Source: Armatimonadota bacterium (GTDB lineage: Bacteria > Armatimonadota > Fimbriimonadia > Fimbriimonadales > GBS-DC). From it: a stretch of 64,000 bases of DNA. The notes beneath the pieces were generated by a model. That model did no database searches. It was given only the letters and a program-made list of their open reading frames with translations, and had not been told where the DNA came from. The stretch spans positions 62,001-126,000 of the forward strand of contig JABWCR010000003.1 of NCBI GenBank assembly GCA_013359125.1, in the 5' to 3' direction. Positions within the stretch are counted from its first letter, which is position 1. Each line of letters begins with the position of its first letter. Shown piece after piece: positions 1 to 64,000 of this stretch. Made by a program: the position numbers and the translations under genes.

Positions 1-1104
1 ATATTGATTCCCGGCCTCCTCTTCGTAATATCGCGCCATACGCCCGATCATCCCCGGCACGTCGCCCGTTGACACGCCCGTGTTCAAAACCCCGATCAGA
101 TCTTCCGAAAACAGCCCCGTCTGCCGCGCCGCCTCTGCTACGTTCAGGTTGCGATCGCCGGTCTGTATCGCTCTTAGTCGAGAGGCGACATACTGGTTCG
201 GCACGGCGCCTGCGGCCAAATCCCACGCGGTCGAAGGCGCAAGCCCCGCCTCGTACAGCCGTTCCAGATGATTCAGGAAAGCCCGCAGCGAGTTTGCCAG
301 GGTATACCGCCCATACCCGAAAATGATCGGCAGTCCCAACGCCGCCCTTGCCCGCAACGGCTCCAATGCCGAACGCAGCGCAAAAGACCACACCACCCAA
401 GCAAAGAGCACGGCCGCCCAAAGAGGCATGATGAACTTCCAAAACAGCGGCTTAAATGCTTTGCCCAACGCCCCAGACACGCCCAAATTTTCATCCTCGC
501 CGTATGCCGCAAGTCCGTCCAAGAACACCTTGGTCGATATTGCGATAAACGGGGCGATCAGTACCGCGTTCCACAATGCCAGCTTTGGAATCCAGTACCA
601 TATTCGCAGCCTGTGCCATCGTTCGTTGTAGTCCGCCAGCTCCGTCATCGCATCGGGCAAATAGCCGGCTGCCTCGCCCGCTCGGACCGTGCCTATAACG
701 TACTCGGGGAAGAGCTTCGGAAACCGCCCCATCGCCTCGCTGATCCGCTGGCCTGTGGAGACCTCGTGAACCATCGAACGGCACGCCTGCGCTAGCGCCC
801 GGTTTCTCACCGATTGCGACAAGTGCGTCAGCGCTTGGGCCGCGCCCATCCCGGCCTTGATCGTCGCGCTGAACTGTGCAAAGAAGAGCGATAAGTCCTT
901 GTGCGATAAAACCGAATCGGCCCAAGGGCGCCTCTCTGTCGCTTGCACCGAGGGCGCAACCGGAGCGACCGTATCGGACAATATCTGAACCATTACGCCG
1001 CCGTCCGACAACCGACGCATCGCCTCATCCCTCGATTCGGCCTGGATCGAACCCTGCGCTTTCTTCCCCTGCGGCGTTACGCCCTCAAATCGAAACGTCG
1101 GCAT
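1..1104 (-). CDS. GspF/PilC-type secretion inner-membrane protein (partial)
   Basis: Integral inner-membrane platform protein of a type II secretion or type IV pilus machine, where it links the cytoplasmic assembly ATPase to pseudopilin polymerisation. The reading frame starts at ATG 1104 (MPTFRFEGVTPQGKKAQG), the usual N-terminus of this family, and stays open for 368 codons to the window edge, so the C-terminus is missing. Two GspF domains are visible: the first begins near residue 69 (DLSLFFAQFSATIKAGMGA), followed by a hydrophobic stretch near residues 175-230, and the second begins near residue 270 (LRAFLNHLERLYEAGLA). The start lies 20 bases inside folK, so the two are probably translationally coupled. 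The DUF1559 pseudopilin 5 kb away is a possible client. Family call is firm; whether it serves secretion or pili cannot be told here. Confidence 0.9.
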   Translation of the reverse strand, partial: MPTFRFEGVTPQGKKAQGSIQAESRDEAMRRLSDGGVMVQILSDTVAPVAPSVQATERRPWADSVLSHKDLSLFFAQFSATIKAGMGAAQALTHLSQSVRNRALAQACRSMVHEVSTGQRISEAMGRFPKLFPEYVIGTVRAGEAAGYLPDAMTELADYNERWHRLRIWYWIPKLALWNAVLIAPFIAISTKVFLDGLAAYGEDENLGVSGALGKAFKPLFWKFIMPLWAAVLFAWVVWSFALRSALEPLRARAALGLPIIFGYGRYTLANSLRAFLNHLERLYEAGLAPSTAWDLAAGAVPNQYVASRLRAIQTGDRNLNVAEAARQTGLFSEDLIGVLNTGVSTGDVPGMIGRMARYYEEEAGNQY

Positions 1105-1576
1105 CGATCTTGGCCGCCTCCTGATCTAGTACTAGGCTCAAAAGATCTATCGCCTTCGCGCCGTCGGGCAAAACCAGGTCCGGCTCGATCTCGACCAACG
1201 GCTCCAACACGAATCGCCGCTCCTTCATCCGAGGGTGCGGTATCTCCAGCCGCTCCGACTTCAGCGCCAAACGGTCGTAAAGCACAAGGTCGATGTCGAG
1301 CTCCCGCGGCATGTTTTTGGTCGAGTCCTTCCGCCCGACCCTGCTCTCGACGCTCTTTAGAGCCAGTAGCAACCCCTCGGGGCTTAATTCCGTCTCTAGG
1401 CGAACTGCCATGTTCAGATATGGCCTTGGGTCAGATGTGCCGCCCACAGGCGCCGTCTCATAGACCGAAGACGACGCTAGAACGGTCCCCAGCAGACGAA
1501 CCTCCCTAAGCCCTCGGCGCAGATAGCCCAGCCGGTCGCCCAAATTGCTGCCCAGGCTCAAGTATGCCGTCGCCAC
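1085..1576 (-). CDS. folK: 2-amino-4-hydroxy-6-hydroxymethyldihydropteridine pyrophosphokinase
   Basis: HPPK transfers pyrophosphate from ATP to 6-hydroxymethyl-7,8-dihydropterin in cytoplasmic folate synthesis. The 163-residue length is normal for a monofunctional enzyme. The N-terminal AYLSLGSNLGDR signature is at residues 4-15, and the Mg/ATP-binding signature RELDIDLVLYD at residues 91-101 contains the two catalytic aspartates. No folB or folP is fused or adjacent, so the rest of the pathway is elsewhere. It starts 3 bases after the SDR gene stops and its end overlaps the GspF gene by 20 bases, making a three-gene minus-strand unit with no obvious functional theme. Confidence 0.93.
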   Translation of the reverse strand: MATAYLSLGSNLGDRLGYLRRGLREVRLLGTVLASSSVYETAPVGGTSDPRPYLNMAVRLETELSPEGLLLALKSVESRVGRKDSTKNMPRELDIDLVLYDRLALKSERLEIPHPRMKERRFVLEPLVEIEPDLVLPDGAKAIDLLSLVLDQEAAKIDADVSI

Positions 1577-1579
1577 GGT

Positions 1580-2587
1580 TTAGGTCGCGATCACGCCAAT
1601 GTCCTGCCCGTTCCAATGGCGATAGGCGTCCGTCACGATCGTCCGACCGTCGTAGCGCGGCGAATAGCCCAGCAAGCGCCCGGCCTTCTCCAGGCCGAAT
1701 CGATACCGATACTGATCCGGATGCTTCAATCGCGCCACCGTCAGCCCCGTCAGATCCGAAAGCGTTTCGGCGGCCTCGCCAAAGTCCATCGGACGGCTCA
1801 TGATGTTGAACGCTTCGCCAGTCGCCTCATCCTTGGTCAAAGCCAGCCAAACGCCCTCCACCGCGTCCCGCACGTCGCACCAATGTCGCAAATGCGCCGT
1901 GCCATCCTCGTTCAACGGTGCAACCAGCCCGGCGCCTGTTTCAATGGCAGACTTCGCCTCGTTGACAAACGACTGAGCGTCAGAGCGACCCTCCATCCGA
2001 CCGATCTGACCCTGCAAGCCAAAGATCGAAGCCTCCGGACTCGGCTCCAGAATCTCCTTGCCGCAGATAACGAATGGAAGTCGCAGCGCCGTGGTCGGAA
2101 CTCCAAATCGCGCATGAAACATGCAGCACCAACTTTCCGTCGAAATCTTGGCCGCGCCGTATGGTCCGCTAGTGATGCGGTAATCTGCCTCGTCCTCTGT
2201 CTGAGGCTCGTCGCGCACCGTCGGCCCCTCGTAGACGATGCTGGACGAGATCTGAACGAACCGCTTCAAGTCCGCGCGGTCGCGCGCGGACTCTAAGAGC
2301 GTTACCGTCGAGCCCAGCGTAACGTCGAACTGCATCAATGGCCCGCCCGCTCCCAAATGCGCGCCGTTGTGCACGATGGCTTCGGCGCCCGCAGACAGCG
2401 CGGCCAATCCCGCCCGGTCGGTCAAATCGCACTCTACGACTTGTATGTCGCCCTGCAGAGCGGCCAGTTTGCCTATTCGTTTGGACCGGGGGCGAACGGC
2501 GGCGATCACGCTCATGCCCTCCTTCAAGAGCCGAGCCACAATGTTCGCGCCAATCCGTCCGCTCGCGCCGGTTACCAGTACTTTCAT
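1580..2587 (-). CDS. NAD-dependent epimerase/dehydratase (extended SDR)
   Basis: Extended short-chain dehydrogenase/reductase of 335 residues, likely acting on a nucleotide sugar or related substrate in the cytoplasm. The Rossmann signature TGASGRIG is at residues 6-13, an acidic residue follows in the region that picks NAD over NADP, and the catalytic elements are the Ser run at 114-116 and the YxxxK motif at Y143/K147 (YGAAK). The C-terminal half is the variable substrate domain. It is first in the unit SDR-folK-gspF. The sequence does not identify the substrate; UDP-glucose 4-epimerase-like or NAD(P)-binding reductase activity are both possible. Confidence 0.85.
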   Translation of the reverse strand: MKVLVTGASGRIGANIVARLLKEGMSVIAAVRPRSKRIGKLAALQGDIQVVECDLTDRAGLAALSAGAEAIVHNGAHLGAGGPLMQFDVTLGSTVTLLESARDRADLKRFVQISSSIVYEGPTVRDEPQTEDEADYRITSGPYGAAKISTESWCCMFHARFGVPTTALRLPFVICGKEILEPSPEASIFGLQGQIGRMEGRSDAQSFVNEAKSAIETGAGLVAPLNEDGTAHLRHWCDVRDAVEGVWLALTKDEATGEAFNIMSRPMDFGEAAETLSDLTGLTVARLKHPDQYRYRFGLEKAGRLLGYSPRYDGRTIVTDAYRHWNGQDIGVIAT

Positions 2588-2663
2588 CCTTAATCATGTT
2601 TCGTGCAGACGACCTCTCATCCTGCAGGTGCAGAGTTACTTAGTGTCGAACAGTAATTCCGTC

Positions 2664-3110
2664 ATGAACAAGGAAAGGCCGTTGGCGCTGTTAGGGTGCG
2701 GAGGGTTAGGAATAGTCTTTGGAGTTCTCGTATTGCTTCTCGGCCTAATGACGCTCTATCTGACGTTGGGATCAGACGCTAGCAATCCACGATTCTTGAC
2801 TGAAATCGGGGGCGAACAGAACCTTGGTCGATTCAGAGCGCTTTACCTATTGCTATCCTTAGAGGGGTTTTTCCTCCTATTCGGCTCAGTCTACAGCCTG
2901 ATGCGCAACCCGCTCGGACTGATTTTGATGAAGACCTTTGGCTCCATCGCTTGCCTGCACGGGCTTGGAATACTCGTGTACGTCATGATGACAGGCAATG
3001 AGCCGGAGACTGCCGGCGGGGACATGTTCCGCGGGATTAGGTATATCGCAGTTGGTCTGATTGCTTGGTATGTTTACACAAGGAGCGACGTAAAGGCCTA
3101 CTTCGACTAA
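2664..3110 (+). CDS. Small four-helix membrane protein, unknown function
   Basis: Predicted 148-residue integral membrane protein with four hydrophobic segments, roughly residues 5-35, 55-80, 90-115 and 122-140, and a short charged C-terminus. I do not recognise a family. The frame stays open upstream to 2367, but that part is antisense to the SDR gene, and ATG 2664 immediately precedes the first membrane segment. No strong Shine-Dalgarno sequence is visible. Base composition and codon use look more AT-rich than in the neighbours, which could mean recent acquisition. It ends 18 bases before the GlcF-like gene. Confidence 0.6.
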   Translation: MNKERPLALLGCGGLGIVFGVLVLLLGLMTLYLTLGSDASNPRFLTEIGGEQNLGRFRALYLLLSLEGFFLLFGSVYSLMRNPLGLILMKTFGSIACLHGLGILVYVMMTGNEPETAGGDMFRGIRYIAVGLIAWYVYTRSDVKAYFD

Positions 3111-3116
3111 AACGGC

Positions 3117-3122
3117 TACAAT
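3117..3122 (+). promoter_or_regulatory. Candidate -10 element of the glcF-like gene
   Basis: TACAAT lies just 6 bases before ATG 3129, directly after the stop of the preceding gene. There is no Shine-Dalgarno sequence. If used, transcription would begin at or next to the start codon, giving a leaderless mRNA. No clear -35 box is visible. Confidence 0.4.
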
Positions 3123-3128
3123 AATCCT

Positions 3129-4349
3129 ATGGCGGAGCCGTCCTTGCTCGATCTGCAAAAGTGCATCCACTGCGGCCTGTGCCTGCAATCATGCCCGACC
3201 TTCCTTTCCACCGGCTCCGAGGCCGATTCTCCCAGAGGCCGCATCTATCTGATGCGCGCCGCGGTCGAAGGCCGCATGGACTGGTCTCAAGTTCAGCCCC
3301 ACATCGATCGCTGTATGGGTTGCTTGAGCTGTCAGACGGCCTGCCCCAGCGGAGTCCCTTACGCCAAACTCATCGAATCGGCCCGCGCCCAGGTCGAAGA
3401 AGAAGCCCGCTCTGGGCCCGAAGCCTTTTGGCGACGCCTGGCATTGACTGCCTTCACACGGCCCGGGCTGCTTCGCTTCGGCTTGGTCGCCGCCCGAACG
3501 CTCGGTATCAAGCGCCCGCCAAGGTTCCTCGCCCGAAAGTTGGGCGCGGCCGAGGTCAAGATGCGCCTGCCCAGGCTACCGGAGTATCGATGGCGGCCGC
3601 GCCCCGTCTACCCGGCCATCGGAGAATCCAGAGGCCGGGTCGCCCTGCTCAAGGGGTGCGCCATGTCGGTGCTCTTTCCCCAAGTCCATCGCGCTACGGT
3701 AGCCGTTCTGCGCCAAAACGGCTTTGAGGTCTGCGCGCCAAAGCACCAAGGCTGCTGCGGCGCTCTCTGGGCGCACAATGGCTACCCCGACCGAGCCAAA
3801 AAGGCCGCCCTTAAGCTTGCTCGTAGCTTTGCCGGCCACGACTATGTCATCGTCAACTCGGCCGGATGCGGATCGGCCATGAAAGAGTACGCCTCTCTTT
3901 GGCCCGACGGGCAAGCGCCCGAGACAATCGTCAGACTCGCCCAAAAGACTAAGGACATTACGGAGTTCCTGATCGAACAGGGATTCAAGCCGGGCGTCTT
4001 GCTCAATCCGCTCGCTGCGGGCTACCACGATGCTTGCCATCTTTCTCATGGCCAGGGCGTTCGCAATCAGCCGAGAGAGATGCTAAGATCGATCCAAGGC
4101 CTAACACTGCTCGAAATCCCCGAAATCTGTTGCGGTTCGGCGGGCATCTACAACCTGCTTCAACCTGAACTGGCTACCGACGCCCTCAAGTCCAAGGTTC
4201 GATCCATCCTCGATTCGGGCGCGCAGGCCGTCGTTTCGGCTAACCCTGGCTGCACGCTTTGGATCGCCCAAGGTCTGGCTCAAGCCAAACGCCCGCTGCC
4301 CATCCTGCACCCGATCGAGTTGTTGGCACAGGCCTACACTGTGGAATAA
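3129..4349 (+). CDS. glcF: Glycolate oxidase Fe-S subunit-like protein
   Basis: Iron-sulfur electron-transfer subunit of the glycolate/lactate oxidase type. Two ferredoxin 4Fe-4S motifs are at Cys12/15/18/22 (CIHCGLCLQSC) and Cys62/65/68/72 (CMGCLSCQTAC). Two CCG-type domains follow, with QGCCGALW and EICCGSAG cores and a DACHLSHGQG segment, which bind additional redox centres in GlcF, LutA and HdrB relatives. The length, 406 residues, fits GlcF. The flavoprotein partners GlcD and GlcE are not adjacent, so the physiological donor cannot be read from context. A diguanylate cyclase starts 9 bases later. Confidence 0.85.
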   Translation: MAEPSLLDLQKCIHCGLCLQSCPTFLSTGSEADSPRGRIYLMRAAVEGRMDWSQVQPHIDRCMGCLSCQTACPSGVPYAKLIESARAQVEEEARSGPEAFWRRLALTAFTRPGLLRFGLVAARTLGIKRPPRFLARKLGAAEVKMRLPRLPEYRWRPRPVYPAIGESRGRVALLKGCAMSVLFPQVHRATVAVLRQNGFEVCAPKHQGCCGALWAHNGYPDRAKKAALKLARSFAGHDYVIVNSAGCGSAMKEYASLWPDGQAPETIVRLAQKTKDITEFLIEQGFKPGVLLNPLAAGYHDACHLSHGQGVRNQPREMLRSIQGLTLLEIPEICCGSAGIYNLLQPELATDALKSKVRSILDSGAQAVVSANPGCTLWIAQGLAQAKRPLPILHPIELLAQAYTVE

Positions 4350-4358
4350 ACCCTCGGA

Positions 4359-5852
4359 ATGCGAGGGGCGAGAATCGAGCGCTCCAGGGCGAAATTGGCT
4401 CTGGATGTCTTGCGCTATGTGGGCGAAGTGGCACGCTACCGATGGATGAAGATACCCATCGGAAAGAGGCTTTCGTTCTATCTCTTCCTTGGGGGCCTCG
4501 TAATCTTGCTAGGTTATGCGTTCGTCGCGCGACAGTTGGCCGTTGCGAACGGGCGAGCGCTCCACAAAGAGGCCGTCGCCTCAGCGCTCTCTGCCTGGCT
4601 GATGGTGGAAGACGAGCGCCTTCGAAGCCTAGAGCTCGTTTCTGGCGGAAATCTCGCTGCAACAAACAGGAGACTTTTGGCGGAATCCCGCCTCGCTATG
4701 CAGAAGATGGCCGGATGGAAAACTTCCGGATACTTTGCCCATAACGGCCTGCTTTATCGCGGCGCCGTCTCGATTTCTGAAGAGGGCAGAAAGATTCTCC
4801 TTGCGGAACCCGTCGACTTTGGCGATGGTTCTAGAATCGGCGGCAAGATCTCCTTTGTTCCAGCCCCGAATGCGCCGATCTCGGCCGCACAACTGGTGCG
4901 AGACGGGCTGGGCAATCCGATCGGCGCTTGGAAGGTCGATCTTCCGCACAGCGCATTGGCAAAGGTCTCGCCTGCGGTCGAGCAGGCCGGTTGGCTTCTA
5001 TTCGGCTTTGGGCTGATCATGATCTTGGGCGCAACGTTCGGCCTCGTCGTAACGCTTCGCAGGCTGATGAGGCCGTTTGTCGAGGCCTCTGCCCGTCTTT
5101 CGGTAGGCGATTGGGAAAGCCGCGTGATCTACGCCGCTAATGACGAATTCGGCCAATTGTCGCTCGCCTTTAATCGCATGGCCGAAAGTCTCAATCGCGC
5201 ATTCGAGGATTCGCAAAGACAACAGAGCGAAATCGAACTCAACAAGCGCAACCTCGAACAGCTCAACGATCGACTCACCCAAGCAAACGGCGAGCTTCAG
5301 CGAGCGAATCAGCAGCTATTGGACGCCAACGCCCGACTCGAAGAAGCCGCGACGACGGACGGTCTGACCGGACTCTCCAATCACCGCACGTTCCAAGACG
5401 CGCTTCTGCATCTGTGCCAGATGGCCCGGCGATATGAGCAGTGGATCGCTCTCGTCGTGCTCGACATCGATCACTTCAAGGATTACAACGACACCTTTGG
5501 CCATCCCGCAGGCGACGAATTGCTGAAGTTAGTCGCTCAGACTCTCCGAATCACCGGTCGAGATGCAGACATCGTCGCGCGTCATGGCGGCGAAGAGTTC
5601 GCGCTGATTCTGCCCAACACCGACCTGAAAGCCGCCGTGCAAGCTGCCGAACGATTGCGCGAGGCGATCGGCCTGCTCGATTGCATCGGAGGGCGAGTAA
5701 CCGCGAGCTTTGGCGTCTCCGCCGCCTATGGACCGGACGTGATGGCCGGCAATCTGCTCTTGTGCGCCGACAAAGCGATGTACGAAGCCAAGCGCTCGGG
5801 ACGCAACCGAGTTTGCGTTTCCGATCAGAGCCCTGGCGCCAGGGCCTCTTAA
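4359..5852 (+). CDS. Membrane-bound diguanylate cyclase (HAMP-GGDEF)
   Basis: Makes cyclic di-GMP from two GTP. Order of parts: transmembrane helix near residues 40-62, an extracytoplasmic sensor domain to about 205, a second helix near 210-235, a HAMP linker near 240-290, a coiled coil rich in Gln/Asn/Leu (about 290-330) and a C-terminal GGDEF domain. The active site reads GGEEF at 410-414, a functional variant, and an RxxD inhibitory site (RDAD) sits five residues upstream at 401-404, so product feedback is expected. ATG 4359 is 9 bases after the glcF stop; ATG 4446 (MKIPIGKR) would start just before the first helix and is an equally good start. The signal sensed is unknown. Confidence 0.9.
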   Translation: MRGARIERSRAKLALDVLRYVGEVARYRWMKIPIGKRLSFYLFLGGLVILLGYAFVARQLAVANGRALHKEAVASALSAWLMVEDERLRSLELVSGGNLAATNRRLLAESRLAMQKMAGWKTSGYFAHNGLLYRGAVSISEEGRKILLAEPVDFGDGSRIGGKISFVPAPNAPISAAQLVRDGLGNPIGAWKVDLPHSALAKVSPAVEQAGWLLFGFGLIMILGATFGLVVTLRRLMRPFVEASARLSVGDWESRVIYAANDEFGQLSLAFNRMAESLNRAFEDSQRQQSEIELNKRNLEQLNDRLTQANGELQRANQQLLDANARLEEAATTDGLTGLSNHRTFQDALLHLCQMARRYEQWIALVVLDIDHFKDYNDTFGHPAGDELLKLVAQTLRITGRDADIVARHGGEEFALILPNTDLKAAVQAAERLREAIGLLDCIGGRVTASFGVSAAYGPDVMAGNLLLCADKAMYEAKRSGRNRVCVSDQSPGARAS

Positions 5853-5853
5853 T

Positions 5854-6063
5854 CTATCCGGGCGCGTTCGGCATGCCGGGCTGCTGCTGTTGCGTTTCGG
5901 GCGTTTTGCCCGGAGCAAATCCGGGCTGGCCCTGTCCCTTCGGGTTCGGGTTTGGCGAACCCTGCTCAGAGGGTTGCTGGCCCTGATAGAAAAAGGCGCC
6001 GATCAAGGCTACCAGAGCCACAACGATCGCGAGCACTGCCCATCCTGGGATTTCGCGCTTCAT
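5854..6063 (-). CDS. Small membrane-anchored Pro/Gln-rich protein
   Basis: A 69-residue protein with one N-terminal transmembrane helix (residues 8-26) followed by a hydrophilic tail rich in Pro, Gln and Gly that ends in repeated QQQ and GMP/NAPG segments. Its ATG follows the stop codon of the DUF1559 pseudopilin gene with no gap, so the two are almost certainly co-translated, and its product may be an accessory of that pseudopilin. I know of no defined family. Real coding is supported by the typical lysine-arginine/hydrophobic start and the immediate coupling. Confidence 0.6.
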   Translation of the reverse strand: MKREIPGWAVLAIVVALVALIGAFFYQGQQPSEQGSPNPNPKGQGQPGFAPGKTPETQQQQPGMPNAPG

Positions 6064-6921
6064 CTATTCGATTCCGTGTCCGTTGCAGAGCGGTGTGTCG
6101 TCCGGACGAGGCGCCTCTGGATCGAAAATGACTCGGGCGGCGTTATAGTTCACGCAGAAGCAATTGGGGTCAGGCCCCACCACGCGCCAGTTGGCCAGCG
6201 TTCTTGTCGGGGTCGCCTTCACATGCCCGTCTGCAAACACCATGTTGCTCACGCCGACATAGAGCCGAAAAGCGTTCGGATTGCTGGGCACGCCACCTTG
6301 AAGAAAATCTCTGCCCGTTCCTCGATGCCGATCCGAAATGGCAAACCCGCGGTTGATGCCGTTGCAAATGTTCACCCAATAGCCGCCAAAGCCCGAGGTG
6401 TTGAGATTAGGTCCGGGCACGCCGTCGGTGATGACCGCGGTCCGAACTGGCTCGTCCAGTCTCGACATGTGGAGATACCGGCATTGATTGTTTCGCGTGT
6501 AATACGCATAGTTCCAATAGGGCGTCAGGTAGCTGTTCATCCCAATCGGCTGAACTCGATAGTCGAAGTTTTGAGGCAAGTCGTTCAGTCCAAAATGGGT
6601 GCCAGGGGTCGTGCTGGTCGATGTTGGGCACAAAAGCACCCCTAGGTTCTTCACATACGGTTGCAGGGTGCCGGTCCATACCTCGTTATTCGACACGCCT
6701 TCGCCCGTGCAGCCGCCTTTCACTAATTGAACGACGTACTCGTCCCAATCTTGGGCGTACATCATCCAGGCCGTGCCTAGCTGCCTCATATTGCTGCCGC
6801 ACTGCGTCAGCCTGGCAGACTCGCGAGCCTGGGTAAACACAGGAAATAGAATAGCCGCCAATATCGCTATGATCGCGATCACGACTAAGAGTTCAATAAG
6901 CGTAAAGCCCCGTCGGTTCAT
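6064..6921 (-). CDS. Pseudopilin with DUF1559-type domain
   Basis: Secreted or surface pseudopilin of 285 residues. ATG 6921 has a Shine-Dalgarno GGAGG about 10 bases upstream and starts a textbook type III prepilin signal: MNRRG, then [18 protein letters not shown] with Glu at +5 after the cleavage site, so prepilin peptidase should cut after Gly5. The conserved Phe-Pro-Val-Phe and [15 protein letters not shown] segments that follow, and the C-terminal VFADGHVK motif, are hallmarks of DUF1559 proteins abundant in Planctomycetes and Armatimonadota. The longer frame to 6969 adds residues with no role. It is first in a two-gene unit and is divergent from the metalloprotease. Confidence 0.9.
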
Positions 6922-7055
6922 AGTTCGCACACCTCCATCGGCCTCTATTATACGATAATTTTGGGGCAAATCCTGCGCCCTGTAGAAGGAATCCGTTCCG
7001 GGCTGGTTGAATATATGCGCGACGTAGAAATCTTAGAAGCAAGAGGAGCAGGGAT

Positions 7056-7994
7056 ATGCGATTTACCTTTCTGGCCATTGCAACAGCCTTCGCGCTGTCC
7101 GCAACGGCCCAGCACAAGCACGATCCAACCTTCTGGATCGGAGATTATGCCTTCGCCTCGCAAGAGGCCTTCATCCTGAGCGGCGCGCGCTGCGCTACGC
7201 CCGATCCGACCCTTGCCGAGATGGAGGCCGTCGAAAAATGCCTCCAACAGGCTGGCGGAGCGGACATCCAGGCGGTCCGATACATAACGGTCTACTTCCA
7301 CGTCATCTACAGCACGACCGGAGCTGGCAACGTCTCCGATGCCCAGATTCAGAATCAACTGACCGTCATGAACAAGGGCTTCGCCGGTCAAGACTTGCCG
7401 CGCTCGGGCCAAGGCCCCTCCGCCCAACCCACCGCGAACACCAACTTTCAGTTCGTCCTCGGCGGAATCACCCGAACGCAGAACAACACCTGGTTCGGCA
7501 TGACTCCCGGCAGCTCCGCCGAAGCCCAGGCCAAAAACGCCCTGCGCGTCGGCGGAGCCAACGTCCTGAACATCTATACGGCCAATCCTTCGGGCGGCTA
7601 TCTGGGCTGGGCGACTTTCCCGTGGAACTACGCCTCCAATCCAAAGAGCGACGGCGTCGTCGTGCTCTATTCCACTTTGCCGGGCGGCTCCGCCGCGCCG
7701 TATAACCTGGGCGATACTGCGACCCACGAAGTCGGGCACTGGATGGGGCTCTACCACACCTTCCAAGGCGGATGCACCACCAACAACGATTACGTCTCCG
7801 ACACCCCTGCAGAGCGATGGCCTTACTACGGTTGCCCGGGCTCCTATCCGAACACCTGTAGCGGCAATCGATACCCAGGACGCGACCCCATCGAGAACTT
7901 CATGGACTACACCGACGATGCCTGCATGTTCCAATTCACAGCGGGCCAAGCCAGTCGCATGAGCACGATGGCCGCCAACTATCGCGGACTATAA
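7056..7994 (+). CDS. Secreted M43-family zinc metalloprotease
   Basis: A 312-residue secreted protease. A signal peptide (residues 1-18, cut near ATAQ) precedes a short propeptide and the catalytic domain. The extended zinc motif HEVGHWMGLYH places ligands at His224, His228 and His234 with Glu225 as general base, as in metzincins of the pappalysin/cytophagalysin group (M43). Conserved Cys residues nearby and the Met-containing DDACMFQFT segment, likely the Met-turn, fit the family. ATG 7056 has a purine-rich AGAGGAGCAGGG upstream. It is transcribed divergently from the pseudopilin gene. Substrate unknown. Confidence 0.92.
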   Translation: MRFTFLAIATAFALSATAQHKHDPTFWIGDYAFASQEAFILSGARCATPDPTLAEMEAVEKCLQQAGGADIQAVRYITVYFHVIYSTTGAGNVSDAQIQNQLTVMNKGFAGQDLPRSGQGPSAQPTANTNFQFVLGGITRTQNNTWFGMTPGSSAEAQAKNALRVGGANVLNIYTANPSGGYLGWATFPWNYASNPKSDGVVVLYSTLPGGSAAPYNLGDTATHEVGHWMGLYHTFQGGCTTNNDYVSDTPAERWPYYGCPGSYPNTCSGNRYPGRDPIENFMDYTDDACMFQFTAGQASRMSTMAANYRGL

Positions 7995-8003
7995 ACTAAG
8001 CAC

Positions 8004-8029
8004 GCCCGGAGGCGGCCTTGCCTCCGGGC
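8004..8029. other. Perfect 10-bp hairpin
   Basis: Arms 8004-8013 and 8020-8029 are exact inverted repeats (GCCCGGAGGC / GCCTCCGGGC) around a 6-base loop. It sits 10 bases after the metalloprotease stop and 8 bases before the VOC gene. There is no T-run, so it may limit exonuclease decay or weakly terminate rather than act as a classical terminator. Confidence 0.6.
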
Positions 8030-8037
8030 AAATCTCT

Positions 8038-8430
8038 ATGAACCCCATCCATTTCGAATGCGTCGTGCCCATCCTAAGCGTAACCGACCTTGACGCGAGC
8101 CTTCAATACTACAAGGGCAAACTGGGGTTTGTCGAAGACTTCGTCTACCCAGGCAGCTATGCCGGTATCTCAAGAGGCGGCAAGGGAATCATGCTCTGTC
8201 AAGGCGGGCAGGGACAGCCCGGGACGTGGGTCTGGTTCGGCGTGAACGACGCACAGGCGCTCTACGAAGAATATGTGCAACGAGGCGCCGACGTCAAGAC
8301 GCCGCCCTCGAACTACCCTTGGGCGCTGGAGTTCCACGTCCAAGACCCCGATGGCCATGTATTGCGATTCGGCTCGGACGCGATGGATGACCGGCCCTAC
8401 GATGAGTGGGTCGAATGGTATGCCGATTAG
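8038..8430 (+). CDS. VOC (glyoxalase/bleomycin-resistance) family protein
   Basis: A 130-residue protein of the vicinal oxygen chelate superfamily: beta-alpha-beta-beta-beta repeats beginning VVPILSVTDLDASLQYYKGKLGF (first module) and WVWFGVNDAQALYEEYVQRG (second), ending with the characteristic DPDGHVLRFG strand. His5 in HFEC and the terminal region could supply metal ligands. Members act as glyoxalases, dioxygenases or drug-binding resistance proteins; the sequence does not settle which. No Shine-Dalgarno sequence is visible before the start. It is the last gene before the origin-like region. Confidence 0.85.
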   Translation: MNPIHFECVVPILSVTDLDASLQYYKGKLGFVEDFVYPGSYAGISRGGKGIMLCQGGQGQPGTWVWFGVNDAQALYEEYVQRGADVKTPPSNYPWALEFHVQDPDGHVLRFGSDAMDDRPYDEWVEWYAD

Positions 8431-8717
8431 CCTTATCCCCGCTATCCACATAGTCCGGGGATAGCCGCGTGAACGAGCGTGGAGCGTGCCGCGCCTCTAC
8501 TATTTGTTCACAGTCCCGTTTGTCTTATCCACACTCCCCAAAGAGTTGTCCACATTTCGGTTTCTACGTATTCCCGCCGATCTAACCTCGGATTCTCGCC
8601 CGCTCTTGATCTTATCCACATATCCCCGTGCTAACAAAGAATCAGAGTCCTTAATAAAAGGAGGTTGGGATTCTTAAAGGGCTGTGGACGGAGGTCGCCA
8701 GATATACTTACTCCGTC
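8431..8717. other. Candidate chromosomal replication origin (DnaA-box cluster)
   Basis: A gene-free stretch of 287 bases. Exact DnaA boxes TTATCCACA are at 8525-8533 and 8612-8620. One- or two-mismatch boxes in the same orientation are CTATCCACA (8442-8450), TTGTTCACA (8504-8512) and TTGTCCACA (8546-8554), plus a weak TTATCCCCG (8433-8441) and a reverse TGTGGACGG (8683-8691). An AT-rich patch at about 8646-8680 (CCTTAATAAAAGG and TTCTTAAAGG) could be the unwinding element. recF and dciA, both replication genes, follow at once. Downstream genes run mostly on the plus strand. dnaA and dnaN are not in the window. A box cluster of this density before recF is characteristic of oriC, but the call is an inference. 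Confidence 0.7.
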
Positions 8718-9842
8718 ATGTGGATCCGGAGCCTTCAGGTCAGGAGCTTCCGAAATCTGAGCGCCGAAGAGTTTTACCCCGACCCTGGACTCAACGTCAT
8801 TGTTGGTCCAAACGCGCAAGGGAAAACGAATCTCTTGGAGGCGATCTTCTACGCCGGGCGGCTTACTCCATTCCGAGGCTCGCGCGACGCCGATCTCGTG
8901 CTCCATGGTCAGTCCGTAGCATGGTTGCTCTGCGCGTACGAGAGGGACGGCTCCCGAGAAGAAATAGAGATTGAGATTCCAACCTCGGGCAGAAGGCGGT
9001 GCAAGATCAACGGCTCGCCCGTCCACCGTTTGTCCGATGCCATCGGTCGCCTATCGGTCGTCAGCTTCTGCGCGACCGACCTGGCCATCGTCTCCGGAGA
9101 GCCGTCCGATCGTCGCCGGTTCTTAGATGACAACTTGGCCTCGATAAGCCATAAATACCGCTCCGCGATTGAACAGTACAAGCGATGCCTGGAGCAGAGA
9201 AACGCGCTCCTTAGAAACTACGCCGAAAATCGAGGGGGATTGGACGATCTGCCCGACTGGGACGCCCAGCTCGGCAAACACGGAGGCCGAGTAATGGCCA
9301 TCCGACAACTCTTTCTAACCGACCTAAACGGCAGGGCGAGCGCGATCCACCCAGAACTCTCTAACGGAAAGGATCGACTAAAATTGGAGTACCATCCAGC
9401 GGTTCAAGAAGGCAGTTCGACCACAGAGGCCGAATGGGCTGATAGATTGTTGCAATCGTTGCAACTGAACGCGAAGGAGGAGCAGCGCAGAGGCATGACC
9501 CTTTCTGGCCCTCATCGAGACGACTTTGTTGCCTATGTGGACGATAAAGACGCCCGTAGTTTCGCCTCGCAGGGCCAGCAGCGCACGGCCGCCCTTAGTA
9601 TAAAGATGGCGCAGATCGGACTGGTCGAAGATCGGCTCAAGCACGCGCCGATCGTGCTGTTAGACGATGTCTTCAGCGACCTAGACCCCAATCGTCGCCA
9701 AGACCTTATGAAGTTCTTGGAGGGCCGCGCCCAAACACTGATTACCTGTACCGACCTCGGCTCGTTTAGCGACAAGATACTGGAGCGCGCAAGGATTACG
9801 CGCGTATTGGGCGGGAGGCTGATGTCGATTGAAAAAACTTGA
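8718..9842 (+). CDS. recF: DNA replication and repair protein RecF
   Basis: SMC-like ATPase that helps RecOR load RecA at single-strand gaps. The Walker A motif GPNAQGKT is at residues 30-37, the ABC signature region TLSGPHRDDF is near 258-268, and Walker B with the D-loop (IVLLDDVFSDLD) is near 312-323. Length, 374, is usual. TATACT at 8703-8708 ends 9 bases before the ATG and there is no Shine-Dalgarno sequence, so the message may be leaderless. The reading frame overlaps the dciA start by 14 bases. In many genomes recF lies in the dnaA-dnaN-recF origin cluster; here the origin-like DnaA boxes are upstream but dnaA and dnaN are absent. Confidence 0.93.
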   Translation: MWIRSLQVRSFRNLSAEEFYPDPGLNVIVGPNAQGKTNLLEAIFYAGRLTPFRGSRDADLVLHGQSVAWLLCAYERDGSREEIEIEIPTSGRRRCKINGSPVHRLSDAIGRLSVVSFCATDLAIVSGEPSDRRRFLDDNLASISHKYRSAIEQYKRCLEQRNALLRNYAENRGGLDDLPDWDAQLGKHGGRVMAIRQLFLTDLNGRASAIHPELSNGKDRLKLEYHPAVQEGSSTTEAEWADRLLQSLQLNAKEEQRRGMTLSGPHRDDFVAYVDDKDARSFASQGQQRTAALSIKMAQIGLVEDRLKHAPIVLLDDVFSDLDPNRRQDLMKFLEGRAQTLITCTDLGSFSDKILERARITRVLGGRLMSIEKT

Positions 9843-10368
9843 AAAAGCAGCCGATGCAAAGTTAGGCGCATTGCGTCGGCTGGGTATCGACAAAGAGTAC
9901 CTGGACCGAACGGTGGTCGACTCCTGGCCGGACGCCGTCGGACGACAGATCGCTTCGGCTACTCAGGCGAAAAGCCTCGATCGAGGCGAACTGGTCGTCG
10001 CCGTCAAGAACAGCGTATGGCTGCAAGAAATCCAGTTCCACCTCCCAGAAATACTCAATCGCCTCAACGCCCTTGCCGGCAGAAAAGCGGTCAAGCGCAT
10101 AACCCTCAAGATTCTGCCGATACGAACGCGAAAAATCGAGTCCGCGCCCGCGCCCAAAGAACCAAACCACATCGAGGTCGAAATCCCAGACCCGCCCGAG
10201 TTCGCTGGCGTACCGACCGATCTTCAGGCGAGTTTGAAACGCGCATGGGTCGGCAATGCGCGACTAAATGCAATCCGGATGGCGATGGGATGGCGAGCCT
10301 GTATCGCGTGCGGAGTGCCGCACGATGAGGAGACCCCTTTGTGCGCCGTCTGCCGCGGCTATCGATAA
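9829..10368 (+). CDS. dciA: DciA-like (DUF721) helicase operator with C-terminal zinc ribbon
   Basis: The N-terminal 100 residues match the DUF721/DciA family (WPDAVGRQIASAT, then DRGELVVAVKNSVWLQEIQF), a KH-like domain that helps load the replicative helicase DnaB in bacteria lacking DnaC or DnaI. A C-terminal extension carries a four-Cys zinc knuckle at Cys158/161/172/175 (CIACG, CAVC), which is not part of the core family. Start codon is TTG 9829, preceded by GGGAGG and overlapping recF by 14 bases. Position beside recF and the origin-like region supports a replication role. The gene overlaps the comEC GTG start by 28 bases. Confidence 0.8.
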   Translation: MKKLEKAADAKLGALRRLGIDKEYLDRTVVDSWPDAVGRQIASATQAKSLDRGELVVAVKNSVWLQEIQFHLPEILNRLNALAGRKAVKRITLKILPIRTRKIESAPAPKEPNHIEVEIPDPPEFAGVPTDLQASLKRAWVGNARLNAIRMAMGWRACIACGVPHDEETPLCAVCRGYR

Positions 10369-11795
10369 GACTTTTCGAATCGCTGCGCCATCGCCCGGCA
10401 ACCTGGTCGTTGATAGGGCTCGTTTCGGGTCTTTGCCTGGCCGAAGCCCAGTGGCTGTCCGGCCCGCTGATCGCCGTTCTTTGCCTGGCCTTTTCTCTCG
10501 CTCTCAACCCTCGCTGGATCATTCCCGCGGCGCTGCTCGCTCTTGGCTTCTATCGATACTGGTTCGCCGTCGGCCCGGCAGAACTCCCAAGAGGCTCCGT
10601 CCAACCACCTATCGTCGCCCAATGCCTGGAGGATGCCGAGCCGACGCGAAACGGCCATCGAGCGCTCGCGAGGGTGTCCGACAGGCACAAGGCCTATCTC
10701 TATCTCAACGGGCCATGGGATCGACTGCCCGAGCGCGGACAATGGGTGGAAATTGCACGGCCTCTGACGCCGATCATCCGTACCCGAATGCGCGAGCCGT
10801 ACCTCCGATTCCTGATCAAGCGCCGAATCGCTTACACCGCCTCGCTCTACCCGGGCGACCTGAAAACCCTCAGCCCGCCCGACTCAGGACTTGCAGCGAG
10901 AATGGCCGATTCTCGCCGCGCTTTCCGAACCCGGCTTCGTGCAGCCATGCCGGAAAGAACCGCCGCGGTCGCCGAAGGGGTGATTCTTGGCGCAGGATCC
11001 GACTTTCCCAAGCGCGACAGAGAACGCTTCGCCCGATCGGGCCTGGCGCATATGCTCTCGGCTTCTGGCTTGCACGTCGGCGTCGCAGCCCTAATTGTAA
11101 CGTGGCTGACCGGGCTATTGCCGTGGCCGTTTTGGTCGCGGCGAGCGCTGATCCTAGCCGCCGTCTGGCTCTACGCCGCAATGGCAGGCTTCAACCCGCC
11201 CATTGTGCGCGCCGCGATCATGATCTCAGCTTGGGCGATCGCGCCTCTTATCTGGCGCGAGTTCGACGGTCTCTCCGCTCTCGCCTGTGCCGCCGTCGTC
11301 TGGCTGATCATCGCCCCAAACGCCCTATGGGAAGCCGGATTTCGACTCTCGTTCGCCGCCATGATCGGGATTCTGCTGCTCTACATCCGCATCAAGCGAC
11401 CATTGGAGAGTTCCCTAAGACCGCTGCCTTACAAGCCTCGACGTTTCATTGCAGGAGGCGCCGCGGTATCGATGGCCGCCCTGATAGGCCTCCTGCCTGT
11501 CCAGGCATCGACCTTTGGGTTCTTTCCCGTCATGTCCATTGCCGCGAATCTTCTGGCCAGCCCGGCCCTGCCCGTCGTCATGTTCGGCGGCGCGATCGCA
11601 GCTCTTTGGCCTTGGCTTGGCGGATTGATCGCCGACCTTGGCTCTCGCTGGATCCTTTTTGTCGCAGACCGCCTCGGAGATCCGACGGCGCCCGTTCTGA
11701 GCCTGCCCGCACTGCCCGATTGGGCGATCCTCGCCTATCTTGCGCTCTTGCTGGCTCTAGCGCCGGAGCCGGCGACCGAAGACCCATTGGAGTAG
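10341..11795 (+). CDS. comEC: ComEC/Rec2-type competence membrane channel
   Basis: Polytopic inner-membrane protein of 484 residues that would form the DNA-uptake channel. The N-terminal portion has a hydrophobic pair of helices followed by an OB-like extracytoplasmic domain (about 90-200); the conserved competence domain begins near residue 205 with AEGVILGAGSDFP and contains HMLSASGLHVGV and a run of helices. The usual C-terminal metallo-beta-lactamase domain of long ComEC proteins is absent; the protein ends after the last helix. Start is GTG 10341 with AGGAG upstream, inside dciA. No comEA is adjacent. Confidence 0.85.
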   Translation: MRRLPRLSIRLFESLRHRPATWSLIGLVSGLCLAEAQWLSGPLIAVLCLAFSLALNPRWIIPAALLALGFYRYWFAVGPAELPRGSVQPPIVAQCLEDAEPTRNGHRALARVSDRHKAYLYLNGPWDRLPERGQWVEIARPLTPIIRTRMREPYLRFLIKRRIAYTASLYPGDLKTLSPPDSGLAARMADSRRAFRTRLRAAMPERTAAVAEGVILGAGSDFPKRDRERFARSGLAHMLSASGLHVGVAALIVTWLTGLLPWPFWSRRALILAAVWLYAAMAGFNPPIVRAAIMISAWAIAPLIWREFDGLSALACAAVVWLIIAPNALWEAGFRLSFAAMIGILLLYIRIKRPLESSLRPLPYKPRRFIAGGAAVSMAALIGLLPVQASTFGFFPVMSIAANLLASPALPVVMFGGAIAALWPWLGGLIADLGSRWILFVADRLGDPTAPVLSLPALPDWAILAYLALLLALAPEPATEDPLE

Positions 11796-11872
11796 AATAG
11801 GCCAAAGACAAGAGCGGAACGGCCTGCAATCGCCGCTCGTCTATACATTTGCTAAACCGGAGGTAATGAAAA

Positions 11873-12295
11873 ATGAAAGCGGTCTACGTATCACTGGTCA
11901 TAGGGCTGTTGCTCGGCGCGGTAACGCTCACGGGTTTCAGCCAATTGGACAAGCTGGTCAAAGGCGCGGGCATCGGCGTGCTGATCGATCGGTCCGGCCC
12001 AGAAATCGACAAGTTTGTCAACAATTTAACCGGTACTAAGCCTAACAGCCGATTTGGCACCAAAGTCGTGCCGATCATCTCGTTGGGCAACGGCACCCAT
12101 GTGGGGGCCGCACAGGTAATGGGCCCGCCTGGAATTGTCAAGACCGTGCGCGCCGTCGGCCAAATCGAAGGCGACTTCTTGGGCAAATCTGTGCGCGTTA
12201 AGGGCCTGATCCCGATCACTACCGACAAGCCGGGCAAAAGCGTCGATCGCGTGGCCGGCGTCGGTATTTCGGCCATACTGGATATTCGACTATAG
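11873..12295 (+). CDS. Secreted protein of unknown function
   Basis: A 140-residue protein with a signal peptide or signal anchor (residues 1-23), then a mainly beta-forming sequence rich in Gly, Val and Ile with repeated GVGISAILDI-like strands. I do not recognise the family. The start has a good Shine-Dalgarno sequence (CCGGAGG, 8 bases before ATG) and a candidate -10 element TAGAAT at 11793-11798 overlapping the comEC stop. The next gene, also encoding a secreted protein, begins about 40 bases downstream, so a shared surface role is possible but unproven. Confidence 0.65.
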   Translation: MKAVYVSLVIGLLLGAVTLTGFSQLDKLVKGAGIGVLIDRSGPEIDKFVNNLTGTKPNSRFGTKVVPIISLGNGTHVGAAQVMGPPGIVKTVRAVGQIEGDFLGKSVRVKGLIPITTDKPGKSVDRVAGVGISAILDIRL

Positions 12296-12333
12296 GAAAT
12301 CCGAGTTATAATCGCATGGTGCGAGGTGCAAAG

Positions 12334-13536
12334 ATGCGGAACGCATTGCTTTGGCTGGTCTGCCTCCTGATTATCGGAGGCGCAGAAGCGCAAGGGCTGA
12401 AAGGCCTGGCGAACAAGAGCGAGGGCAAGAAGAGCGAAAGTTCCAACTCGCCTTCCAAGAGTTCGCCTGGTCAAGACAAGAAGCCCGACCTGAACAACAA
12501 ATCGAGCGCGGGCAGCAACAAGCCGGCCCCGTCCAATCCGAGCCCGCCCGCGCAGGGCCGATCGGAGCCGCGCTCTCAAGAGCTCAACAACAAGTCGAGC
12601 GCGGGCGCCAATAGACCCGTTCAGGCCGATGCGCCTCGCACCCCTGCGAGCCCCACCAATCCGAACGGCAAGTTCGAACGAGACACGACCATTCGAACGG
12701 GCGATCTGTTCCGAAAGGGCAGCGATCAGCGAACCCAACCCATCGATCCTGTCGACAGATCGTTCAATAGACCCGGGAGCCCGGCAGACGACCAGTACTA
12801 TCGATTGCGCGATCGAAGCAACGACCCCATGTATTATCCCAGCGAACTATCGACCCGCTTTGACAATCGCCCCGTTCCATCGGGCGGCAATCTGCGCGGC
12901 TTGGTAACTCGCGCGGAGCACATCGACCGCAACCGTTGGGAGCCGCACAGAGACTACTGGCGGTCCAAAAACTGGGACTACGGCTACTACTGCTGGGAGC
13001 CCGTCGTCCAGCGAGTCTGCTACACGCCCTACTGGTACTACATCACCACGCCCGCCTTTATCCCCTATTGGCGAGTGGTCATATTCGACCGTCCGCTCTA
13101 TGTGATCTTAGAAACGCCCTTCGTCATTAGTTCGGGCTACTATCTGGAGCGCCCAGCCCGGCAAGAGAGCGTCTACGAGATCATGGTAGGCGACGTCCGC
13201 CGAGCCTGGACGCTGCGCGACCCGGACTATCTGGAGCGATACGTGAGGCCCAATAGCTACGTCTCGATCTTCCTGGACGGCCAGTACGCCTATTCGCTCC
13301 CCGCCGAGGACTACCTAAACATGACCCAAGATGCGCTTCGTAGCGTCAGAACCTCTCGACTCACCTTCGAGAAGACCTTCAAGCGCGGCAACGACCAGTT
13401 CGTCATGTACGGCACGCACGATTACGTCGACGAACAGGGCAACACGCGCCGAGTCTACGTCATGTACGCTTTCCAGCAGGACGGACGTTCCTGGTACCTG
13501 ATCGACGCCGGCTCGTCCGACCGACCGTGGAAGTAG
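12334..13536 (+). CDS. Secreted protein with low-complexity N-terminus, unknown function
   Basis: A 400-residue exported protein. Signal peptide residues 1-20 (cut near GAEAQ), then about 110 residues of Ser/Pro/Asn/Lys low complexity with two copies of the unit NNKSSAG followed by SNKP or ANRP, then a compact Tyr/Trp-rich domain from about residue 190 (DYWRSKNWDYGYYCWEP) with repeated aromatic segments. No family is recognised. ATG 12334 is preferred over 12316: TATAAT at 12307-12312 would place the transcript start near 12319, and GAGGTG precedes 12334. A strong terminator follows the stop codon. Confidence 0.7.
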   Translation: MRNALLWLVCLLIIGGAEAQGLKGLANKSEGKKSESSNSPSKSSPGQDKKPDLNNKSSAGSNKPAPSNPSPPAQGRSEPRSQELNNKSSAGANRPVQADAPRTPASPTNPNGKFERDTTIRTGDLFRKGSDQRTQPIDPVDRSFNRPGSPADDQYYRLRDRSNDPMYYPSELSTRFDNRPVPSGGNLRGLVTRAEHIDRNRWEPHRDYWRSKNWDYGYYCWEPVVQRVCYTPYWYYITTPAFIPYWRVVIFDRPLYVILETPFVISSGYYLERPARQESVYEIMVGDVRRAWTLRDPDYLERYVRPNSYVSIFLDGQYAYSLPAEDYLNMTQDALRSVRTSRLTFEKTFKRGNDQFVMYGTHDYVDEQGNTRRVYVMYAFQQDGRSWYLIDAGSSDRPWK

Positions 13537-13557
13537 CGCTCTAGGGCGTCAGACTAT

Positions 13558-13597
13558 AAAGCGCTCGCGGGCAACTACTGGCCCGCGAGCGCTTTTT
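13558..13597 (+). terminator. Rho-independent terminator
   Basis: A 15-bp perfect stem (13558-13572 with 13581-13595, core GCGCTCGCGGGC) around an 8-base loop ends in TTTTT. It lies 22 bases after the secreted-protein gene and closes the unit running from recF. It is followed at once by a TATAAT box for pepA. Confidence 0.9.
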
Positions 13598-13619
13598 CTT
13601 TGTCTGCCCCGATGAAGTG

Positions 13620-13625
13620 TATAAT
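13620..13625 (+). promoter_or_regulatory. -10 element for pepA
   Basis: Consensus TATAAT lies 13 bases before the preferred pepA ATG 13639, directly after the upstream terminator. Transcription would start about 6 bases before the ATG. No Shine-Dalgarno sequence fits in that leader. Confidence 0.55.
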
Positions 13626-13638
13626 CAACCCTACGCCC

Positions 13639-15078
13639 ATGAACGCAAAGCCAATTCCCGCCCCGATATTTTCTAGCAGCGCCGAAGCCCTCGTCTACGG
13701 CCGATTTCAAGACGAGCCCCTTAGCGAGAGTCTGACCCAGCTCGACGCCGCGCTGGACGGCGCCATCGGTCAGATGGGCGACAAAGAACTTCCCGGCAAG
13801 AAGCACGCTGTAACCGTCCTCACACCTCTCGGTCGAATCTCCGCCAAACGAATCGCCATAGTCGGACTCGGTAAGCAAGCCGACCTAGACCCAAGAACCC
13901 TCACCCACGCGGCGACCGTCGCCGTTCGCGAGCTGAAAGACAAGGGCATCGCCGAAGTCGCCATCGATCTCCCGGGCGATCCTCGCTTGATCGTCGAAGG
14001 CGCCTACATGGCGCTGTTCGAGCCCGATGCCTATCACAAGGAACGCAAGACGACCACCATCTCGACGCTCTGCTTCGCCAACGCGAACGAATCGGAAGTT
14101 GAAAAGGGCCGCATCGTCGGCGAAGCGATCAACTTCTGCCGAACCTTGGTCAACGAGCCTGCAAACAGCCTAACGCCGACCGCTCTGGCCGATCAAGCCC
14201 AGCAAGCCGCCGAGCGATCCGGGCTCAGCCTGACGGTGTTGGACGAAGACGACATGCACCGGCTGGGTATGTGCTGTCTGCTCGCTGTCGGTCGCGGATC
14301 CGAAAAGCGTGCCAAGCTGATCGTTATGAGCCATCGCCCAAATCCCGACCAGCCCTATAAGCTCGCGCTGGTCGGCAAGGGAGTTACCTTCGACACGGGC
14401 GGCATCTCCATCAAACCGACCGAAGGCATGGGAGCCATGAAGGGCGATATGGCCGGCGCGGCCGCAACCATCGCCGCTATGGAGGCCATCGGGCGCCTCA
14501 ATCTGCCTATAAACGTTCTGGGCGTCGCCCCCGCGGTCGAAAACATGCCCGACGGCGCCGCCTATCGCCCGGGCGACGTGATCAAAGCGATGAACGGCAA
14601 AACCGTCGAAATCATCACTACCGATGCCGAAGGCCGCCTTGCCCTCGCCGATGCCCTCACCTTTGCCGCCAGGCAAGGCGCCGAACGAATAGTAGACCTG
14701 GCCACCCTCACAGGCGCGGTCGGCATTGCGCTCGGCCCCTATGCTACGGGCGCAATGACCAACAACCCAGAACTGCTCGAACTCGTCCGCTCGGCAGGAG
14801 AATCGGTCGGCGAGCGCATTTGGGAACTTCCCGCGTGGGACGACTACTCTCAACTTATCAAAAGCCCCATCGCCGATCTCAAGAACGCCTCTGCCAATCG
14901 ACGCGCAGGAGCCATTGCCGGCGGCGTCTTCCTAAAGGAGTTCGTCGAGGACCGACCCTGGGTGCATCTTGACATCGCCTCGACAGCGACCGTCGGCGAG
15001 CACCAGCCAGGAATGGCCCAAGGACCATCCGGAGTGCCGGTGCGCGCACTAGTGCGACTGGCCGAATCGCTCGTCTAA
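13639..15078 (+). CDS. pepA: Leucyl aminopeptidase (M17)
   Basis: Cytosolic dimetal aminopeptidase removing N-terminal residues from peptides. The M17 signature TTDAEGRLALADAL is near residues 326-339 with metal-binding Asp and Glu and the catalytic Arg; the second metal-binding segment GVTFDTGGISIKP lies near 250-262. The 479-residue length is typical. A longer frame starts at TTG 13600, but the TATAAT at 13620-13625 lies within that extension, so ATG 13639 is chosen. The N-terminal macrodomain-like half is less conserved, as usual. The ceramidase-like gene follows after 10 bases. Confidence 0.92.
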   Translation: MNAKPIPAPIFSSSAEALVYGRFQDEPLSESLTQLDAALDGAIGQMGDKELPGKKHAVTVLTPLGRISAKRIAIVGLGKQADLDPRTLTHAATVAVRELKDKGIAEVAIDLPGDPRLIVEGAYMALFEPDAYHKERKTTTISTLCFANANESEVEKGRIVGEAINFCRTLVNEPANSLTPTALADQAQQAAERSGLSLTVLDEDDMHRLGMCCLLAVGRGSEKRAKLIVMSHRPNPDQPYKLALVGKGVTFDTGGISIKPTEGMGAMKGDMAGAAATIAAMEAIGRLNLPINVLGVAPAVENMPDGAAYRPGDVIKAMNGKTVEIITTDAEGRLALADALTFAARQGAERIVDLATLTGAVGIALGPYATGAMTNNPELLELVRSAGESVGERIWELPAWDDYSQLIKSPIADLKNASANRRAGAIAGGVFLKEFVEDRPWVHLDIASTATVGEHQPGMAQGPSGVPVRALVRLAESLV

Positions 15079-15088
15079 CGATCTAGAC

Positions 15089-16423
15089 ATGGGCGCCCTG
15101 CACATTGGCGTTGCCGAAATAGACATAACGCCCGAAGAACCCGTCTGGCTGGGAGGCTTCGGCTTCCGCGAAGGACCGTCCATCGGCATTCTCGACCGTC
15201 TCGCCGCCCGGTGTCTCACCATCCGCGACGACCGAACCCGCCTTGCGTTCATCGCCTGCGACCTGATCGGCCTCAATCCCAACTTGGTCGACTTTGTGCG
15301 CGCTCAGATCGGCAAGAGACAAGGCAGTCCCGATCACCATATCCTCCTCCATTGCACTCACACTCACTCTTCGCCCGCAACGCAGCGCCTGCTGGGCCTC
15401 GGTCAGCAGCATCACGGATACGAGCGCGAACTGGCAAAGCGATTGATCATGCTGGCCGACCAGACGATCGAAACCGAAACGCCGGGCAAAATCGCCTTCA
15501 GCGAAGGCGAGGCCCGACTCAATATCGTCCGGCGAAAGCCGCACCTTCAGGTCGCTGCTCTAGAGCCGAATCCAGAAGCCTTTGCCGACCCCAACGTCCG
15601 CGTCGTCCAGTTTAGCGACGAATCGGGCAAACCCCTGGCAGTGCTCGTCAATTACGCCATGCACCCCGTCGTCCTCGGCCCGGACAATCGTCAGATCTCG
15701 GCCGACTATCCATCAGGGCTTTATACGGAGATCCGCAATGCCACGGGCGCCGTTCCTTTCTTTGTCAACGGCTGCGCGGGCGACCTCAACCCCAAAATCA
15801 GAGGCGGAGACCCCAAACCGATCGGCGCCGAATTGGCACACGCCGCCCTAAGAGCGCTAGAAATCGCGATCCCAGTGAGCGCCGAAGGCATCTTTGGCGC
15901 CAGAGAGTCCGTAGTCGAACTCACCCCGCTCCCGCCGCCGCCCGGCGCGCCCATGCGATTGAGCAACTCCGAACTGCTTCTAGAAGAGGCTGAACGAGGT
16001 AACAAGCCGCCCGGGGCGCTAGAGTATTGGCGCGGAGAGGTCGAATACAGGCGCATGGAGGTCGAATGGGACATGCTGGTACCGCCCAATCCGTCCATGC
16101 GAGTTGCGTTCTTTCGCGCGGGCGACTTCGCGCTTCTTGGCCTGGCCTGCGAGCCGTTTCAATCCTACGGCATCGACTTTCGGCGGCAATCGCCTTGCCC
16201 GGCAACCCTGGTCGCCGGTTACTGCAATGCTTCCATAGGTTATCTCTTCGCTAAATCTGACGCCCCTCTCGGCGGATACGAGGTCAAAACGGCGCCTCAA
16301 TTCTATGGACAACCCCTCTTAGACCCCGAAAAATGCGAGCAAGAAACGCGCGAAGCCGCGTATACAATAATGGGCGTCGCGCAACCCGACTGGACGCCGC
16401 TCAAAGCCTCGCATCTGCCCTAA
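15089..16423 (+). CDS. Neutral ceramidase-like (alkaline ceramidase N-terminal domain) protein
   Basis: A 444-residue protein with the neutral/alkaline non-lysosomal ceramidase N-terminal fold. Visible motifs are the N-terminal GVAEIDITP strand (residues 6-14), the zinc-binding HCTHTHSSPAT segment near 88-98 and VNYAMHPVVLG with a following NGCAGDLNP segment near 190-235. Such proteins hydrolyse amide bonds of N-acyl sphingolipids, but bacterial relatives without a signal peptide may act on other substrates. None is seen here, so a cytoplasmic location is likely. The serine nucleophile segment of true ceramidases is not clearly recognisable to me. It begins 10 bases after pepA. Confidence 0.75.
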   Translation: MGALHIGVAEIDITPEEPVWLGGFGFREGPSIGILDRLAARCLTIRDDRTRLAFIACDLIGLNPNLVDFVRAQIGKRQGSPDHHILLHCTHTHSSPATQRLLGLGQQHHGYERELAKRLIMLADQTIETETPGKIAFSEGEARLNIVRRKPHLQVAALEPNPEAFADPNVRVVQFSDESGKPLAVLVNYAMHPVVLGPDNRQISADYPSGLYTEIRNATGAVPFFVNGCAGDLNPKIRGGDPKPIGAELAHAALRALEIAIPVSAEGIFGARESVVELTPLPPPPGAPMRLSNSELLLEEAERGNKPPGALEYWRGEVEYRRMEVEWDMLVPPNPSMRVAFFRAGDFALLGLACEPFQSYGIDFRRQSPCPATLVAGYCNASIGYLFAKSDAPLGGYEVKTAPQFYGQPLLDPEKCEQETREAAYTIMGVAQPDWTPLKASHLP

Positions 16424-16465
16424 GAGGCAGGAAGCCGCGCCCATCAGAGCGAAACGGGAACCAAC

Positions 16466-17470
16466 ATGAAGCCCATCGGCTCGCTGATCATCAACCCAAA
16501 CGCGGGCGGCAAACGCGCCGCCAAGCGCTCGGGAGCGCTCGTAACCGCGGCTAACTCAAGGTGGCGAACATTCTTCACATCGGGCTTCGAGGCCGCGGTT
16601 CGCCAAACCAAACAGCTCTTTTTGGACGGCGAGCGATGTTGCATCGCGGTAGGCGGCGACGGCGCTCTCAGTAGCGTGCTCAACGGCTTCATGCAGGCCA
16701 AACAGAGCGGCCCGATCCACCCGGAAGCCTGCATTGGCGTCATCCCCTTGGGCACGGGCAACGACACTGCGGCGGCGCTCGGCCTCCCGCGCGACCCGCT
16801 TGCCAACCTCAGCCGCCTTGAAACGGGGCGCGCTGTGATGCTTGATGTTGCCAAACTGATCCAACCAGACAAGCCCGAACAGTTCTACATCGACATCTGC
16901 GGCGTCGGCTTCGACGCCCAAGTCAACGCTAACATGGACGTGCGTTTCAAAAAGCGCTTCGGCCTGGTCGCCTATCTCGCCGCCGTCGCCAAAACGCTCG
17001 CCAAGCTCCATCCCATCCATGTGCGGCTAACGCTCGATCAAATCGAATACGAAGCGCCGGTAACCCTCATTGCTATCGCTAACGGCCCCATGTACGGCCG
17101 CGGAATGAAAGTCGCGCCACTGGCCAAGTTCAACGACGGCATGTTGGACGTGATCATTGTCGAACAAGTGGGCCGTATAGAACTGGCTGTCAACTTCCCC
17201 AAGGTCTTTCGCGGCACGCACCTCTCGCACCCCAAGATTCGAATGATGCGCGCCCGTTCGATCGAGATACAGGTCGATCCGCCCCAACCCCTCAGCGTCG
17301 ACGGCGAATCGCTGGGTTGCGCTCCCTGCAAGATCGAGGTCATGCCCCGCGGCGTGCCCTTCCTGCTCCCCGATCGCTGCTACTCTAACGCCATCCTCTA
17401 CGACGAACTGGACGAAACCCCGCCTATCGCGACCCGAGAGCAAGCCGACAGAGCGCCGGCCGAAGTTTAA
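16466..17470 (+). CDS. Diacylglycerol kinase family lipid kinase
   Basis: ATP-dependent lipid kinase of the DagK/YegS/BmrU family, 334 residues, acting at the inner face of the membrane on diacylglycerol or a related lipid alcohol. The nucleotide-binding motif GGDGALSSVLNG is near residues 62-73 and PLGTGND near 94-100; the N-terminal SLIINPNAGGKR segment (7-18) is also characteristic. The beta-sandwich C-terminal domain contains the expected DGE motif (SVDGESLG). The gene follows the ceramidase-like gene by 42 bases, which may hint at shared lipid metabolism, but the true substrate is not readable from sequence. Confidence 0.85.
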   Translation: MKPIGSLIINPNAGGKRAAKRSGALVTAANSRWRTFFTSGFEAAVRQTKQLFLDGERCCIAVGGDGALSSVLNGFMQAKQSGPIHPEACIGVIPLGTGNDTAAALGLPRDPLANLSRLETGRAVMLDVAKLIQPDKPEQFYIDICGVGFDAQVNANMDVRFKKRFGLVAYLAAVAKTLAKLHPIHVRLTLDQIEYEAPVTLIAIANGPMYGRGMKVAPLAKFNDGMLDVIIVEQVGRIELAVNFPKVFRGTHLSHPKIRMMRARSIEIQVDPPQPLSVDGESLGCAPCKIEVMPRGVPFLLPDRCYSNAILYDELDETPPIATREQADRAPAEV

Positions 17471-18061
17471 CAAGCGGACGAGCACCCCCGCGAGGCGAAA
17501 GACCGGGCCAGGCAGGAGCCTGGCGTTCCGTACTTAGAGACGGTTGATGAAATAAGTTACATCCTAAAACACGATCTCAGTTGCCTCCGCAGGCCGCCGA
17601 GACGACCGAATCTTTCGAAGCAGGCCGTCCCGCGTCCTGTGGAGGATGTTGTCAGACCGAGCGCTCGCCGCTGAGCGGCCTTTTGCAAAAATGTAGCACA
17701 ATTTTGAGTACGAATCAAGCCGGGAGGGCGAGCGTCCCCGCGAGCCCATGCCGTCGGAACGCCAGGCTCCTGCCTGGCCAGGACCCTCCACGTCCGTAGG
17801 CGCGGAGGGATGTAAACTCCCTGTGATTCGGCTCGCGAGGACGCTCGCCCTCCCGGGCGGCTCGCCTTGGCGGTCTTCGCGCCCTTTGCGCGAAACCTGC
17901 CGTTGCAGCTCTGTCCTGCCCGGCGGGAGCCGGGCGCACCTTCTATAAGCATAACGGCGATGACAGGATGAGAAAGTTAGCCGAAACAGTAACGCGCAAC
18001 AAAAAGCAGGAATTGAGTCATGGATGGCAAAATCGGGGTTATAATCTAAATCAAGGAGGCG
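17471..18061. repeat. Repeat-rich intergenic region
   Basis: No convincing gene. It holds a short palindrome (GCCAGGCAGGAGCCTGGC type) at 17506-17530, the dispersed hairpin element at 17687-17857, a related GCCCGGCGGGAGCCGGGC palindrome near 17919-17936, and, at its right end, a promoter-like TATAAT (18040-18045) and an AAGGAGG Shine-Dalgarno sequence (18053-18059) serving the next gene. Confidence 0.6.
17687..17857 (+). repeat. Dispersed hairpin element, copy A
   Basis: About 170 bases nearly identical to 21103-21272. It begins with the motif TAGCACAATTTTGAG and has 28-base inverted arms at 17719-17746 and 17830-17857 that match at 26 positions when one is reverse-complemented. The loop contains a smaller palindrome (17756-17779) and a GGAGGG...CTCC pair. 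No coding potential. It resembles a small non-autonomous mobile or REP-like element. Confidence 0.7.
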
Positions 18062-19456
18062 TTGAAATGCGCTATCGTCTTAACGGAACGGAACGGAACG
18101 GCTCTCTGTGCGCCGAACCGACTTCCGCGCCGATCCCGCTCAACTCTACCGACACGGAGGCGAATTAGCCTGACCGCCCTTTCCTTCGTGCTCGCCTCGA
18201 CCCTTTTTCAGCAATCCCCCGCCCAGCCCCATTACAGCCAGACCGGCAATTGGGAGTACCTGACCGCCAGTACCGACTATCGCGTTCGGTGGCGAAACGA
18301 CATCCTGAGTAGCCCGTATCAGGATCCGAAGTCGAGTTACAACGGCGGCGATCGGATCGACATCTACGACACCTACGGCATCCATGCGGCGGTGTTGCCC
18401 ACCAAGGTCTATTTCCCCAATCTGGATCCGGTCGGCGTTCGGGGGACGGTCATGCTATGGGGCAACGGCACCGGGTACACGTTTCCCGAACCACCCATTA
18501 ACGATCCCCGCACCTACAACTATTCCTACTCATCCTTTCTGCTCTGGAACCCTTTGCTCCACGGCAACGGGTCGGCCGATCGGCTGTTGTTCGGTTTTGT
18601 GGGCTACACCAAAGATCCGGACACGACGACGACATCCGTTCGCTACATGGACGTTGCGAACATCTTCTGTTCCGGGCACTCCTTTATGCCGGACGGCAAG
18701 CTCTGCGTGTCGGGCGGCAGCCACTATTGGAAGGAGAACGCGACTGCTCCAACAGAAGTTCACGGCACCAGGGCCTGCTATCTATTCGACAGCGCCCAAT
18801 GGAGAAACGCTGACGGCCAGCCTGCGCACAACGGCTGGTCGCTGCCGCTTGGTCCCTATGGGTCTCATCCTTCGCAGCGCATTGGCATGGGCGTTCGCCG
18901 CTGGTACCCTTCGACCTTGCTCTTGCCGGACAAGAAGATGCTGATCGCAGGCGGCACCACCCAGGCAGAAGCGAATCGCCTGTGCACTCATCCGGATGGC
19001 CTCAACACCACCTACCAGATCTACGATCCAGACGCGAACGCGTTTTCAACCTACAACCTCAACGTCGTAGGAGGGTGCGACGGCCATGCCGCTTGGTACA
19101 ACTTTGACGAGGCGGATCAGCGCTTTACGCTCGGCAACGAGTACCCGCGTCTGCACGGCGCGACGTGGGCAACGGGCAGCCCGCCCAATCAGACACTCCA
19201 TTATCGCGCGGTCTATGCGGGGCCCGATTCGAGGGTCTATCTTTTTGACCCCGCGGCGCCCTCTTCTGGATGGGCGCTCCGTTCGGTAGCGCCCGGTTCG
19301 GCGTTCGACAATGTTGTGGATGCCGAGGAGATGTTTCGGATAGCCGCCGCCGGTCAATACGCACAAGACGACAAGAGAGACCTGAACAAGGACGGCTGGA
19401 TCGATGCGGCCGACCTGACCATCGCCCTGTGGAACCTGGGAAGGCAGGGGGACTAA
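18062..19456 (+). CDS. Secreted galactose-oxidase-like kelch protein; start possibly frameshifted
   Basis: Exported protein of about 464 residues: a signal sequence (SLTALSFVLASTLF, cut near SPAQP), then a kelch beta-propeller resembling the N-terminal part of galactose/glyoxal oxidases (FCSGHSFMPDGKLCVSGG, then RRWYPSTLLLPDKKMLIAGG). The oxidase C-terminal domain is missing; instead a single EF-hand-like segment NKDGWIDAADL ends the protein. The frame opens only with TTG 18062, two bases after AAGGAGG, a poor spacing. ATG 18067, ideally spaced, is in another frame that stops at 18168. Three tandem GGAAC units lie between; a fourth unit would bring ATG 18067 into frame. Catalytic activity is doubtful. 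Confidence 0.7.
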   Translation: MKCAIVLTERNGTALCAPNRLPRRSRSTLPTRRRISLTALSFVLASTLFQQSPAQPHYSQTGNWEYLTASTDYRVRWRNDILSSPYQDPKSSYNGGDRIDIYDTYGIHAAVLPTKVYFPNLDPVGVRGTVMLWGNGTGYTFPEPPINDPRTYNYSYSSFLLWNPLLHGNGSADRLLFGFVGYTKDPDTTTTSVRYMDVANIFCSGHSFMPDGKLCVSGGSHYWKENATAPTEVHGTRACYLFDSAQWRNADGQPAHNGWSLPLGPYGSHPSQRIGMGVRRWYPSTLLLPDKKMLIAGGTTQAEANRLCTHPDGLNTTYQIYDPDANAFSTYNLNVVGGCDGHAAWYNFDEADQRFTLGNEYPRLHGATWATGSPPNQTLHYRAVYAGPDSRVYLFDPAAPSSGWALRSVAPGSAFDNVVDAEEMFRIAAAGQYAQDDKRDLNKDGWIDAADLTIALWNLGRQGD

Positions 19457-19465
19457 GAGACAGAC

Positions 19466-19492
19466 GCGGCCGGACCCGAAGGCTCCGGCCGC
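19466..19492 (+). other. Perfect 9-bp hairpin between two secreted-protein genes
   Basis: Arms 19466-19474 and 19484-19492 (GCGGCCGGA / TCCGGCCGC) flank a 9-base loop. It follows the kelch gene stop by 9 bases. No adjacent T-run, so terminator function is uncertain; it may stabilise the upstream message. Confidence 0.5.
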
Positions 19493-19527
19493 GCATCTCC
19501 AAGACAGACATTTTTAGGAGCCTTGAA

Positions 19528-20958
19528 ATGAAGACCATAGCAACCGTCGTAGCGGTATTGTCAAGCCTTTGCGCTTCCGTAGCCCAGATGCAACTGCTCT
19601 GGGATCGGGAATATAGCTGGCCGACCAGCGTTCGCTACATTGCCGATGCCCGAACTCAAGTCAGCGAAGGCGTTTTGATGATAGGCCAACCATTTACGGA
19701 GCCCGGTAGAGCTTATGCGCGAGCAATTGACAGTAACGGCCAAGTTGTCAGCACATTGCTCATATTTGCAAGCGATGATTTTATTGACTTGATTGCGTTG
19801 CATCCGATCGATCATGGGCTTGCGTTCGTGCAGTGCTCAATTTGCCGCACGTCATGGACCAGCGGCTTCAATCTGTTTATGCTGACCTCGTCTCAGGTTA
19901 TGGTGTCGATTAGTCAAAGCGGTTATTACCGCCGCGGCCAATTGCAACAAGACGGCTCTCTGGTCGTGGGCGGACTCGGTCCGCAGGGCACGACGAATCA
20001 GTGGACGATCGACCGCTGGCGATGGGGTCAGACCGAACCGGACTGGTCGACCACGATCACCGCGCCCATGTCTGGCGGTGCGCTATCGCCCGAGTTTCCT
20101 TCCAACATGCGGACGAACCTTCTTGATACGATCAACCCGACAGCCTTTCTGCGCCAGACCGACTTCTCGGGTCAAGCCTTTTGGTTCTCCTTAACGCCCG
20201 ACGGCCAAACCATCTGGACGCAAAACGTGCCCGTTGGCATGTACTTGGACAACGTGATCGACGAGGAGGGCAACCGGTACATCGCTTATCACCGCACGGC
20301 GCCGGACGGCGGCTACTCCTTCTGGTGGACTCTGCTCAAGTCCAGTCCGACGGGCCAAATCCTCTGGGACAGGGATATCGGGCTGATCAACGGGTTAGGC
20401 AACGGACTGCTCGCTAGTCCGAAAGCCGGTCGTCCATGGCTGTGGATCAAGCCTACGGATCAGACGTTCCGCATCCACATTCTCGACCCTGCCGACGGAT
20501 CGTCGTTGAGAGTTGTTAGGTATGACGCGCCCGACCAGCGTACGGTGGCAGGGGGCATATACTATGACTATTATGGATCGCCATATTTGCTGTGGGGCAT
20601 GTATGGCGCTCCACCGAGATACGAGTCCCACCTGCACAAGTTAGACGAGGACGGGAATCTCGTTTGGGGCATAGAAGTGACAGATCTGGTACCCGAGAGT
20701 TTTCACCAAGTTATCTTTGACTCCCAGAACAATCTCTACCTGATCGGCCCGAGCCGCATTCAGAAGTGGCGGATTCTCGCCGTCTTTGTGGAGGGGGATG
20801 CGAGCGGGGATGGCTGCATCGACGACAAAGACCTGGCGATGACGCTCGAAGCGTTCGGAACCAACGACCCGTTCGCCGACTTCGACTCCAACGGCATCGT
20901 AGACGACCGAGATTTAGAGCGCGTCTTAAGGAACTTTGGATTGGGGTGCGCGGGGTAG
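19528..20958 (+). CDS. Secreted beta-propeller protein with C-terminal dockerin-like EF-hands
   Basis: A 476-residue exported protein. ATG 19528 has TAGGAG upstream and starts a clear signal peptide (MKTIATVVAVLSSLCASVAQ). The body consists of repeated beta segments of 40-60 residues with LWDR, SPTGQILWDRDIG and EDGNLVWGIEV units, as in PQQ-like or SBBP propellers. The last 55 residues hold two EF-hand-type loops (GDASGDGCIDDKDL, DFDSNGIVDDRDL) and end FGLGCAG, with one Cys in the first loop and one near the end. No enzyme motif is seen. Function unknown; a calcium-stabilised cell-surface protein is likely. Confidence 0.75.
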   Translation: MKTIATVVAVLSSLCASVAQMQLLWDREYSWPTSVRYIADARTQVSEGVLMIGQPFTEPGRAYARAIDSNGQVVSTLLIFASDDFIDLIALHPIDHGLAFVQCSICRTSWTSGFNLFMLTSSQVMVSISQSGYYRRGQLQQDGSLVVGGLGPQGTTNQWTIDRWRWGQTEPDWSTTITAPMSGGALSPEFPSNMRTNLLDTINPTAFLRQTDFSGQAFWFSLTPDGQTIWTQNVPVGMYLDNVIDEEGNRYIAYHRTAPDGGYSFWWTLLKSSPTGQILWDRDIGLINGLGNGLLASPKAGRPWLWIKPTDQTFRIHILDPADGSSLRVVRYDAPDQRTVAGGIYYDYYGSPYLLWGMYGAPPRYESHLHKLDEDGNLVWGIEVTDLVPESFHQVIFDSQNNLYLIGPSRIQKWRILAVFVEGDASGDGCIDDKDLAMTLEAFGTNDPFADFDSNGIVDDRDLERVLRNFGLGCAG

Positions 20959-21384
20959 AGGGGTCGTCCGGAACGCCAGGCTTCTGCCTGGCCCAGCCCC
21001 CTCGCACGCTCAGAACGCCGCCCCCTGCCTGGCCGTAAGCTCCGTTAGCCCCTGCACAAAGCCGCTCCCGGGCAGTCCGCCTTTTACGAACGGGATTTTT
21101 TCAAAATGTAGCACAATTTTGAGCACGAATCAAGCCGGGAGGGCGAGCGTCCCCGCGAGCCCATGCCGTCGGAACGCCAGGCTCCAGCCTGGCCAGGACC
21201 CTCCACGTCCGCAGGCGCGGAGGGATGTAAACTCCCTGCGATTCGGCTCGCGGGGCCGCTCGCCCTCCCGGGCGGCCCCGTTTCGTCTGCCAGGCGGGAG
21301 CCTGGCGTTCCGACTGGAGCGCCGTCCTTTCGATCGGTCTGCCTTGACTTTGAACCTCTCTATCGTTCAAAATCAGGCGCGAAC
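20959..21384. repeat. Repeat-rich intergenic region
   Basis: No gene is seen. It contains palindromes of the GCCAGGC...GCCTGGC family at 20970-20993, 21171-21194 and 21290-21312, and the dispersed hairpin element copy B. The stretch TTGAACCTCTCTATCG (21348-21363) could hold weak promoter elements for nuoA, but nothing close to consensus. Confidence 0.6.
21103..21272 (+). repeat. Dispersed hairpin element, copy B
   Basis: Near-identical to copy A at 17687-17857. Starts with TAGCACAATTTTGAGCAC and has 28-base inverted arms at 21134-21161 and 21245-21272. Identity with copy A ends abruptly just past the right arm (GGCGGC then divergent), which marks one boundary; on the left identity begins a few bases before the TAGCACAA motif. 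Confidence 0.7.
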
Positions 21385-21834
21385 ATGGTTTCCGATTACG
21401 CCGCTGTCCTTATGCTGTTCGCCATCGGTGCTGTTATCGCCTTGGTCATGGTGGTCGGCTCCTGGTTGCTCGGCCCAAAACGCCCAACGCTGGCCAAACG
21501 TTCGATCTATGAATGTGGCGTTACACCTGTGGGCGGCGCCCGAGAGCGCTTCCCTATTCATTTCTATCTGGTGGCCATGCTTTTCATCATCTTCGATGTC
21601 GAATCGATCTTCCTTTTCCCATGGTTCGTGATGTTTAGAGGCGCAGAGACCGATCTACAGCGATTCAGCTTTATCGAAGTCTCCGTTTTCTTGCTGTTTG
21701 TGGTCGTCGGCTATGTTTACGTCCTCTACAAAGGCGCGCTGGATTGGGAACGGCCTACCACGCGCCAAAGAGCAAAGGGCGCGCCGGCCATCGACGACCG
21801 AAGACCTGCGGGAGAGGCGCTGCCCGTTCGATAA
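21385..21834 (+). CDS. nuoA: NADH-quinone oxidoreductase subunit A
   Basis: Small membrane subunit of respiratory complex I, 149 residues. Three transmembrane helices (about 5-30, 60-85, 95-115) and the conserved YECGVTPVG loop and [16 protein letters not shown] segment with the invariant Asp-Val-Glu are present. The C-terminal 30 residues form a charged tail longer than usual. ATG 21385 has no evident Shine-Dalgarno sequence. nuoC follows after one base. nuoB, normally between nuoA and nuoC, is missing from this locus, so complex I genes must be split in this genome. Confidence 0.92.
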
Positions 21835-21835
21835 G

Positions 21836-22441
21836 ATGCCAAAGCCCTTCGCTCCTGATGGCCAACGTTTAGAAATCGCCAAGATTCAGGCTGCCTATCC
21901 CGATGCCATCGATCGAATCTACGAGTTTCGAGGCGAAACCTGGATCTATGTCAAGAAGGAGCGCCTGCTCGATGTCGGCCGACTGCTTCGAGACGACCCA
22001 GAACTCCGATACGCATATTTCTCCGACGCTTTAGGCTTGGATTGGCTCCATCAATGGGAGGCTGGCGAGAAGGCCAAGCGATTCGAGGTGGTCTACACGC
22101 TCTACTCCCACCTTCACTTTTGCAACACCTTTCTTAAGGTCGAGGCTGACGAGAACGAGCCGATTCCCTCGCTGACAGCCGTCTGGGAAGGCGCTAACTG
22201 GCCAGAGCGCGAGACCTTTGACCTGTACGGCATCCAGTTCGAAGGCCACCCCGATCTCAAGCGCATCCTCTTGCCGGACGATTGGGTCGGCTTCCCGTTG
22301 CGAAAGGACTTCCCCTTGGGCGGAGAGGAGATACCTTTTGCCCAGGGGAGTTGGGGGCCGTCGATCGAGGCAATGACGCACCCCCACGCGGGCGATTCGT
22401 TCGAGGGCCGCACCGGTACCGAAGAAGTAAGCGGGAGGTAG
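21836..22441 (+). CDS. nuoC: NADH-quinone oxidoreductase subunit C
   Basis: Peripheral-arm subunit of complex I (30-kDa family), 201 residues. The signature [20 protein letters not shown] with [19 protein letters not shown] is at residues 124-160 region and is diagnostic. ATG 21836 is one base after the nuoA stop with GGAGAGG upstream; the longer frame from 21698 overlaps nuoA and is not needed. No nuoD is fused or adjacent: the next gene is an oppositely oriented Fic gene, so only A and C are here. Confidence 0.92.
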
Positions 22442-22445
22442 CGAG

Positions 22446-23612
22446 CTAGCGGGGGAGCGGTTCGGCGCCCTCTTGTAGGATTTCGACGTATCGATCATAG
22501 AGATAGAAGGTGCTTCTGCCGCGCACCATAGCTAAGCTGAGGATGCTTGCTTCTTGCAACCGCTTAATCGCTTTGAGCGCCGTAACCTTTGTAACCCTCA
22601 TTTCCTTTTGAGCAATGACTGGAGTTACCAGGGGCTGGCGCTGAAGCAGCTCGAACAGCCGGAGTGTTGCCGACGACTTTGAATGGTCTTGTCGAATTCT
22701 CTCTTGATCCGCTACAAAAAGCGAACGAATTCTCTTGATCGCGTCGACTGTATGTTCGGCAGTCTCCACGATCCCGCGAAGAAAAAACACCAGCCAACTC
22801 TCCCAGTCGCCGGTCTCACGAACAGACTGAAGGTGGCTGTAATAGATGTCGCGGTTCTTTTTGAAATAGAGGCTGAGATACAACACAGGGCTCGAGAACG
22901 CTCGTTCGCGCAACAGAATGAGCGAGATCAACATTCTGCCGAGCCTGCCGTTTCCATCCAAGTAAGGATGGATCGATTCGAACTGTAGATGAGCCAGCGC
23001 CGCTTTAATGAGAGGCGGAGTTCGGTCAGGGACGTCGTGAATAAACTTCTCAAGTTCGTTGATCATCGGACCAATTTCCGTATGGGGCGGCGGCGTATAG
23101 ACAGCATCCGAAGGCATCGTGCCGCCGATCCAGTTTTGCGATGAGCGAACCTCGCCCGGCTGACGGTTGTTGCCCCTGCCGGATCTGAGCAGAATCGCGT
23201 GAAGGTCGTTAAGAAGACGCAACGTAATCGGGTCGCCTTCTTTAATTCTCCTGATTCCCTCGGTCTGGGCTTCGATATAGTTGGAGACTTCCTTAACATC
23301 GTCGTTCGGCGGTCTGCCCAAACTGGTTTCAAACATCAAGACATCAGAAAAGGTCGACTGAGTCCCCTCAATCTGCGAAGACAATAGAGCTTCTTTGAAC
23401 ACCATCTGTCTCAGATACATTTTGGGATTGGGTATTAGGTCGGAGATGATGTCAAGACGGCCGAGCGATCTATCGGCATCGCCCAACAACTCGAGCAGTT
23501 TCGCGTCGATTCTCAAAGGTGGATTTGGCGGCAAAGGCAAAGGCAGAAAAGCCCGGTATCGTGCTTCGCCTTGGCCAACATATCGATACTCGCCTTGAGT
23601 TCCGCGTTTCAA
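22446..23612 (-). CDS. Fic-domain AMP transferase with C-terminal winged helix
   Basis: Fic enzymes transfer AMP or other phosphate groups to target proteins. The active-site motif HPYLDGNGRLGR is at residues 215-226. An N-terminal inhibitory helix motif (SSQIEG, 78-83; S/TxxxEG) classes it as self-inhibited. Residues 310-380 form a winged-helix domain (TPVIAQKEMRVTKVTALKAIKRL region). The family's usual N-terminus MKRG is found when TTG 23612 is taken as start, giving 388 residues; the ATG at 23717 would place the operator-like repeats inside the gene. AT-richer composition suggests transfer. The promoter region carries seven half-sites, so autoregulation through its own winged helix is plausible. 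Confidence 0.87.
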   Translation of the reverse strand: MKRGTQGEYRYVGQGEARYRAFLPLPLPPNPPLRIDAKLLELLGDADRSLGRLDIISDLIPNPKMYLRQMVFKEALLSSQIEGTQSTFSDVLMFETSLGRPPNDDVKEVSNYIEAQTEGIRRIKEGDPITLRLLNDLHAILLRSGRGNNRQPGEVRSSQNWIGGTMPSDAVYTPPPHTEIGPMINELEKFIHDVPDRTPPLIKAALAHLQFESIHPYLDGNGRLGRMLISLILLRERAFSSPVLYLSLYFKKNRDIYYSHLQSVRETGDWESWLVFFLRGIVETAEHTVDAIKRIRSLFVADQERIRQDHSKSSATLRLFELLQRQPLVTPVIAQKEMRVTKVTALKAIKRLQEASILSLAMVRGRSTFYLYDRYVEILQEGAEPLPR

Positions 23613-23750
23613 GATGGTATAGCCGACTATCCCTATCCCCTCGAATGGTACAGTTTTCGTTCCAAGATTATACCATTCGGCCGGAATGGTATCGTGGACT
23701 ATACCATTCGTCGCCATTGGTATAGTCCACGGCTCAAAACTATACCGTTC
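23613..23750. promoter_or_regulatory. Operator-like array of alternating half-sites upstream of the Fic gene
   Basis: Seven copies of the half-site GAATGGTATAG or its complement CTATACCATTC, with few mismatches, alternate in orientation: 23613-23622, 23643-23652, 23669-23678, 23684-23692, 23700-23709, 23716-23725 and 23739-23750. The clearest dyad is 23694-23706 with 23718-23730, a perfect 13-base inverted repeat (GTGGACTATACCA). The half-sites contain TATACC, itself -10-like. They fill the gap between the Fic start and flgF, as expected for cooperative binding of a dimeric repressor. Confidence 0.7.
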
Positions 23751-23801
23751 AAATCCCAGCCTAACCCTCAGTGCGCCCCGCGCCGATAATCTGACCTGGC
23801 T

Positions 23802-24524
23802 ATGATACGAGGCATTCATATCGCCGCCGAAGGGATGATCGCGCGGCAAAACGCACAGGACGTGATCGCTAACAACATCGCCAACGCCAACACCAGCGGC
23901 TTCAAAGCCGACCGACCCGTCTTCTCGGTCGCCCTCAATCGCTCGGTCAATCGGCGAGAGGGCGATCAAACCCAGACGATCGGTTCCTTGGCCTTTGGCT
24001 CTCGAGCCGGATCGGCGCACACTGCCAATGAACAAGGCGCTTTGATGACTACGGGCAATCCATTGGACTTCGCTATTTCGGGCCCGGGCTATTTTGTAGT
24101 CGAAACGCCCCAAGGCGAGCGCTACACTCGCAACGGCAGCTTCATGCTCGATGCGGAAGGCAGGCTGGTCGATAAGCACGGCCATCCGGTCAAGGGCGAA
24201 CAAGGCGAGATTACAATCCCTGCCGGCAAGCCGATTACCGTTGCGGCAGACGGAACTATCAGCGTTGAAGGGCAAACCATCGACAAGATTCAAATAGTGG
24301 ACGGGAATCTGCGGAAGAACGACCAGGGCCGATTCGTCGGTCAAGTTCAGCCGGTCGAATCGCCGATAATCGCACAGGGCGCCTTAGAGGCGTCCAACGT
24401 GTCAGTCGTCAAAGAAATGATCTCGATGATCGAGAACTTCCGAGCCTTCGAAGCCAGCCAGAAAGTCCTCAAGGCGCACGACGATGCCTTGGGTCTGGCG
24501 GTTAACGAACTGGCTAAGCTCTAA
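23802..24524 (+). CDS. flgF: Flagellar basal-body rod protein FlgF
   Basis: Proximal rod protein exported through the flagellar secretion apparatus; 240 residues. Opens with MIRGIHIAAEGM and the FlgG/FlgF-family signature NNIANANTSGFKADR (residues 27-41), and ends with a coiled-coil segment (SMIENFRAFEASQKVLKAHDDA) typical of axial proteins. It is shorter and less FlgG-like than the next gene, hence FlgF. GATAAT at 23785-23790 is 11 bases before the ATG and no Shine-Dalgarno sequence is seen, so this may be the promoter of the flagellar unit. An apparent terminator lies between it and flgG. Confidence 0.87.
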   Translation: MIRGIHIAAEGMIARQNAQDVIANNIANANTSGFKADRPVFSVALNRSVNRREGDQTQTIGSLAFGSRAGSAHTANEQGALMTTGNPLDFAISGPGYFVVETPQGERYTRNGSFMLDAEGRLVDKHGHPVKGEQGEITIPAGKPITVAADGTISVEGQTIDKIQIVDGNLRKNDQGRFVGQVQPVESPIIAQGALEASNVSVVKEMISMIENFRAFEASQKVLKAHDDALGLAVNELAKL

Positions 24525-24546
24525 AAACAGAACGAACGGACGCACC

Positions 24547-24596
24547 AGGCGCGGCTATGGAGAGCCAGCATCTCTCTTTGGCTGCGCCTATTTTTT
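24547..24596 (+). terminator. Intrinsic terminator or attenuator between flgF and flgG
   Basis: A 9-bp stem with one G-U pair (AGGCGCGGC 24547-24555 with GCTGCGCCT 24581-24589) is followed by A and six T. The loop holds a further AGAG/CTCT pair. It lies in the 95-base gap inside an otherwise compact flagellar operon, so it would reduce transcription of flgG onward or work as an attenuator. Confidence 0.65.
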
Positions 24597-24619
24597 ACAT
24601 AACGACGGAGGCAAACCGA

Positions 24620-25408
24620 ATGTTAAGAGCCTTGCACACCGCCGCGACGGGCATGAGCGCCCAGCAGATGAACATCGACACCATTGCCAACAATTTGGCG
24701 AACGTCAATACCAGCGGATTTAAGAAGCAGCGCGTCGACTTTGAGGACCTTCTGTATCAAACGGTGCGTCCAGCTGGCGCCAGCACTGCGGCAGGCGCGC
24801 AATCGCCGACCGGCATACAGATCGGATTGGGCGTCAAGCCGGCGGCCACCTATGGCGTTTTCTCTCCCGGGGCAATCCAAACCACAGGCAACCCTTTAGA
24901 TATGGCTATCGAGGGGGAGGGATTCTTCAAGATTCTGTTGCCGGACGGTTCCTCAGGTTACACCCGCGACGGAAGTTTCAAGATCGACGGTCAAGGGCGT
25001 TTGGTTACAGCCTCCGGCTACGCGGTCGAACCGGAGATTCTCATCCCCGCAGATGCCATCGAGATCACTATAGGCCGAGACGGCAATGTGGCGGCTCGGC
25101 GCGGCGGCGAGAACGAGTTTCAAGAATTGGGCACATTGACTATCGCGAGGTTTGTGAATCCGGCGGGTCTGCAGCGCGTCGGGCAAAACCTCTATCGAGC
25201 GACGCCCGCTTCGGGCGAGCCGGTCGAAGGCGCCCCAGGAACCAATGGCATCGGACAGGTCAGCCAAGGCACGCTGGAGTTCTCCAACGTACAAGTGGTC
25301 GAGGAGATGGTCAACCTGATCATGGCGCAGCGAGCCTACGAGGTCAACTCTCGATCCATCCAGACGGCAGACGACATGCTGGCCGTTGCCAAGGACATCA
25401 AGCGATAA
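24620..25408 (+). CDS. flgG: Flagellar distal rod protein FlgG
   Basis: Distal rod subunit, 262 residues, with the canonical N-terminus MLRALHTAATGMSAQQ and NNLANVNTSGFKKQR (residues 25-39), the central GNPLDMAIEGEGFF segment and the C-terminal EEMVNLIMAQRAYEVNSRSIQTAD axial coiled coil. ATG 24620 has GGAGG 8-12 bases upstream; the longer frame from 24557 runs through the terminator stem and is rejected. Start of the tightly packed series flgG-A-H-I-J-N-K-L. Confidence 0.95.
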   Translation: MLRALHTAATGMSAQQMNIDTIANNLANVNTSGFKKQRVDFEDLLYQTVRPAGASTAAGAQSPTGIQIGLGVKPAATYGVFSPGAIQTTGNPLDMAIEGEGFFKILLPDGSSGYTRDGSFKIDGQGRLVTASGYAVEPEILIPADAIEITIGRDGNVAARRGGENEFQELGTLTIARFVNPAGLQRVGQNLYRATPASGEPVEGAPGTNGIGQVSQGTLEFSNVQVVEEMVNLIMAQRAYEVNSRSIQTADDMLAVAKDIKR

Positions 25409-25420
25409 GGAGACAGCGCC

Positions 25421-26167
25421 ATGAAGACCCTCTTAGCAATGCTTGCATTGGGCGCCATTGCCGGCGCCCAGCAGAAAGGCGTTGTAATCGACATACCAGC
25501 TACGATCGAAGTTAGCGGCGAGCGCATGAAGTTAGGCGAAGTTGCCGTCGTCTCGGGCGATTCTCTCCTGGTCGACAAAGTCTCGGCGATCGAGTTGGGC
25601 GCTTCTCCATTGCCCGGTCTCAAGAGGACTTTGCTCAAAAGCCATGTCGAAATGCGGCTAAGGCAGGCTAGCCTTACAGCAGCCCTCAACATGCCCGATA
25701 AGGTTATCGTTGCGCGACTCTCCAAAAAAATCGAGACCGACCGAGCCGAGCAAATCGCTCGGGATGCGCTGAAAGCCGCCCTTGGAGACGAGGCCGACGC
25801 TTACGCCCTTCGCCACAAACCAAGCCCAACCGAAGCGCCCGCAGGCGACCTCGAACTGAAAATCGAAGGCGAGCCGCGCATCGGGCTGACCTCGGCCACG
25901 GTTACAGTGGTGGCCATGGTTGACGGCAAAGCGCAACGGCGTCTGCAATATGAGTTCCAAGCGCCCAAGAAGCCCGCTATCCCAGGCGTCAAGTCGGGCG
26001 AAGAGGTATTGCTTCGATTGCAGGTCGAAGGCGTAACGCTCGAAGCGACCGCAATCGCTCGTTCGGCCGGACAGACGGGCCAGATCATCACGGTCTACGT
26101 CGCAAAAACTAAGAAGATGCTCAAAGCGCGCGTTGTCGAGCGCGGAATAGTGGAGGCGATCTTATGA
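25421..26167 (+). CDS. flgA: Flagellar P-ring assembly chaperone FlgA
   Basis: Periplasmic chaperone needed for P-ring assembly, 248 residues. A signal peptide (residues 1-16, cut after GAIAGA) and the C-terminal SAF domain (KSGEEVLLRLQVEGVTLEATAIARSAGQTGQIITV) with the conserved ending NTKKMLKARV-like segment support the call. The central portion is poorly conserved, as in the family. Start preceded by AAGGAG. Its stop overlaps the flgH start as ATGA, indicating translational coupling. Confidence 0.85.
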   Translation: MKTLLAMLALGAIAGAQQKGVVIDIPATIEVSGERMKLGEVAVVSGDSLLVDKVSAIELGASPLPGLKRTLLKSHVEMRLRQASLTAALNMPDKVIVARLSKKIETDRAEQIARDALKAALGDEADAYALRHKPSPTEAPAGDLELKIEGEPRIGLTSATVTVVAMVDGKAQRRLQYEFQAPKKPAIPGVKSGEEVLLRLQVEGVTLEATAIARSAGQTGQIITVYVAKTKKMLKARVVERGIVEAIL

Positions 26168-26757
26168 AACGAGCCATCCTGTTGTTAGGCGCCGTGCTCA
26201 TTGCTCTTTCGTCCATGGCGCACGAGCCCAACCAGCCCAGCGGGTCGCTCTATCCGCCAAACGGCGTCTCGCTCTATGCCGATGCAAAGGCGCGAAAAAA
26301 GGGAGACATCATAACGATCATCGTGTCTGAAAGCGCAGTGGCCACTTCTCAGGCCGACACAAAGACCGCGAAAGCCGAATCGGCCTCTGCCGATCCGGGC
26401 ATCGGCCCCATCCTTAGGGCGTTGCTGCCCGAATTAGGCGCGTCCGGACGCACATCGCTCAACGCCTCCGGATCCACGACCCGATCAGGGAGCCTCATCG
26501 CCCGAATCACCGCGCTTGTCGTCGAGGAACTTCCCAACGGCCTGGTCAAAATCGAGGGGTTGCGCACCGTTCAGATCAACGGCGAAACCCAGAAGCTGAC
26601 CATCGGCGGCATGGTGAGGCTGCGAGACGTTGCGCCCGACAACACGATTCAATCCACCCTCGTCGCCAACGCCGAGATCAAGTTCGAAGGCAAAGGCGTA
26701 ATCGGCAGCCGACAACAAGAGGGTCTTATCACGCGCCTCTTCAAGATTCTGTTCTAA
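26164..26757 (+). CDS. flgH: Flagellar L-ring protein FlgH
   Basis: Outer-membrane ring subunit of the flagellar bushing, 197 residues. Signal peptide at residues 1-19 (no lipobox Cys is evident, unlike E. coli FlgH). The family motifs SLYADAKARKKGDIITIIVSE (about 35-56) and LPNGLVKIEGLRTVQINGE (about 122-140) are present, ending in the conserved ITRLFKILF. Its existence implies an outer membrane. Coupled to flgA by a 4-base overlap and to flgI by an 11-base gap containing AAGGAGG. Confidence 0.92.
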   Translation: MKRAILLLGAVLIALSSMAHEPNQPSGSLYPPNGVSLYADAKARKKGDIITIIVSESAVATSQADTKTAKAESASADPGIGPILRALLPELGASGRTSLNASGSTTRSGSLIARITALVVEELPNGLVKIEGLRTVQINGETQKLTIGGMVRLRDVAPDNTIQSTLVANAEIKFEGKGVIGSRQQEGLITRLFKILF

Positions 26758-26768
26758 GGAGGAAGCCG

Positions 26769-27878
26769 ATGAAACTGATCTTAACGGCTATTGCCGCGCT
26801 CCTCTATTGCGCATCGGGCGCGCAATTAGACGCAGCGGGCGCGGCAAGAATTAAAGACATCGCTCGTGTGCAGGGCGTGCGCTCCAATCAGCTGCTTGGC
26901 TACGGCTTGGTTATTGGACTGAACGGAACCGGCGACAGCAAGGCGGCGCCCTTTATGCCCGCGGCCGTCTCCAATATGCTCGAGCGGTTTCAGATGAGCG
27001 TGCCGGCGCGCGACATCAAAGTTAAGAACATCGCCGCGGTGATGGTAACCGCCGAGTTGCCGCCCTTTGCCAAACCAGGATCGCGCATCGATGTAACCGT
27101 CTCGGCTATCGGCGACGCGCGGAGTCTGCAGGGCGGAATGTTGCTGATGAGCGAACTGCAGGCCGCCGATGGGCAGGTCTATGCCGTTGCTCAGGGCGCC
27201 GTCTCGATCGGCGGCTTCTCAGTCTCGTCCGGCGGCGCGTCCGCCGCCAAGAATCATCCAACTGTGGGGCGAGTGCCAGGCGGCGCGTCGGTCGAAAGAG
27301 AAGCGCCCATGACCTTCGTGCGCCCCAACAATCAGATCGACATCGAGCTGCTCCAGCCCGATTTCACCACCGCCATCCGCATCGCAACGGCCATTCAAAA
27401 GCAGTTTCCTAAATTGGAAGTAACCGCGCCCAGCCCCGGCAGCGTGCGAATCCAACTTCCTGAGGACGAGCGACAAGACCCGGTGATGCTCGTCGCCTCG
27501 CTCGAGGCGCTGCGCGTAGAGCCGGACGTCTCGGCCAAAGTCGTGGTCAACGAGCGAACGGGCACGGTCGTCATCAACGGTAACGCCCGCATCGCGCCGG
27601 TCGCCATTGCGCACGGCGGAATCCAGGTCAAGATTAGCGTTACTCCGCTCGTCTCGCAACCCAACCCGCTGGGCGAAGGGCAGACGACCGTAGTCAACAA
27701 AACCAACGTCAAGGTGGAGGAAAAGACAGCTCAAGTCGCTCTGCTGAACGAGGGCGCATCGGTCGAATCGCTGGTCAAGGCGCTCAACGCGCTCGGCGTA
27801 ACCCCTACGGACCTGATAGCGATCCTGCAGTCGTTAAAGGCAGCCGGCGCGCTGCACGGCGAGATCGAGATTCAATAG
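26769..27878 (+). CDS. flgI: Flagellar P-ring protein FlgI
   Basis: Periplasmic P-ring subunit around the rod, 369 residues, normal length. After a signal peptide (residues 1-18) come the diagnostic ARIKDIARVQGVRSNQLLGYGLV, GLNGTGDSKAAPF and SVEREAP segments and the C-terminal half with DLIAILQSLKAAGALHGEIEIQ. Start is preceded by AAGGAGGAAG. The partner L-ring gene is immediately upstream; flgJ follows after 4 bases. Confidence 0.95.
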   Translation: MKLILTAIAALLYCASGAQLDAAGAARIKDIARVQGVRSNQLLGYGLVIGLNGTGDSKAAPFMPAAVSNMLERFQMSVPARDIKVKNIAAVMVTAELPPFAKPGSRIDVTVSAIGDARSLQGGMLLMSELQAADGQVYAVAQGAVSIGGFSVSSGGASAAKNHPTVGRVPGGASVEREAPMTFVRPNNQIDIELLQPDFTTAIRIATAIQKQFPKLEVTAPSPGSVRIQLPEDERQDPVMLVASLEALRVEPDVSAKVVVNERTGTVVINGNARIAPVAIAHGGIQVKISVTPLVSQPNPLGEGQTTVVNKTNVKVEEKTAQVALLNEGASVESLVKALNALGVTPTDLIAILQSLKAAGALHGEIEIQ

Positions 27879-27882
27879 AGCC

Positions 27883-28164
27883 ATGCGACCCATTAGCCCG
27901 AAGATAGAAGTTGTTGGCCAACCAGCCTCACAGGAGCAAGCCAAGCTGAAGCAGGCTTGCCAAGACTTCGAGTCGCTGTTGCTGGCGCAAGTGTGGCGCG
28001 CGATGCAGAGTACGCTGCAGCAGAAGCCGGAACGAGGAAATATGGTCGAGATGTTCGATCTGCAGTTTGCCGAGGGATTGGCCAAAGCGGGCGGCATAGG
28101 TTTAGCGGACTCGCTCCAACGGCAACTGGCGTACCTTCAAGCCAAGGAGACAAAGGACGAATGA
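27883..28164 (+). CDS. flgJ: FlgJ-type rod-binding protein, rod domain only
   Basis: A 93-residue protein matching only the N-terminal rod-binding domain of FlgJ (FESLLLAQVWRAMQST, then GNMVEMFDLQFAEGLAKAGGIGLADSL). The muramidase domain that lets proteobacterial FlgJ cut peptidoglycan is absent, as in several other phyla, so a separate hydrolase must open the wall. Sits between flgI (4-base gap) and the flgN-like gene (ATGA overlap). Confidence 0.85.
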   Translation: MRPISPKIEVVGQPASQEQAKLKQACQDFESLLLAQVWRAMQSTLQQKPERGNMVEMFDLQFAEGLAKAGGIGLADSLQRQLAYLQAKETKDE

Positions 28165-28541
28165 ACGAGCGGGCATTGAATCAGTGGTTCGACGAGGCCA
28201 AGCGGCTTATCCCGATATTGGACGGGTGGGCCGAGGTGTTGTGCCATCGAGACGTTGGCAGCGTGGATCGGATGAACGGGGCCGTGCAGGCCCGTGTGGA
28301 CAGGCTTCAGAAGTTGGCCGCCGAAGCCGGCCTGCTTCAGGTTATCCAAGGCGGGCATCCGCTGTCGAGCGAAGCAAAAGAACTGGCGCTGCAGGCGCGG
28401 GGCAAGTTAGAAAACTGCTTCGCTCTGATCTTTAACGAGTTTGAGTATCAGCAAGCGCTGATGTCGATCGCCGCGGCCATTCAAGAAGAGGCTACCGGCG
28501 AGCCGACCTCGCTCGGCAGCCTGCTCAATCAGGAGGCCTGA
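28161..28541 (+). CDS. flgN: FlgN-like flagellar export chaperone
   Basis: A 126-residue, largely helical cytoplasmic protein in the place where FlgN, chaperone of the hook-filament junction proteins FlgK and FlgL, is expected. Sequence shows heptad-like helices (EAKRLIPILDGWAEVLC; SSEAKELALQARGKLENCFALI) but similarity to known FlgN is weak, so the assignment leans on position directly before flgK and flgL. ATG 28161 overlaps the flgJ stop; AAGGACGA lies just upstream. Confidence 0.6.
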   Translation: MNERALNQWFDEAKRLIPILDGWAEVLCHRDVGSVDRMNGAVQARVDRLQKLAAEAGLLQVIQGGHPLSSEAKELALQARGKLENCFALIFNEFEYQQALMSIAAAIQEEATGEPTSLGSLLNQEA

Positions 28542-28543
28542 GT

Positions 28544-29896
28544 TTGTCCAGCTTTTTTGGCATCGAGCTGGGTAGCCGCGCCCTACGGGCGTTTCAGTTG
28601 GGGCTCAACGTTACCGGCCACAACATCGCCAACGTGGGCACCCCTGGCTATACGCGCCAGCGTTTGGAGCTTCAAGCCTCGCCAGAGTTTAGAGCCGGCA
28701 ATCGCCTGTTGCAGGGCACGGGCGTGTTGGCCGTCAGCATCCAGCGGGCGCGGGATCTATTCTTGGAGCAAAGGGCCAACGAGAACGGCGCCGGACTGTC
28801 TCGATTCACAGCCCTCCGCGACGGCGTGCGGGGCATCGAGGGCGTTTTGCAGGAGCCTTCGGATCAAGGCCTCAACTCGCTGATGAACGCTTTCTTCAAC
28901 TCGCTAGACGAACTCGCTACTCGGCCCGACAGCATCGCCGTAAGGCAAAACGTCGCTCAGAAGGCTCAAGCGGTCGCCGCCGGATTCCAGCGGATCTTTG
29001 CGGGAATGAAGCGGCAAGAGCAGGAAGCGCTCGACTTGGCTTCCTCCTATGTAACCGAGGCCAATCGCATAGCGTCGGAAGTTGCCCGGTTGAATCAGGA
29101 CATCCGCGCCGCTCAAGCGACCAACAACAGCCCGAACGACCTGTTGGACCAACGGGATGCGTTGGTGAACAAGCTGACTGGTTTGACGGGCGCTCGCGCG
29201 TTTTACGCTGCGGACGGCACAGTAACTCTCTTTGTCGGCGAGCATACGCTGGTACAAGATTATCAAGCGAACGCGCTGCCGACCAACCTTGATGTCGATC
29301 AGCCTGGATTGACCGGCGCCTCGGGCAATGTCAAACTTGCAGTCGGGCAGATCGCCGGACAGTTAGAGACCGCCAAACTTGCGCGAAGCTATCAGAAGGA
29401 GCTGGACGCCGTTGCCCAAACGATGATAGAGCGCTTCAATGAGCTTCATCAAGCCGGATTCGACCTAAACGGCGGCACGGGCAGGGTCTTCTTTACCGGC
29501 GCCGGAGCCTCCGATATCGCCCTCAATACAGAGCTGATCGATCCTCGAAACCTGGCCGCGGCCTCTGTATCGGGCGCACCGGGCAATGGCGATTTGGCGC
29601 GTCAACTGGCCGAACTTCGTTCCGATCCGCAAGGCAGTTTGGGCGGCCTAAGTCTCTCGGCAGGCTATCGAAGCCTTGTCTCGCTTATCGCCAATGACGC
29701 CCAGACCTACAAAAACAGCGCGGAAGCGCAAAAATTAGTAACGGAGCACTTTGAAAATCTTCGAGAATCAGTCTCAGGCGTCTCCTTGGACGAGGAGGCA
29801 TCGGCCATGGTGCGCTACCAGCGAAGCTACCAAGCGGCTGCCAAACTTATTTCGACGTTTGACTCGATGATCGAAGACCTGCTTCGCATAGTCTAA
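28544..29896 (+). CDS. flgK: Flagellar hook-associated protein 1 FlgK
   Basis: First hook-filament junction protein, 450 residues. The N-terminal axial segment FFGIELGSRALRAFQLGLNVTGHNIANVGTPGYTRQRLEL-type signature is split across residues 4-43, with GHNIANVGTPGYTRQR diagnostic; the C-terminal segment VSLDEEASAMVRYQRSYQAAAKLI matches the family's end. Start is TTG 28544, with AGGAGG upstream inside flgN. flgL follows after two bases. Confidence 0.93.
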   Translation: MSSFFGIELGSRALRAFQLGLNVTGHNIANVGTPGYTRQRLELQASPEFRAGNRLLQGTGVLAVSIQRARDLFLEQRANENGAGLSRFTALRDGVRGIEGVLQEPSDQGLNSLMNAFFNSLDELATRPDSIAVRQNVAQKAQAVAAGFQRIFAGMKRQEQEALDLASSYVTEANRIASEVARLNQDIRAAQATNNSPNDLLDQRDALVNKLTGLTGARAFYAADGTVTLFVGEHTLVQDYQANALPTNLDVDQPGLTGASGNVKLAVGQIAGQLETAKLARSYQKELDAVAQTMIERFNELHQAGFDLNGGTGRVFFTGAGASDIALNTELIDPRNLAAASVSGAPGNGDLARQLAELRSDPQGSLGGLSLSAGYRSLVSLIANDAQTYKNSAEAQKLVTEHFENLRESVSGVSLDEEASAMVRYQRSYQAAAKLISTFDSMIEDLLRIV

Positions 29897-29898
29897 AA

Positions 29899-30783
29899 AT
29901 GCGAATAACCAATCAGCTTCAATACGCATCGACGGAGCGAGCGCTGAAGAGCGCCTTGGAGCGCCTTGCCTCGGCACAGGGCAAGGTCGTAACCGGCCGC
30001 CGCTTTGAAGCCCCTTCGGACGATCCCACATCCGCCGGTCATGCGCTCAGCCTGCGAGAGCAGATCTCGCGGCATGATCAGTGGGCCAGGAATCTTCGCG
30101 AAGCCAAGCTCTTTCTCTCTAGCAGCGAAGTTGCCCTCGGTGAGATCAACGAAATTGTTCGAAAGGTGCGAGAAGACGCTGTTCGAGGCGCCAACGACAC
30201 CTTGGGTTCCGCAGAGAGGGATGCGATCGGACAGCAGGTCGGCCAGGCGATGGCCAGCATTGTTCAATTGGCCAACCAGCGCGTGGACGACGAGCGATAC
30301 CTCTTTTCTGGCCACATGACCTCGACCAAACCGTTCGAAGTCAACGGCGACCAACTGGTCTATAATGGCGACGACAACTCGCTAACCGCCAAAGTGGGCG
30401 ACGACCGACACCTTCCCATGAGCCTGCCGGGCAGTTTCCTTACAGGCCTCTATGCGGCGCTCGTGCAAGTCAAGCAGGATCTAGAAACCTCGAATCTAAC
30501 GAGGCTGGGGCAAGAGGACATCCAGGCCCTGCAAAACCAGATGGAAGCGATCTCGCGCCTCCGGGGAGACCTGGGCGCAAGGCTTCAAGAAACCGACCGA
30601 TTTAGACTGCAGTACGAAGCGCAAACGGAACATCTATCTGAACTTTTGGCTTCAAAAGAAGAGATCGATTTGCCGACCGCTATCTACGAGATGAAACGCG
30701 CAGAAACCAGCTATCAGGCCGCGCTCCAAGTGGCAGCCAATGCCCACAGCATGAGCCTGTTCGACTTCCTGCGCGGAGGATAA
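29899..30783 (+). CDS. flgL: Flagellar hook-associated protein 3 FlgL
   Basis: Second junction protein, joining FlgK to flagellin; 294 residues. It has the flagellin-like N-terminal coiled coil (MRITNQLQYASTERAL, then ASAQGKVVTGRRFEAPSDDP) and the C-terminal helix with ETSYQAALQVAANAHSMSLFDFL, the usual FlgL ends. The central part (about 130-200) is the variable exposed domain with YNGDDNSLTAKVG. Closely follows flgK. Confidence 0.92.
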   Translation: MRITNQLQYASTERALKSALERLASAQGKVVTGRRFEAPSDDPTSAGHALSLREQISRHDQWARNLREAKLFLSSSEVALGEINEIVRKVREDAVRGANDTLGSAERDAIGQQVGQAMASIVQLANQRVDDERYLFSGHMTSTKPFEVNGDQLVYNGDDNSLTAKVGDDRHLPMSLPGSFLTGLYAALVQVKQDLETSNLTRLGQEDIQALQNQMEAISRLRGDLGARLQETDRFRLQYEAQTEHLSELLASKEEIDLPTAIYEMKRAETSYQAALQVAANAHSMSLFDFLRGG

Positions 30784-30791
30784 GGGCGAAA

Positions 30792-31256
30792 ATGGAACTT
30801 TCAACGACCCGATTTGGTACTATAGAGATAGACGAAAACGAGATTTACACGTTTCGCGATGGGCTGTACGGCCTGCGATTCCTAAAGAAGTTCGTAATCG
30901 TGCAGACCGCTGAGAACAGCCCGTTTAGATGGCTCCAGTCGGTAGAAGAACCTGGTTTCGCTCTTCTCCTGACGGACCCTTGGGAGTATGTGAGCGATTA
31001 TGAGGCGATCCTGTCGGACATCGATGTCAAAGCATTAGGTCTGACCGAGGAGACGCCGAGATGGGTATACGTTACGGTTACAATACCGCCAGGACAGCCG
31101 CAAGCCATGACCGCCAATCTGCTTGCGCCGCTGATCTTCAACTGCGATACGAGACAGGCGAGGCAGATCGCGATGGAGGATTCCAACTATCACACCAAGC
31201 ATGCGCTATTGACGGAGATGTGGCGGTCGGCAGATCAGACGAAGCTGGCCGGTTAG
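30792..31256 (+). CDS. fliW: Flagellar assembly factor FliW
   Basis: Cytoplasmic protein of 154 residues that binds both flagellin and CsrA, so that CsrA represses flagellin translation only when free flagellin is low. The motifs FRDGLYGLRFLKKFVIV and FRWLQSVEEPGFALLLTDP are typical, as is the NLLAPLIFNC segment. It is followed by csrA after 29 bases, the classic fliW-csrA pair. Flagellin itself is not in the window. Confidence 0.95.
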   Translation: MELSTTRFGTIEIDENEIYTFRDGLYGLRFLKKFVIVQTAENSPFRWLQSVEEPGFALLLTDPWEYVSDYEAILSDIDVKALGLTEETPRWVYVTVTIPPGQPQAMTANLLAPLIFNCDTRQARQIAMEDSNYHTKHALLTEMWRSADQTKLAG

Positions 31257-31285
31257 TGCATCGATGAGCCAAGGAGGGCAAATCA

Positions 31286-31519
31286 ATGTTAGTTTTGACA
31301 AGAAAGGTCAACCAGAGCATAATGGTGGGGGACGAGGTCGAAATCGTCGTGCTGGAAGTGCGCGGCGAACAGGTGCGCTTGGGGATCAAGGCGCCGCGAG
31401 ACGTGCCCGTGCACCGACGAGAGATTTACGAAGCCATTAGCCAGGAGAATGTAGAAGCCTCTCAGACTCAGCCCGAAGACGTGCCCACCGACGGCTCGAC
31501 CGGAATGCGCACGGCCTAA
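31286..31519 (+). CDS. csrA: Carbon storage/flagellin translation regulator CsrA
   Basis: Small RNA-binding dimer that blocks Shine-Dalgarno sites containing GGA. The core [27 protein letters not shown]-type fold is present with the RNA-contacting [22 protein letters not shown] region; the protein has 77 residues, with a longer acidic tail than the E. coli protein. Its own Shine-Dalgarno region (AAGGAGGGCA) contains GGA, so self-repression is possible. Last gene of the flagellar unit. Confidence 0.95.
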
Positions 31520-31550
31520 CCGCAGGAACTTCACGGATCCCGCTTTCGTG

Positions 31551-31556
31551 TATACT
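31551..31556 (+). promoter_or_regulatory. -10 element for the putative metal-handling operon
   Basis: TATACT is 9 bases before ATG 31566 and 31 bases after the csrA stop. It separates the five-gene operon below from the flagellar genes. A weak TTCACG (31530-31535) could be the -35 box, with a 15-base spacer. Confidence 0.5.
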
Positions 31557-31565
31557 GGATAGAGG

Positions 31566-31955
31566 ATGAAACCGGTCGGACTTCGAGGATGGCTGATCGT
31601 ACTCTGCCTGGGCCTGTCGGTCGCGGCAGCGCCCCTCTTTGCGCAGTTGGCCTCAATGTGCGCATGTTCTGCCGACGCTGACCACTCATGCTGCAAGCCG
31701 ATCGAGCCGGTCCGGTCGTGCTGCGAGACCCAGCCAGTCGATCACGAATGCGACTGCGCTCTGACCGAACTGCCTAAGCAAGAGAAGGCGGTTCCGGCTC
31801 ATAAAGCCTCTGAACCCGCCGTTCAGGCTGAACCAGCGCGGTTCGACGCTCCAATCGTCAGCGCTCAGCCCTTAGTTTCACAAGACGTCGAGGCTAGAGA
31901 CTGTTCGCCTCCGCGCACCGGCCCTTGCCGCGCGCCTCCTCATTCCTGCCTGTAA
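31566..31955 (+). CDS. Small secreted Cys-rich protein (putative metal binder)
   Basis: A 129-residue protein: signal peptide or anchor (residues 1-26), then a dense Cys cluster (MCAC, HSCC, RSCC, HECDC), an Ala/Pro/Glu-rich linker, and three further Cys at the C-terminus, 11 Cys in all, with two His next to Cys pairs. No family is recognised. Cys/His clustering in a secreted protein suggests binding of a soft metal such as copper. First gene of a five-gene unit; a 36-base gap with AGGAGG leads to the YHS-domain gene. Confidence 0.65.
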   Translation: MKPVGLRGWLIVLCLGLSVAAAPLFAQLASMCACSADADHSCCKPIEPVRSCCETQPVDHECDCALTELPKQEKAVPAHKASEPAVQAEPARFDAPIVSAQPLVSQDVEARDCSPPRTGPCRAPPHSCL

Positions 31956-31991
31956 GCCTTATCGTTTCGGCACATCTACAGGAGGATTGAA

Positions 31992-33665
31992 ATGCTTTAC
32001 AAAGTCACCGCGCTCTTCAGCGCATCATTGCTCATCGGACTGGCCGGCGCCCAGTCGCTGGAATGTCCGATCATGTCTCACCCCGCCGATGAGGAATCGG
32101 TGCCCTTTTACTTTGCCGGAAGCGAATTTCGGTTGTGCTGCTCTAGCTGCGAGCCGAAGTTCAAAGCCGACCCGCAAGCCGCTCTGAATGGGGCTGCTAA
32201 AGAGGGTCGCACCGTCGGCCTGTTTCTGTTCGACCCCGTCTCAAAGAACCGGATTGATAAGGCAAAGGCTGTCGGCCACATCGATCATGCAGGCCTGCGG
32301 TACTGCTTCGAAAGCCAGGCGAACATGAGCCTCTTCAAGGCATCGCCCGACAGATATGCAACTCGACCGAGCAAAGAATCGCTCGTCTGCCCGGTCGGCA
32401 AGAAAGCCGTGCGAGACCATGCTGAGGCGTCCGGCTATGCAGACCATGAGGGCGTTCGCTACTACTTCTGCTGCGCAGGATGCGAGGAGCCGTTCATAGA
32501 ATCACCGGTCAAGTTCATCGGCAATGCTCGTGTTCAGACAACAGCCGTCCTCAGCCATGCGCCGCCGAAGCCCGAGTTCGAGCCGACCACAAAAGTCGCT
32601 TCAGGCAAGTACATCGCTACTCTCCAGACGCCAGACGAGGGCTTCTTCGCTGGGGAGGAGATCGCGATGGAAATCCGCTTGGTCGATACCACTCAAGAAG
32701 ACCTCTACGAAGGCGGCCACAAGGGCGTCCCCAACGCCAAGGCCCGAGCGGTCATATCAATGCCCGAAATGCCGGGAATGCCAGAAGCGACGCCAACCGT
32801 CCGCCGCACCGGTGTGCCTGGCGACTATGCGTTTGAGGCCTTCTTTCCGCACGGCGGCGTCTATCAGATCAAGATCGAGATTGAGCCGTCGGGCGAATCG
32901 CCTTTCACCGTCAACTTCATGGTTATGGTCAACGACGAGACGGGGCGCTCTGCCCGAAGGCCTTATGGGCTCGAAGTCGCCTCGACCGGCAGACCCAGAG
33001 CCGGACAACCGTTCAACCTCGTCCTCATCGTCAGAGAGACCAAGAGCGGCCAGCCCGAAACCCACTTCCAGGTCGTGCACGAAGAAAAGTTCCATTTGCT
33101 GATCGCCAGCGAGGACTTTCAATGGTTTTTGCACGAACACCCGACCATGAACGACAAGGGCGAATGGTCGATACCGATCGAGTTTCCGGCTGGCGGCAAG
33201 TACTGGATTTATGGCGATGTCGCCCCTGTCGGCAAAGGCTCACAAATCCTCATCGCCTCGATAGAGACCGATGGCCCTAAGCCGACATGGCCTGTGAGTT
33301 GGGAACCGAACCTTGGTCCATCCATAGCGCACGGCATATCTGGTCGATTTAACTTGCCCGAAGCCGGTTCGCCCGTCGGCAAAATGGCGACCTTCACGAT
33401 CAAACTGACCGAGGCTGACACGGGACGACCCATCAGCGACCTGCAGAAGTGGCTGGGCGCTTGGGGGCACCTCATGATCTTCAGCCAGGACGGCCAAACA
33501 GTGGTACACAGCCATCCCGAAGAGAGCGAGGCGATGGACAGACTGGTCAAGCAAGGCGAGATACGATTCAACGGCCGCATACCCAAGCCGGGCCTCTATC
33601 GCGCCTTCGCACAGTTCAAAAGGAACGGGCAGATCGTAACGCTCCCCTTCACACTGAGTTTGTAG
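31992..33665 (+). CDS. Secreted multi-domain protein with YHS/TRASH-like metal modules
   Basis: A 557-residue exported protein. After the signal peptide (1-20) come three YHS/TRASH-like metal modules: residues 25-64 (CPIM and CCSSC), 80-122 (DPVSKNRIDKA, FESQ, Cys-poor) and 132-176 (CPVGKKAV, YYFCCAGC). Residues 200-320 resemble a FixH/YtkA-like beta-sandwich with a Met-Pro-rich SMPEMPGMPEA segment. Two similar beta domains follow, around FQWFLHEHPTM (near 375) and GHLMIFSQDGQTVVHSHPEE (near 495), patterns seen in proteins of copper operons. Probably a periplasmic copper-binding or -transfer protein, though metal identity is inferred. Confidence 0.7.
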   Translation: MLYKVTALFSASLLIGLAGAQSLECPIMSHPADEESVPFYFAGSEFRLCCSSCEPKFKADPQAALNGAAKEGRTVGLFLFDPVSKNRIDKAKAVGHIDHAGLRYCFESQANMSLFKASPDRYATRPSKESLVCPVGKKAVRDHAEASGYADHEGVRYYFCCAGCEEPFIESPVKFIGNARVQTTAVLSHAPPKPEFEPTTKVASGKYIATLQTPDEGFFAGEEIAMEIRLVDTTQEDLYEGGHKGVPNAKARAVISMPEMPGMPEATPTVRRTGVPGDYAFEAFFPHGGVYQIKIEIEPSGESPFTVNFMVMVNDETGRSARRPYGLEVASTGRPRAGQPFNLVLIVRETKSGQPETHFQVVHEEKFHLLIASEDFQWFLHEHPTMNDKGEWSIPIEFPAGGKYWIYGDVAPVGKGSQILIASIETDGPKPTWPVSWEPNLGPSIAHGISGRFNLPEAGSPVGKMATFTIKLTEADTGRPISDLQKWLGAWGHLMIFSQDGQTVVHSHPEESEAMDRLVKQGEIRFNGRIPKPGLYRAFAQFKRNGQIVTLPFTLSL

Positions 33666-33674
33666 GAGGCAACC

Positions 33675-34136
33675 ATGAAAAATCTGATTCTAATAGCCTT
33701 GTCGATGGCGCTGCTGGCAGCGGTCGCTCACGAGGTCGATTGCCCAGTCTGCAAACTGACCGTCAAGCAGAACACCGACAAGTTGGATTATGAGGTCGTT
33801 CTGCGCTTTGGCAACAAGAAGATCGAGTATCGCTGCGTCAACTGCGCCTTGGTCGACTCTGGCCGCTACAACGGCGACATCCTTATCTATGCCCCCAGCG
33901 AAAAGAAGGGCGAGCCGGTGCCTGTGCGCCGAAAGGACGGCCAATGGAGCGCGCCCGAAGGCGCAGTCTTCTTGAACGCGTTTAAAAAGCACGCCGATTG
34001 CGCCGACCTGAGCCGCGGATTCTGGAAGAAAGAAGCCCTTGACGCTTACGTAGCAGAGCTGAAGCCCGAAAATGCGAAAGCGCTGACCATCGATCAACTC
34101 TTGGCCGAGATCAAGCGACAAAAGGAGGGCGCATGA
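33675..34136 (+). CDS. Secreted protein with a CxxC-CxxC-HxC domain (NosL-like layout)
   Basis: A 153-residue exported protein: signal peptide 1-18, then CPVC (Cys23/26), RCVNCA (Cys54/57), GDILIYAPSEKKG, HADC (His107/Cys109) and a helical tail with AYVAELKPENAKALTID. The same arrangement with nearly the same spacing recurs in the C-terminal half of the next protein. The layout recalls the copper chaperone NosL but lacks its lipobox and Met signature, so I cannot assign it. ATG has GGAGG upstream; its stop overlaps the next start (ATGA). Confidence 0.65.
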   Translation: MKNLILIALSMALLAAVAHEVDCPVCKLTVKQNTDKLDYEVVLRFGNKKIEYRCVNCALVDSGRYNGDILIYAPSEKKGEPVPVRRKDGQWSAPEGAVFLNAFKKHADCADLSRGFWKKEALDAYVAELKPENAKALTIDQLLAEIKRQKEGA

Positions 34137-35569
34137 CCCTGCTTCTAGCGCTTGCAATCTTTCTGCAGCCCGATCTGCCTGCCTGGATGAACTCAAAGCA
34201 GGCCGATCACTGGGCACGGCTGCAGGCCCGCCACAACGACGCTGTCTACAACGTGCCGGCCTTAGCGCGAGACCTGAACGCCGTCGCCGTCGGCCATGCG
34301 ATAGCGTACGAAGACCTTGTAAGAGGCGAAGCCGAGACGTTAGAAACCAAGACCTACGATCGAATATGGGCCGTGCTGAAAAGGCCTCCCAGGTTGATGC
34401 CGGACGAGGCGACGATATCGCCCACATTCGTTAGGCATTACGGAACGCTGCAAAAGGTCTTCGACTGGGCGCACACGCTCCACGCCCAGACCGTCGACGT
34501 TTTGGCCGACCGCAGAATGAGCGACTCCCAAAAAGACAAAGAGATCGAACGCCTTTGGGTCCGCTACAACAGAGCGCCCTTCGCCATCACGGGCCTGCCG
34601 CTCAACATGGAGCATCTGGACGGACGTCCGCACAGCGGCGCCTTCAGAAAGCGATTCCCAAGGGTCAACGGTCTCTTCTGGGGCTATCATTGGCTTCAAG
34701 GCGCGATGTACGATATGCTCTATCGAACGCCCTGGCAGACTCACCAGCCTCAGTACAAGGTGATCGGCGAGCGATACCATGCAATCGAGCTTCTCAAGAC
34801 AGACCGAGAGTTCATGCCGATGTTTGCCGAAGTCAGCCCGCGATTTGCCAAGCGCTTTCCGCACATTGCCAATGCATTTGACAACCTGCACATGCTGCAC
34901 GATAGGGTAAACGATGCCCTTGCGGCGAACAAGGGTCGAGAATGGACGGAAAACGAGATCGACCTAGCCATTTGGGAAGTTCTGTCTTCAACCCACCATA
35001 AGTGCAAACCGGGCGAAGGCGAAACGATCGGCCTGCACGATCACCGCCACCCCATGGGAATGCCCGGCATGGGCATGATGAAAGGCAGCGACGAAGAGAC
35101 GATGTATATGCCCGGCATGGGCTGGATGCGCATGTGGGAGTGCGCGCACTGCTCCGTCCCATTGCCGTCCGGCGACAATTGGGGCGCATCGGTTACCGCC
35201 AACGGCTGGACCATGCTCGTGCGATGCATCATGTGCGCTCGCGACATGGCAGCCGAGACCATCGGCAAAGCGATCATCAGGGCCGCGACCGAAGACCCAG
35301 ACAAGACGCTGGTGCTCATTTCGGACGAGATGGGCAACTTAACATCGAACATTTCCACCGTAGTCTTTCTTGAGCAACAGGGCGAGCATCCAACGTGCCA
35401 CCGTTGGTCCAGGGCGTTCACCAGCGCCAGCGCCTTCGATCGCTATGTTCGCGAGAACGCCGAATACGCGGGCGAAAAACCGATCTCTCTGGAGGACTGG
35501 TCAGGTATGAGCGGCGGAAAGCCGGAAACCTTTAGGCGGATTGAGCGGCCAAATCCCTATAGATCATGA
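34133..35569 (+). CDS. His/Met-rich two-domain protein of unknown family, putative metalloprotein
   Basis: A 478-residue protein with a short hydrophobic N-terminus. Residues 20-285 form a helical domain unusually rich in His (for example DHWARLQARH, FDWAHTLHAQ, NLHMLHDR), suggesting a buried metal site. A linker (288-336) carries HHKC, HDHRHP and repeated MPGMG/MGMM, like Met/His copper-binding segments. Residues 337-460 repeat the domain of the preceding protein: CAHC (337/340), RCIMCA (365/368), TC422 flanked by His, then SAFDRYVRENAEYAGEKP. No known family is recognised. Overlaps both neighbours by 4 bases, so all three are translationally coupled. Confidence 0.65.
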   Translation: MTLLLALAIFLQPDLPAWMNSKQADHWARLQARHNDAVYNVPALARDLNAVAVGHAIAYEDLVRGEAETLETKTYDRIWAVLKRPPRLMPDEATISPTFVRHYGTLQKVFDWAHTLHAQTVDVLADRRMSDSQKDKEIERLWVRYNRAPFAITGLPLNMEHLDGRPHSGAFRKRFPRVNGLFWGYHWLQGAMYDMLYRTPWQTHQPQYKVIGERYHAIELLKTDREFMPMFAEVSPRFAKRFPHIANAFDNLHMLHDRVNDALAANKGREWTENEIDLAIWEVLSSTHHKCKPGEGETIGLHDHRHPMGMPGMGMMKGSDEETMYMPGMGWMRMWECAHCSVPLPSGDNWGASVTANGWTMLVRCIMCARDMAAETIGKAIIRAATEDPDKTLVLISDEMGNLTSNISTVVFLEQQGEHPTCHRWSRAFTSASAFDRYVRENAEYAGEKPISLEDWSGMSGGKPETFRRIERPNPYRS

Positions 35570-36240
35570 AAAACCTAACATCCGTAATGGGTTTATTCAT
35601 GGTTGCGACCGCATTCGCAACCGACCACGCCAACTTGGAGTCGAATAGGCCGCTGAGGTTTGACGATGCTATGAGCGCAAAGTTTGGCGAGCGTTCGGTT
35701 AGCCTGGGCGTCATGGCTGGAGACGACCAATCGGAGTTCTCGGTCGAGCTCAAGTCCGGCTTTGCGCCTAACCGCCATGCGGCGATCAGGCTCGTTAGCG
35801 CAGATTCGGGTTCAGGCATCGAACTGAGCTACTTCGCAGGGATCCGCAGGGAAATCAGAGGCGACCCGGCCCTTGCCTACAAGATCGAGGTCTTTGCGCC
35901 ATCCGACAACGACAAAGCGCATGCCAAGCTAAGGCTTATCGCATCCAAAACCGCGCAACGGTACGACCGAATCCACTTTAACATCGACCTTGAAACAGGC
36001 CCAAAAGAGGGTGCGGCATTCATCCTCGCCTACTCGAAGCCCCTGGGCGTACCGAGACGATTTGACTCAACGTTCGTCGCCGAAGTCGGCGCGCGCTCGA
36101 TCGGCGATGAAGCCTGGTTCGGATTAGGAATACGGCACCAAGCAGATCCCAAGTCGGTGATCGACGCGGGCATCGAGTTCCGCCGGTTGTCGAACAAGAA
36201 CGAGATTCGCGCCCGTCTGGGCTGGTCCAGCGCAATCTAA
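35566..36240 (+). CDS. Exported beta-rich protein, possible outer-membrane barrel
   Basis: A 224-residue protein with a signal peptide (1-18, cut near AFAT) and alternating hydrophobic/polar strands throughout ([36 protein letters not shown]-like, [35 protein letters not shown]), the texture of an outer-membrane or periplasmic beta barrel. No family is recognised. Many copper operons end with such a barrel, which fits the context. Starts inside the previous gene (ATGA) and overlaps mscL tail to tail by 4 bases. Confidence 0.6.
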
Positions 36241-36653
36241 CGCTGTTTCAGCAGATCGCGAATCTCGGCCAGGAGCTTCTCCTGTGCAGGCGGCTCGGAT
36301 GGAGCGGGCGGCGCTTCGGCTTCGGCTCGCTTCATCCGATTCATCCCGCGAACGACCATAAACATCGCAAACGCCACGATCACAAAATAGACAATGGTGT
36401 TGATCAAAGAGCCATAGCCTATTACGGGAGCGCCAGCCTTCTTTGCTTCGTCCAACGAAGCGTAGCTCTGGCCGGTCAGGCTTACGAACAGGCTGCTAAA
36501 GTCCACCTTGCCTAACAGATAACCAATGGGGGGCATGATCACATCGTCGACCAGCGACGACACGATCCGACCAAAAGCCGCTCCGATAACAAGGCCCACT
36601 GCCAAATCGACCACATTGCCCTTTAGCGCAAACTCCTTGAATTCCTTGAGCAT
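36237..36653 (-). CDS. mscL: Large-conductance mechanosensitive channel MscL
   Basis: Homopentameric inner-membrane valve that opens on hypo-osmotic shock; 138 residues. N-terminal amphipathic helix [20 protein letters not shown] leads into the first transmembrane helix, with the pore-lining [16 protein letters not shown] motif; the second helix is near residues 80-102. A Pro-rich segment and a C-terminal helical bundle ([14 protein letters not shown]) complete the family pattern. Converges on the barrel-protein gene with overlapping stops. Confidence 0.96.
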
Positions 36654-36719
36654 CCTGCAATCCTCCGTTCAACGGCGAAAGTACTTTAGGCATTCTTGAC
36701 AGGTAGACTCATTCCTTCC

Positions 36720-39074
36720 ATGGCACAGCCTCTCGGCGTCAACGAACTCTGCTACAAATACGATCTCAAGCGCTTCGGCATCGACTGTACGGACGAGGTC
36801 GAGCCCCTCTCCGGCATTCTTGGCCAGGAGCGAGCCATGCAGGCATTGATCGTCGGCATAGGTATTCGGGACAAGGGCTTCAACATCTACGCTGCCGGCC
36901 CTCCCGGTATCGGCAAGATGTCGATGATCGAGAGCTTCCTCCATGCCGAAGCCCAAAAGATGCCTCCGCCCAAAGATTGGGTTTATGTGAACAACTTCGA
37001 AGACCCCTACCGCCCGATCGCTATTGGGTTGCCCGCTGGCAGAGGCCGCGAACTCAAAGAAGACGTTTCCAAACTCGTCCAAGCCGCCAAGAGGGGTCTC
37101 AAGCGCGCTTTCGAGAGCGACGACTATTCGGCCAGCCGCGAACGCATTACCAAGGAGCTCGAAAGGGCGCGCAACGAGGTGTTCGAACGTATCGCCGCCC
37201 AATGCAAGGAAGAGGGCTTTGCCTTCCAGCCGACGCCCTATGGCCTGGCTCTGGTGCCGCTTGCAGGCGACCGACCGATGGCCGAAGAGGAGTTCAACGC
37301 GCTCCCCTTGGAAGAGCGCAAGGCTCTTGGCGCAAAGCGCGAGTCGCTCGACCCCTTGCTGAAATTGGGCATGAAGGAGACTCGCGACTTAGAACTCAAA
37401 GCGCAGGAACGGCTTCAGGAGATCGATGAGAACATCGCGCGCTTCATCTTGGGAGGCCTGATCGAAGACCTTTCCGAAAAGTACGAGGACGTGTCCGATG
37501 CGGTAGCTTACCTCTCCTCGCTTCTAGATCACGCCCTCAAGAACATCGGCGACTTTCGACCCTCCCCCCAGCCCGAGGAACCGATGACGGCGCTGACCCA
37601 AGGCCCCGACCTTTCCGCCAGAAAGTACGAAGTGAACCTTCTGGTAGACAACGCCCGCTCGCACGGCGCGCCGGTCGTGATCGACTTTAACCCCACCTAC
37701 ACGGAGCTCTTTGGGAAGGCGGAAAAAGAGGCCCAATTCGGCTCGCTTTACACCGATTTTACGCTGATCCAAGCAGGCGCTATCCATCGTGCGAACGGCG
37801 GGTTCCTGGTGCTGCCGGCCGAGGACGTCATCAGGGACCCTTATGTTTGGGACGGCCTAAAGCGATGCCTGCAAACAGAGAGCGCCTATATCGAGGATCC
37901 GGGCGAGCGCTCAGGCTATATGACCTCGAAAGGGCTTCGTCCGAACCCCATCCCGCTCGACGTGAAAGTGATCCTGGTCGGCCGCACCTACCTTTGCCAC
38001 CTGCTTTACGCATACGACGAAGAGTACGCCGAGCTCTTCAAGATCAAAGCCGAGTTCGATACCGAGATGGATCGCACCGACGCGAACATTATGGGAATGC
38101 TATCTTTCATGTGCCGCTTCAGCACGAACGGCGCCCTGCGCCACCTTTCGGCCTGCGGCGCAGAGGAAACCCTGCGCTATGCGACTCGAACCGCGGGCGA
38201 CCAATCCAAAATCTCGACCCATTTCGGCCTTTTGACAGACTTGGTGCGGGAAGCCGATCACTATGCCGCGCAAGATGGTTCTGAGCGCATCATGCGCGAG
38301 CACGTCAAGCGGGCCGAGGATGCCCACATCGCTCGTTCCGATCTGATCGAGCAAAAACTCCGCGAAGCGACACAAAAGGGCCTCATCAAAATCGATACTC
38401 ACGGAGAACGGGTCGGTCAAGTGAACGGTCTGACGGTCATCGGGCTGGGCGACTATTCGTTCGGACGACCAACCCGCATTACAGCGACCGTCGCCCCCGG
38501 ACAAGAGGGCATCGTCGATATCGAGCGCGAAGTCGAATTGGGCGGCCCCATCCACAGCAAGGGAGTCATGATCCTGCACGGATGCTTAATGCGCCTATAC
38601 GGCCGCCACAAACCGCTCAGCCTAAGCGCAAGACTTGCCTTCGAACAGAGCTACGAAGGCGTCGAGGGCGACAGCGCCTCGTGCGCGGAACTGATCGCGC
38701 TCATCTCGGCGCTTTCAGAGGTTCCGATCAAACAGAGCATCGCCATTACCGGCTCCATCAATCAACAAGGCGAGATCCAAGCCATTGGCGGCGTCAACGA
38801 GAAGATCGAAGGCTTTCTCGCCTCGTGCAAGCTTCAGGGCATCACCGGAGAGCAAGGCGTCGTGATCCCGGAAAGCAACGCCAAGAACCTGATGCTGAGC
38901 GACGAGGCGTTGGAGTCCGCCGCCAAGGGCGATTTTCGAGTTTGGACGGCCGCGACTCTCGACGACGGCATCCAACTGCTAACCGGACGCAAGGCGGACG
39001 AAGTGCACAACCTGGCTCGAAAGCGATTGACCGACTTTGCCGAAGTCTTGAAGGACTTGGAGAAGCGACCGTGA
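36720..39074 (+). CDS. Lon-like AAA+ protease (COG1067/LonB type)
   Basis: ATP-dependent protease of 784 residues. The N-terminal P-loop GPPGIGKMS (near 60-68) has Met after the Lys where Thr/Ser is usual; an inserted helical domain spans about 120-290. The AAA core continues with GGFLVLPAEDVIRDPYVWDGL. The C-terminal protease domain has the catalytic Ser in EGDSASCAEL (near 650) and Lys in GGVNEKIEGF (near 694), as in Lon. ATG 36720 is preferred; a TTG at 36696 adds eight residues. Related proteins degrade misfolded or regulatory substrates. It is followed by an oxidoreductase gene after 12 bases. Confidence 0.9.
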   Translation: MAQPLGVNELCYKYDLKRFGIDCTDEVEPLSGILGQERAMQALIVGIGIRDKGFNIYAAGPPGIGKMSMIESFLHAEAQKMPPPKDWVYVNNFEDPYRPIAIGLPAGRGRELKEDVSKLVQAAKRGLKRAFESDDYSASRERITKELERARNEVFERIAAQCKEEGFAFQPTPYGLALVPLAGDRPMAEEEFNALPLEERKALGAKRESLDPLLKLGMKETRDLELKAQERLQEIDENIARFILGGLIEDLSEKYEDVSDAVAYLSSLLDHALKNIGDFRPSPQPEEPMTALTQGPDLSARKYEVNLLVDNARSHGAPVVIDFNPTYTELFGKAEKEAQFGSLYTDFTLIQAGAIHRANGGFLVLPAEDVIRDPYVWDGLKRCLQTESAYIEDPGERSGYMTSKGLRPNPIPLDVKVILVGRTYLCHLLYAYDEEYAELFKIKAEFDTEMDRTDANIMGMLSFMCRFSTNGALRHLSACGAEETLRYATRTAGDQSKISTHFGLLTDLVREADHYAAQDGSERIMREHVKRAEDAHIARSDLIEQKLREATQKGLIKIDTHGERVGQVNGLTVIGLGDYSFGRPTRITATVAPGQEGIVDIEREVELGGPIHSKGVMILHGCLMRLYGRHKPLSLSARLAFEQSYEGVEGDSASCAELIALISALSEVPIKQSIAITGSINQQGEIQAIGGVNEKIEGFLASCKLQGITGEQGVVIPESNAKNLMLSDEALESAAKGDFRVWTAATLDDGIQLLTGRKADEVHNLARKRLTDFAEVLKDLEKRP

Positions 39075-39086
39075 ACCCATTTCCCT

Positions 39087-40067
39087 ATGGATCGATATCG
39101 ATTGGCCGTTGCCGGCCTTACGCACGGGCATGTTTGGGGATTGCTGGATCAGTTTGAAAAGCATGGCGGGTACCAATTCGTTGCTGTCGCCGATGAAACA
39201 CCTCTGCTTGAGAAGGCAGGGCCGCGTTTTGAGCGACCGTACCGCAATTGGCGCGAGATGCTCGATACCGAACAAATCGATGCAGTGGTCGTAACGTCGG
39301 ACAACCGTACGGGCGCCGAGATTGCACGAGAGACGATAAAGCGCGACATCCACACCTTGGTCGAAAAACCGATGGCTGCCGATGCCGAAGGCGCTGAGAC
39401 GCTCTACAACGCGTGGAAAGAGAGCGGAGCGACCCTCATGATCAACTGGCCCACTAACTGGCAACCGGCCCTTCGCTTGCTGCTGAACCGAGCCAAACGA
39501 GGCGACTTCGGGCAGATTTTTGGATTTCGATTCCGAACAGGGCACGGCGGACCCAAAGAGATCGGTTGCGACGAGTTCTTTGTAGGATGGCTGTACGATG
39601 AGCGCCTCAACGGCGGCGGCGCCAGCGCCGATTTTGGCGGATACGGCGCCAAGATGTCGGCCTATCTGCTGGGCATGCCGGACCGGGTCGTCGCGTTCAG
39701 GGGGAACTTTACCAAAGAGTATGATGTCTGCGACGACAACGCCGCCTTCTTGCTGGGCTATCCAAAGGCGACCGCCGTGTTGGAAGCCACCTGGAGCCAG
39801 CAAGGATCGGACGGCGCGGGCAACCCAATCGTCTATGGCACAGAAGCGACCGCGACCGTTATCGACGGCAAGCTCCGCATCGATCGCAAGTGGTCCGGCG
39901 CGACCTTCGAAGATCCCGATCCGTTGCCCGAAGGCGAACGCAACCCGGCAGAGTACTTCTATGGCCTGCTTCAGCGCGGTCGAGCGGCCGAGGGCATGGT
40001 CAGCCCCGAGATCGGCCTGATGGCTCAGCGGATAGTGTCAATGGGGCTCGCCAGCAATTCTCGTTGA
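39087..40067 (+). CDS. Gfo/Idh/MocA family oxidoreductase
   Basis: NAD(P)-dependent dehydrogenase of 326 residues acting on a sugar or polyol. N-terminal Rossmann fold: LAVAGLTHGHVWG (6-18), an atypical glycine motif with THGH in place of the usual GxGxxG, then VAVADET and the family EKP motif (VEKPMA near residue 92). The C-terminal alpha/beta domain includes NGGGASADFGGYGAKM. The ending overlaps a TTGACA promoter box for the following tRNA. Substrate unknown. Confidence 0.85.
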   Translation: MDRYRLAVAGLTHGHVWGLLDQFEKHGGYQFVAVADETPLLEKAGPRFERPYRNWREMLDTEQIDAVVVTSDNRTGAEIARETIKRDIHTLVEKPMAADAEGAETLYNAWKESGATLMINWPTNWQPALRLLLNRAKRGDFGQIFGFRFRTGHGGPKEIGCDEFFVGWLYDERLNGGGASADFGGYGAKMSAYLLGMPDRVVAFRGNFTKEYDVCDDNAAFLLGYPKATAVLEATWSQQGSDGAGNPIVYGTEATATVIDGKLRIDRKWSGATFEDPDPLPEGERNPAEYFYGLLQRGRAAEGMVSPEIGLMAQRIVSMGLASNSR

Positions 40068-40094
40068 CATCCGTACCCCCGGGGTGGTATATTA
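40064..40094 (+). promoter_or_regulatory. Promoter of tRNA-Asn
   Basis: TTGACA (40064-40069), overlapping the stop codon of the oxidoreductase gene, and TATATT (40089-40094) with a 19-base spacer precede the mature tRNA by 10 bases. A CCCCCGGGG run lies in the spacer. Confidence 0.65.
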
Positions 40095-40104
40095 TCCTTT
40101 GCGT

Positions 40105-40180
40105 TCCCGGGTAGCTCAGTCGGTAGAGCGAGTGGCTGTTAACCACCAGGTCGCAGGTTCGAGTCCTGCCCCGGGAGCCA
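40105..40180 (+). tRNA. tRNA-Asn (GTT)
   Basis: A 76-base cloverleaf. Acceptor arms TCCCGGG / CCCGGGA pair fully, the D-arm is GCTCAGTCGGTAGAGC, the anticodon loop CTGTTAA gives anticodon GTT at 40138-40140, and the T-arm contains GGTTCGAGTCC. Discriminator G and CCA are encoded. Confidence 0.97.
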
Positions 40181-40283
40181 CGACCCTCCTGTTATCAACC
40201 CCCCCGTCTCGCGCCGTAGGCGCAGAATACGTGCAAATCGTCAATTTAACCGACCATTGTCGATGGTGTACCCTAATAGACCC

Positions 40284-40859
40284 ATGGACGAGCGATTCGA
40301 CATCATCTACAACCCGGGTTTGGAGCGAATAGCGCTCGAAGCCGCGGGGCTTGTCGGATATAAACTAGAAGGCGCCGCAGAAGCAATCTCCCGCCCAGAC
40401 GACGAACTCCCGCCCATACGCCTCTCTGGAAAGCGCCGCCTCATCGTAGACCGAGATGTTGCCGTCTCGCTGGACGAAGAAGAACTGAGGTTTGTCATTG
40501 CTAACTATCTGGCCCACATGGCTGCCGTGTCAAAACTTCGAATCGTTCTCGCCGTGCTCTTTGCCGCGGGCGCGATCGCTCACTTTATGGCCGCGCGCTT
40601 TCCCAATCCCATTCGCCTTCTCGCGCTGGGCGCTATCTGGATGGGCGGCGCCTATGCCTACTATCTTGCCTACGACCGTCTGCACCTTGCGGCGGACATC
40701 GACACCTTTCAGTACATTCCAACCTACGATCATGCGCTCGATGTGATCGAAAAACTCCGAGACGCAGGATGCCAGGATCTCTATTGGACTTACGACCGCT
40801 GGGAAAATTCTTGGGAGCGCGCCGCCCGAATCTTGGGCATGACTCGGGACGCTGACTAA
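40284..40859 (+). CDS. Membrane protein resembling a degenerate M48 metallopeptidase
   Basis: A 191-residue protein with two transmembrane helices (about 88-106 and 112-130). Its pattern follows M48 (HtpX-like) peptidases: LIVDRDVAVSLDEEELRFVIANYLAHM before the helices, where active enzymes have a helix with HExxH, and LAADIDTFQYIPTYDHALDVIEKL after them, where active enzymes have ExxxD for the third zinc ligand. The HExxH is replaced by NYLAH, so it is probably catalytically dead. ATG 40284 is preferred over 40257. It overlaps hslV tail to tail by 4 bases. Confidence 0.6.
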   Translation: MDERFDIIYNPGLERIALEAAGLVGYKLEGAAEAISRPDDELPPIRLSGKRRLIVDRDVAVSLDEEELRFVIANYLAHMAAVSKLRIVLAVLFAAGAIAHFMAARFPNPIRLLALGAIWMGGAYAYYLAYDRLHLAADIDTFQYIPTYDHALDVIEKLRDAGCQDLYWTYDRWENSWERAARILGMTRDAD

Positions 40860-41389
40860 CCGATCGTTTCGATGATGATTTTGTCGTTCGTGAAAATGCA
40901 GATTTCGGCGGATACCTCAAGCGCAGCCCTAGCTATCTGCTCCGCGCCTAACTCCGTTCCGCGAATGAGCGCCAGCGCAGCCGCGTGGGCGTAGCCTCCG
41001 CCAGACCCAATACCGATCACGCCTTCGTCCGGCTCCAACACGTTTCCATCCCCGCCGATCGCCAATACGCATTCCTTGTCCGCCGCCAAGATCATCGCGT
41101 CTAGATGGCGCAATACTTTGTCCGACCGCCACTCCTTGGCAAACTCCACAGCGGCCCGCCTCAGGTTGCCGTTCGATGCTTGAAGCTTAGACTCGATCCG
41201 ATCGGCCAACGTTTGAGCGTCCGCTGCCGAGCCTGCAATGCCGATCAGCGCCGAGCCATTGTTGATCGATCTGACCTTTCGAGCGGTATGCTTGATGGTG
41301 CGATCTTGAAGCGTAACCTGACCATCGGCGGCCATCGCCGTAACCCCATTGCGCCGTACGGCCAGTACCGTGGTGCTGCGTATAACCAT
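40856..41389 (-). CDS. hslV: ATP-dependent protease subunit HslV
   Basis: Proteasome-like Thr peptidase that works with the HslU unfoldase; 177 residues. After a short propeptide (MVIRS) the mature end begins TTVLAVRRNG, with Thr6 as probable nucleophile; MAADGQVTLQDRTIKHTARKVR and GIGSGGGYAHAAALAL are family hallmarks. ATG 41389 matches the family start better than 41419. hslU, usually the next gene, is absent: the unit ends here. It follows xerC and one other gene, echoing the xerC(codV)-hslV order of other phyla. Confidence 0.92.
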   Translation of the reverse strand: MVIRSTTVLAVRRNGVTAMAADGQVTLQDRTIKHTARKVRSINNGSALIGIAGSAADAQTLADRIESKLQASNGNLRRAAVEFAKEWRSDKVLRHLDAMILAADKECVLAIGGDGNVLEPDEGVIGIGSGGGYAHAAALALIRGTELGAEQIARAALEVSAEICIFTNDKIIIETIG

Positions 41390-41403
41390 GCGCCAAGGAT
41401 ACC

Positions 41404-43095
41404 TTAGCGCATGGGCCAACGGCCCAACTCCCAGCCGTTAAAGATCGCGCCTGCCGGCCCTTCTTTTGTTGCAGGCGCGATCAGAGCTGAAAACTTGTAC
41501 TCATTGCGATCGCCTATTCGAGTCCAGCCCAGTTTCAGCGCCCAATCGTCTGGGGATCGCGTCCATGGCTTTGACCCCATGCTTTGGCTATAAAGATAAT
41601 AGCCGCCTCTGGCACAAAAGTCAACAATGCCGGACTCGACCTGTGCGACTATCGCAGGGGGGAATCGGCTGAGCGGGATTTCGATCGTCGGGACGCCCGC
41701 TTCCAGCGTCGCGCGAAAACAGCGCTCGAGTCCGGCTTGGCCAACGGCTTGTATCAAAGGAAACACGATCTTCGCGCCGCTCCACTGCCAAGACGGATAA
41801 GAATAGTAATAGCCGCTGAGCGCCCACAGCGAATCGTCGCCGTCTCCTTGCAAGAATCTCCTAAATGGATGCCAAATTGGCGGATCGAAATCGCTTCCGC
41901 CGGCGTCTTCGGCGGCGAGCCGTGCAAATCGGTCGAGAGGAAACGCCATTTCTCGATCTAGAAAAGCGAACAGGTTGCGAACCGCTAAGACGCCGTCCAA
42001 AGTCGCCGCCGACCAATAGGGCGGCTCGGTCAGCATGTTGGCAAGACTTCTTGGCTTGGCGTAGTTGTCCGACCAGATGGTTTCCCGCTGAGGAAACAGT
42101 TCCATAACGATCTCTGTTCCCGTGTCTCGCGCCAATTGGAGAAGAAAGAAGGATGCGTTCGTAGGCATTCTGCCGGAAGGCCTCCTGTTTTCCGCATAGG
42201 CTTTCAGCGTCTCATTGGTCGCTTTTCGCTGTCGGGCGATCGCGCTTTCATATTCGTCGCCAAAGGCTTCTTTCAAAAGCCATTCGGGCTCGAATCGAAT
42301 CAGGTTGACAGAGTGCGTCTCTGAGTAGCCGCCTCCAGACCAGTGCACGATGCCTGTCAGCGTAAAATCGATCGGGCTCCACGCATAGGTGAGTCGGACG
42401 CGCATGTCCTGAGGAACGGGGCCTTTGCCAGGTCGAGGCAGGTCGTCGCTATAGCCAACGACCGTGTAGTTCGGCCACTCCGTCCAAAGTCGATCGATCA
42501 GCGCTCGCTCCGAGCCCGTTTCTTGAGAGACGTTCGCCTCGATCCAAGGCGCGCGCATCAACTTCGAGATTTCGGGCGGTCGCCTAGTCAGGCACAGATG
42601 AGCCAGGCGGTGCGTCGGCAAAGCGAGCGACTTCAAATCTATGTAAAAACTTGCGGCGGCCTCTTCCGATAGGAGGCTTGGTATGTCGATTGATTCTACA
42701 GAATCCGATAGCTCCTTCGGACTTAACTTGAGCGCATGGCGGCTTGCGTCTGCTTTCTTGGCCAACTCCTTTTCGATCGCTGCAAGGCATCTCTTCAATG
42801 TCGCTTTGTGCGCCGCTTCTTTGTCCCGATGGGGCTGCCAGAGGTACTCCCCCTCTCGGCCCTCGATCGGCGCGACCTCCAGATCAAAAGCGTCGCTGAG
42901 AATCTGCCGGATCTGCTCCGGTTTGCGATCCCTTATCGACACCGCGGCCGCTCGATTTTGGAGCTCTGGGGATGCGGAGAGTTTGAAGTCTTCCTCGCTG
43001 ACCAACGAGGCTAATTGTTGGAAGGTGTAAACTCCCGGTGCGATGGTCTTGGTCTGAAACAGCAACGCAGCCAGAACCGTCTCCAGCCCGATCAT
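41404..43095 (-). CDS. Large protein of unknown function between xerC and hslV
   Basis: A 563-residue protein with a hydrophobic N-terminus (residues 1-20, possible signal). Residues 22-90 (VYTFQQLASLVSEEDFKLSA, then KPEQIRQILSDAFDLEVAPI) resemble the small STN-type domain found at the start of secretins and TonB receptors. The rest, rich in Trp and aromatic residues, matches nothing I recognise. Its ATG overlaps the xerC stop (ATGA) and hslV follows after 14 bases, so it is co-transcribed with both, but no functional link is evident. Confidence 0.6.
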   Translation of the reverse strand: MIGLETVLAALLFQTKTIAPGVYTFQQLASLVSEEDFKLSASPELQNRAAAVSIRDRKPEQIRQILSDAFDLEVAPIEGREGEYLWQPHRDKEAAHKATLKRCLAAIEKELAKKADASRHALKLSPKELSDSVESIDIPSLLSEEAAASFYIDLKSLALPTHRLAHLCLTRRPPEISKLMRAPWIEANVSQETGSERALIDRLWTEWPNYTVVGYSDDLPRPGKGPVPQDMRVRLTYAWSPIDFTLTGIVHWSGGGYSETHSVNLIRFEPEWLLKEAFGDEYESAIARQRKATNETLKAYAENRRPSGRMPTNASFFLLQLARDTGTEIVMELFPQRETIWSDNYAKPRSLANMLTEPPYWSAATLDGVLAVRNLFAFLDREMAFPLDRFARLAAEDAGGSDFDPPIWHPFRRFLQGDGDDSLWALSGYYYSYPSWQWSGAKIVFPLIQAVGQAGLERCFRATLEAGVPTIEIPLSRFPPAIVAQVESGIVDFCARGGYYLYSQSMGSKPWTRSPDDWALKLGWTRIGDRNEYKFSALIAPATKEGPAGAIFNGWELGRWPMR

Positions 43096-43973
43096 TTCTT
43101 TCCCCTTCCTCCTTCATCCTCTCGCCCTCTTGGGTGCGCCGATTCCATTGCGTTTCTCAGGCGATCCAAGTTCAAATGAGTGTACACCTGCGTGGTCCGT
43201 AGACTGGCATGGCCCAAGAGCTCTTGCACGACGCGCAGGTCGGACCCTCCCTCCATCAGATGCGTCGCGAACGAATGCCGCAGCGCATGGGGATGGGCGC
43301 GCTTGCCGATCTTTGTGCCCGCACGGACTACTATTCTATGAAAAGTCCGTACGCTCAGCCGCCGCCCTTCTTCGTTGACGAACACCGGTTCGCGCCGCTT
43401 CTTTCTTCGTGCGCCCAAGTGCTCGAACAGAGCCTCACGAGCCGGCGTCCCAAAAACCACCATGCGGGGCTTGTTCCCCTTGCCTCGGACGCTCGCCGTG
43501 CATCGCTCAAAATCAACGTCCTCAATGTTCAAGCTGGCCAGTTCGCTCACTCGCATCCCAGCGCCATACAGAAGTTCCAACACGGCTCGATCGCGAGGAT
43601 TGGTCTGCTCGTCGCCCTCGACCAACGCCTCGGCCTCGCTCTGGCTGAGGACCTTCGGCAACCGCTTGCGCACTGTTGGCGCGGCAATGTCTGCCATCGG
43701 GTCGACATCGATCCAACCCATGGCTTGGGCAAAGGCGAAGAAAGCTCGCAACGCATAGACCTTCCGCTGTCGGCTGGATGGTTGATAATCTTTGAACAGA
43801 ACCAGAAACTGCCGAAGAACCTCTTCGGTCGTCTCGCCAAAGCCGCTAAGGCCACGATCTTCTAAGTAGGCGGCGAGTTGCGCCAAGTCGGTCGCATAGG
43901 CCTTCACTGTGTGCGCCGACTTGTTCGCGCCCAAATGCACTAGATAGGTCTCAATCGCCTCGTCAAACGCCAT
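43092..43973 (-). CDS. xerC: Tyrosine recombinase XerC/XerD
   Basis: Site-specific recombinase of 293 residues that resolves chromosome dimers at dif. N-terminal SAM-like core-binding domain (1-100), then the catalytic domain with Arg141 (GAGMRVSEL), Lys165, His229 and Arg232 (HALRHSF), His255 and nucleophile Tyr264 (TTQVYTHLN). Size and lack of phage-like neighbours favour Xer over an integrase. On the minus strand TACTTT (complement of 43982-43987) ends 8 bases before the ATG, hinting at a leaderless message. First of the unit xerC-unknown-hslV. Confidence 0.9.
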   Translation of the reverse strand: MAFDEAIETYLVHLGANKSAHTVKAYATDLAQLAAYLEDRGLSGFGETTEEVLRQFLVLFKDYQPSSRQRKVYALRAFFAFAQAMGWIDVDPMADIAAPTVRKRLPKVLSQSEAEALVEGDEQTNPRDRAVLELLYGAGMRVSELASLNIEDVDFERCTASVRGKGNKPRMVVFGTPAREALFEHLGARRKKRREPVFVNEEGRRLSVRTFHRIVVRAGTKIGKRAHPHALRHSFATHLMEGGSDLRVVQELLGHASLRTTQVYTHLNLDRLRNAMESAHPRGREDEGGRGKK

Positions 43974-44035
43974 CTTTTGTTAAAGTATGGCGCATCGAAG
44001 TAGGATATTGGCCTGGCCCGCCGTATGTTTGAGTC

Positions 44036-44701
44036 ATGGCCCGACAAGACAAACGACAGACAGCGGAGCGCTTCGAGAAGGAAATTCGCGTTCCCGTCCG
44101 ATTCGAATACCTGCTCTATCTCCCCCGCGAGTACCAGAGGTCGCAAAACAGATGGCCGCTCGTTATGTTCCTCCACGGCGCTGGCGAAACAGGCTCCGAC
44201 CTTAACATGGTCAAGTATCACGGCCCGCCCAAGATGGTCGAGCAGGGCAGAGATTTCCCTTTTGTTCTTGTCTCGCCGCAAAGCCCCGTGCGCGGATGGG
44301 ACGTTCGAGCTCTGGGCGCGCTGATGGACGAATGTGCCGCAAAATATAAGATCGACCCTGCAAAATTATATATAACCGGCCTTAGCATGGGAGGAAACGG
44401 CGTGTGGAACTTCCTCGCGATACATCCTGGCAAAGCGGCCGCGGCAATACCAATCTGCGGTTGGGGCGACCCAAACGCTGCTCCCAAGATGAAAGACACT
44501 CCCATTTGGGCTTTTCACGGCGCAAAGGACGATGTCGTTCCAACCGATGCGTCCAGAACGATGGTCGAGGCCGTGCAAAAAGCGGGCGGCGGCGCTAAGC
44601 TCACCGTCTATCCGTCGGCCGGTCACGATTCTTGGACAGAAACGTATAACAACCAAGAGGTATGGGATTGGCTTCTGGCGCAGAAGAAGTCAGGCCGTTG
44701 A
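44036..44701 (+). CDS. Alpha/beta hydrolase (esterase/phospholipase type)
   Basis: A 221-residue serine hydrolase with no evident signal peptide. The oxyanion segment VMFLHGAGETGSD (near 41-53) and nucleophile elbow GLSMGG (Ser near 119) are clear; WAFHGAKDDVVP supplies the probable catalytic Asp and AGHDSW the His near 200. The arrangement resembles predicted peptidases/phospholipases of the PF00756 or PF02230 groups; the substrate is not evident. Transcribed divergently from xerC; its stop abuts the stop of the propeller gene on the other strand. Confidence 0.85.
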   Translation: MARQDKRQTAERFEKEIRVPVRFEYLLYLPREYQRSQNRWPLVMFLHGAGETGSDLNMVKYHGPPKMVEQGRDFPFVLVSPQSPVRGWDVRALGALMDECAAKYKIDPAKLYITGLSMGGNGVWNFLAIHPGKAAAAIPICGWGDPNAAPKMKDTPIWAFHGAKDDVVPTDASRTMVEAVQKAGGGAKLTVYPSAGHDSWTETYNNQEVWDWLLAQKKSGR

Positions 44702-46051
44702 TCAGCAACCCAAACCAAACGCTGCTAGAACGACCGCCAGATCCGCATCGTCGATGATGCCGTTCTGGTCAAAGTCGGCCTCCGGAGGGCCGCTTGAACC
44801 AAACGCCGCCAGCACAATGGCCAAGTCCAAATCGTCCGTGCAACCGTCGCCGTTCGCATCGCCAGGCGTTGAGGACCGAAACCCCATCGCCGATTGACCA
44901 ACCACAACCATCAGCCCGCCAGAACAGAGAGCCGGCCCTGCCGCGAATCCCCCTTGAAACGCGCGAGACCACAGCATGTTCAAGCTTGAATCGAACGCCG
45001 CGACGCGAAATTCGCTGTCCAGCCCGTGCGCCAAGTAGACACGCCCAGCCCTGTCGATCGCCATTCTTGGGCGTCCCCACGCGCCCATATATGGCGAGGA
45101 GGCCAAGACTTCCCCAGTCCATCGGTGAATCTTTTCGATCTTGCCGTTTGATCCATAGGCATAGACCATGCCTTCGGCATCTACCACCGGACAGGCGCCC
45201 GACAGAGCCGCGACCGGCCTTCGCCAGAACTCAATCATCGAAGTCCCTTCGTCCCATAGACTGATCAAGACTCCGGTATTCTGATAAACATAGGCCAAGT
45301 CGCCGACGGCCACTGGCGAGGCTCGAAAAGTGCTCGAACTGCCGATGATCGCCGCTCTCCACCGTTGACCGGTTATTGGATCGAACGATGTCAGACGGTC
45401 GCCCCCAGCCCCGCTTTCGATCATATAAGCTCGGTTCCCGCTGACGGCAGCTGCCCGGCTTCCAGGAGCGGCAGAGTCCCTCTCCATTAGCCAAACGGTC
45501 GTCCCGTTGAACCGATTGAGCTTGGCAAGACCAAACTCCGTGTTCACCAACAGATCGCCATCCGGCGCAAATGCCGCCGATTCGCCCAACTCCTCCAAAA
45601 CTCGAATCTCAGATCTCCAAACAATCTGCCCGTTCGAAGCGTTGTAACAGTAGAGAAAGGTCGCCCAGCTGTTCCCCGATCGTGAAGCATATATCCGCCC
45701 ATCCTTAAATGCCGAGATGTTCGGTCGCCAATCTCGCGTCTGATCGTCAATTGGACAAGCAATCGTTCTCACCAACGTTCCGTTCCTGATATCCCTCACC
45801 TGAAGCGAGGCCCCATTAAAAGGGTCTTGGATGTTGGTTACGTAAACCGCCGCAAAGAGATTTCCGTCGCAAGTGGCCAACGGTGCGAGCGTGCTGCCCG
45901 GATGCTCCCACTCGAGTCTATTGGACGTCGGCCCAATCTCTGATGAACGTCCGTCCCTAGCGGAATTGCCGCCCAGCCCCATCGGCCAACCCTGTGCGAC
46001 CGAAGTTGCTACAATCGCTATGGCGAGCCAGGCCAGTGCAGCGACCCTCAT
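44702..46051 (-). CDS. Secreted PQQ-like beta-propeller protein with dockerin-like C-terminus
   Basis: A 449-residue exported protein. Signal peptide 1-19 (cut after SVAQ), then PQQ-like propeller repeats (FLYCYNASNGQIVWRSEIR, LTSFDPITGQRWRAAI, IHRWTGEVLASSP, FDSSLNMLWSRAF). The C-terminal 54 residues hold two EF-hand-type loops (GDANGDGCTDDLDL, DFDQNGIIDDADL) and end FGLGC, with a Cys in loop 1 and as last residue. Not an evident quinoprotein enzyme. Lies 4 bases after the DUF1801 gene on the same strand. Confidence 0.8.
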   Translation of the reverse strand: MRVAALAWLAIAIVATSVAQGWPMGLGGNSARDGRSSEIGPTSNRLEWEHPGSTLAPLATCDGNLFAAVYVTNIQDPFNGASLQVRDIRNGTLVRTIACPIDDQTRDWRPNISAFKDGRIYASRSGNSWATFLYCYNASNGQIVWRSEIRVLEELGESAAFAPDGDLLVNTEFGLAKLNRFNGTTVWLMERDSAAPGSRAAAVSGNRAYMIESGAGGDRLTSFDPITGQRWRAAIIGSSSTFRASPVAVGDLAYVYQNTGVLISLWDEGTSMIEFWRRPVAALSGACPVVDAEGMVYAYGSNGKIEKIHRWTGEVLASSPYMGAWGRPRMAIDRAGRVYLAHGLDSEFRVAAFDSSLNMLWSRAFQGGFAAGPALCSGGLMVVVGQSAMGFRSSTPGDANGDGCTDDLDLAIVLAAFGSSGPPEADFDQNGIIDDADLAVVLAAFGLGC

Positions 46052-46055
46052 CGCC

Positions 46056-46511
46056 CTATTTTCTGCTCGTCAACCTCTCAAACATCGCGACATACTCTTC
46101 GGTGGTCATTCGACCGATAACTTGGCCGATCACGTCCAGCGGCGTTTGATCGAGAGACTTTAAGCGAACGCAGCCTTTACCCATGTCCAACTTCTTTCCC
46201 GAATCGGCCCATGCTTTCTGAAACCACGCCAGAGTCGGCGAATGGCCATAGAGGCTCATCAAGTGGAGCGAAACATAGTTCTTTTGCAAAGCCAATCCAG
46301 CAAATGGCAATGGCTGCTTCGGGTCGCAATGATAGCCCTTGGGATAGATCGAATGCGGCACAACGTACCCGATCATCCCATATTGAATCGTCTCCTCCAT
46401 TCCTTTTGGCAGATTCTTAAGAATCGCATCGCGAACCGCCAAGACGAGTTCCTTTCGATCTTCAGGCAATTCAGCCAAATACTGATCGACCGATGTCGCT
46501 TTGGTGGCCAT
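46056..46511 (-). CDS. DUF1801-domain protein
   Basis: A 151-residue cytoplasmic protein of the DUF1801/YdhG-like family: VDQYLAELPEDRKELVLAVRDAI, then EETIQYGMIGYVVP and a conserved FAGLALQKNYVSLHLMSLYG segment. The fold resembles iron-chaperone frataxin-like or phosphoribosyltransferase-accessory proteins, but no activity is established for this branch. It is divergent from the M50 protease gene with a 45-base gap. Confidence 0.85.
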   Translation of the reverse strand: MATKATSVDQYLAELPEDRKELVLAVRDAILKNLPKGMEETIQYGMIGYVVPHSIYPKGYHCDPKQPLPFAGLALQKNYVSLHLMSLYGHSPTLAWFQKAWADSGKKLDMGKGCVRLKSLDQTPLDVIGQVIGRMTTEEYVAMFERLTSRK

Positions 46512-46556
46512 AGCCCTAAGATTCTACCTCGATTTAGGGGTATACCTTTCAAACGT

Positions 46557-47663
46557 ATGGACAAAGAAAGAAAATCCGAGGGCGCGCTGCCATGGTCGAT
46601 CCGATTAGGGACCATTGCTGGCATCGCGATCTACGTCCATGCGACTTTCCTATTCATCATCGCGTTCGTTGCCGTCCAACACTGGCAGATCGATGGCTCA
46701 TGGGCTTCGGCTCTTCGTGGCGCTCTGTTTATACTGGCCGTCTTTGGATGCGTGGTGCTTCACGAACTAGGCCACGCATTGGCAGCCAAACGCTATGGCA
46801 TTCGCACGCGCAATATCACGCTGCTGCCCATAGGCGGTCTGGCCCAATTGGAGAGGATGCCGGAAAAGCCGATGCAAGAACTGGTTGTTGCACTGGCAGG
46901 GCCCGCGGTCAACGTTATTATCGCCATTGCATTGGGCGTCTCGATTCTGCTCTTCGACGCCGCTCAAGAATGGTCCACGCTAGAGATTGCGAGGGGCTCT
47001 TTCCTCGAAAGGCTGTTGGTCGTCAACCTCTTCCTAATCGTCTTCAATATGTTGCCAGCGTTCCCCATGGACGGGGGGCGCGCATTGCGAGCGATTTTGG
47101 CCATGCGCATGGCCTACGGGCGTGCCACTCAGATCGCCGCACAACTTGGACAGGGAATGGCGCTTCTGTTCGGCTTTATCGGCATCTTCTTCAATCCGTT
47201 TCTCATTTTCATAGCCCTGTTCGTTTGGATAGGAGCGGGACAGGAAGCTTCGGCCACACTCACCCGGATCGCTTTGGAAGGCGAACCGGTTCAGAACGCT
47301 ATGATCACCGAGTTCCAAACCATTTCGCCAGAAGACACGCTGGACGAAGTCGTGCAAGTCATGCTGCGAGGTTCTCAGCAAGACTTTCCCGTAATGTTTG
47401 GCGACTCCCTAATAGGGATCGTTACAAGAAACGACTTGATCAACGCGCTGGCTAAGGGGCAGCTGAACGCGACCGCAGGGGAGATTGTGCAGCGCGACAT
47501 CCCTTCCGCCCGTCCCGACCAGATCTTGACCGCGGTACTCCCGCTGCTGCAACAGCACAACACCGTGCCTGTGATCCTTGGCGGGCGGCTGGTCGGCCTC
47601 CTGACTCGAGAAAACGTCGGCGAGTACCTGATGGTCCGAACCGCCCTGGATAGACGAGACTGA
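46557..47663 (+). CDS. Site-2-protease-type zinc metalloprotease (M50) with two CBS domains
   Basis: Intramembrane protease of 368 residues. Zinc motif HELGH at His69/Glu70/His73 inside a transmembrane helix, and third ligand in NMLPAFPMDGGR (Asp172). Five or six transmembrane helices cover residues 15-230. The C-terminal 130 residues hold two CBS motifs (AMITEFQTISPEDTLDEVVQ; and IPSARPDQILTAVLPLLQQH) that may sense nucleotides. Such proteins cleave membrane anti-sigma factors or transcription factors. TATACC (46541-46546) is 10 bases before the ATG and no Shine-Dalgarno sequence is seen. Confidence 0.93.
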   Translation: MDKERKSEGALPWSIRLGTIAGIAIYVHATFLFIIAFVAVQHWQIDGSWASALRGALFILAVFGCVVLHELGHALAAKRYGIRTRNITLLPIGGLAQLERMPEKPMQELVVALAGPAVNVIIAIALGVSILLFDAAQEWSTLEIARGSFLERLLVVNLFLIVFNMLPAFPMDGGRALRAILAMRMAYGRATQIAAQLGQGMALLFGFIGIFFNPFLIFIALFVWIGAGQEASATLTRIALEGEPVQNAMITEFQTISPEDTLDEVVQVMLRGSQQDFPVMFGDSLIGIVTRNDLINALAKGQLNATAGEIVQRDIPSARPDQILTAVLPLLQQHNTVPVILGGRLVGLLTRENVGEYLMVRTALDRRD

Positions 47664-47713
47664 ACCTCCGACAATCCTAATTGGATGTCCCCGCAATCAT
47701 ACGAGGGGCGAGC

Positions 47714-49810
47714 ATGAACGCCGATTGGTCGGACAGGCTCGCTCGGTGGTTCAAGTATTCGGATCTGATGATCGCGATGGCGGTTTTGGCCATCGTGGTC
47801 ATGCTGATACTGCCGCTGCCCATCTGGTTGATCGATACTGCGCTTGTGGTCAACATCACGGTCGCGGTCATTATCGCTCTCATCTCGGTCAACATCACCG
47901 CGCCGCTACAGTTCTCGGTCTTTCCGTCGTTGCTGCTCGTAACAACGCTCTTCCGGCTCGGTCTCAGCGTCGCAGCTACCAAGCTCATTCTAGGCACCGG
48001 CCAGGGCGGCCATGTCATCGAGACGTTTGGCAAGTTCGTCGTGCAAGGCGATTTCATCGTCGGCGTGGTCGCCTTTCTAATTTTGGTCGTTGTGCAGTTC
48101 GTGGTCATTACCAATGGCGCCGGTCGAGTGGCCGAAGTCGCCGCCCGCTTTACTCTGGACGCCTTGCCCGGCAAGCAAATGAGCATCGACGCCGACCTCA
48201 GCGCGGGCATGATCGATGAAACCGAAGCCAAGGAACGGCGAAAAAAGGTTCAGCAAGAAGCCGACTTTTACGGCGCGATGGACGGCGCGAGCAAGTTCGT
48301 CAAGGGCGACGCGATTGCCGCCATTATCATGATCATTATCAACATCGTCGGTGGCTTCGCCGTCGGATACATGCGGGGCCAAGGCGATGCGGTTACCGTT
48401 CTGCAAACCTATACGTTGCTCACCATTGGCGAGGGTCTGGTCGCCCAAGTGCCCGCCCTTCTCATCTCCACTGCAACAGGCTTAATGGTAACCCGAGCCG
48501 CATCCGACCAAGCCATGGGGCAAGACCTTCTTAGTCAAATCGGATCGCAACCCCGCGCATTGCTCGCGGCGGGCGCCGCGGTCATGACGATGTCCCTGGT
48601 TCCAGGTTTTCCAAAACTCCAGTTCATAGTCATCGGCGGCCTCATCGCGGCGATCGGCTTCTTCGCTTCGAGAGGCGTCATCCAGATGCCGGGAACCGCG
48701 CCCAAACCGGAAGCGTTACCCGAGGCTCCGCCGCCGCTATCCGGGCCCGAGGCAGCCATGTCGCTTCTCAAAGTAGATGTGCTAGAGCTAGAGATCGGCT
48801 ATGGCCTCATGCCGTTGGTCGAGAGCGGACAGCGGGGCGACTTGCTCGAGCGCATCGCCGCGGTCCGACGACAACTGGCCGTCGAACTCGGCTTCGTCAT
48901 GCCCACCCTTCGCGTACGGGACAACCTGAAGCTTAAAACCTACCAATACCAAATCAAGCTTCGCGGAGAGAAGATAGCCGAAGGCGAAGTCTTGCCGCGC
49001 TCTCTGCTTGCCATGCCCAGCGGTTCCGACGCGCCGCCCTTGCAAGGCTCAGAAACCAAAGACCCCGTCTTCAATATGACCGCCTACTGGATCGAGCCGG
49101 CCGAACGCGACCGCGCCGAACGCAATGGCTACACGATCGTCGAACCGTCCGCGGTGATCGCGACGCACATCACAGAGGTCGTCCGTCGTTCCGCCGCCGA
49201 ACTTTTGGGCCGCCAAGAAACCCAACAGTTGCTGGAGAACTTAAAGCGTCAGAACGCAGTCGTCGTGGAAGAGCTTGTGCCCGGGCTGCTCTCGCTCGGC
49301 GAGGTTCAGAAAGCGCTCCAGGGGCTGCTCGAGGAAGGCGTGCCGATCCGCAACCTGGTCTCGATCTTAGAATCGCTCGCCGATTGCGCCGCCAAGAACA
49401 AAGACCCGGACGCCTTGGTCGAAAGCGCTCGCGCCGCTTTGGCACGGGCCATCACCCATCGAGCGACCGGCGGAGGCCCGCGTCTGGACGCGCTTACCTT
49501 GGCGCCACAATTTGAAGCCGAATTGCGCCAGACAGTGCAACATGGGCCAAACGGTGTCTCGTTGCTCGTTTCGCCCGACATTGCCGAACGCCTGTTTACC
49601 GCCATGGAGCCCGAGCTTCAGCGCATGACCGCTGCTGGCTCGCCGCCCGTGCTGCTCTGTTCGGGCGCCGTTCGGCTTCCCTTGCGCCGTTTGCTGTCCA
49701 GACGATTCGCCAATCTCAGCGTGCTGGCCTATCACGAGGTCTCTGCCGACACCGAACTTCGAATCGTCGGCCAAGTGGAAATCGCCTCTGATACAGCGCT
49801 GGCGGCCTAA
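47714..49810 (+). CDS. flhA: Flagellar biosynthesis protein FlhA
   Basis: Core export-gate subunit of the flagellar type III apparatus, 698 residues. Eight N-terminal transmembrane helices (to about 320) contain the FHIPEP-type region, with LFRLGLSVAATKLIL and the cytoplasmic ALPGKQMSIDADL signature, and the soluble C-terminal domain binds chaperone-substrate complexes (VELGFVMPTLRVRDNL; EPSAVIATHITEVV). ATG 47714 with GAGGGG upstream is chosen; the longer frame from 47681 overlaps the promoter region. flhF follows after 49 bases. Confidence 0.96.
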   Translation: MNADWSDRLARWFKYSDLMIAMAVLAIVVMLILPLPIWLIDTALVVNITVAVIIALISVNITAPLQFSVFPSLLLVTTLFRLGLSVAATKLILGTGQGGHVIETFGKFVVQGDFIVGVVAFLILVVVQFVVITNGAGRVAEVAARFTLDALPGKQMSIDADLSAGMIDETEAKERRKKVQQEADFYGAMDGASKFVKGDAIAAIIMIIINIVGGFAVGYMRGQGDAVTVLQTYTLLTIGEGLVAQVPALLISTATGLMVTRAASDQAMGQDLLSQIGSQPRALLAAGAAVMTMSLVPGFPKLQFIVIGGLIAAIGFFASRGVIQMPGTAPKPEALPEAPPPLSGPEAAMSLLKVDVLELEIGYGLMPLVESGQRGDLLERIAAVRRQLAVELGFVMPTLRVRDNLKLKTYQYQIKLRGEKIAEGEVLPRSLLAMPSGSDAPPLQGSETKDPVFNMTAYWIEPAERDRAERNGYTIVEPSAVIATHITEVVRRSAAELLGRQETQQLLENLKRQNAVVVEELVPGLLSLGEVQKALQGLLEEGVPIRNLVSILESLADCAAKNKDPDALVESARAALARAITHRATGGGPRLDALTLAPQFEAELRQTVQHGPNGVSLLVSPDIAERLFTAMEPELQRMTAAGSPPVLLCSGAVRLPLRRLLSRRFANLSVLAYHEVSADTELRIVGQVEIASDTALAA

Positions 49811-49859
49811 AGGCCAAACCGCCGATACCCGATAATCCTACGGGGAGGCACCGCCAACA

Positions 49860-50912
49860 ATGGACGTCAAAACTTACTCTGCGCCTACAAAGTTAGAGGC
49901 GCTGATGCGAATGCGGCAAGAATTGGGCCAAGAGGCCGTCGTCTTGTCCGAACGCCGCGTGCAACCATCGGGGATCCAAAAGGCCTTCAAGCGACCGCAG
50001 TTCGAGATCGTTGCCGCAATCGAGCAACAGCGAGAGGCGAACGAGGCTAAACTCGAGGTTCAATCCCGGCTCGATCAGTTAGAAGCCGAACTTCGCGAGG
50101 CCGTCGCCATGGTCCGCGCCCGAAGGCAGGCGCCCGACGCCGAATCCGGCCAGCCGAGCCACCCCATGGCATCCGCGCTCGCCGAGTTGGGCATCGACCC
50201 AGAACTGGCCGTCGGCTTTTTGGACAAGATTCCTTCGGATGAGACCGAGCTGAACCAACTCGAACGCCTCAAAGCGCTCGTTGCCGACTTTGTGCCGATC
50301 GTCGAGGGGCTTCCACAATCCAGACTCGTCGCGTTGATTGGCCCGAACGGCAGCGGCAAGACCACGACTTTGGCCAAACTGGCGGCAGAAGCCAGCCTGA
50401 CGCAAGGCAAACGCATCGGCCTTGTATCGCTGGACGGCTATCGCCTGGGCGCTATCGAGCAGCTTCGATCCTACGCAGAGATTCTGGGCGCCCAGTTCGG
50501 CATCGCTTACGACGCCGATGAAGCTGCCGAAACGCTTGAGACGATGAGCGACTGCGACCAAATCTTCATCGATGCGCCCGGAATCGCGCTTCGAGAGGAA
50601 GACCGCCTAACTGGCTTGGTGCAGACGCTGGATGCGGTGAGCGCAGAAAATTGGCTCGTTCTCTCTGCGGACGCCGATTCGCACAGCCTGATTCAGGCCG
50701 CCAAGCGGTACGAGCGATTCCGACCGGTCCGGATCATTGCGACCAAGACGGACCAGGCTGCCCGACTCGGTCCGCTCGTCAGCCTGTTCGCCGAGCATCG
50801 CACGCCGTTAGGGCCTCTTGGAACGGGCGACCGCGTGCCGGACGACCTGAAGATCGTCGGTCCATCCGCCTTTGCTCAGATGGCGATAGCCAGCCTCGCG
50901 CTTAGGCGCTAA
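49860..50912 (+). CDS. flhF: Flagellar SRP-like GTPase FlhF
   Basis: SRP-family GTPase that sets flagellar number and position, 350 residues. The N-terminal region starts MDVKTYSAPTKLEALMRMRQELG, typical of FlhF, with a charged coiled-coil segment (about 60-110). The G domain has G1 GPNGSGKTTT (near 159-168), G2/G3 region SLDGYRLGA and IFIDAPGI, and TKTD near 295 as the base-recognition motif. Start is preceded by GGGGAGG. fleN/flhG does not follow; instead mtnP converges and overlaps by 11 bases. Confidence 0.92.
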   Translation: MDVKTYSAPTKLEALMRMRQELGQEAVVLSERRVQPSGIQKAFKRPQFEIVAAIEQQREANEAKLEVQSRLDQLEAELREAVAMVRARRQAPDAESGQPSHPMASALAELGIDPELAVGFLDKIPSDETELNQLERLKALVADFVPIVEGLPQSRLVALIGPNGSGKTTTLAKLAAEASLTQGKRIGLVSLDGYRLGAIEQLRSYAEILGAQFGIAYDADEAAETLETMSDCDQIFIDAPGIALREEDRLTGLVQTLDAVSAENWLVLSADADSHSLIQAAKRYERFRPVRIIATKTDQAARLGPLVSLFAEHRTPLGPLGTGDRVPDDLKIVGPSAFAQMAIASLALRR

Positions 50913-51600
50913 GCTTGGCGATCGCTCCGGCGATCAACCGAACGACGATACCTTGGGCTTCGGCGACAACGGCCTCTACCTCGCCGTGCGCCAGTTTCTG
51001 ATCGGTCAATCCTGTGCCAAAGTTGGTTACAATCGCGATTGCCGCGTAGGGCAGTCCCGCCTCTCTGCACAGGATCGCCTCTGGCCCGACTGTCATGCCG
51101 ACCACATCGGCGCCCAACAGCCGCATCATCCGAATCTCGGCCGGCGTTTCGAATCGCGGCCCCGGAGCGCTCGCATAAACCGCTTCGGGGTGCAGGACGA
51201 CCGCGATCTCGTTCGCCGTTTCTATAAGCGCATCGCGAAGAACGGTCGAAAAAGGCTCCGAAAAATCGGTATGCACCGGCTTGTCGTGATAGAGCGTGGT
51301 TACGGATCGCATAAGATCGATAAAATCAGAACAGAGCGCCAGCGCGCCGGGCGGCCAATCTTCGCGCAACGAACCGACCGCCGCCGTCGCAAAAACCGCA
51401 TCGCACCCCGCCTCTTTCAGCAAAGCAACATGCTTGACATGATCGATCCGATGGGGCGGCACAACGTGGCCGGCGCCGTGTCGAGGCAACAGGCCGACAG
51501 GCTGCCCGAGCAATCGACCCTGCACTATCGGACCGCTGGTCTCCGCCTCGAAACCTTCTACCTTCTCCATCCCCGTTCCGCCGATCAAAGCCGCTCTCAT
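50902..51600 (-). CDS. mtnP: S-methyl-5'-thioadenosine phosphorylase-like enzyme
   Basis: Phosphorolytic cleavage of methylthioadenosine or a related purine nucleoside in the methionine-salvage pathway; 232 residues, shorter than usual. The phosphate-binding N-terminus IGGTGME (7-13), LLPRHGAGHVVPPHRIDH (38-55) and EAVYASAPGPRFETPAEIRM (138-157) motifs are clear, as is GMTVGPEAILCREAGLPYA. The purine-discriminating segment near 190 reads TNFGTG, so hypoxanthine-type specificity is also possible. Overlaps flhF tail to tail. Confidence 0.88.
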   Translation of the reverse strand: MRAALIGGTGMEKVEGFEAETSGPIVQGRLLGQPVGLLPRHGAGHVVPPHRIDHVKHVALLKEAGCDAVFATAAVGSLREDWPPGALALCSDFIDLMRSVTTLYHDKPVHTDFSEPFSTVLRDALIETANEIAVVLHPEAVYASAPGPRFETPAEIRMMRLLGADVVGMTVGPEAILCREAGLPYAAIAIVTNFGTGLTDQKLAHGEVEAVVAEAQGIVVRLIAGAIAKLSA

Positions 51601-51620
51601 GCCTATAGTTTACTTCTCGG

Positions 51621-51626
51621 TATAAT
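51621..51626 (+). promoter_or_regulatory. -10 element of tRNA-Pro
   Basis: TATAAT ends 12 bases before the mature 5' end of tRNA-Pro. It lies between the divergently read mtnP start and the tRNA. No clear -35 box; TTTACT (51609-51614) is the nearest match but the spacing is too short. Confidence 0.5.
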
Positions 51627-51638
51627 CTATGGCTCTTG

Positions 51639-51715
51639 CGGGGCGTAGCGCAGTTGGCTAGCGCGCCGGCTTTGGGTGCCGGAGGTCCCCGGTTCGAGTC
51701 CGGGCGCCCCGACCA
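51639..51715 (+). tRNA. tRNA-Pro (TGG)
   Basis: A 77-base cloverleaf. Acceptor arms CGGGGCG / CGCCCCG pair, the D-arm is GCGCAGTTGGCTAGCGC, the anticodon stem CCGGC/GCCGG encloses loop TTTGGGT with anticodon TGG at 51673-51675, and the T-arm has GGTTCGAGTCC. Discriminator A and CCA are encoded. Confidence 0.97.
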
Positions 51716-51806
51716 GCAAGCAGTCTGTCGCCAACGCAAGTCGTGTCACTAACTCGGCGATTTCTCAAAAACCCTCAGTTGAATTGTAAAAATCCCCTAT
51801 CAAGTC

Positions 51807-51837
51807 TTGACACAGAGCGCCCAGGGTTAGGTACTAT
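51807..51837 (+). promoter_or_regulatory. Promoter of the MerR-type gene, 19-base spacer
   Basis: A consensus -35 box TTGACA (51807-51812) and -10 box TACTAT (51832-51837) are separated by 19 bases, the over-long spacing typical of promoters that MerR-family proteins remodel. The -10 ends 10 bases before ATG 51848. Suggests autoregulation, but no clear dyad is visible in the spacer. Confidence 0.6.
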
Positions 51838-51847
51838 TCCATACGCT

Positions 51848-52495
51848 ATGAAACCGATCGACCTGCTGAAACCCTACCGCGACACGAACGAGTTCACGAT
51901 TGAGGAACTCGTCGCAGTCGCCAGTTCGTTGCTCGAAAAGTGGGCGCCGCGACAACCTCGGTACAAAGTGGTCGCCTACCCAGACGTGCGTACAGTGCGC
52001 TTCTATGGGGCCCAGCGCCTTATCGATCCGCCCACCAAACGAATGGGCAACCGCGTGCTGTACACCTACCATCACCTGCTTCAGATCATCGTGCTCAAGG
52101 TTCTGCAAGCGCAGTACATTCCTTTGCGCGCCGTGCGACGCATGATCGAAGGCAAATCCGTCAAAGAGCTCGAGTCGTTGCTGGACAGCGTGCTCAACTC
52201 GCGGCATGAGCCGATCGTAACCGGCATGGCCGAGGCCGCCGGACATGACATGAAAGGGTCCCACGTATCGTGGCTCAACTCTTCCCCCACGGGCGATCCC
52301 TATGCAGCGCCTGTAACGCTTGACCGCTTCCCCATCACCGAATGGATGGAAGTTACCGTCATCCGCGAGGCCGCGCGATCGCAAAACGCGACCGAGCTCA
52401 ACCGATTGGCCGAACTGGTGAAACTGGCCATGCAAAAGGCCTACGACCCGGCCAAAGAGAGACGGTCGCCCATAAAGCAGAAGAAAGCGGGCTAA
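51848..52495 (+). CDS. MerR-family transcriptional regulator
   Basis: A 215-residue DNA-binding protein. The N-terminal MerR helix-turn-helix and wing: FTIEELVAVASSLL, then VRTVRFYGAQRLIDPP (near 49-64), YTYHHLLQIIVLKVLQAQ and IPLRAVRRMI. The usual dimerisation helix follows near residues 100-125 (SVKELESLLDSVL). The C-terminal 85 residues carry no conserved Cys, so metal sensing is unlikely; effector unknown. It has a strong promoter with a MerR-type spacer and almost no leader. Confidence 0.88.
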   Translation: MKPIDLLKPYRDTNEFTIEELVAVASSLLEKWAPRQPRYKVVAYPDVRTVRFYGAQRLIDPPTKRMGNRVLYTYHHLLQIIVLKVLQAQYIPLRAVRRMIEGKSVKELESLLDSVLNSRHEPIVTGMAEAAGHDMKGSHVSWLNSSPTGDPYAAPVTLDRFPITEWMEVTVIREAARSQNATELNRLAELVKLAMQKAYDPAKERRSPIKQKKAG

Positions 52496-52552
52496 ACCCG
52501 ACAATCAGAAAGACGTTTTTCGTGCGGCGGTCCGGCAGTGTCGGGCCGCCGC

Positions 52553-52792
52553 TTATTCATCCGCTCCTAATATTTGCGTGTAAGACACATGCAGAGGATG
52601 AACGTCCACCAGCCCGCGAGCGCCCAGTTCCGTCGAACCGCTGCGCCGCACAAAGCAGATCCCGGGCAGCCGCACCAGCTTGTCGCTCGATTTTAGATTG
52701 CCCAGCACCTCGTCCGCCTGCTCGCGCGAGTTGACCGGGCAGTCCACTTCAAGCCCGTTCTGCAACCCGACCAATAAGGTAACCCTTGCCAT
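52553..52792 (-). CDS. Small conserved-looking protein of unknown function
   Basis: A 79-residue protein without transmembrane segments: a beta-alpha start (RVTLLVGLQNGLEVDCPVNSREQADEVLGNL) and a C-terminal beta segment. ATG 52792 is chosen because GGAGG lies about 10 bases upstream; the longer frame from 52837 runs through the Shine-Dalgarno site. No family is recognised. It converges with the MerR gene. Confidence 0.55.
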   Translation of the reverse strand: MARVTLLVGLQNGLEVDCPVNSREQADEVLGNLKSSDKLVRLPGICFVRRSGSTELGARGLVDVHPLHVSYTQILGADE

Positions 52793-53389
52793 AATATGCG
52801 CCTCCGTGGGTCTTCTGTTCTTCGCCCTTGCTTCCAATCCTGCCCCGGACCGCCAGGCTTCCGCCTGGCCCTTTGCTTCTCGAACGCCCCCAATGTACCG
52901 CCGGCGTCCTCGCCGGCCATCTGGAACGCCTTTCCGCTCATCTATCAGGTCGCTGCCTGACGGTTTAGGGCTCGATTCGTGCTCGAAATTGTGCTACACG
53001 ATGAAAATTTCCCGTTCGTTTCAAGTCGGACGGGAGGGCGAGCGTCCCCGCGAGCCGAGGGTCTTAACTCTCCGCACCGAACGGCGGGTGCGGAGGGATC
53101 CCGACAGAACGAAAGACGCCCCTCCCCTATATCCCCTCCCCAAACGCTCCGCGTTTGGGGAGGGGACTGAAGACGGACGAGGCCCAGAGACCGCGAGCCG
53201 AGGGTCTTAACTCTCCGCACCGAACGGCGGGTGCAGAGGGATCCCGATAGAACGAAAGGCGCCCCTCCCCTATATCCCCTCCCCAAACGCGGAGCGTTTG
53301 GGGAGGGGACTGAAGACGGACGAGGCCCGAGACCGCGAGCCGAGGGACGGGGCCAGGCAGGAGCCTGGCGTTCCAGGGGCGTTCCTTGC
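52793..53389. repeat. Repeat-rich intergenic region
   Basis: No gene is supported. Contents in order: a GCCAGGCTTCCGCCTGGC palindrome (52847-52870); an inverted copy of the TAGCACAATTTCGAGCAC motif (52974-52998); a fragment of the hairpin-element arm (GGGAGGGCGAGCGTCCCC, 53031-53050); two tandem units of about 143 bases; and a further GGCAGGAGCC palindrome (53351-53374). Confidence 0.65.
53050..53334. repeat. Tandem direct repeat, two units of 142-143 bases
   Basis: Units 53050-53192 and 53193-53334 are about 95% identical and share the start GCGAGCCGAGGGTCTTAACT. Each holds a CTCCCCAAACGC / GCGTTTGGGGAG hairpin. The 3-base loop is TCC in the first unit and GGA in the second, i.e. inverted. 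A partial third start follows at 53335. Confidence 0.8.
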
Positions 53390-54934
53390 CTATTCGCAGC
53401 CTTGGCCGAAATGGTCGAGCAAGAGCAACACGTCGGCCATGTCGACAAAGCCGTCGCCGTTGGAGTCGTATCGGTCGTCGAACGTGCCAAAGGCTTCTAG
53501 CTGCAGCGCCAGGTCCTGGTCGTCCACGCATCCGTCCAAATTCACATCGCCCCGGATCGGCTGTCGATACTTGACCAGCAGAAAATCGGCTAGGTTGTTA
53601 GTAACCGAAGCGGATCCGCAGGCGTAGACGTTGCCCTGACGATCGATTGCGACGTCATAAAAACGGTCGGCGCCGCCATGGACGCTGCCGTGATGGAACG
53701 ATTCGCGCCACAACACCTGGCCGTCTGAGTTTCTAACTTTAACTAGTTGACCGTCTTGCGGGGTGTAGCCAACCGGCGCATGGAAGTCTATGCCGGCAAC
53801 GTAAATGTCGCCTCTGTGGTCCTTCGTCATGTTTAGGTAGTCGCTGTTCGGCAGATAGCTCACCCAAATGGTCTGTCCTGACCGTTTGTCCAACTTGATT
53901 AAGACGGACACCCAATGGCCTGGGCTCTCCTCAAGGTCTCTCAACACCAACAGATTCTCGTCGTGATCGAGCATGATGCTAGCTATTCCCCCGTCAGACC
54001 CGCTTTCTCGAAATCTGATGCCGCGGTACCAGGCCAGATCGCCGTTCGGCGACCACTTCCACACCATTGGCGAGTAGTAGACTCGTCCGTTTTCTTCGTA
54101 ACACCCACCGCCAGATGTGTAGGCAAAACCTTGGCTATCTGTTGCCAATCGGGTCTGAAAACCATCCTTGCATCCGCTATCGTAGAGGTAGAGGCGGCGG
54201 ATTTCGCCGGTCTGACCGTCGTGCCAAATAGCAAGGCCGTCTTCAACGGCGACGCCCAACGAATGTTGGTTGGCCGTAAAGACCTCGCCGTTAGGCAGTT
54301 CGCCGATGGCGCGGCCATGCGTGGCCGAATTGTAGTACGGCGCATAGTGCGACAACCACTTGACTCTACCGTCGCGCTCATCGAGGCGCAGGGCCGTCAG
54401 GTCTACCCAGTCGCGATTCTGATGTGAAAACCCTACCATAAGAGCGTCGTCGTTCTGAGCAACAGCTGAATACAAAGCCAGCGCATCTCCGTTTATGCCG
54501 CGCGGGCTGATATAGTGCGTGTTCCACAATGGCGTCCCACTCGATGGATCGAGCTTTTCGGTTATCATTCCGCCGCCGTTCTCTTCGCGTATGTATCCCA
54601 TTGAGCCGGTTACCAGCACATTGCCATGGTGGTCGGCAACTAGATTGGCAAATGTCCCCTTCCAACCTGAGTTTCGGACAACAAACCGCGACCAGGACAT
54701 TTGACCATTGGGCACGAAGCCTAAAACGGTCGTTTGAGTGCCGTAGCCTGGCTGTGCGGCCGTTCTTTCTCCAGCGATTATGGGGCGATCGTGCGATCCG
54801 AGAACCACTCGATAGGCGTGGTCGTGCTGATTGAATCCGCCGTCGACCGTTCTGAACCACTCTCTTATGACAAGCGGTTGCGCCAAAAGCGCCGACGCGA
54901 GGGAACCAACAATGAAAAGCATTAAGAGCCGCAT
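53390..54934 (-). CDS. Secreted beta-propeller protein with dockerin-like C-terminus
   Basis: A 514-residue exported protein. ATG 54934 has AAAGGAG upstream and begins a signal peptide (MRLLMLFIVGSLASALLAQP). The body has propeller-like repeats of 50-70 residues (for example FTANQHSLGVAVEDGLAIW, LIKLDKRSGQTIWVSYLP, VRNSDGQVLWRESF), and DRQGNVYACGSA-type SBBP units. The last 55 residues hold GDVNLDGCVDDQDL and SNGDGFVDMADV loops and end FGQGCE. The same Cys pairing as in the other family members is present. Function unknown. Confidence 0.77.
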   Translation of the reverse strand: MRLLMLFIVGSLASALLAQPLVIREWFRTVDGGFNQHDHAYRVVLGSHDRPIIAGERTAAQPGYGTQTTVLGFVPNGQMSWSRFVVRNSGWKGTFANLVADHHGNVLVTGSMGYIREENGGGMITEKLDPSSGTPLWNTHYISPRGINGDALALYSAVAQNDDALMVGFSHQNRDWVDLTALRLDERDGRVKWLSHYAPYYNSATHGRAIGELPNGEVFTANQHSLGVAVEDGLAIWHDGQTGEIRRLYLYDSGCKDGFQTRLATDSQGFAYTSGGGCYEENGRVYYSPMVWKWSPNGDLAWYRGIRFRESGSDGGIASIMLDHDENLLVLRDLEESPGHWVSVLIKLDKRSGQTIWVSYLPNSDYLNMTKDHRGDIYVAGIDFHAPVGYTPQDGQLVKVRNSDGQVLWRESFHHGSVHGGADRFYDVAIDRQGNVYACGSASVTNNLADFLLVKYRQPIRGDVNLDGCVDDQDLALQLEAFGTFDDRYDSNGDGFVDMADVLLLLDHFGQGCE

Positions 54935-54972
54935 AGCAAGAATCTCCTTTGTACTATTCCACGGAATGGACC

Positions 54973-54997
54973 GCGGAGGCGCGATACGCGCCTCCGC
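54973..54997. other. 11-bp hairpin between two propeller-protein genes
   Basis: Arms 54973-54983 and 54987-54997 (GCGGAGGCGCG / CGCGCCTCCGC) around a 3-base loop, in the 72-base gap between the 55007-56776 gene and the next on the minus strand. No T-run on the transcribed side, so it is more likely a message-stabilising hairpin than a terminator. Confidence 0.5.
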
Positions 54998-55006
54998 AAT
55001 CTTTAG

Positions 55007-56776
55007 TTAAGAACAGCAGCCCTTGCCAAAGTTCGTGAGAACAATGGCCAGATCGGTGTCGTCGACAATGCCGTCGCCGTTCACATCGCCGGCAAGCCCC
55101 GATCCTTGCTGGCCCCATTCCTCCAGCACGATCGCCTGGTCGGTGTCGTCCACGCAATCGTCTTCATTAGCGTCTCCAAACAGCGGGGCTGTGAAGAACG
55201 ATACCGTGCCTATCTGGGGACCGTACTCGTCGGCGTCGTTGCCGCAGGCATCGGTCGAACTGGTTTCGCCCATGTCGATGCTACCGGTCAGGTAAGCCCG
55301 TTGCAGGTTGTCCACCGCGATCGCGTTGCCATAGTCGTTGCCCTCAGCTGGACCATCGTATATCTGGATGTTTGATGCTCCACCTACCAAACTACCGTTC
55401 GGCTTGAGCTTAAAGCTGACCATGTCGCGCACCGAGCCGTCGGAGCTGACGACCGATAGGCCGCCCACATAGACGTTCTTCTCGCTGTCCACAACGATCG
55501 AGCGAGCCTCTTCGAGGCGATCGGCGCTTCCGGAACGATCCCATTTGTGCGGCCAGCCCGAGACGACATCGCCTCCGGCTGTGTAGCGAACGGTCGTGAT
55601 ATCGCCCGGATCGCCGCTGGTCTCCACGGCCCGGCCGGTTGCCACAATGTTGCCGCCCGAATCGAGCGCCATGGCCAGAATCTCGTCGTCGCCGTCTTGA
55701 TCGCCGTTATAGTATCGAACGCCCTGCGGCTGACCGCCGCCCGACGGCCAAGTGGAAGACAATTGAAGGCTCGAATTGAGCTTAATCGCGACATAGTCTT
55801 CCTTCCGCGTCGAGTTGTAGTAGCTCTTGCCGGCCAGATAGACTTCGTTCGCGCCTGTAACGGCAATGGCGTTAGCAACGTCGATGCCCGATCCGTTGCC
55901 GTCGAAGACATAGTAAGCGATATCGTCCGGACCGTCTAGTTTGATCTTCATCAGCCCGATGTCTTGGGCTGTGCCGCCTGGTCGATGGACGCCGCCGACG
56001 TAAAGATGGGTGTCGCTGAGGGCGACGCAATTAGCCCAGTCGTCCAGCGTGGGCGTTGTGCCAAAGGTCGCGTGCCTGGCCCAGCCAAGGGTGCCGTTGG
56101 CGTTGACCTTGATGGCTGTCATGTCTTTGTGCGACGTCTCGCCGGTCGTGGTGTAACCGACCACGTAGCAAACGCCGCTTGAAGTAACGATCATTGCAGC
56201 CGCATGATCGTCCTTGCCGTCTCGGTCGTACCGATAGGACCAGATTAGGTCGCCATCGGCATCGTACTTCAGCACGACCATGTCGTTAGCGGTCGATTGG
56301 CCGCCATAAGACGTTCCGGCAACATAGATGTTGCCTTCGCCGTCAAGACCGATGGCGTTGCCGACATCGTCGCCATTGCCGGGGCCGTCGTACGTTACGA
56401 CGCCGTCCCAAAGATTGCACATCGCGCATCCGTTCAACTTGACTAGTCCAATGTCGTCTCGCGTCTGGTTAAGGTTGTAAACTCGACCGGTTACATAGAC
56501 GAAGCCTACATTGTTGCCGCCGACCGAACCCGAAGGATCGATGACGATGGCTCGGCCTTCCTTGTGCTTGGCGAGCGCCAAGGTCGTGCCTTGATGAGAG
56601 TAAGCGCGAAACGCATAGTCCTGATTGGGCTGAGCGTTCGCAACAGAGCAGGTCAGGAAAACGGCGACAAGTCCGAGCAGAGGCAAGAGGCTAACCCCCC
56701 CCCCGCGAAACACAAGAGACGACGCATAGAGCGTTGAAGCATAGTGCACCTTCGTATTTTGTTCGGTGAGCCGCAA
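55007..56776 (-). CDS. Secreted SBBP-type beta-propeller protein with dockerin-like C-terminus; start in doubt
   Basis: Exported protein of up to 589 residues. Multiple SBBP-type repeats (DGEGNIYVAGTSYGGQSTAND, VTGANEVYLAGKSYYN, DSGGNIVATGRAVE, DNLQRAYLTGSID) suggest a seven-bladed propeller. The end has GDANEDDCVDDTDQ and GDVNGDGIVDDTDL loops and FGKGCCS. The signal peptide core (SLLPLLGLVAVFLTCSVANA) lies just after a run of ten G (56695-56704 on the plus strand as C). The frame opens only with TTG 56776; the better start, ATG 56742 with AAGGTG upstream, or ATG 56727, is out of frame by one base and would be in frame with eleven G. Confidence 0.75.
   Translation of the reverse strand: MRLTEQNTKVHYASTLYASSLVFRGGGVSLLPLLGLVAVFLTCSVANAQPNQDYAFRAYSHQGTTLALAKHKEGRAIVIDPSGSVGGNNVGFVYVTGRVYNLNQTRDDIGLVKLNGCAMCNLWDGVVTYDGPGNGDDVGNAIGLDGEGNIYVAGTSYGGQSTANDMVVLKYDADGDLIWSYRYDRDGKDDHAAAMIVTSSGVCYVVGYTTTGETSHKDMTAIKVNANGTLGWARHATFGTTPTLDDWANCVALSDTHLYVGGVHRPGGTAQDIGLMKIKLDGPDDIAYYVFDGNGSGIDVANAIAVTGANEVYLAGKSYYNSTRKEDYVAIKLNSSLQLSSTWPSGGGQPQGVRYYNGDQDGDDEILAMALDSGGNIVATGRAVETSGDPGDITTVRYTAGGDVVSGWPHKWDRSGSADRLEEARSIVVDSEKNVYVGGLSVVSSDGSVRDMVSFKLKPNGSLVGGASNIQIYDGPAEGNDYGNAIAVDNLQRAYLTGSIDMGETSSTDACGNDADEYGPQIGTVSFFTAPLFGDANEDDCVDDTDQAIVLEEWGQQGSGLAGDVNGDGIVDDTDLAIVLTNFGKGCCS
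56695..56704. repeat. Homopolymer run of ten C/G at the start of a secreted-protein gene
   Basis: A C10 run (G10 on the coding strand) between the likely start codon and the signal-peptide core of the 55007-56776 gene. Runs of this length change length easily during replication, and with eleven G the ATG at 56742 would be in frame. Confidence 0.8.
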
Positions 56777-56954
56777 TGATGCCGGCTTGATTCATAAGAC
56801 GCCGTTGCAAGCGCGAAGGTTCCCGACGCTCGTCGCTTGCCTGTACCGAGTCCGATTCGTGCTCGAAATTGTGCTACACGATGAAAATTTCCCGTTCGCG
56901 ACAATTCTATGTTCTGCCGAAAGCGCTTGCGCTCTTTTTACAGGTTGCCAAGGC
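56777..56954. repeat. Intergenic region with a copy of the TAGCACAA motif
   Basis: No gene. An inverted copy of the dispersed motif (TAGCACAATTTCGAGCAC when reversed) is at 56854-56878, and the 20 bases that follow are shared with the copy at 52974. A weak hairpin AGCGC/GCGCT with a short T-run (56919-56940) could end the upstream minus-strand operon. Confidence 0.5.
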
Positions 56955-57905
56955 TTACCGCTCTGCATATTGCTTCGCTGCTTGGATGGCCAGGTCGAAG
57001 GGCGTTGGGTCTTGGTCGTGTTCGCTCAAGAATCGGCGGGCGCCCAAGAGGCGGTCTTTCTCGCCCAATTTTCGCAAGGGGTCTGCGGCCGCGCGCTCGA
57101 TCGGGTCTCGAAGCAAGGGATCGGCAAAGCGCGATAGCAGATCTTCGGCGTGGCTGCGCATCTCGATCGAATCGAACGAATAGGCGGCCAACAGTGCATC
57201 CTGAAGCGACTGCGACGCCTGGCGAGCCAAGGAGCCGATAACAGGGTCGGCCATCGCCTGATGAATGTAGATCAGCCCTCTTTCGGCGCCCAGATAGGCC
57301 AAGATCGCATGGACGCCGTTGTGAAGATAGAGCTTACGGCGAGCAAAGCCTTCGAACGGCGAGGCCAGCGTCAGGCCGGGCACACTGGGCAGCTCGCCGA
57401 CGATCGCATCGGCATCGACCGGCAGGTAGGGGTATCGCTCTGCGCGGGGCACGGGCGGATCGCCGGGAAGTTCCTCGAAAACCATGCGGCTGACCACGCA
57501 CCGGCAATAGCCGACCGACGCATCGGACAGGCCGACAGCCTCGCGCAAGATTCGGTCGGCATGGAGGTCGTTCTCACAGATCAAGATATTGAGAGGTCGT
57601 CCGTTCCGAGCTTGAATGCCAGGCGCAATCAGGCGTCCGGCCTCGGCTAAGTTGCGAACTCCGACGGAGGTGAAGAGCAGGCCGGCAGTCTCGATCAAAC
57701 CTTGTGGCGAGCCGGATGCCCGAACCCCTTTGATCGTCTTTCGTTCTCCATCGACGAACTCGATCTCGTACTCGCCTCGGCGATTGAGCGCCTCGACGAC
57801 CTCTTTTCTGGGTTCAACGAAGGCGATCTCCCAACCGCCTTGGTATAACAACTCGCCCAAGAATCCTCGTCCGATCTTGCCTGCGCCGAGGACGACAGCG
57901 AGCAA
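56955..57905 (-). CDS. Mannitol dehydrogenase-family enzyme (mannitol-1-phosphate 5-dehydrogenase-like)
   Basis: NAD-dependent polyol dehydrogenase of 316 residues. The N-terminal Rossmann motif GAGKIGRGFLGELL (7-20) with EPRKE marks the family; NILICENDLHAD and the catalytic KxxxxH-like segment FARRKLYLHNGVHAILAYLG (near 190-210), with Lys and Asn/His as catalytic residues, follow. Shorter than MtlD (about 380), missing part of the C-terminal helices. The substrate could be mannitol 1-phosphate or a related sugar acid. Last gene of the operon dockerin-transporter-dipeptidase-dehydrogenase. Confidence 0.8.
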   Translation of the reverse strand: MLAVVLGAGKIGRGFLGELLYQGGWEIAFVEPRKEVVEALNRRGEYEIEFVDGERKTIKGVRASGSPQGLIETAGLLFTSVGVRNLAEAGRLIAPGIQARNGRPLNILICENDLHADRILREAVGLSDASVGYCRCVVSRMVFEELPGDPPVPRAERYPYLPVDADAIVGELPSVPGLTLASPFEGFARRKLYLHNGVHAILAYLGAERGLIYIHQAMADPVIGSLARQASQSLQDALLAAYSFDSIEMRSHAEDLLSRFADPLLRDPIERAAADPLRKLGEKDRLLGARRFLSEHDQDPTPFDLAIQAAKQYAER

Positions 57906-57909
57906 CGGC

Positions 57910-58623
57910 CTACTCCTCCAATCGCTCTAGCGGCAGATCGTTGTCGTCTTCGGCGACGGCGACAAAGCCCTCGGGCCAGACCGGCCCATAGATCGCATGG
58001 GGCTTGGCATTGCGATAAGCCCAGCCTTGATCGCCGTACGACCAGTGCCAATACTCGCTCGGGTAGTTGGTGAGCCCGGCCGCCAGCAAAGCGTCGGACA
58101 GGATCGCCCGATTGCGGCGCGCGCGATCGGACAGGCCCTCGGCATCCATAGGAAAGGCGCGTCGGTCGAACATCTCGTAAGGCGATTGCATGTCGAGCGA
58201 TTCGCCCTTCTCATCGACTAAGAAGAGATCGACCGCGCCGCCTGTCGAGTGGGGGGGTGGCACCTTGGGATGCAAGGGAGCGGCCAGTCGGTTAGCATGT
58301 CGCTTGATGCGCTGTTCCGACCAATCGGGATGCAACTCCTGCAGCCAAAGGATGACCGAGTTGTGCATCCGTCGCTGAATGTAGGACGGGCGCCAGCCTT
58401 CGGCAATAGCCAACCGTACGCCGTTCGGCATTCGACGGCAGGCCTCGTTCAACATGTCGGCCACAGCCTTGCGCACATAAGATGCGCGCGTGTATTTGAA
58501 TCGCGGCTTGTCCCAAACCAGATCGGGGCAATGCTCGAGGTAGTTCACCATTGGCTCTCCGCATTCGACAACAGGGATGCGCCGAAGATCGGTTACCGGT
58601 TCTGCCGGTGAGATAGGCTTCAT
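57910..58623 (-). CDS. D-alanyl-D-alanine dipeptidase (M15, VanX/DdpX-like)
   Basis: Zinc dipeptidase of 237 residues. SxHxxGxAxD-type motif HSTGGAVD gives His125 and Asp132; ExWH motif at Glu190-His193 (EYWHW) supplies base and third ligand; Arg78 in GWRPS matches the transition-state Arg of VanX. Lacks a signal peptide, so it probably acts in the cytoplasm on D-Ala-D-Ala. Its ATG overlaps the transporter stop (ATGA). Its place beside a transporter may mean recycling of wall peptides rather than antibiotic resistance; no van genes are nearby. Confidence 0.88.
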   Translation of the reverse strand: MKPISPAEPVTDLRRIPVVECGEPMVNYLEHCPDLVWDKPRFKYTRASYVRKAVADMLNEACRRMPNGVRLAIAEGWRPSYIQRRMHNSVILWLQELHPDWSEQRIKRHANRLAAPLHPKVPPPHSTGGAVDLFLVDEKGESLDMQSPYEMFDRRAFPMDAEGLSDRARRNRAILSDALLAAGLTNYPSEYWHWSYGDQGWAYRNAKPHAIYGPVWPEGFVAVAEDDNDLPLERLEE

Positions 58624-60089
58624 CGAGCGGCCGCCTGCAGCCGCAACCCGCGAGGAATAAAAAGCCTGTCCGCAGCGTCGAACAGCGTCTGCACGATCAG
58701 CGCCAGCGCGGCCGCCGGTATCGCGCCGGTCAGGATCATCTCAGGGTTGTTCAGCGTCAGGCCGATAAGGATAGGCTGGCCAAATCCGCCCGCGCCGACC
58801 AAAGCGGCGAGAGTAGCCGTTCCGACGTTGATCACCGCGCTCGTCTTGACTCCGGCCAAAATAGACCGCGAAGCCATCGGCAGATAGATCAGGCGCAATC
58901 TTTCAAACGGCTTCAAACCCAGCGCTTCGGCGCTCTCGCGAAGGGGCAAGGGGATGCTTTGCAATCCCGCCGCCGTGCTGCGAACGATGGGCAGCAGGCT
59001 ATACAGGAAGAGCGCGGCGATGGCTGTGCGCTCGTTGATGCCCAGCCAGGGCGCCAGCAAAGCCAGCAGCGCCAGCGAAGGTATGGTCTGCACGACGCCC
59101 GTCATCGCAAAGATCGCCGAGCCGAATGCGCCGGGCTTGGCCGCCCAAACGCCTAAGGGCAGCCCCACGACGATCGCCAACAGCATGGAGAGCAGCGTCA
59201 ATCGCAGATGCTCGATGCCTCTGGCCGGCACATCGCCCCAATGGCTAGTTCTTACCTTGGTCTTCTGGCCGAAATAGATCGCCGCCGCCTTGGCCGGGTC
59301 GCCTAATCGCTTGGCCTCTAAGTTCATATTGATCATCTGCGCATCGTTGATCGTGCCTTCCAGCGATTTGAGCGCCTTGATCAACGGCTCGGGCGAATCC
59401 AGACGATAGAGAAAGACGCCCAAGTAGAGCGGAAAGTAGTTGAGATCGTCTTCCAACACCACAAGCCCCATCTCCTGGATTTCGGCGTCGGTGGTATAGA
59501 CCTCTTTCAAGTCGATCTGGCCGTCCTTCAAAGCCTGGTAGGCGATGGCGTGCTCCAGACCCTGTACGCTGTCGAATTTCAGGCCGTATCGTTCGGATAA
59601 ACGGCGCCAACCGTCTTGACGCTCCAGCCACTCCAGCGTAAAACCGGCCTTTAGTTGCGGATGCGCCTTCAGGTCGCTGATCCGCTTCAGGCTGTAGCGC
59701 TCGGCAGTCTCCTTTCGCACGGCCAGGCCGTATCCGTCGTTGAATCCAAGGCTTTCGGTAACGCCGATGCCGATTTTCTGCAACTCGGCACGCATCTGGG
59801 CTAGGCTCATCTCGGCTTTAGACTTCAGGATTTCCTCTTTGATGGTGCCGGTGTAGTCTGGGTAGGCCGCGATCTCGCCTTGGCGCAAGGCTTGCCATAG
59901 GAGGATTGTGCCGCCGATGCCCTGGCGATGGTCGACTTCTAGCCCTTGTTGCTTTGCGGACGCTTTGGCGATCTCGGCGAGCACGTACGATTCGACGAAC
60001 TTTTTAGAGCCGACGACCGGGTTCTGCGCGTATCCGAACGAAAGGGATAGAAGGCAGAGCAATGGGATGCGACTAACAGCCCAAGCCAT
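58620..60089 (-). CDS. Osmoprotectant/quaternary-amine-type ABC transporter, fused binding protein and permease
   Basis: A 489-residue fusion. After a signal peptide (1-21) residues 24-285 are a type II periplasmic binding protein of the OpuC/ProX class (VVGSKKFVESYVLAEI, PDYTGTIKEE, YTTDAEIQEMGLVVLEDD). Residues 300-480 are the permease, with six helices and the EAA motif EALGLKPFERLRLIYLPMA. In known fusions (OpuFB-like) the permease precedes the binding domain; here it is the reverse. The ATPase is not in the window. Substrate binding residues were not checked. Its start overlaps the preceding dockerin-like gene by 17 bases. Confidence 0.82.
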   Translation of the reverse strand: MAWAVSRIPLLCLLSLSFGYAQNPVVGSKKFVESYVLAEIAKASAKQQGLEVDHRQGIGGTILLWQALRQGEIAAYPDYTGTIKEEILKSKAEMSLAQMRAELQKIGIGVTESLGFNDGYGLAVRKETAERYSLKRISDLKAHPQLKAGFTLEWLERQDGWRRLSERYGLKFDSVQGLEHAIAYQALKDGQIDLKEVYTTDAEIQEMGLVVLEDDLNYFPLYLGVFLYRLDSPEPLIKALKSLEGTINDAQMINMNLEAKRLGDPAKAAAIYFGQKTKVRTSHWGDVPARGIEHLRLTLLSMLLAIVVGLPLGVWAAKPGAFGSAIFAMTGVVQTIPSLALLALLAPWLGINERTAIAALFLYSLLPIVRSTAAGLQSIPLPLRESAEALGLKPFERLRLIYLPMASRSILAGVKTSAVINVGTATLAALVGAGGFGQPILIGLTLNNPEMILTGAIPAAALALIVQTLFDAADRLFIPRGLRLQAAAR

Positions 60090-60741
60090 AATTCTCTAAG
60101 AGCAGCGCAAGGTCGGCGTCATCGACGTAGCCGTCAAATGTAACGTCCGCCGGATGGTCGCCAAATTGCCCAAACGCCGCGAGCACCATCGCCAGATCGG
60201 TGTCGTCTACGCACCAATCGCCGTTCGCATCGCCCGGGAAGTATCGTTCGATCGTCAGTTCGCCCGAAACGAAAACGAGCGATCCCGCAACGTCCGATGG
60301 CGACAGAGCCACCTGATCGATGACGAAGCGCGCGAAGCCTTGATCGCTGATATCGATGCGAAATCGGGCATGCATTGCAATCGCGTTCGAACCAAAAACC
60401 GATGCGTTCAGCACGTCTACAGGAAGATGAAACTTCTTGTTGAGACAGATGCCGGCGATTACCGATTCCGAACCCGTGGCCAAGAATGGCAAGACTTGCT
60501 CGAACGGTAAAGGAGAAGGGAACATGGAGCCCAGAATCCCGCCCTGGCCCACCACAATGCTATCGTTTCGATAGCGATATTTGTAGGCGGGGTCCAGACG
60601 ATGCGTTTCCGATCCGACCTCTTGGCGAAGTCCGTGCGATATTCGCAGGCCGGTCAGGTCGAGAGTCAATCGGTCTTGCGACCAGGCGTCGCAAAGGAGC
60701 ATTCCAGAGCCTAGTAGAGCAAGGGATATTAGGATTCTCAT
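60073..60741 (-). CDS. Small secreted protein with dockerin-like C-terminus
   Basis: A 222-residue exported protein. Signal peptide 1-22 (cut near DAWSQ) after ATG 60741; the longer frame from 60783 adds unlikely residues. The middle 120 residues are beta-rich and match no family (LTLDLTGLRISHGLRQEVG; HARFRIDISDQGFARFVIDQV). The end holds GDANGDWCVDDTDL and TFDGYVDDADL loops and terminates YGLGC, with the paired Cys. Overlaps the transporter gene by 17 bases. Confidence 0.75.
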   Translation of the reverse strand: MRILISLALLGSGMLLCDAWSQDRLTLDLTGLRISHGLRQEVGSETHRLDPAYKYRYRNDSIVVGQGGILGSMFPSPLPFEQVLPFLATGSESVIAGICLNKKFHLPVDVLNASVFGSNAIAMHARFRIDISDQGFARFVIDQVALSPSDVAGSLVFVSGELTIERYFPGDANGDWCVDDTDLAMVLAAFGQFGDHPADVTFDGYVDDADLALLLENYGLGC

Positions 60742-60795
60742 ACAAGATAATTGTCGGCCAACGCGCAAGCGAAAGTATAGCACGGATTCGGCAAA

Positions 60796-61944
60796 CTAGG
60801 CGACTAAGCCGACGATCTTGCTCGCCGCCTCCTGCATCGTTTCGGCGGGAATGAGCGGGCTGCCCTGTAGCAAAGCGCGGCCCTCTTCGCTCCGGGTGCC
60901 GGACAGTCGCACGACGATCGGTACCGTTACGTTCATTGAGCTGAGAGCCTCTAAGATGCCTTTGGCCACCTCGTCGCCCCGCGTGATTCCGCCAAAGATG
61001 TTGAACAGAAGCCCTTTTACGTTCGGGTCCATCAGCACCAGTTCGACAGCTTGGCGCACTTGATCGGCCTTGGCGCCGCCGCCGATGTCTAAGAAGTTGG
61101 CCGGCTTGCCGCCCGCCCGTGCCACCTCGTCCAGCGAGCACATGACTAAGCCTGCGCCGTTGCCTATGATGCCGACATTACCGGTCAAGCGCACGTAGGC
61201 GATGCCCCGCTTTTGCGCCTCGGCCTCGATAGGGTCTTCTGCGCTCTCTTCTTGCTTGCCGGCCCACTCGGGATGGCGATAGAGCGCATTCTCATCCAAT
61301 CCGATCTTGGCGTCGGCGGCGATCACTCGACCATCTTCGGTCAGCACGCAGGGATTGATCTCGACCAGGCTGGCGTCCACGGCTTCGTAGGTGCGGTAAA
61401 GGCTCTTGATAAGGCGTACGAGTTTCGGTTGGACGGATAACTCGAATCCGGCTTGAGTCAAGGCTTTTCGCACCTGGAAATCGGTTACGCCGATTGCAGG
61501 ATCGACCGTTGTGGTCGCAATCGCCTCGGGGTCGGTCGCGGCCACCTCTTCGATGTCCATGCCGCCCTTTGTGCTGATCATGATCGCGTTGCGCTGGGCC
61601 GTGCGGTCGACCGTGATGCCGATGTAATACTCGGCGGAATAGGCGATCGCTTCTTCGATCAGGACGCGCTCCGCCACGAGGCCGGTGGGATTCTGGACGG
61701 AGATGAGCCGCTTGCCGATAATCTCTCTCGCGGCGGATTCGGCTTCTGAAGGCGTGTCGGCCAGTTTAATACCGCCTGCTTTGCCCCGTCCGCCCATCAG
61801 CACTTGGGCTTTAACGACCACCTTTCGTCCAATCTTCTCAGCGATGGCGCGCGCCTGTTCGGGCGTTTCGGCGACTTCGCCCTCGGGCGTGGTCGCGCCA
61901 AATTGTTGGATCAGCTGCTTGGCCTGATATTCGTGAAGCTTCAT
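60796..61944 (-). CDS. sucC: Succinate-CoA ligase [ADP/GDP-forming] subunit beta
   Basis: Citric-acid-cycle enzyme subunit of 382 residues. N-terminal ATP-grasp domain: MKLHEYQAKQLIQQFG, VVKAQVLMGGRGKAGG (43-58) and the SLVEINPCVLTEDGRVIAADAKI metal-binding segment; C-terminal ligase domain with FLDIGGGAKADQVRQAVEL and the LFNIFGGITRGDEVA CoA/phosphate loop. ATG 61944 is preceded by GGGAGAG; the frame to 62025 overlaps the groE promoter. The alpha subunit sucD is not adjacent, which is unusual since the pair is normally an operon. Confidence 0.95.
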   Translation of the reverse strand: MKLHEYQAKQLIQQFGATTPEGEVAETPEQARAIAEKIGRKVVVKAQVLMGGRGKAGGIKLADTPSEAESAAREIIGKRLISVQNPTGLVAERVLIEEAIAYSAEYYIGITVDRTAQRNAIMISTKGGMDIEEVAATDPEAIATTTVDPAIGVTDFQVRKALTQAGFELSVQPKLVRLIKSLYRTYEAVDASLVEINPCVLTEDGRVIAADAKIGLDENALYRHPEWAGKQEESAEDPIEAEAQKRGIAYVRLTGNVGIIGNGAGLVMCSLDEVARAGGKPANFLDIGGGAKADQVRQAVELVLMDPNVKGLLFNIFGGITRGDEVAKGILEALSSMNVTVPIVVRLSGTRSEEGRALLQGSPLIPAETMQEAASKIVGLVA

Positions 61945-61987
61945 CCGATCTCTCCCTGACGCATGAGCCGAGATTCTACCCAACGGG

Positions 61988-62017
61988 TTGACAAGACCGC
62001 CCTCGGCTCGGTAGAAT
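61988..62017 (+). promoter_or_regulatory. Promoter of groES-groEL
   Basis: TTGACA (61988-61993) and TAGAAT (62012-62017) with an 18-base spacer. The predicted transcript start, around 62024, lies directly before the CIRCE element. Confidence 0.8.
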
Positions 62018-62027
62018 ATGACCATCG

Positions 62028-62054
62028 TTAGCGCTCAAACGGTTTGAGCGCTAA
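62028..62054 (+). promoter_or_regulatory. CIRCE operator (HrcA site)
   Basis: TTAGCGCTC, a 9-base spacer (AAACGGTTT) and GAGCGCTAA form a perfect inverted repeat that differs from the classic CIRCE half-site TTAGCACTC at one position in each arm. It indicates heat-shock control of groESL by HrcA. Confidence 0.93.
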
Positions 62055-62083
62055 AACCAAGACCCATTTCAGGAGGGATCCTT

Positions 62084-62368
62084 ATGCTGAAACCCATAGG
62101 CGACCGGGTCGTAGTGCGGCCCAAAGACGCAGACGAAGTAACGAGCAGCGGAATCGTGCTGCCCGACACCGCCAAAGAGCGGCCCCAAGAAGGCGAAGTG
62201 ATGGCCGTGGGCGCTGGCCGAACCTTGGACGACGGGCGCGTCGTTGCGCTGGAAGTCAAGGTTGGCGACAAGGTGCTCTTTTCCAAGTATGGCGGCACCG
62301 AATTCAAGGTCGGCGGCGAAGAGTACATTATTTTGCGCGAGGACGACATCCTCGCCATCGTTCAGTAA
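62084..62368 (+). CDS. groES: Co-chaperonin GroES
   Basis: Heptameric lid of the GroEL folding chamber, 94 residues. Starts [18 protein letters not shown] and contains the mobile-loop region [18 protein letters not shown] (20-37), the roof loop and the C-terminal [17 protein letters not shown] strand. AGGAGGG precedes the ATG. Controlled by the CIRCE operator; groEL follows after 18 bases. Confidence 0.97.
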
Positions 62369-62386
62369 ACAAGGAGGAAAAACGAT

Positions 62387-64000
62387 ATGGCTGCAAAGGA
62401 CATTCTGTATAACGAAAGGGCGCGGCACGCCCTGGAGCGCGGCGTGGACACCATTGCCAACGCCGTCAAGGTCACATTGGGCCCCCGAGGCCGAAACGTC
62501 GTGCTGGAGAAGAAGTGGGGCAGCCCGACCGTCATCAACGACGGCGTAACCATTGCCAAAGAGATCGAGTTGGAAGACCGATTCGAGAACATGGGCGCCC
62601 AGTTGGTGCGCGAAGTCGCGAGCAAGACCAACGACGTAGCCGGCGACGGCACCACTACGGCGACCGTGTTGGCTCAGGCGATCTTTCGAGAAGGTCTGAA
62701 GGCCGTCGCGTCCGGCGCCAATCCGATCCAGGTTAAGCGCGGCATCGACAAGGCCGTGGAGGCCGTCGTCGAGCACATTAAGGGCGTGGCCGTGCCCGTA
62801 GAGGGCAAGGACGCCGTTCTGCAAGTGGCGACCATTTCGGCGAACGATCCTTCGATCGGCGAGAAAGTGGCCGAGGCGATCGACCGAGTTACCAAGGATG
62901 GCGTCATCACGGTTGAAGAGAGCAAGGGCACCCAGACCGAGCTGGAAGTGGTCGAGGGTATGCGATTTGACCGCGGCTACATCTCGCCCTACTTCATTAC
63001 CGACGCCGAGCGAATGGAAGCCGTACTGGAAGATCCGCTGATCCTACTGTACGAGAAGAAGATCAGCTCTGCCCAAGACCTTCTGCCCGTTCTGGAGCAG
63101 GTCGTGAAGTCGGGCCGACCGATGGTCATTATCGCCGAAGATGTAGAGGGCGAAGCCCTGGCCACTTTGGTCGTCAATAAGCTTCGAGGCATCGCCCACA
63201 CCGCCGCCGTCAAGGCGCCCGGATTTGGCGACCGCCGAAAGGCCATGATGGAGGACATCGCGATCCTGACCGGCGGCACCTTCATCACCGAAGATCTGGG
63301 ATACAAACTGGAGAACGTTCAGCTGAACCAGCTGGGCAGCGCCAGCCGCGTGATCCTGGAGAAGGAGAACGCCACCATCGTTGGCGGCAAGGGCGAAAAG
63401 AGCGCGATCGACGGGCGCGTGGCCCAGATCAAGAAACAGATCGAGACCACCGAGAGCGACTACGACCGCGAGAAGCTTCAGGAGCGACTGGCCAAGCTGA
63501 GCGGCGGCGTGGCCGTGATCAAGGTGGGTGCGGCGACCGAGACCGAGATGAAGGAAAAGAAGTCTCGATACGACGACGCGATCCATGCGACAAAGGCCGC
63601 AGTCGAAGAGGGCATCGTGGCTGGAGGCGGCGCCACCCTGGTGAGTGCGATCAAGGCGCTGGACAGCGTGAGCCTGGAAGGCGATTCCAAGATAGGCGCC
63701 AACATCGTGCGCCGCGCTCTGGAGGAGCCCCTTCGACAGATCGCCCATAACGCGGGCGTCGAGGGCAGCGTGATTGTGGAGAAGGTGAAGACCCTGCCCG
63801 CTGGCCAAGGCTACAACGCCGTAACCGGCGAGTTTGTCGATATGGTGAAGGCGGGCATCGTGGACCCGGCCAAGGTTACGCGATCGGCTCTGGAGAACGC
63901 CGGTTCGATCGCCGGGATGCTGCTGACCACCGAAGCTCTGGTGGCCGAGCTTCCCGAGACCGACAAACCCGCTATGCCGACCCCCCCCGGCGGCGGAATG
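62387..64000 (+). CDS. groEL: Chaperonin GroEL (runs to window edge)
   Basis: ATP-dependent chaperonin. 538 codons are open to the window end without a stop. Family motifs: [18 protein letters not shown] (28-45), [15 protein letters not shown] (86-100), the ATP-site [11 protein letters not shown], and [11 protein letters not shown] (about 405-415, as [15 protein letters not shown]). The sequence ends in a Gly-Met tail (PPGGGM), the usual C-terminus, so only a few codons are missing. AAGGAGG precedes the ATG. Whether other groEL copies exist is not visible. Confidence 0.97.

Follow-up and report, generated by a model that had tools for sequence, protein, structure and literature searches.

A predicted DnaA-box and DnaA-trio replication origin at recF-dciA in the Fimbriimonadales

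Introduction

The basal unwinding system (BUS) of bacterial origins consists of a DnaA box, a spacer of up to 16 bp and repeated NAN trios (PMC8287927), and the Bacillus subtilis type of oriC that carries it (PMC8287927, PMC6669920) has the same parts as the locus considered here: one or more DnaA boxes, a short spacer, DnaA-trios with a central A and AT-rich DNA to be opened. Our site differs from that type in its address, at recF-dciA and away from dnaA and dnaN, in the degenerate trios of the copy under study, and in the layout seen in relatives, where a TTTGAACTCAAA-like element separates two groups of boxes spaced 86-89 bp from each other. From the same order comes Fimbriimonas ginsengisoli Gsoil 348, in which dnaA, dnaN, recF and gyrB are likewise dispersed and the GC skew is jagged; no box cluster was found in this published complete genome, the oriC of the Fimbriimonadia was left unlocated, and the origin was put near 5.13 Mb from the skew (PMC4072686). 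In the papers that we consulted we found no located replication origin for the Armatimonadota. Origins beside rsmG (gidB) occur in other bacteria, and five relatives (G001, G012, G024, G031 and G033) resemble them in carrying their modules near rsmG or its glycosyltransferase neighbour, whereas the rsmG of the genome studied here, on contig C24, has no box cluster. A precise sequence-level prediction of an origin that is not at dnaA-dnaN, in a lineage this deep, is directly testable, and the recF, rsmG and dnaA addresses provide a natural series for studying how origins relocate.

A cluster of DnaA boxes in front of recF

The window, that is, the whole stretch of 64,000 nucleotides that was analyzed, covers positions 62,001-126,000 of contig C3 (205,549 bp) in a draft genome of 2.82 Mb (47 contigs, 100% complete). 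Between a VOC-family gene and recF lies the predicted oriC region (8431-8717, + strand), a place upstream of recF that is conserved in the order. The original prediction of two exact boxes and at least three variants in one orientation holds: six TTATCCACA-like boxes are found on the + strand, two of them exact (8525-8533 and 8612-8620), two with one mismatch (CTATCCACA at 8442-8450 and TTGTCCACA at 8546-8554) and two with two mismatches (TTGTTCACA at 8504-8512 and the weak site TTATCCCCG at 8433-8441), while the box search returned none on the minus strand of this region. The exact and single-mismatch boxes, four in all, lie inside 180 bp, and more than two such boxes occurred in 0 of 200 Markov-shuffled windows. 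The whole draft genome holds 10 exact TTATCCACA boxes, and a same-strand TNTCCACA pair with a gap of 3-33 bp exists only at 8431-8717 in its 2.82 Mb (the reversed-pattern control gave one). Neither the exact-box nor the box-pair search found a second or denser cluster elsewhere in the draft genome, including beside dnaA, where a denser cluster had been named as the finding that would speak against the site.

Two of the features by which a DnaA-dependent oriC is recognized, an intergenic cluster of DnaA boxes and an AT-rich unwinding region alongside, are present in this interval. The second, expected at the right-hand end and found there, is a candidate unwinding region at 8621-8680 with 40% GC, compared to 58.7% for the window, which places it among the lowest 0.4% of the window's 60-mers. 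Within it, 12 bp past the exact box at 8612-8620, lie candidate DnaA-trios on the + strand (AAC-AAA-GAA, 8633-8641, or alternatively TAA-CAA from 8632), and beyond it the minus strand carries GTCCACA (8683-8689), half of an inverted box, which is weak (three mismatches as a 9-mer) and sits where relatives have a conserved inverted box.

Profiles agree with the genes first proposed to the right of the cluster: recF (8718-9842, +; TIGR00611, 331 bits, cut-off 172) and dciA of the replicative helicase operator family (9829-10368, +; PF05258, 64.4 bits, cut-off 24). A single-sequence search of a collection of genome contigs found no close relatives of this recF. The absence of dnaA-dnaN from the site was also confirmed, as the replication genes are scattered, with dnaA on C13, dnaN on C28, and recF with the box cluster on C3. 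A switch in gene orientation had been claimed as well, of which the right side stands (mostly plus for about 30 kb) and the left does not, being mixed, with the two nearest left genes also plus. The single dnaA (421 bits) keeps the DHTT box-reading motif, from which we infer that the genome encodes a DnaA able to read TTATCCACA. The region upstream of dnaA was considered as oriC and rejected; its conserved TTATACACA corresponds to a -10 promoter (TGTGTATAAT) read on the complementary strand, and it contains no box cluster. Among the other genes nearby, a ComEC/Rec2-type competence gene lies immediately past dciA (10341-11795), and a DUF1559/prepilin-type N-terminal methylation protein is encoded on the minus strand at 6064-6969.

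A conserved layout upstream of recF

The sequences preceding recF were collected from about 50 genomes of the order and set in the direction of recF, and many relatives displayed one layout: one or more boxes, a TTTGAACTCAAA-like element, another box, a spacer of 13-14 bp, DnaA-trios (TAA-TAA-CAA-TAG) and an inverted box close to recF. The first boxes lie near -195 from recF, often as two boxes 12 bp apart, and the next box near -100; the TTTGAACTCAAA-like element, a palindrome that lies about 53 bp ahead of that next box, is present with at most one mismatch in 8 of 22 sequences, versus 0.8% of random stretches. In the window, the two exact boxes are 87 bp apart from start to start, as at the recF of relatives, and the trio-proximal one at 8612 aligns with their invariant box. 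Same-strand TTWTCCACA pairs at 86-89 bp were found in 8 of 113 genomes of the order, the window's included, one in each and all just upstream of recF, while the reversed pattern gave 0 in the same 113 genomes.

The combination of a box, 12-15 bp, TA[AG] and two NAN trios occurs in 16 of 38 recF upstream sequences of the sister family (f3) under the strict form and 18 of 38 under the loose one, and nowhere in 3.8 Mb of background searched on both strands. The spacer of 13-14 bp in most relatives fits the published BUS rule (PMC8287927); under a definition of a box, a spacer of 0-16 bp and at least three NAN trios, the relatives are clear cases and the window is a marginal one (12 bp, AAC-AAA-GAA). 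Near the box, the window reads TAA-CAA and then AGA, compared to TAA-TAA-CAA-TAG in relatives, the published type being 3'-GAT-5' (TAG or TAA).

With no denser cluster found in the genome, none at dnaA, and an origin-type layout with trios conserved in relatives, the candidate reading is supported, and we regard 8431-8717 as probably the chromosomal replication origin; the comparative evidence across the order is stronger than the window's own box cluster. In this reading, DnaA would bind the same-strand boxes at 8504-8554 as well as the one at 8612. Starting from the latter, it would extend over the DnaA-trios in single-stranded form (8632-8641) and melt the AT-rich DNA at 8621-8680, after which the helicase would be loaded, possibly via DciA, whose gene adjoins recF. 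Binding, melting and firing at this site are predicted steps. Across the Fimbriimonadales, recF-dciA is best read as the ancestral place of oriC, which would have stayed there after dnaA and dnaN moved away. The site is most likely a DnaA-box/trio origin of a known kind, with an unusual address and a layout specific to the lineage; there is also evidence for relocation.

A diverged copy and modules at other loci

A sequence model, R1, was trained only on the recF sites of the sister family, leaving the window's family out. In dozens of genomes its best match lies in front of recF, with E-values that reach 3e-21; 17 of those genomes had given training sequences. In F. ginsengisoli (G038), R1 places the module at 1,929,665-1,929,807, so that the conserved module predicts an origin at 1.9297 Mb, upstream of recF, and not at ~5.13 Mb (PMC4072686). 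In the window's own family, modules were matched at recF (G009), rsmG (G012, G031) and dnaA (G018), full-length or nearly so in these four genomes and partial in G001, G024 and G033.

On the window region itself R1 gave no match with filters, and without them only fragments of 5.3 and 4.3 bits, for which reason we call this copy diverged; its trios are also poor. It retains the place, the 87 bp spacing, the box-spacer-trio order, the trio-proximal box and half of the inverted box; the TTTGAACTCAAA-like middle element is not recognizable in it and the trios are short.

Within the family, nine exact boxes lie at the recF of G009, whereas G001, G012, G024, G031 and G033 have none at theirs and carry their box cluster beside rsmG and a glycosyltransferase gene (rsmG was profile-confirmed in G012, and elsewhere the cluster's neighbor gene was recognized by similarity); the cluster of G018 is beside dnaA-dnaN. 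Seven copies of the module from this family align and share their internal order. We give roughly even chances to the idea that in one family the oriC module as a whole, with its box array, its palindromic TTTGAACTCAAA-like element, its box, its trios and its inverted box, changed its address between recF, rsmG and dnaA-dnaN while keeping this order, such that origins may relocate as units, independently of the replication genes.

Such relocation invites another explanation for the window, namely that recF was the ancestral oriC, the active origin has since moved elsewhere in this genome and the copy left behind is a decaying remnant. This explanation would fit the same-family relatives in which the module has gone to rsmG or to dnaA, and it would fit the imperfect trios of the window copy, which also lacks a clear TTTGAACTCAAA element and an R1 match, but neither another cluster nor an R1 match was found elsewhere in the window genome's assembly, and the relatives that moved the module keep zero boxes at recF where the window keeps two exact and two near-exact ones. 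We therefore consider a remnant unlikely and an origin at 8431-8717 the preferred reading.

In the copies of relatives some further details were observed. The dense DnaA-box array of G018 (L187:5075-5400), with TAATAATAATAA trios, is on the 3' side of dnaA, with dnaN at the opposite side of that gene in divergent orientation, and this is the only family member seen with the two genes adjacent. The copies of the f1 family (L125, L186, L188 and L189) contain further conserved palindrome-like elements between their boxes, TTTAGCNNGGCTAA and CGACCGCGCGGTCGA.

GC skew and the remaining alternatives

A cumulative GC-skew minimum had been proposed as a test of the site and is not seen there on the window's own contig; the curve keeps falling through 8431-8717, the skew being negative on either side, strongly until about 10 kb rightward and then flat, with no sign change. 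Two complete relatives are supportive of the predicted origin: in G077 the cumulative skew bottoms at 2.16-2.66 Mb, spanning both recF (2.216 Mb) and dnaA (2.66), and in G001, of the window's family, the sampled minimum at 2.11-2.13 Mb adjoins the relocated module at 2.139 Mb, far from the box-less recF at 0.815 Mb, with a local sign change in 2 kb bins around the rsmG module that is weak once the net trend is removed. Two or three others are contradictory. In G034 the skew flips at dnaA, where there is no TTWTCCACA box, and not at recF despite a fine module; in G047 it flips in a box-free stretch at 2.684-2.861 Mb, 50-227 kb from a recF with degenerate boxes; and in F. ginsengisoli its sign is wrong at recF. 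Pooled over ten relatives, recF was positive in 8 (p = 0.15) and dnaA in 6 (p = 0.20), neither being significant. Since skew is jagged in this class (PMC4072686), it is a weak test of an origin here.

The skew of G034 and G047, pointing away from recF, together with the position of the cluster directly upstream of a gene, could suggest a DnaA-regulated promoter or a datA-like DnaA-titration site before recF-dciA, with oriC elsewhere; but the fixed order of box, spacer and trios is an origin-opening feature that neither titration nor repression needs, and a weak search of the region found no sigma-70-like promoter. Moreover, the module also exists without recF, at rsmG and at dnaA, and is therefore not merely a recF promoter, which leaves this explanation quite improbable. 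A chance cluster of DnaA-box-like words is scarcely credible, for although TTATCCACA-like words also occur elsewhere in the genome, including the 10 exact copies, none of the 200 shuffles matched the density, and place, spacing and neighbors repeat in relatives. An oriC in front of recF-dciA is accordingly the reading that we retain.

Two minor observations concern the skew of relatives. Segments of 20 kb in G047 (L198, L199, L218 and L219), G034 (L224 and L225) and G001 (L114) have a strong, uniform skew of about +/-0.15 to 0.28 that is independent of gene strand, flips without a TTWTCCACA box and, in G034, is at odds with an oriC at recF. The complete genome of G077 contains, at C1:2392660-2392782 and within its flat skew minimum, a second exact TTATCCACA pair, the two boxes being 114 bp apart.
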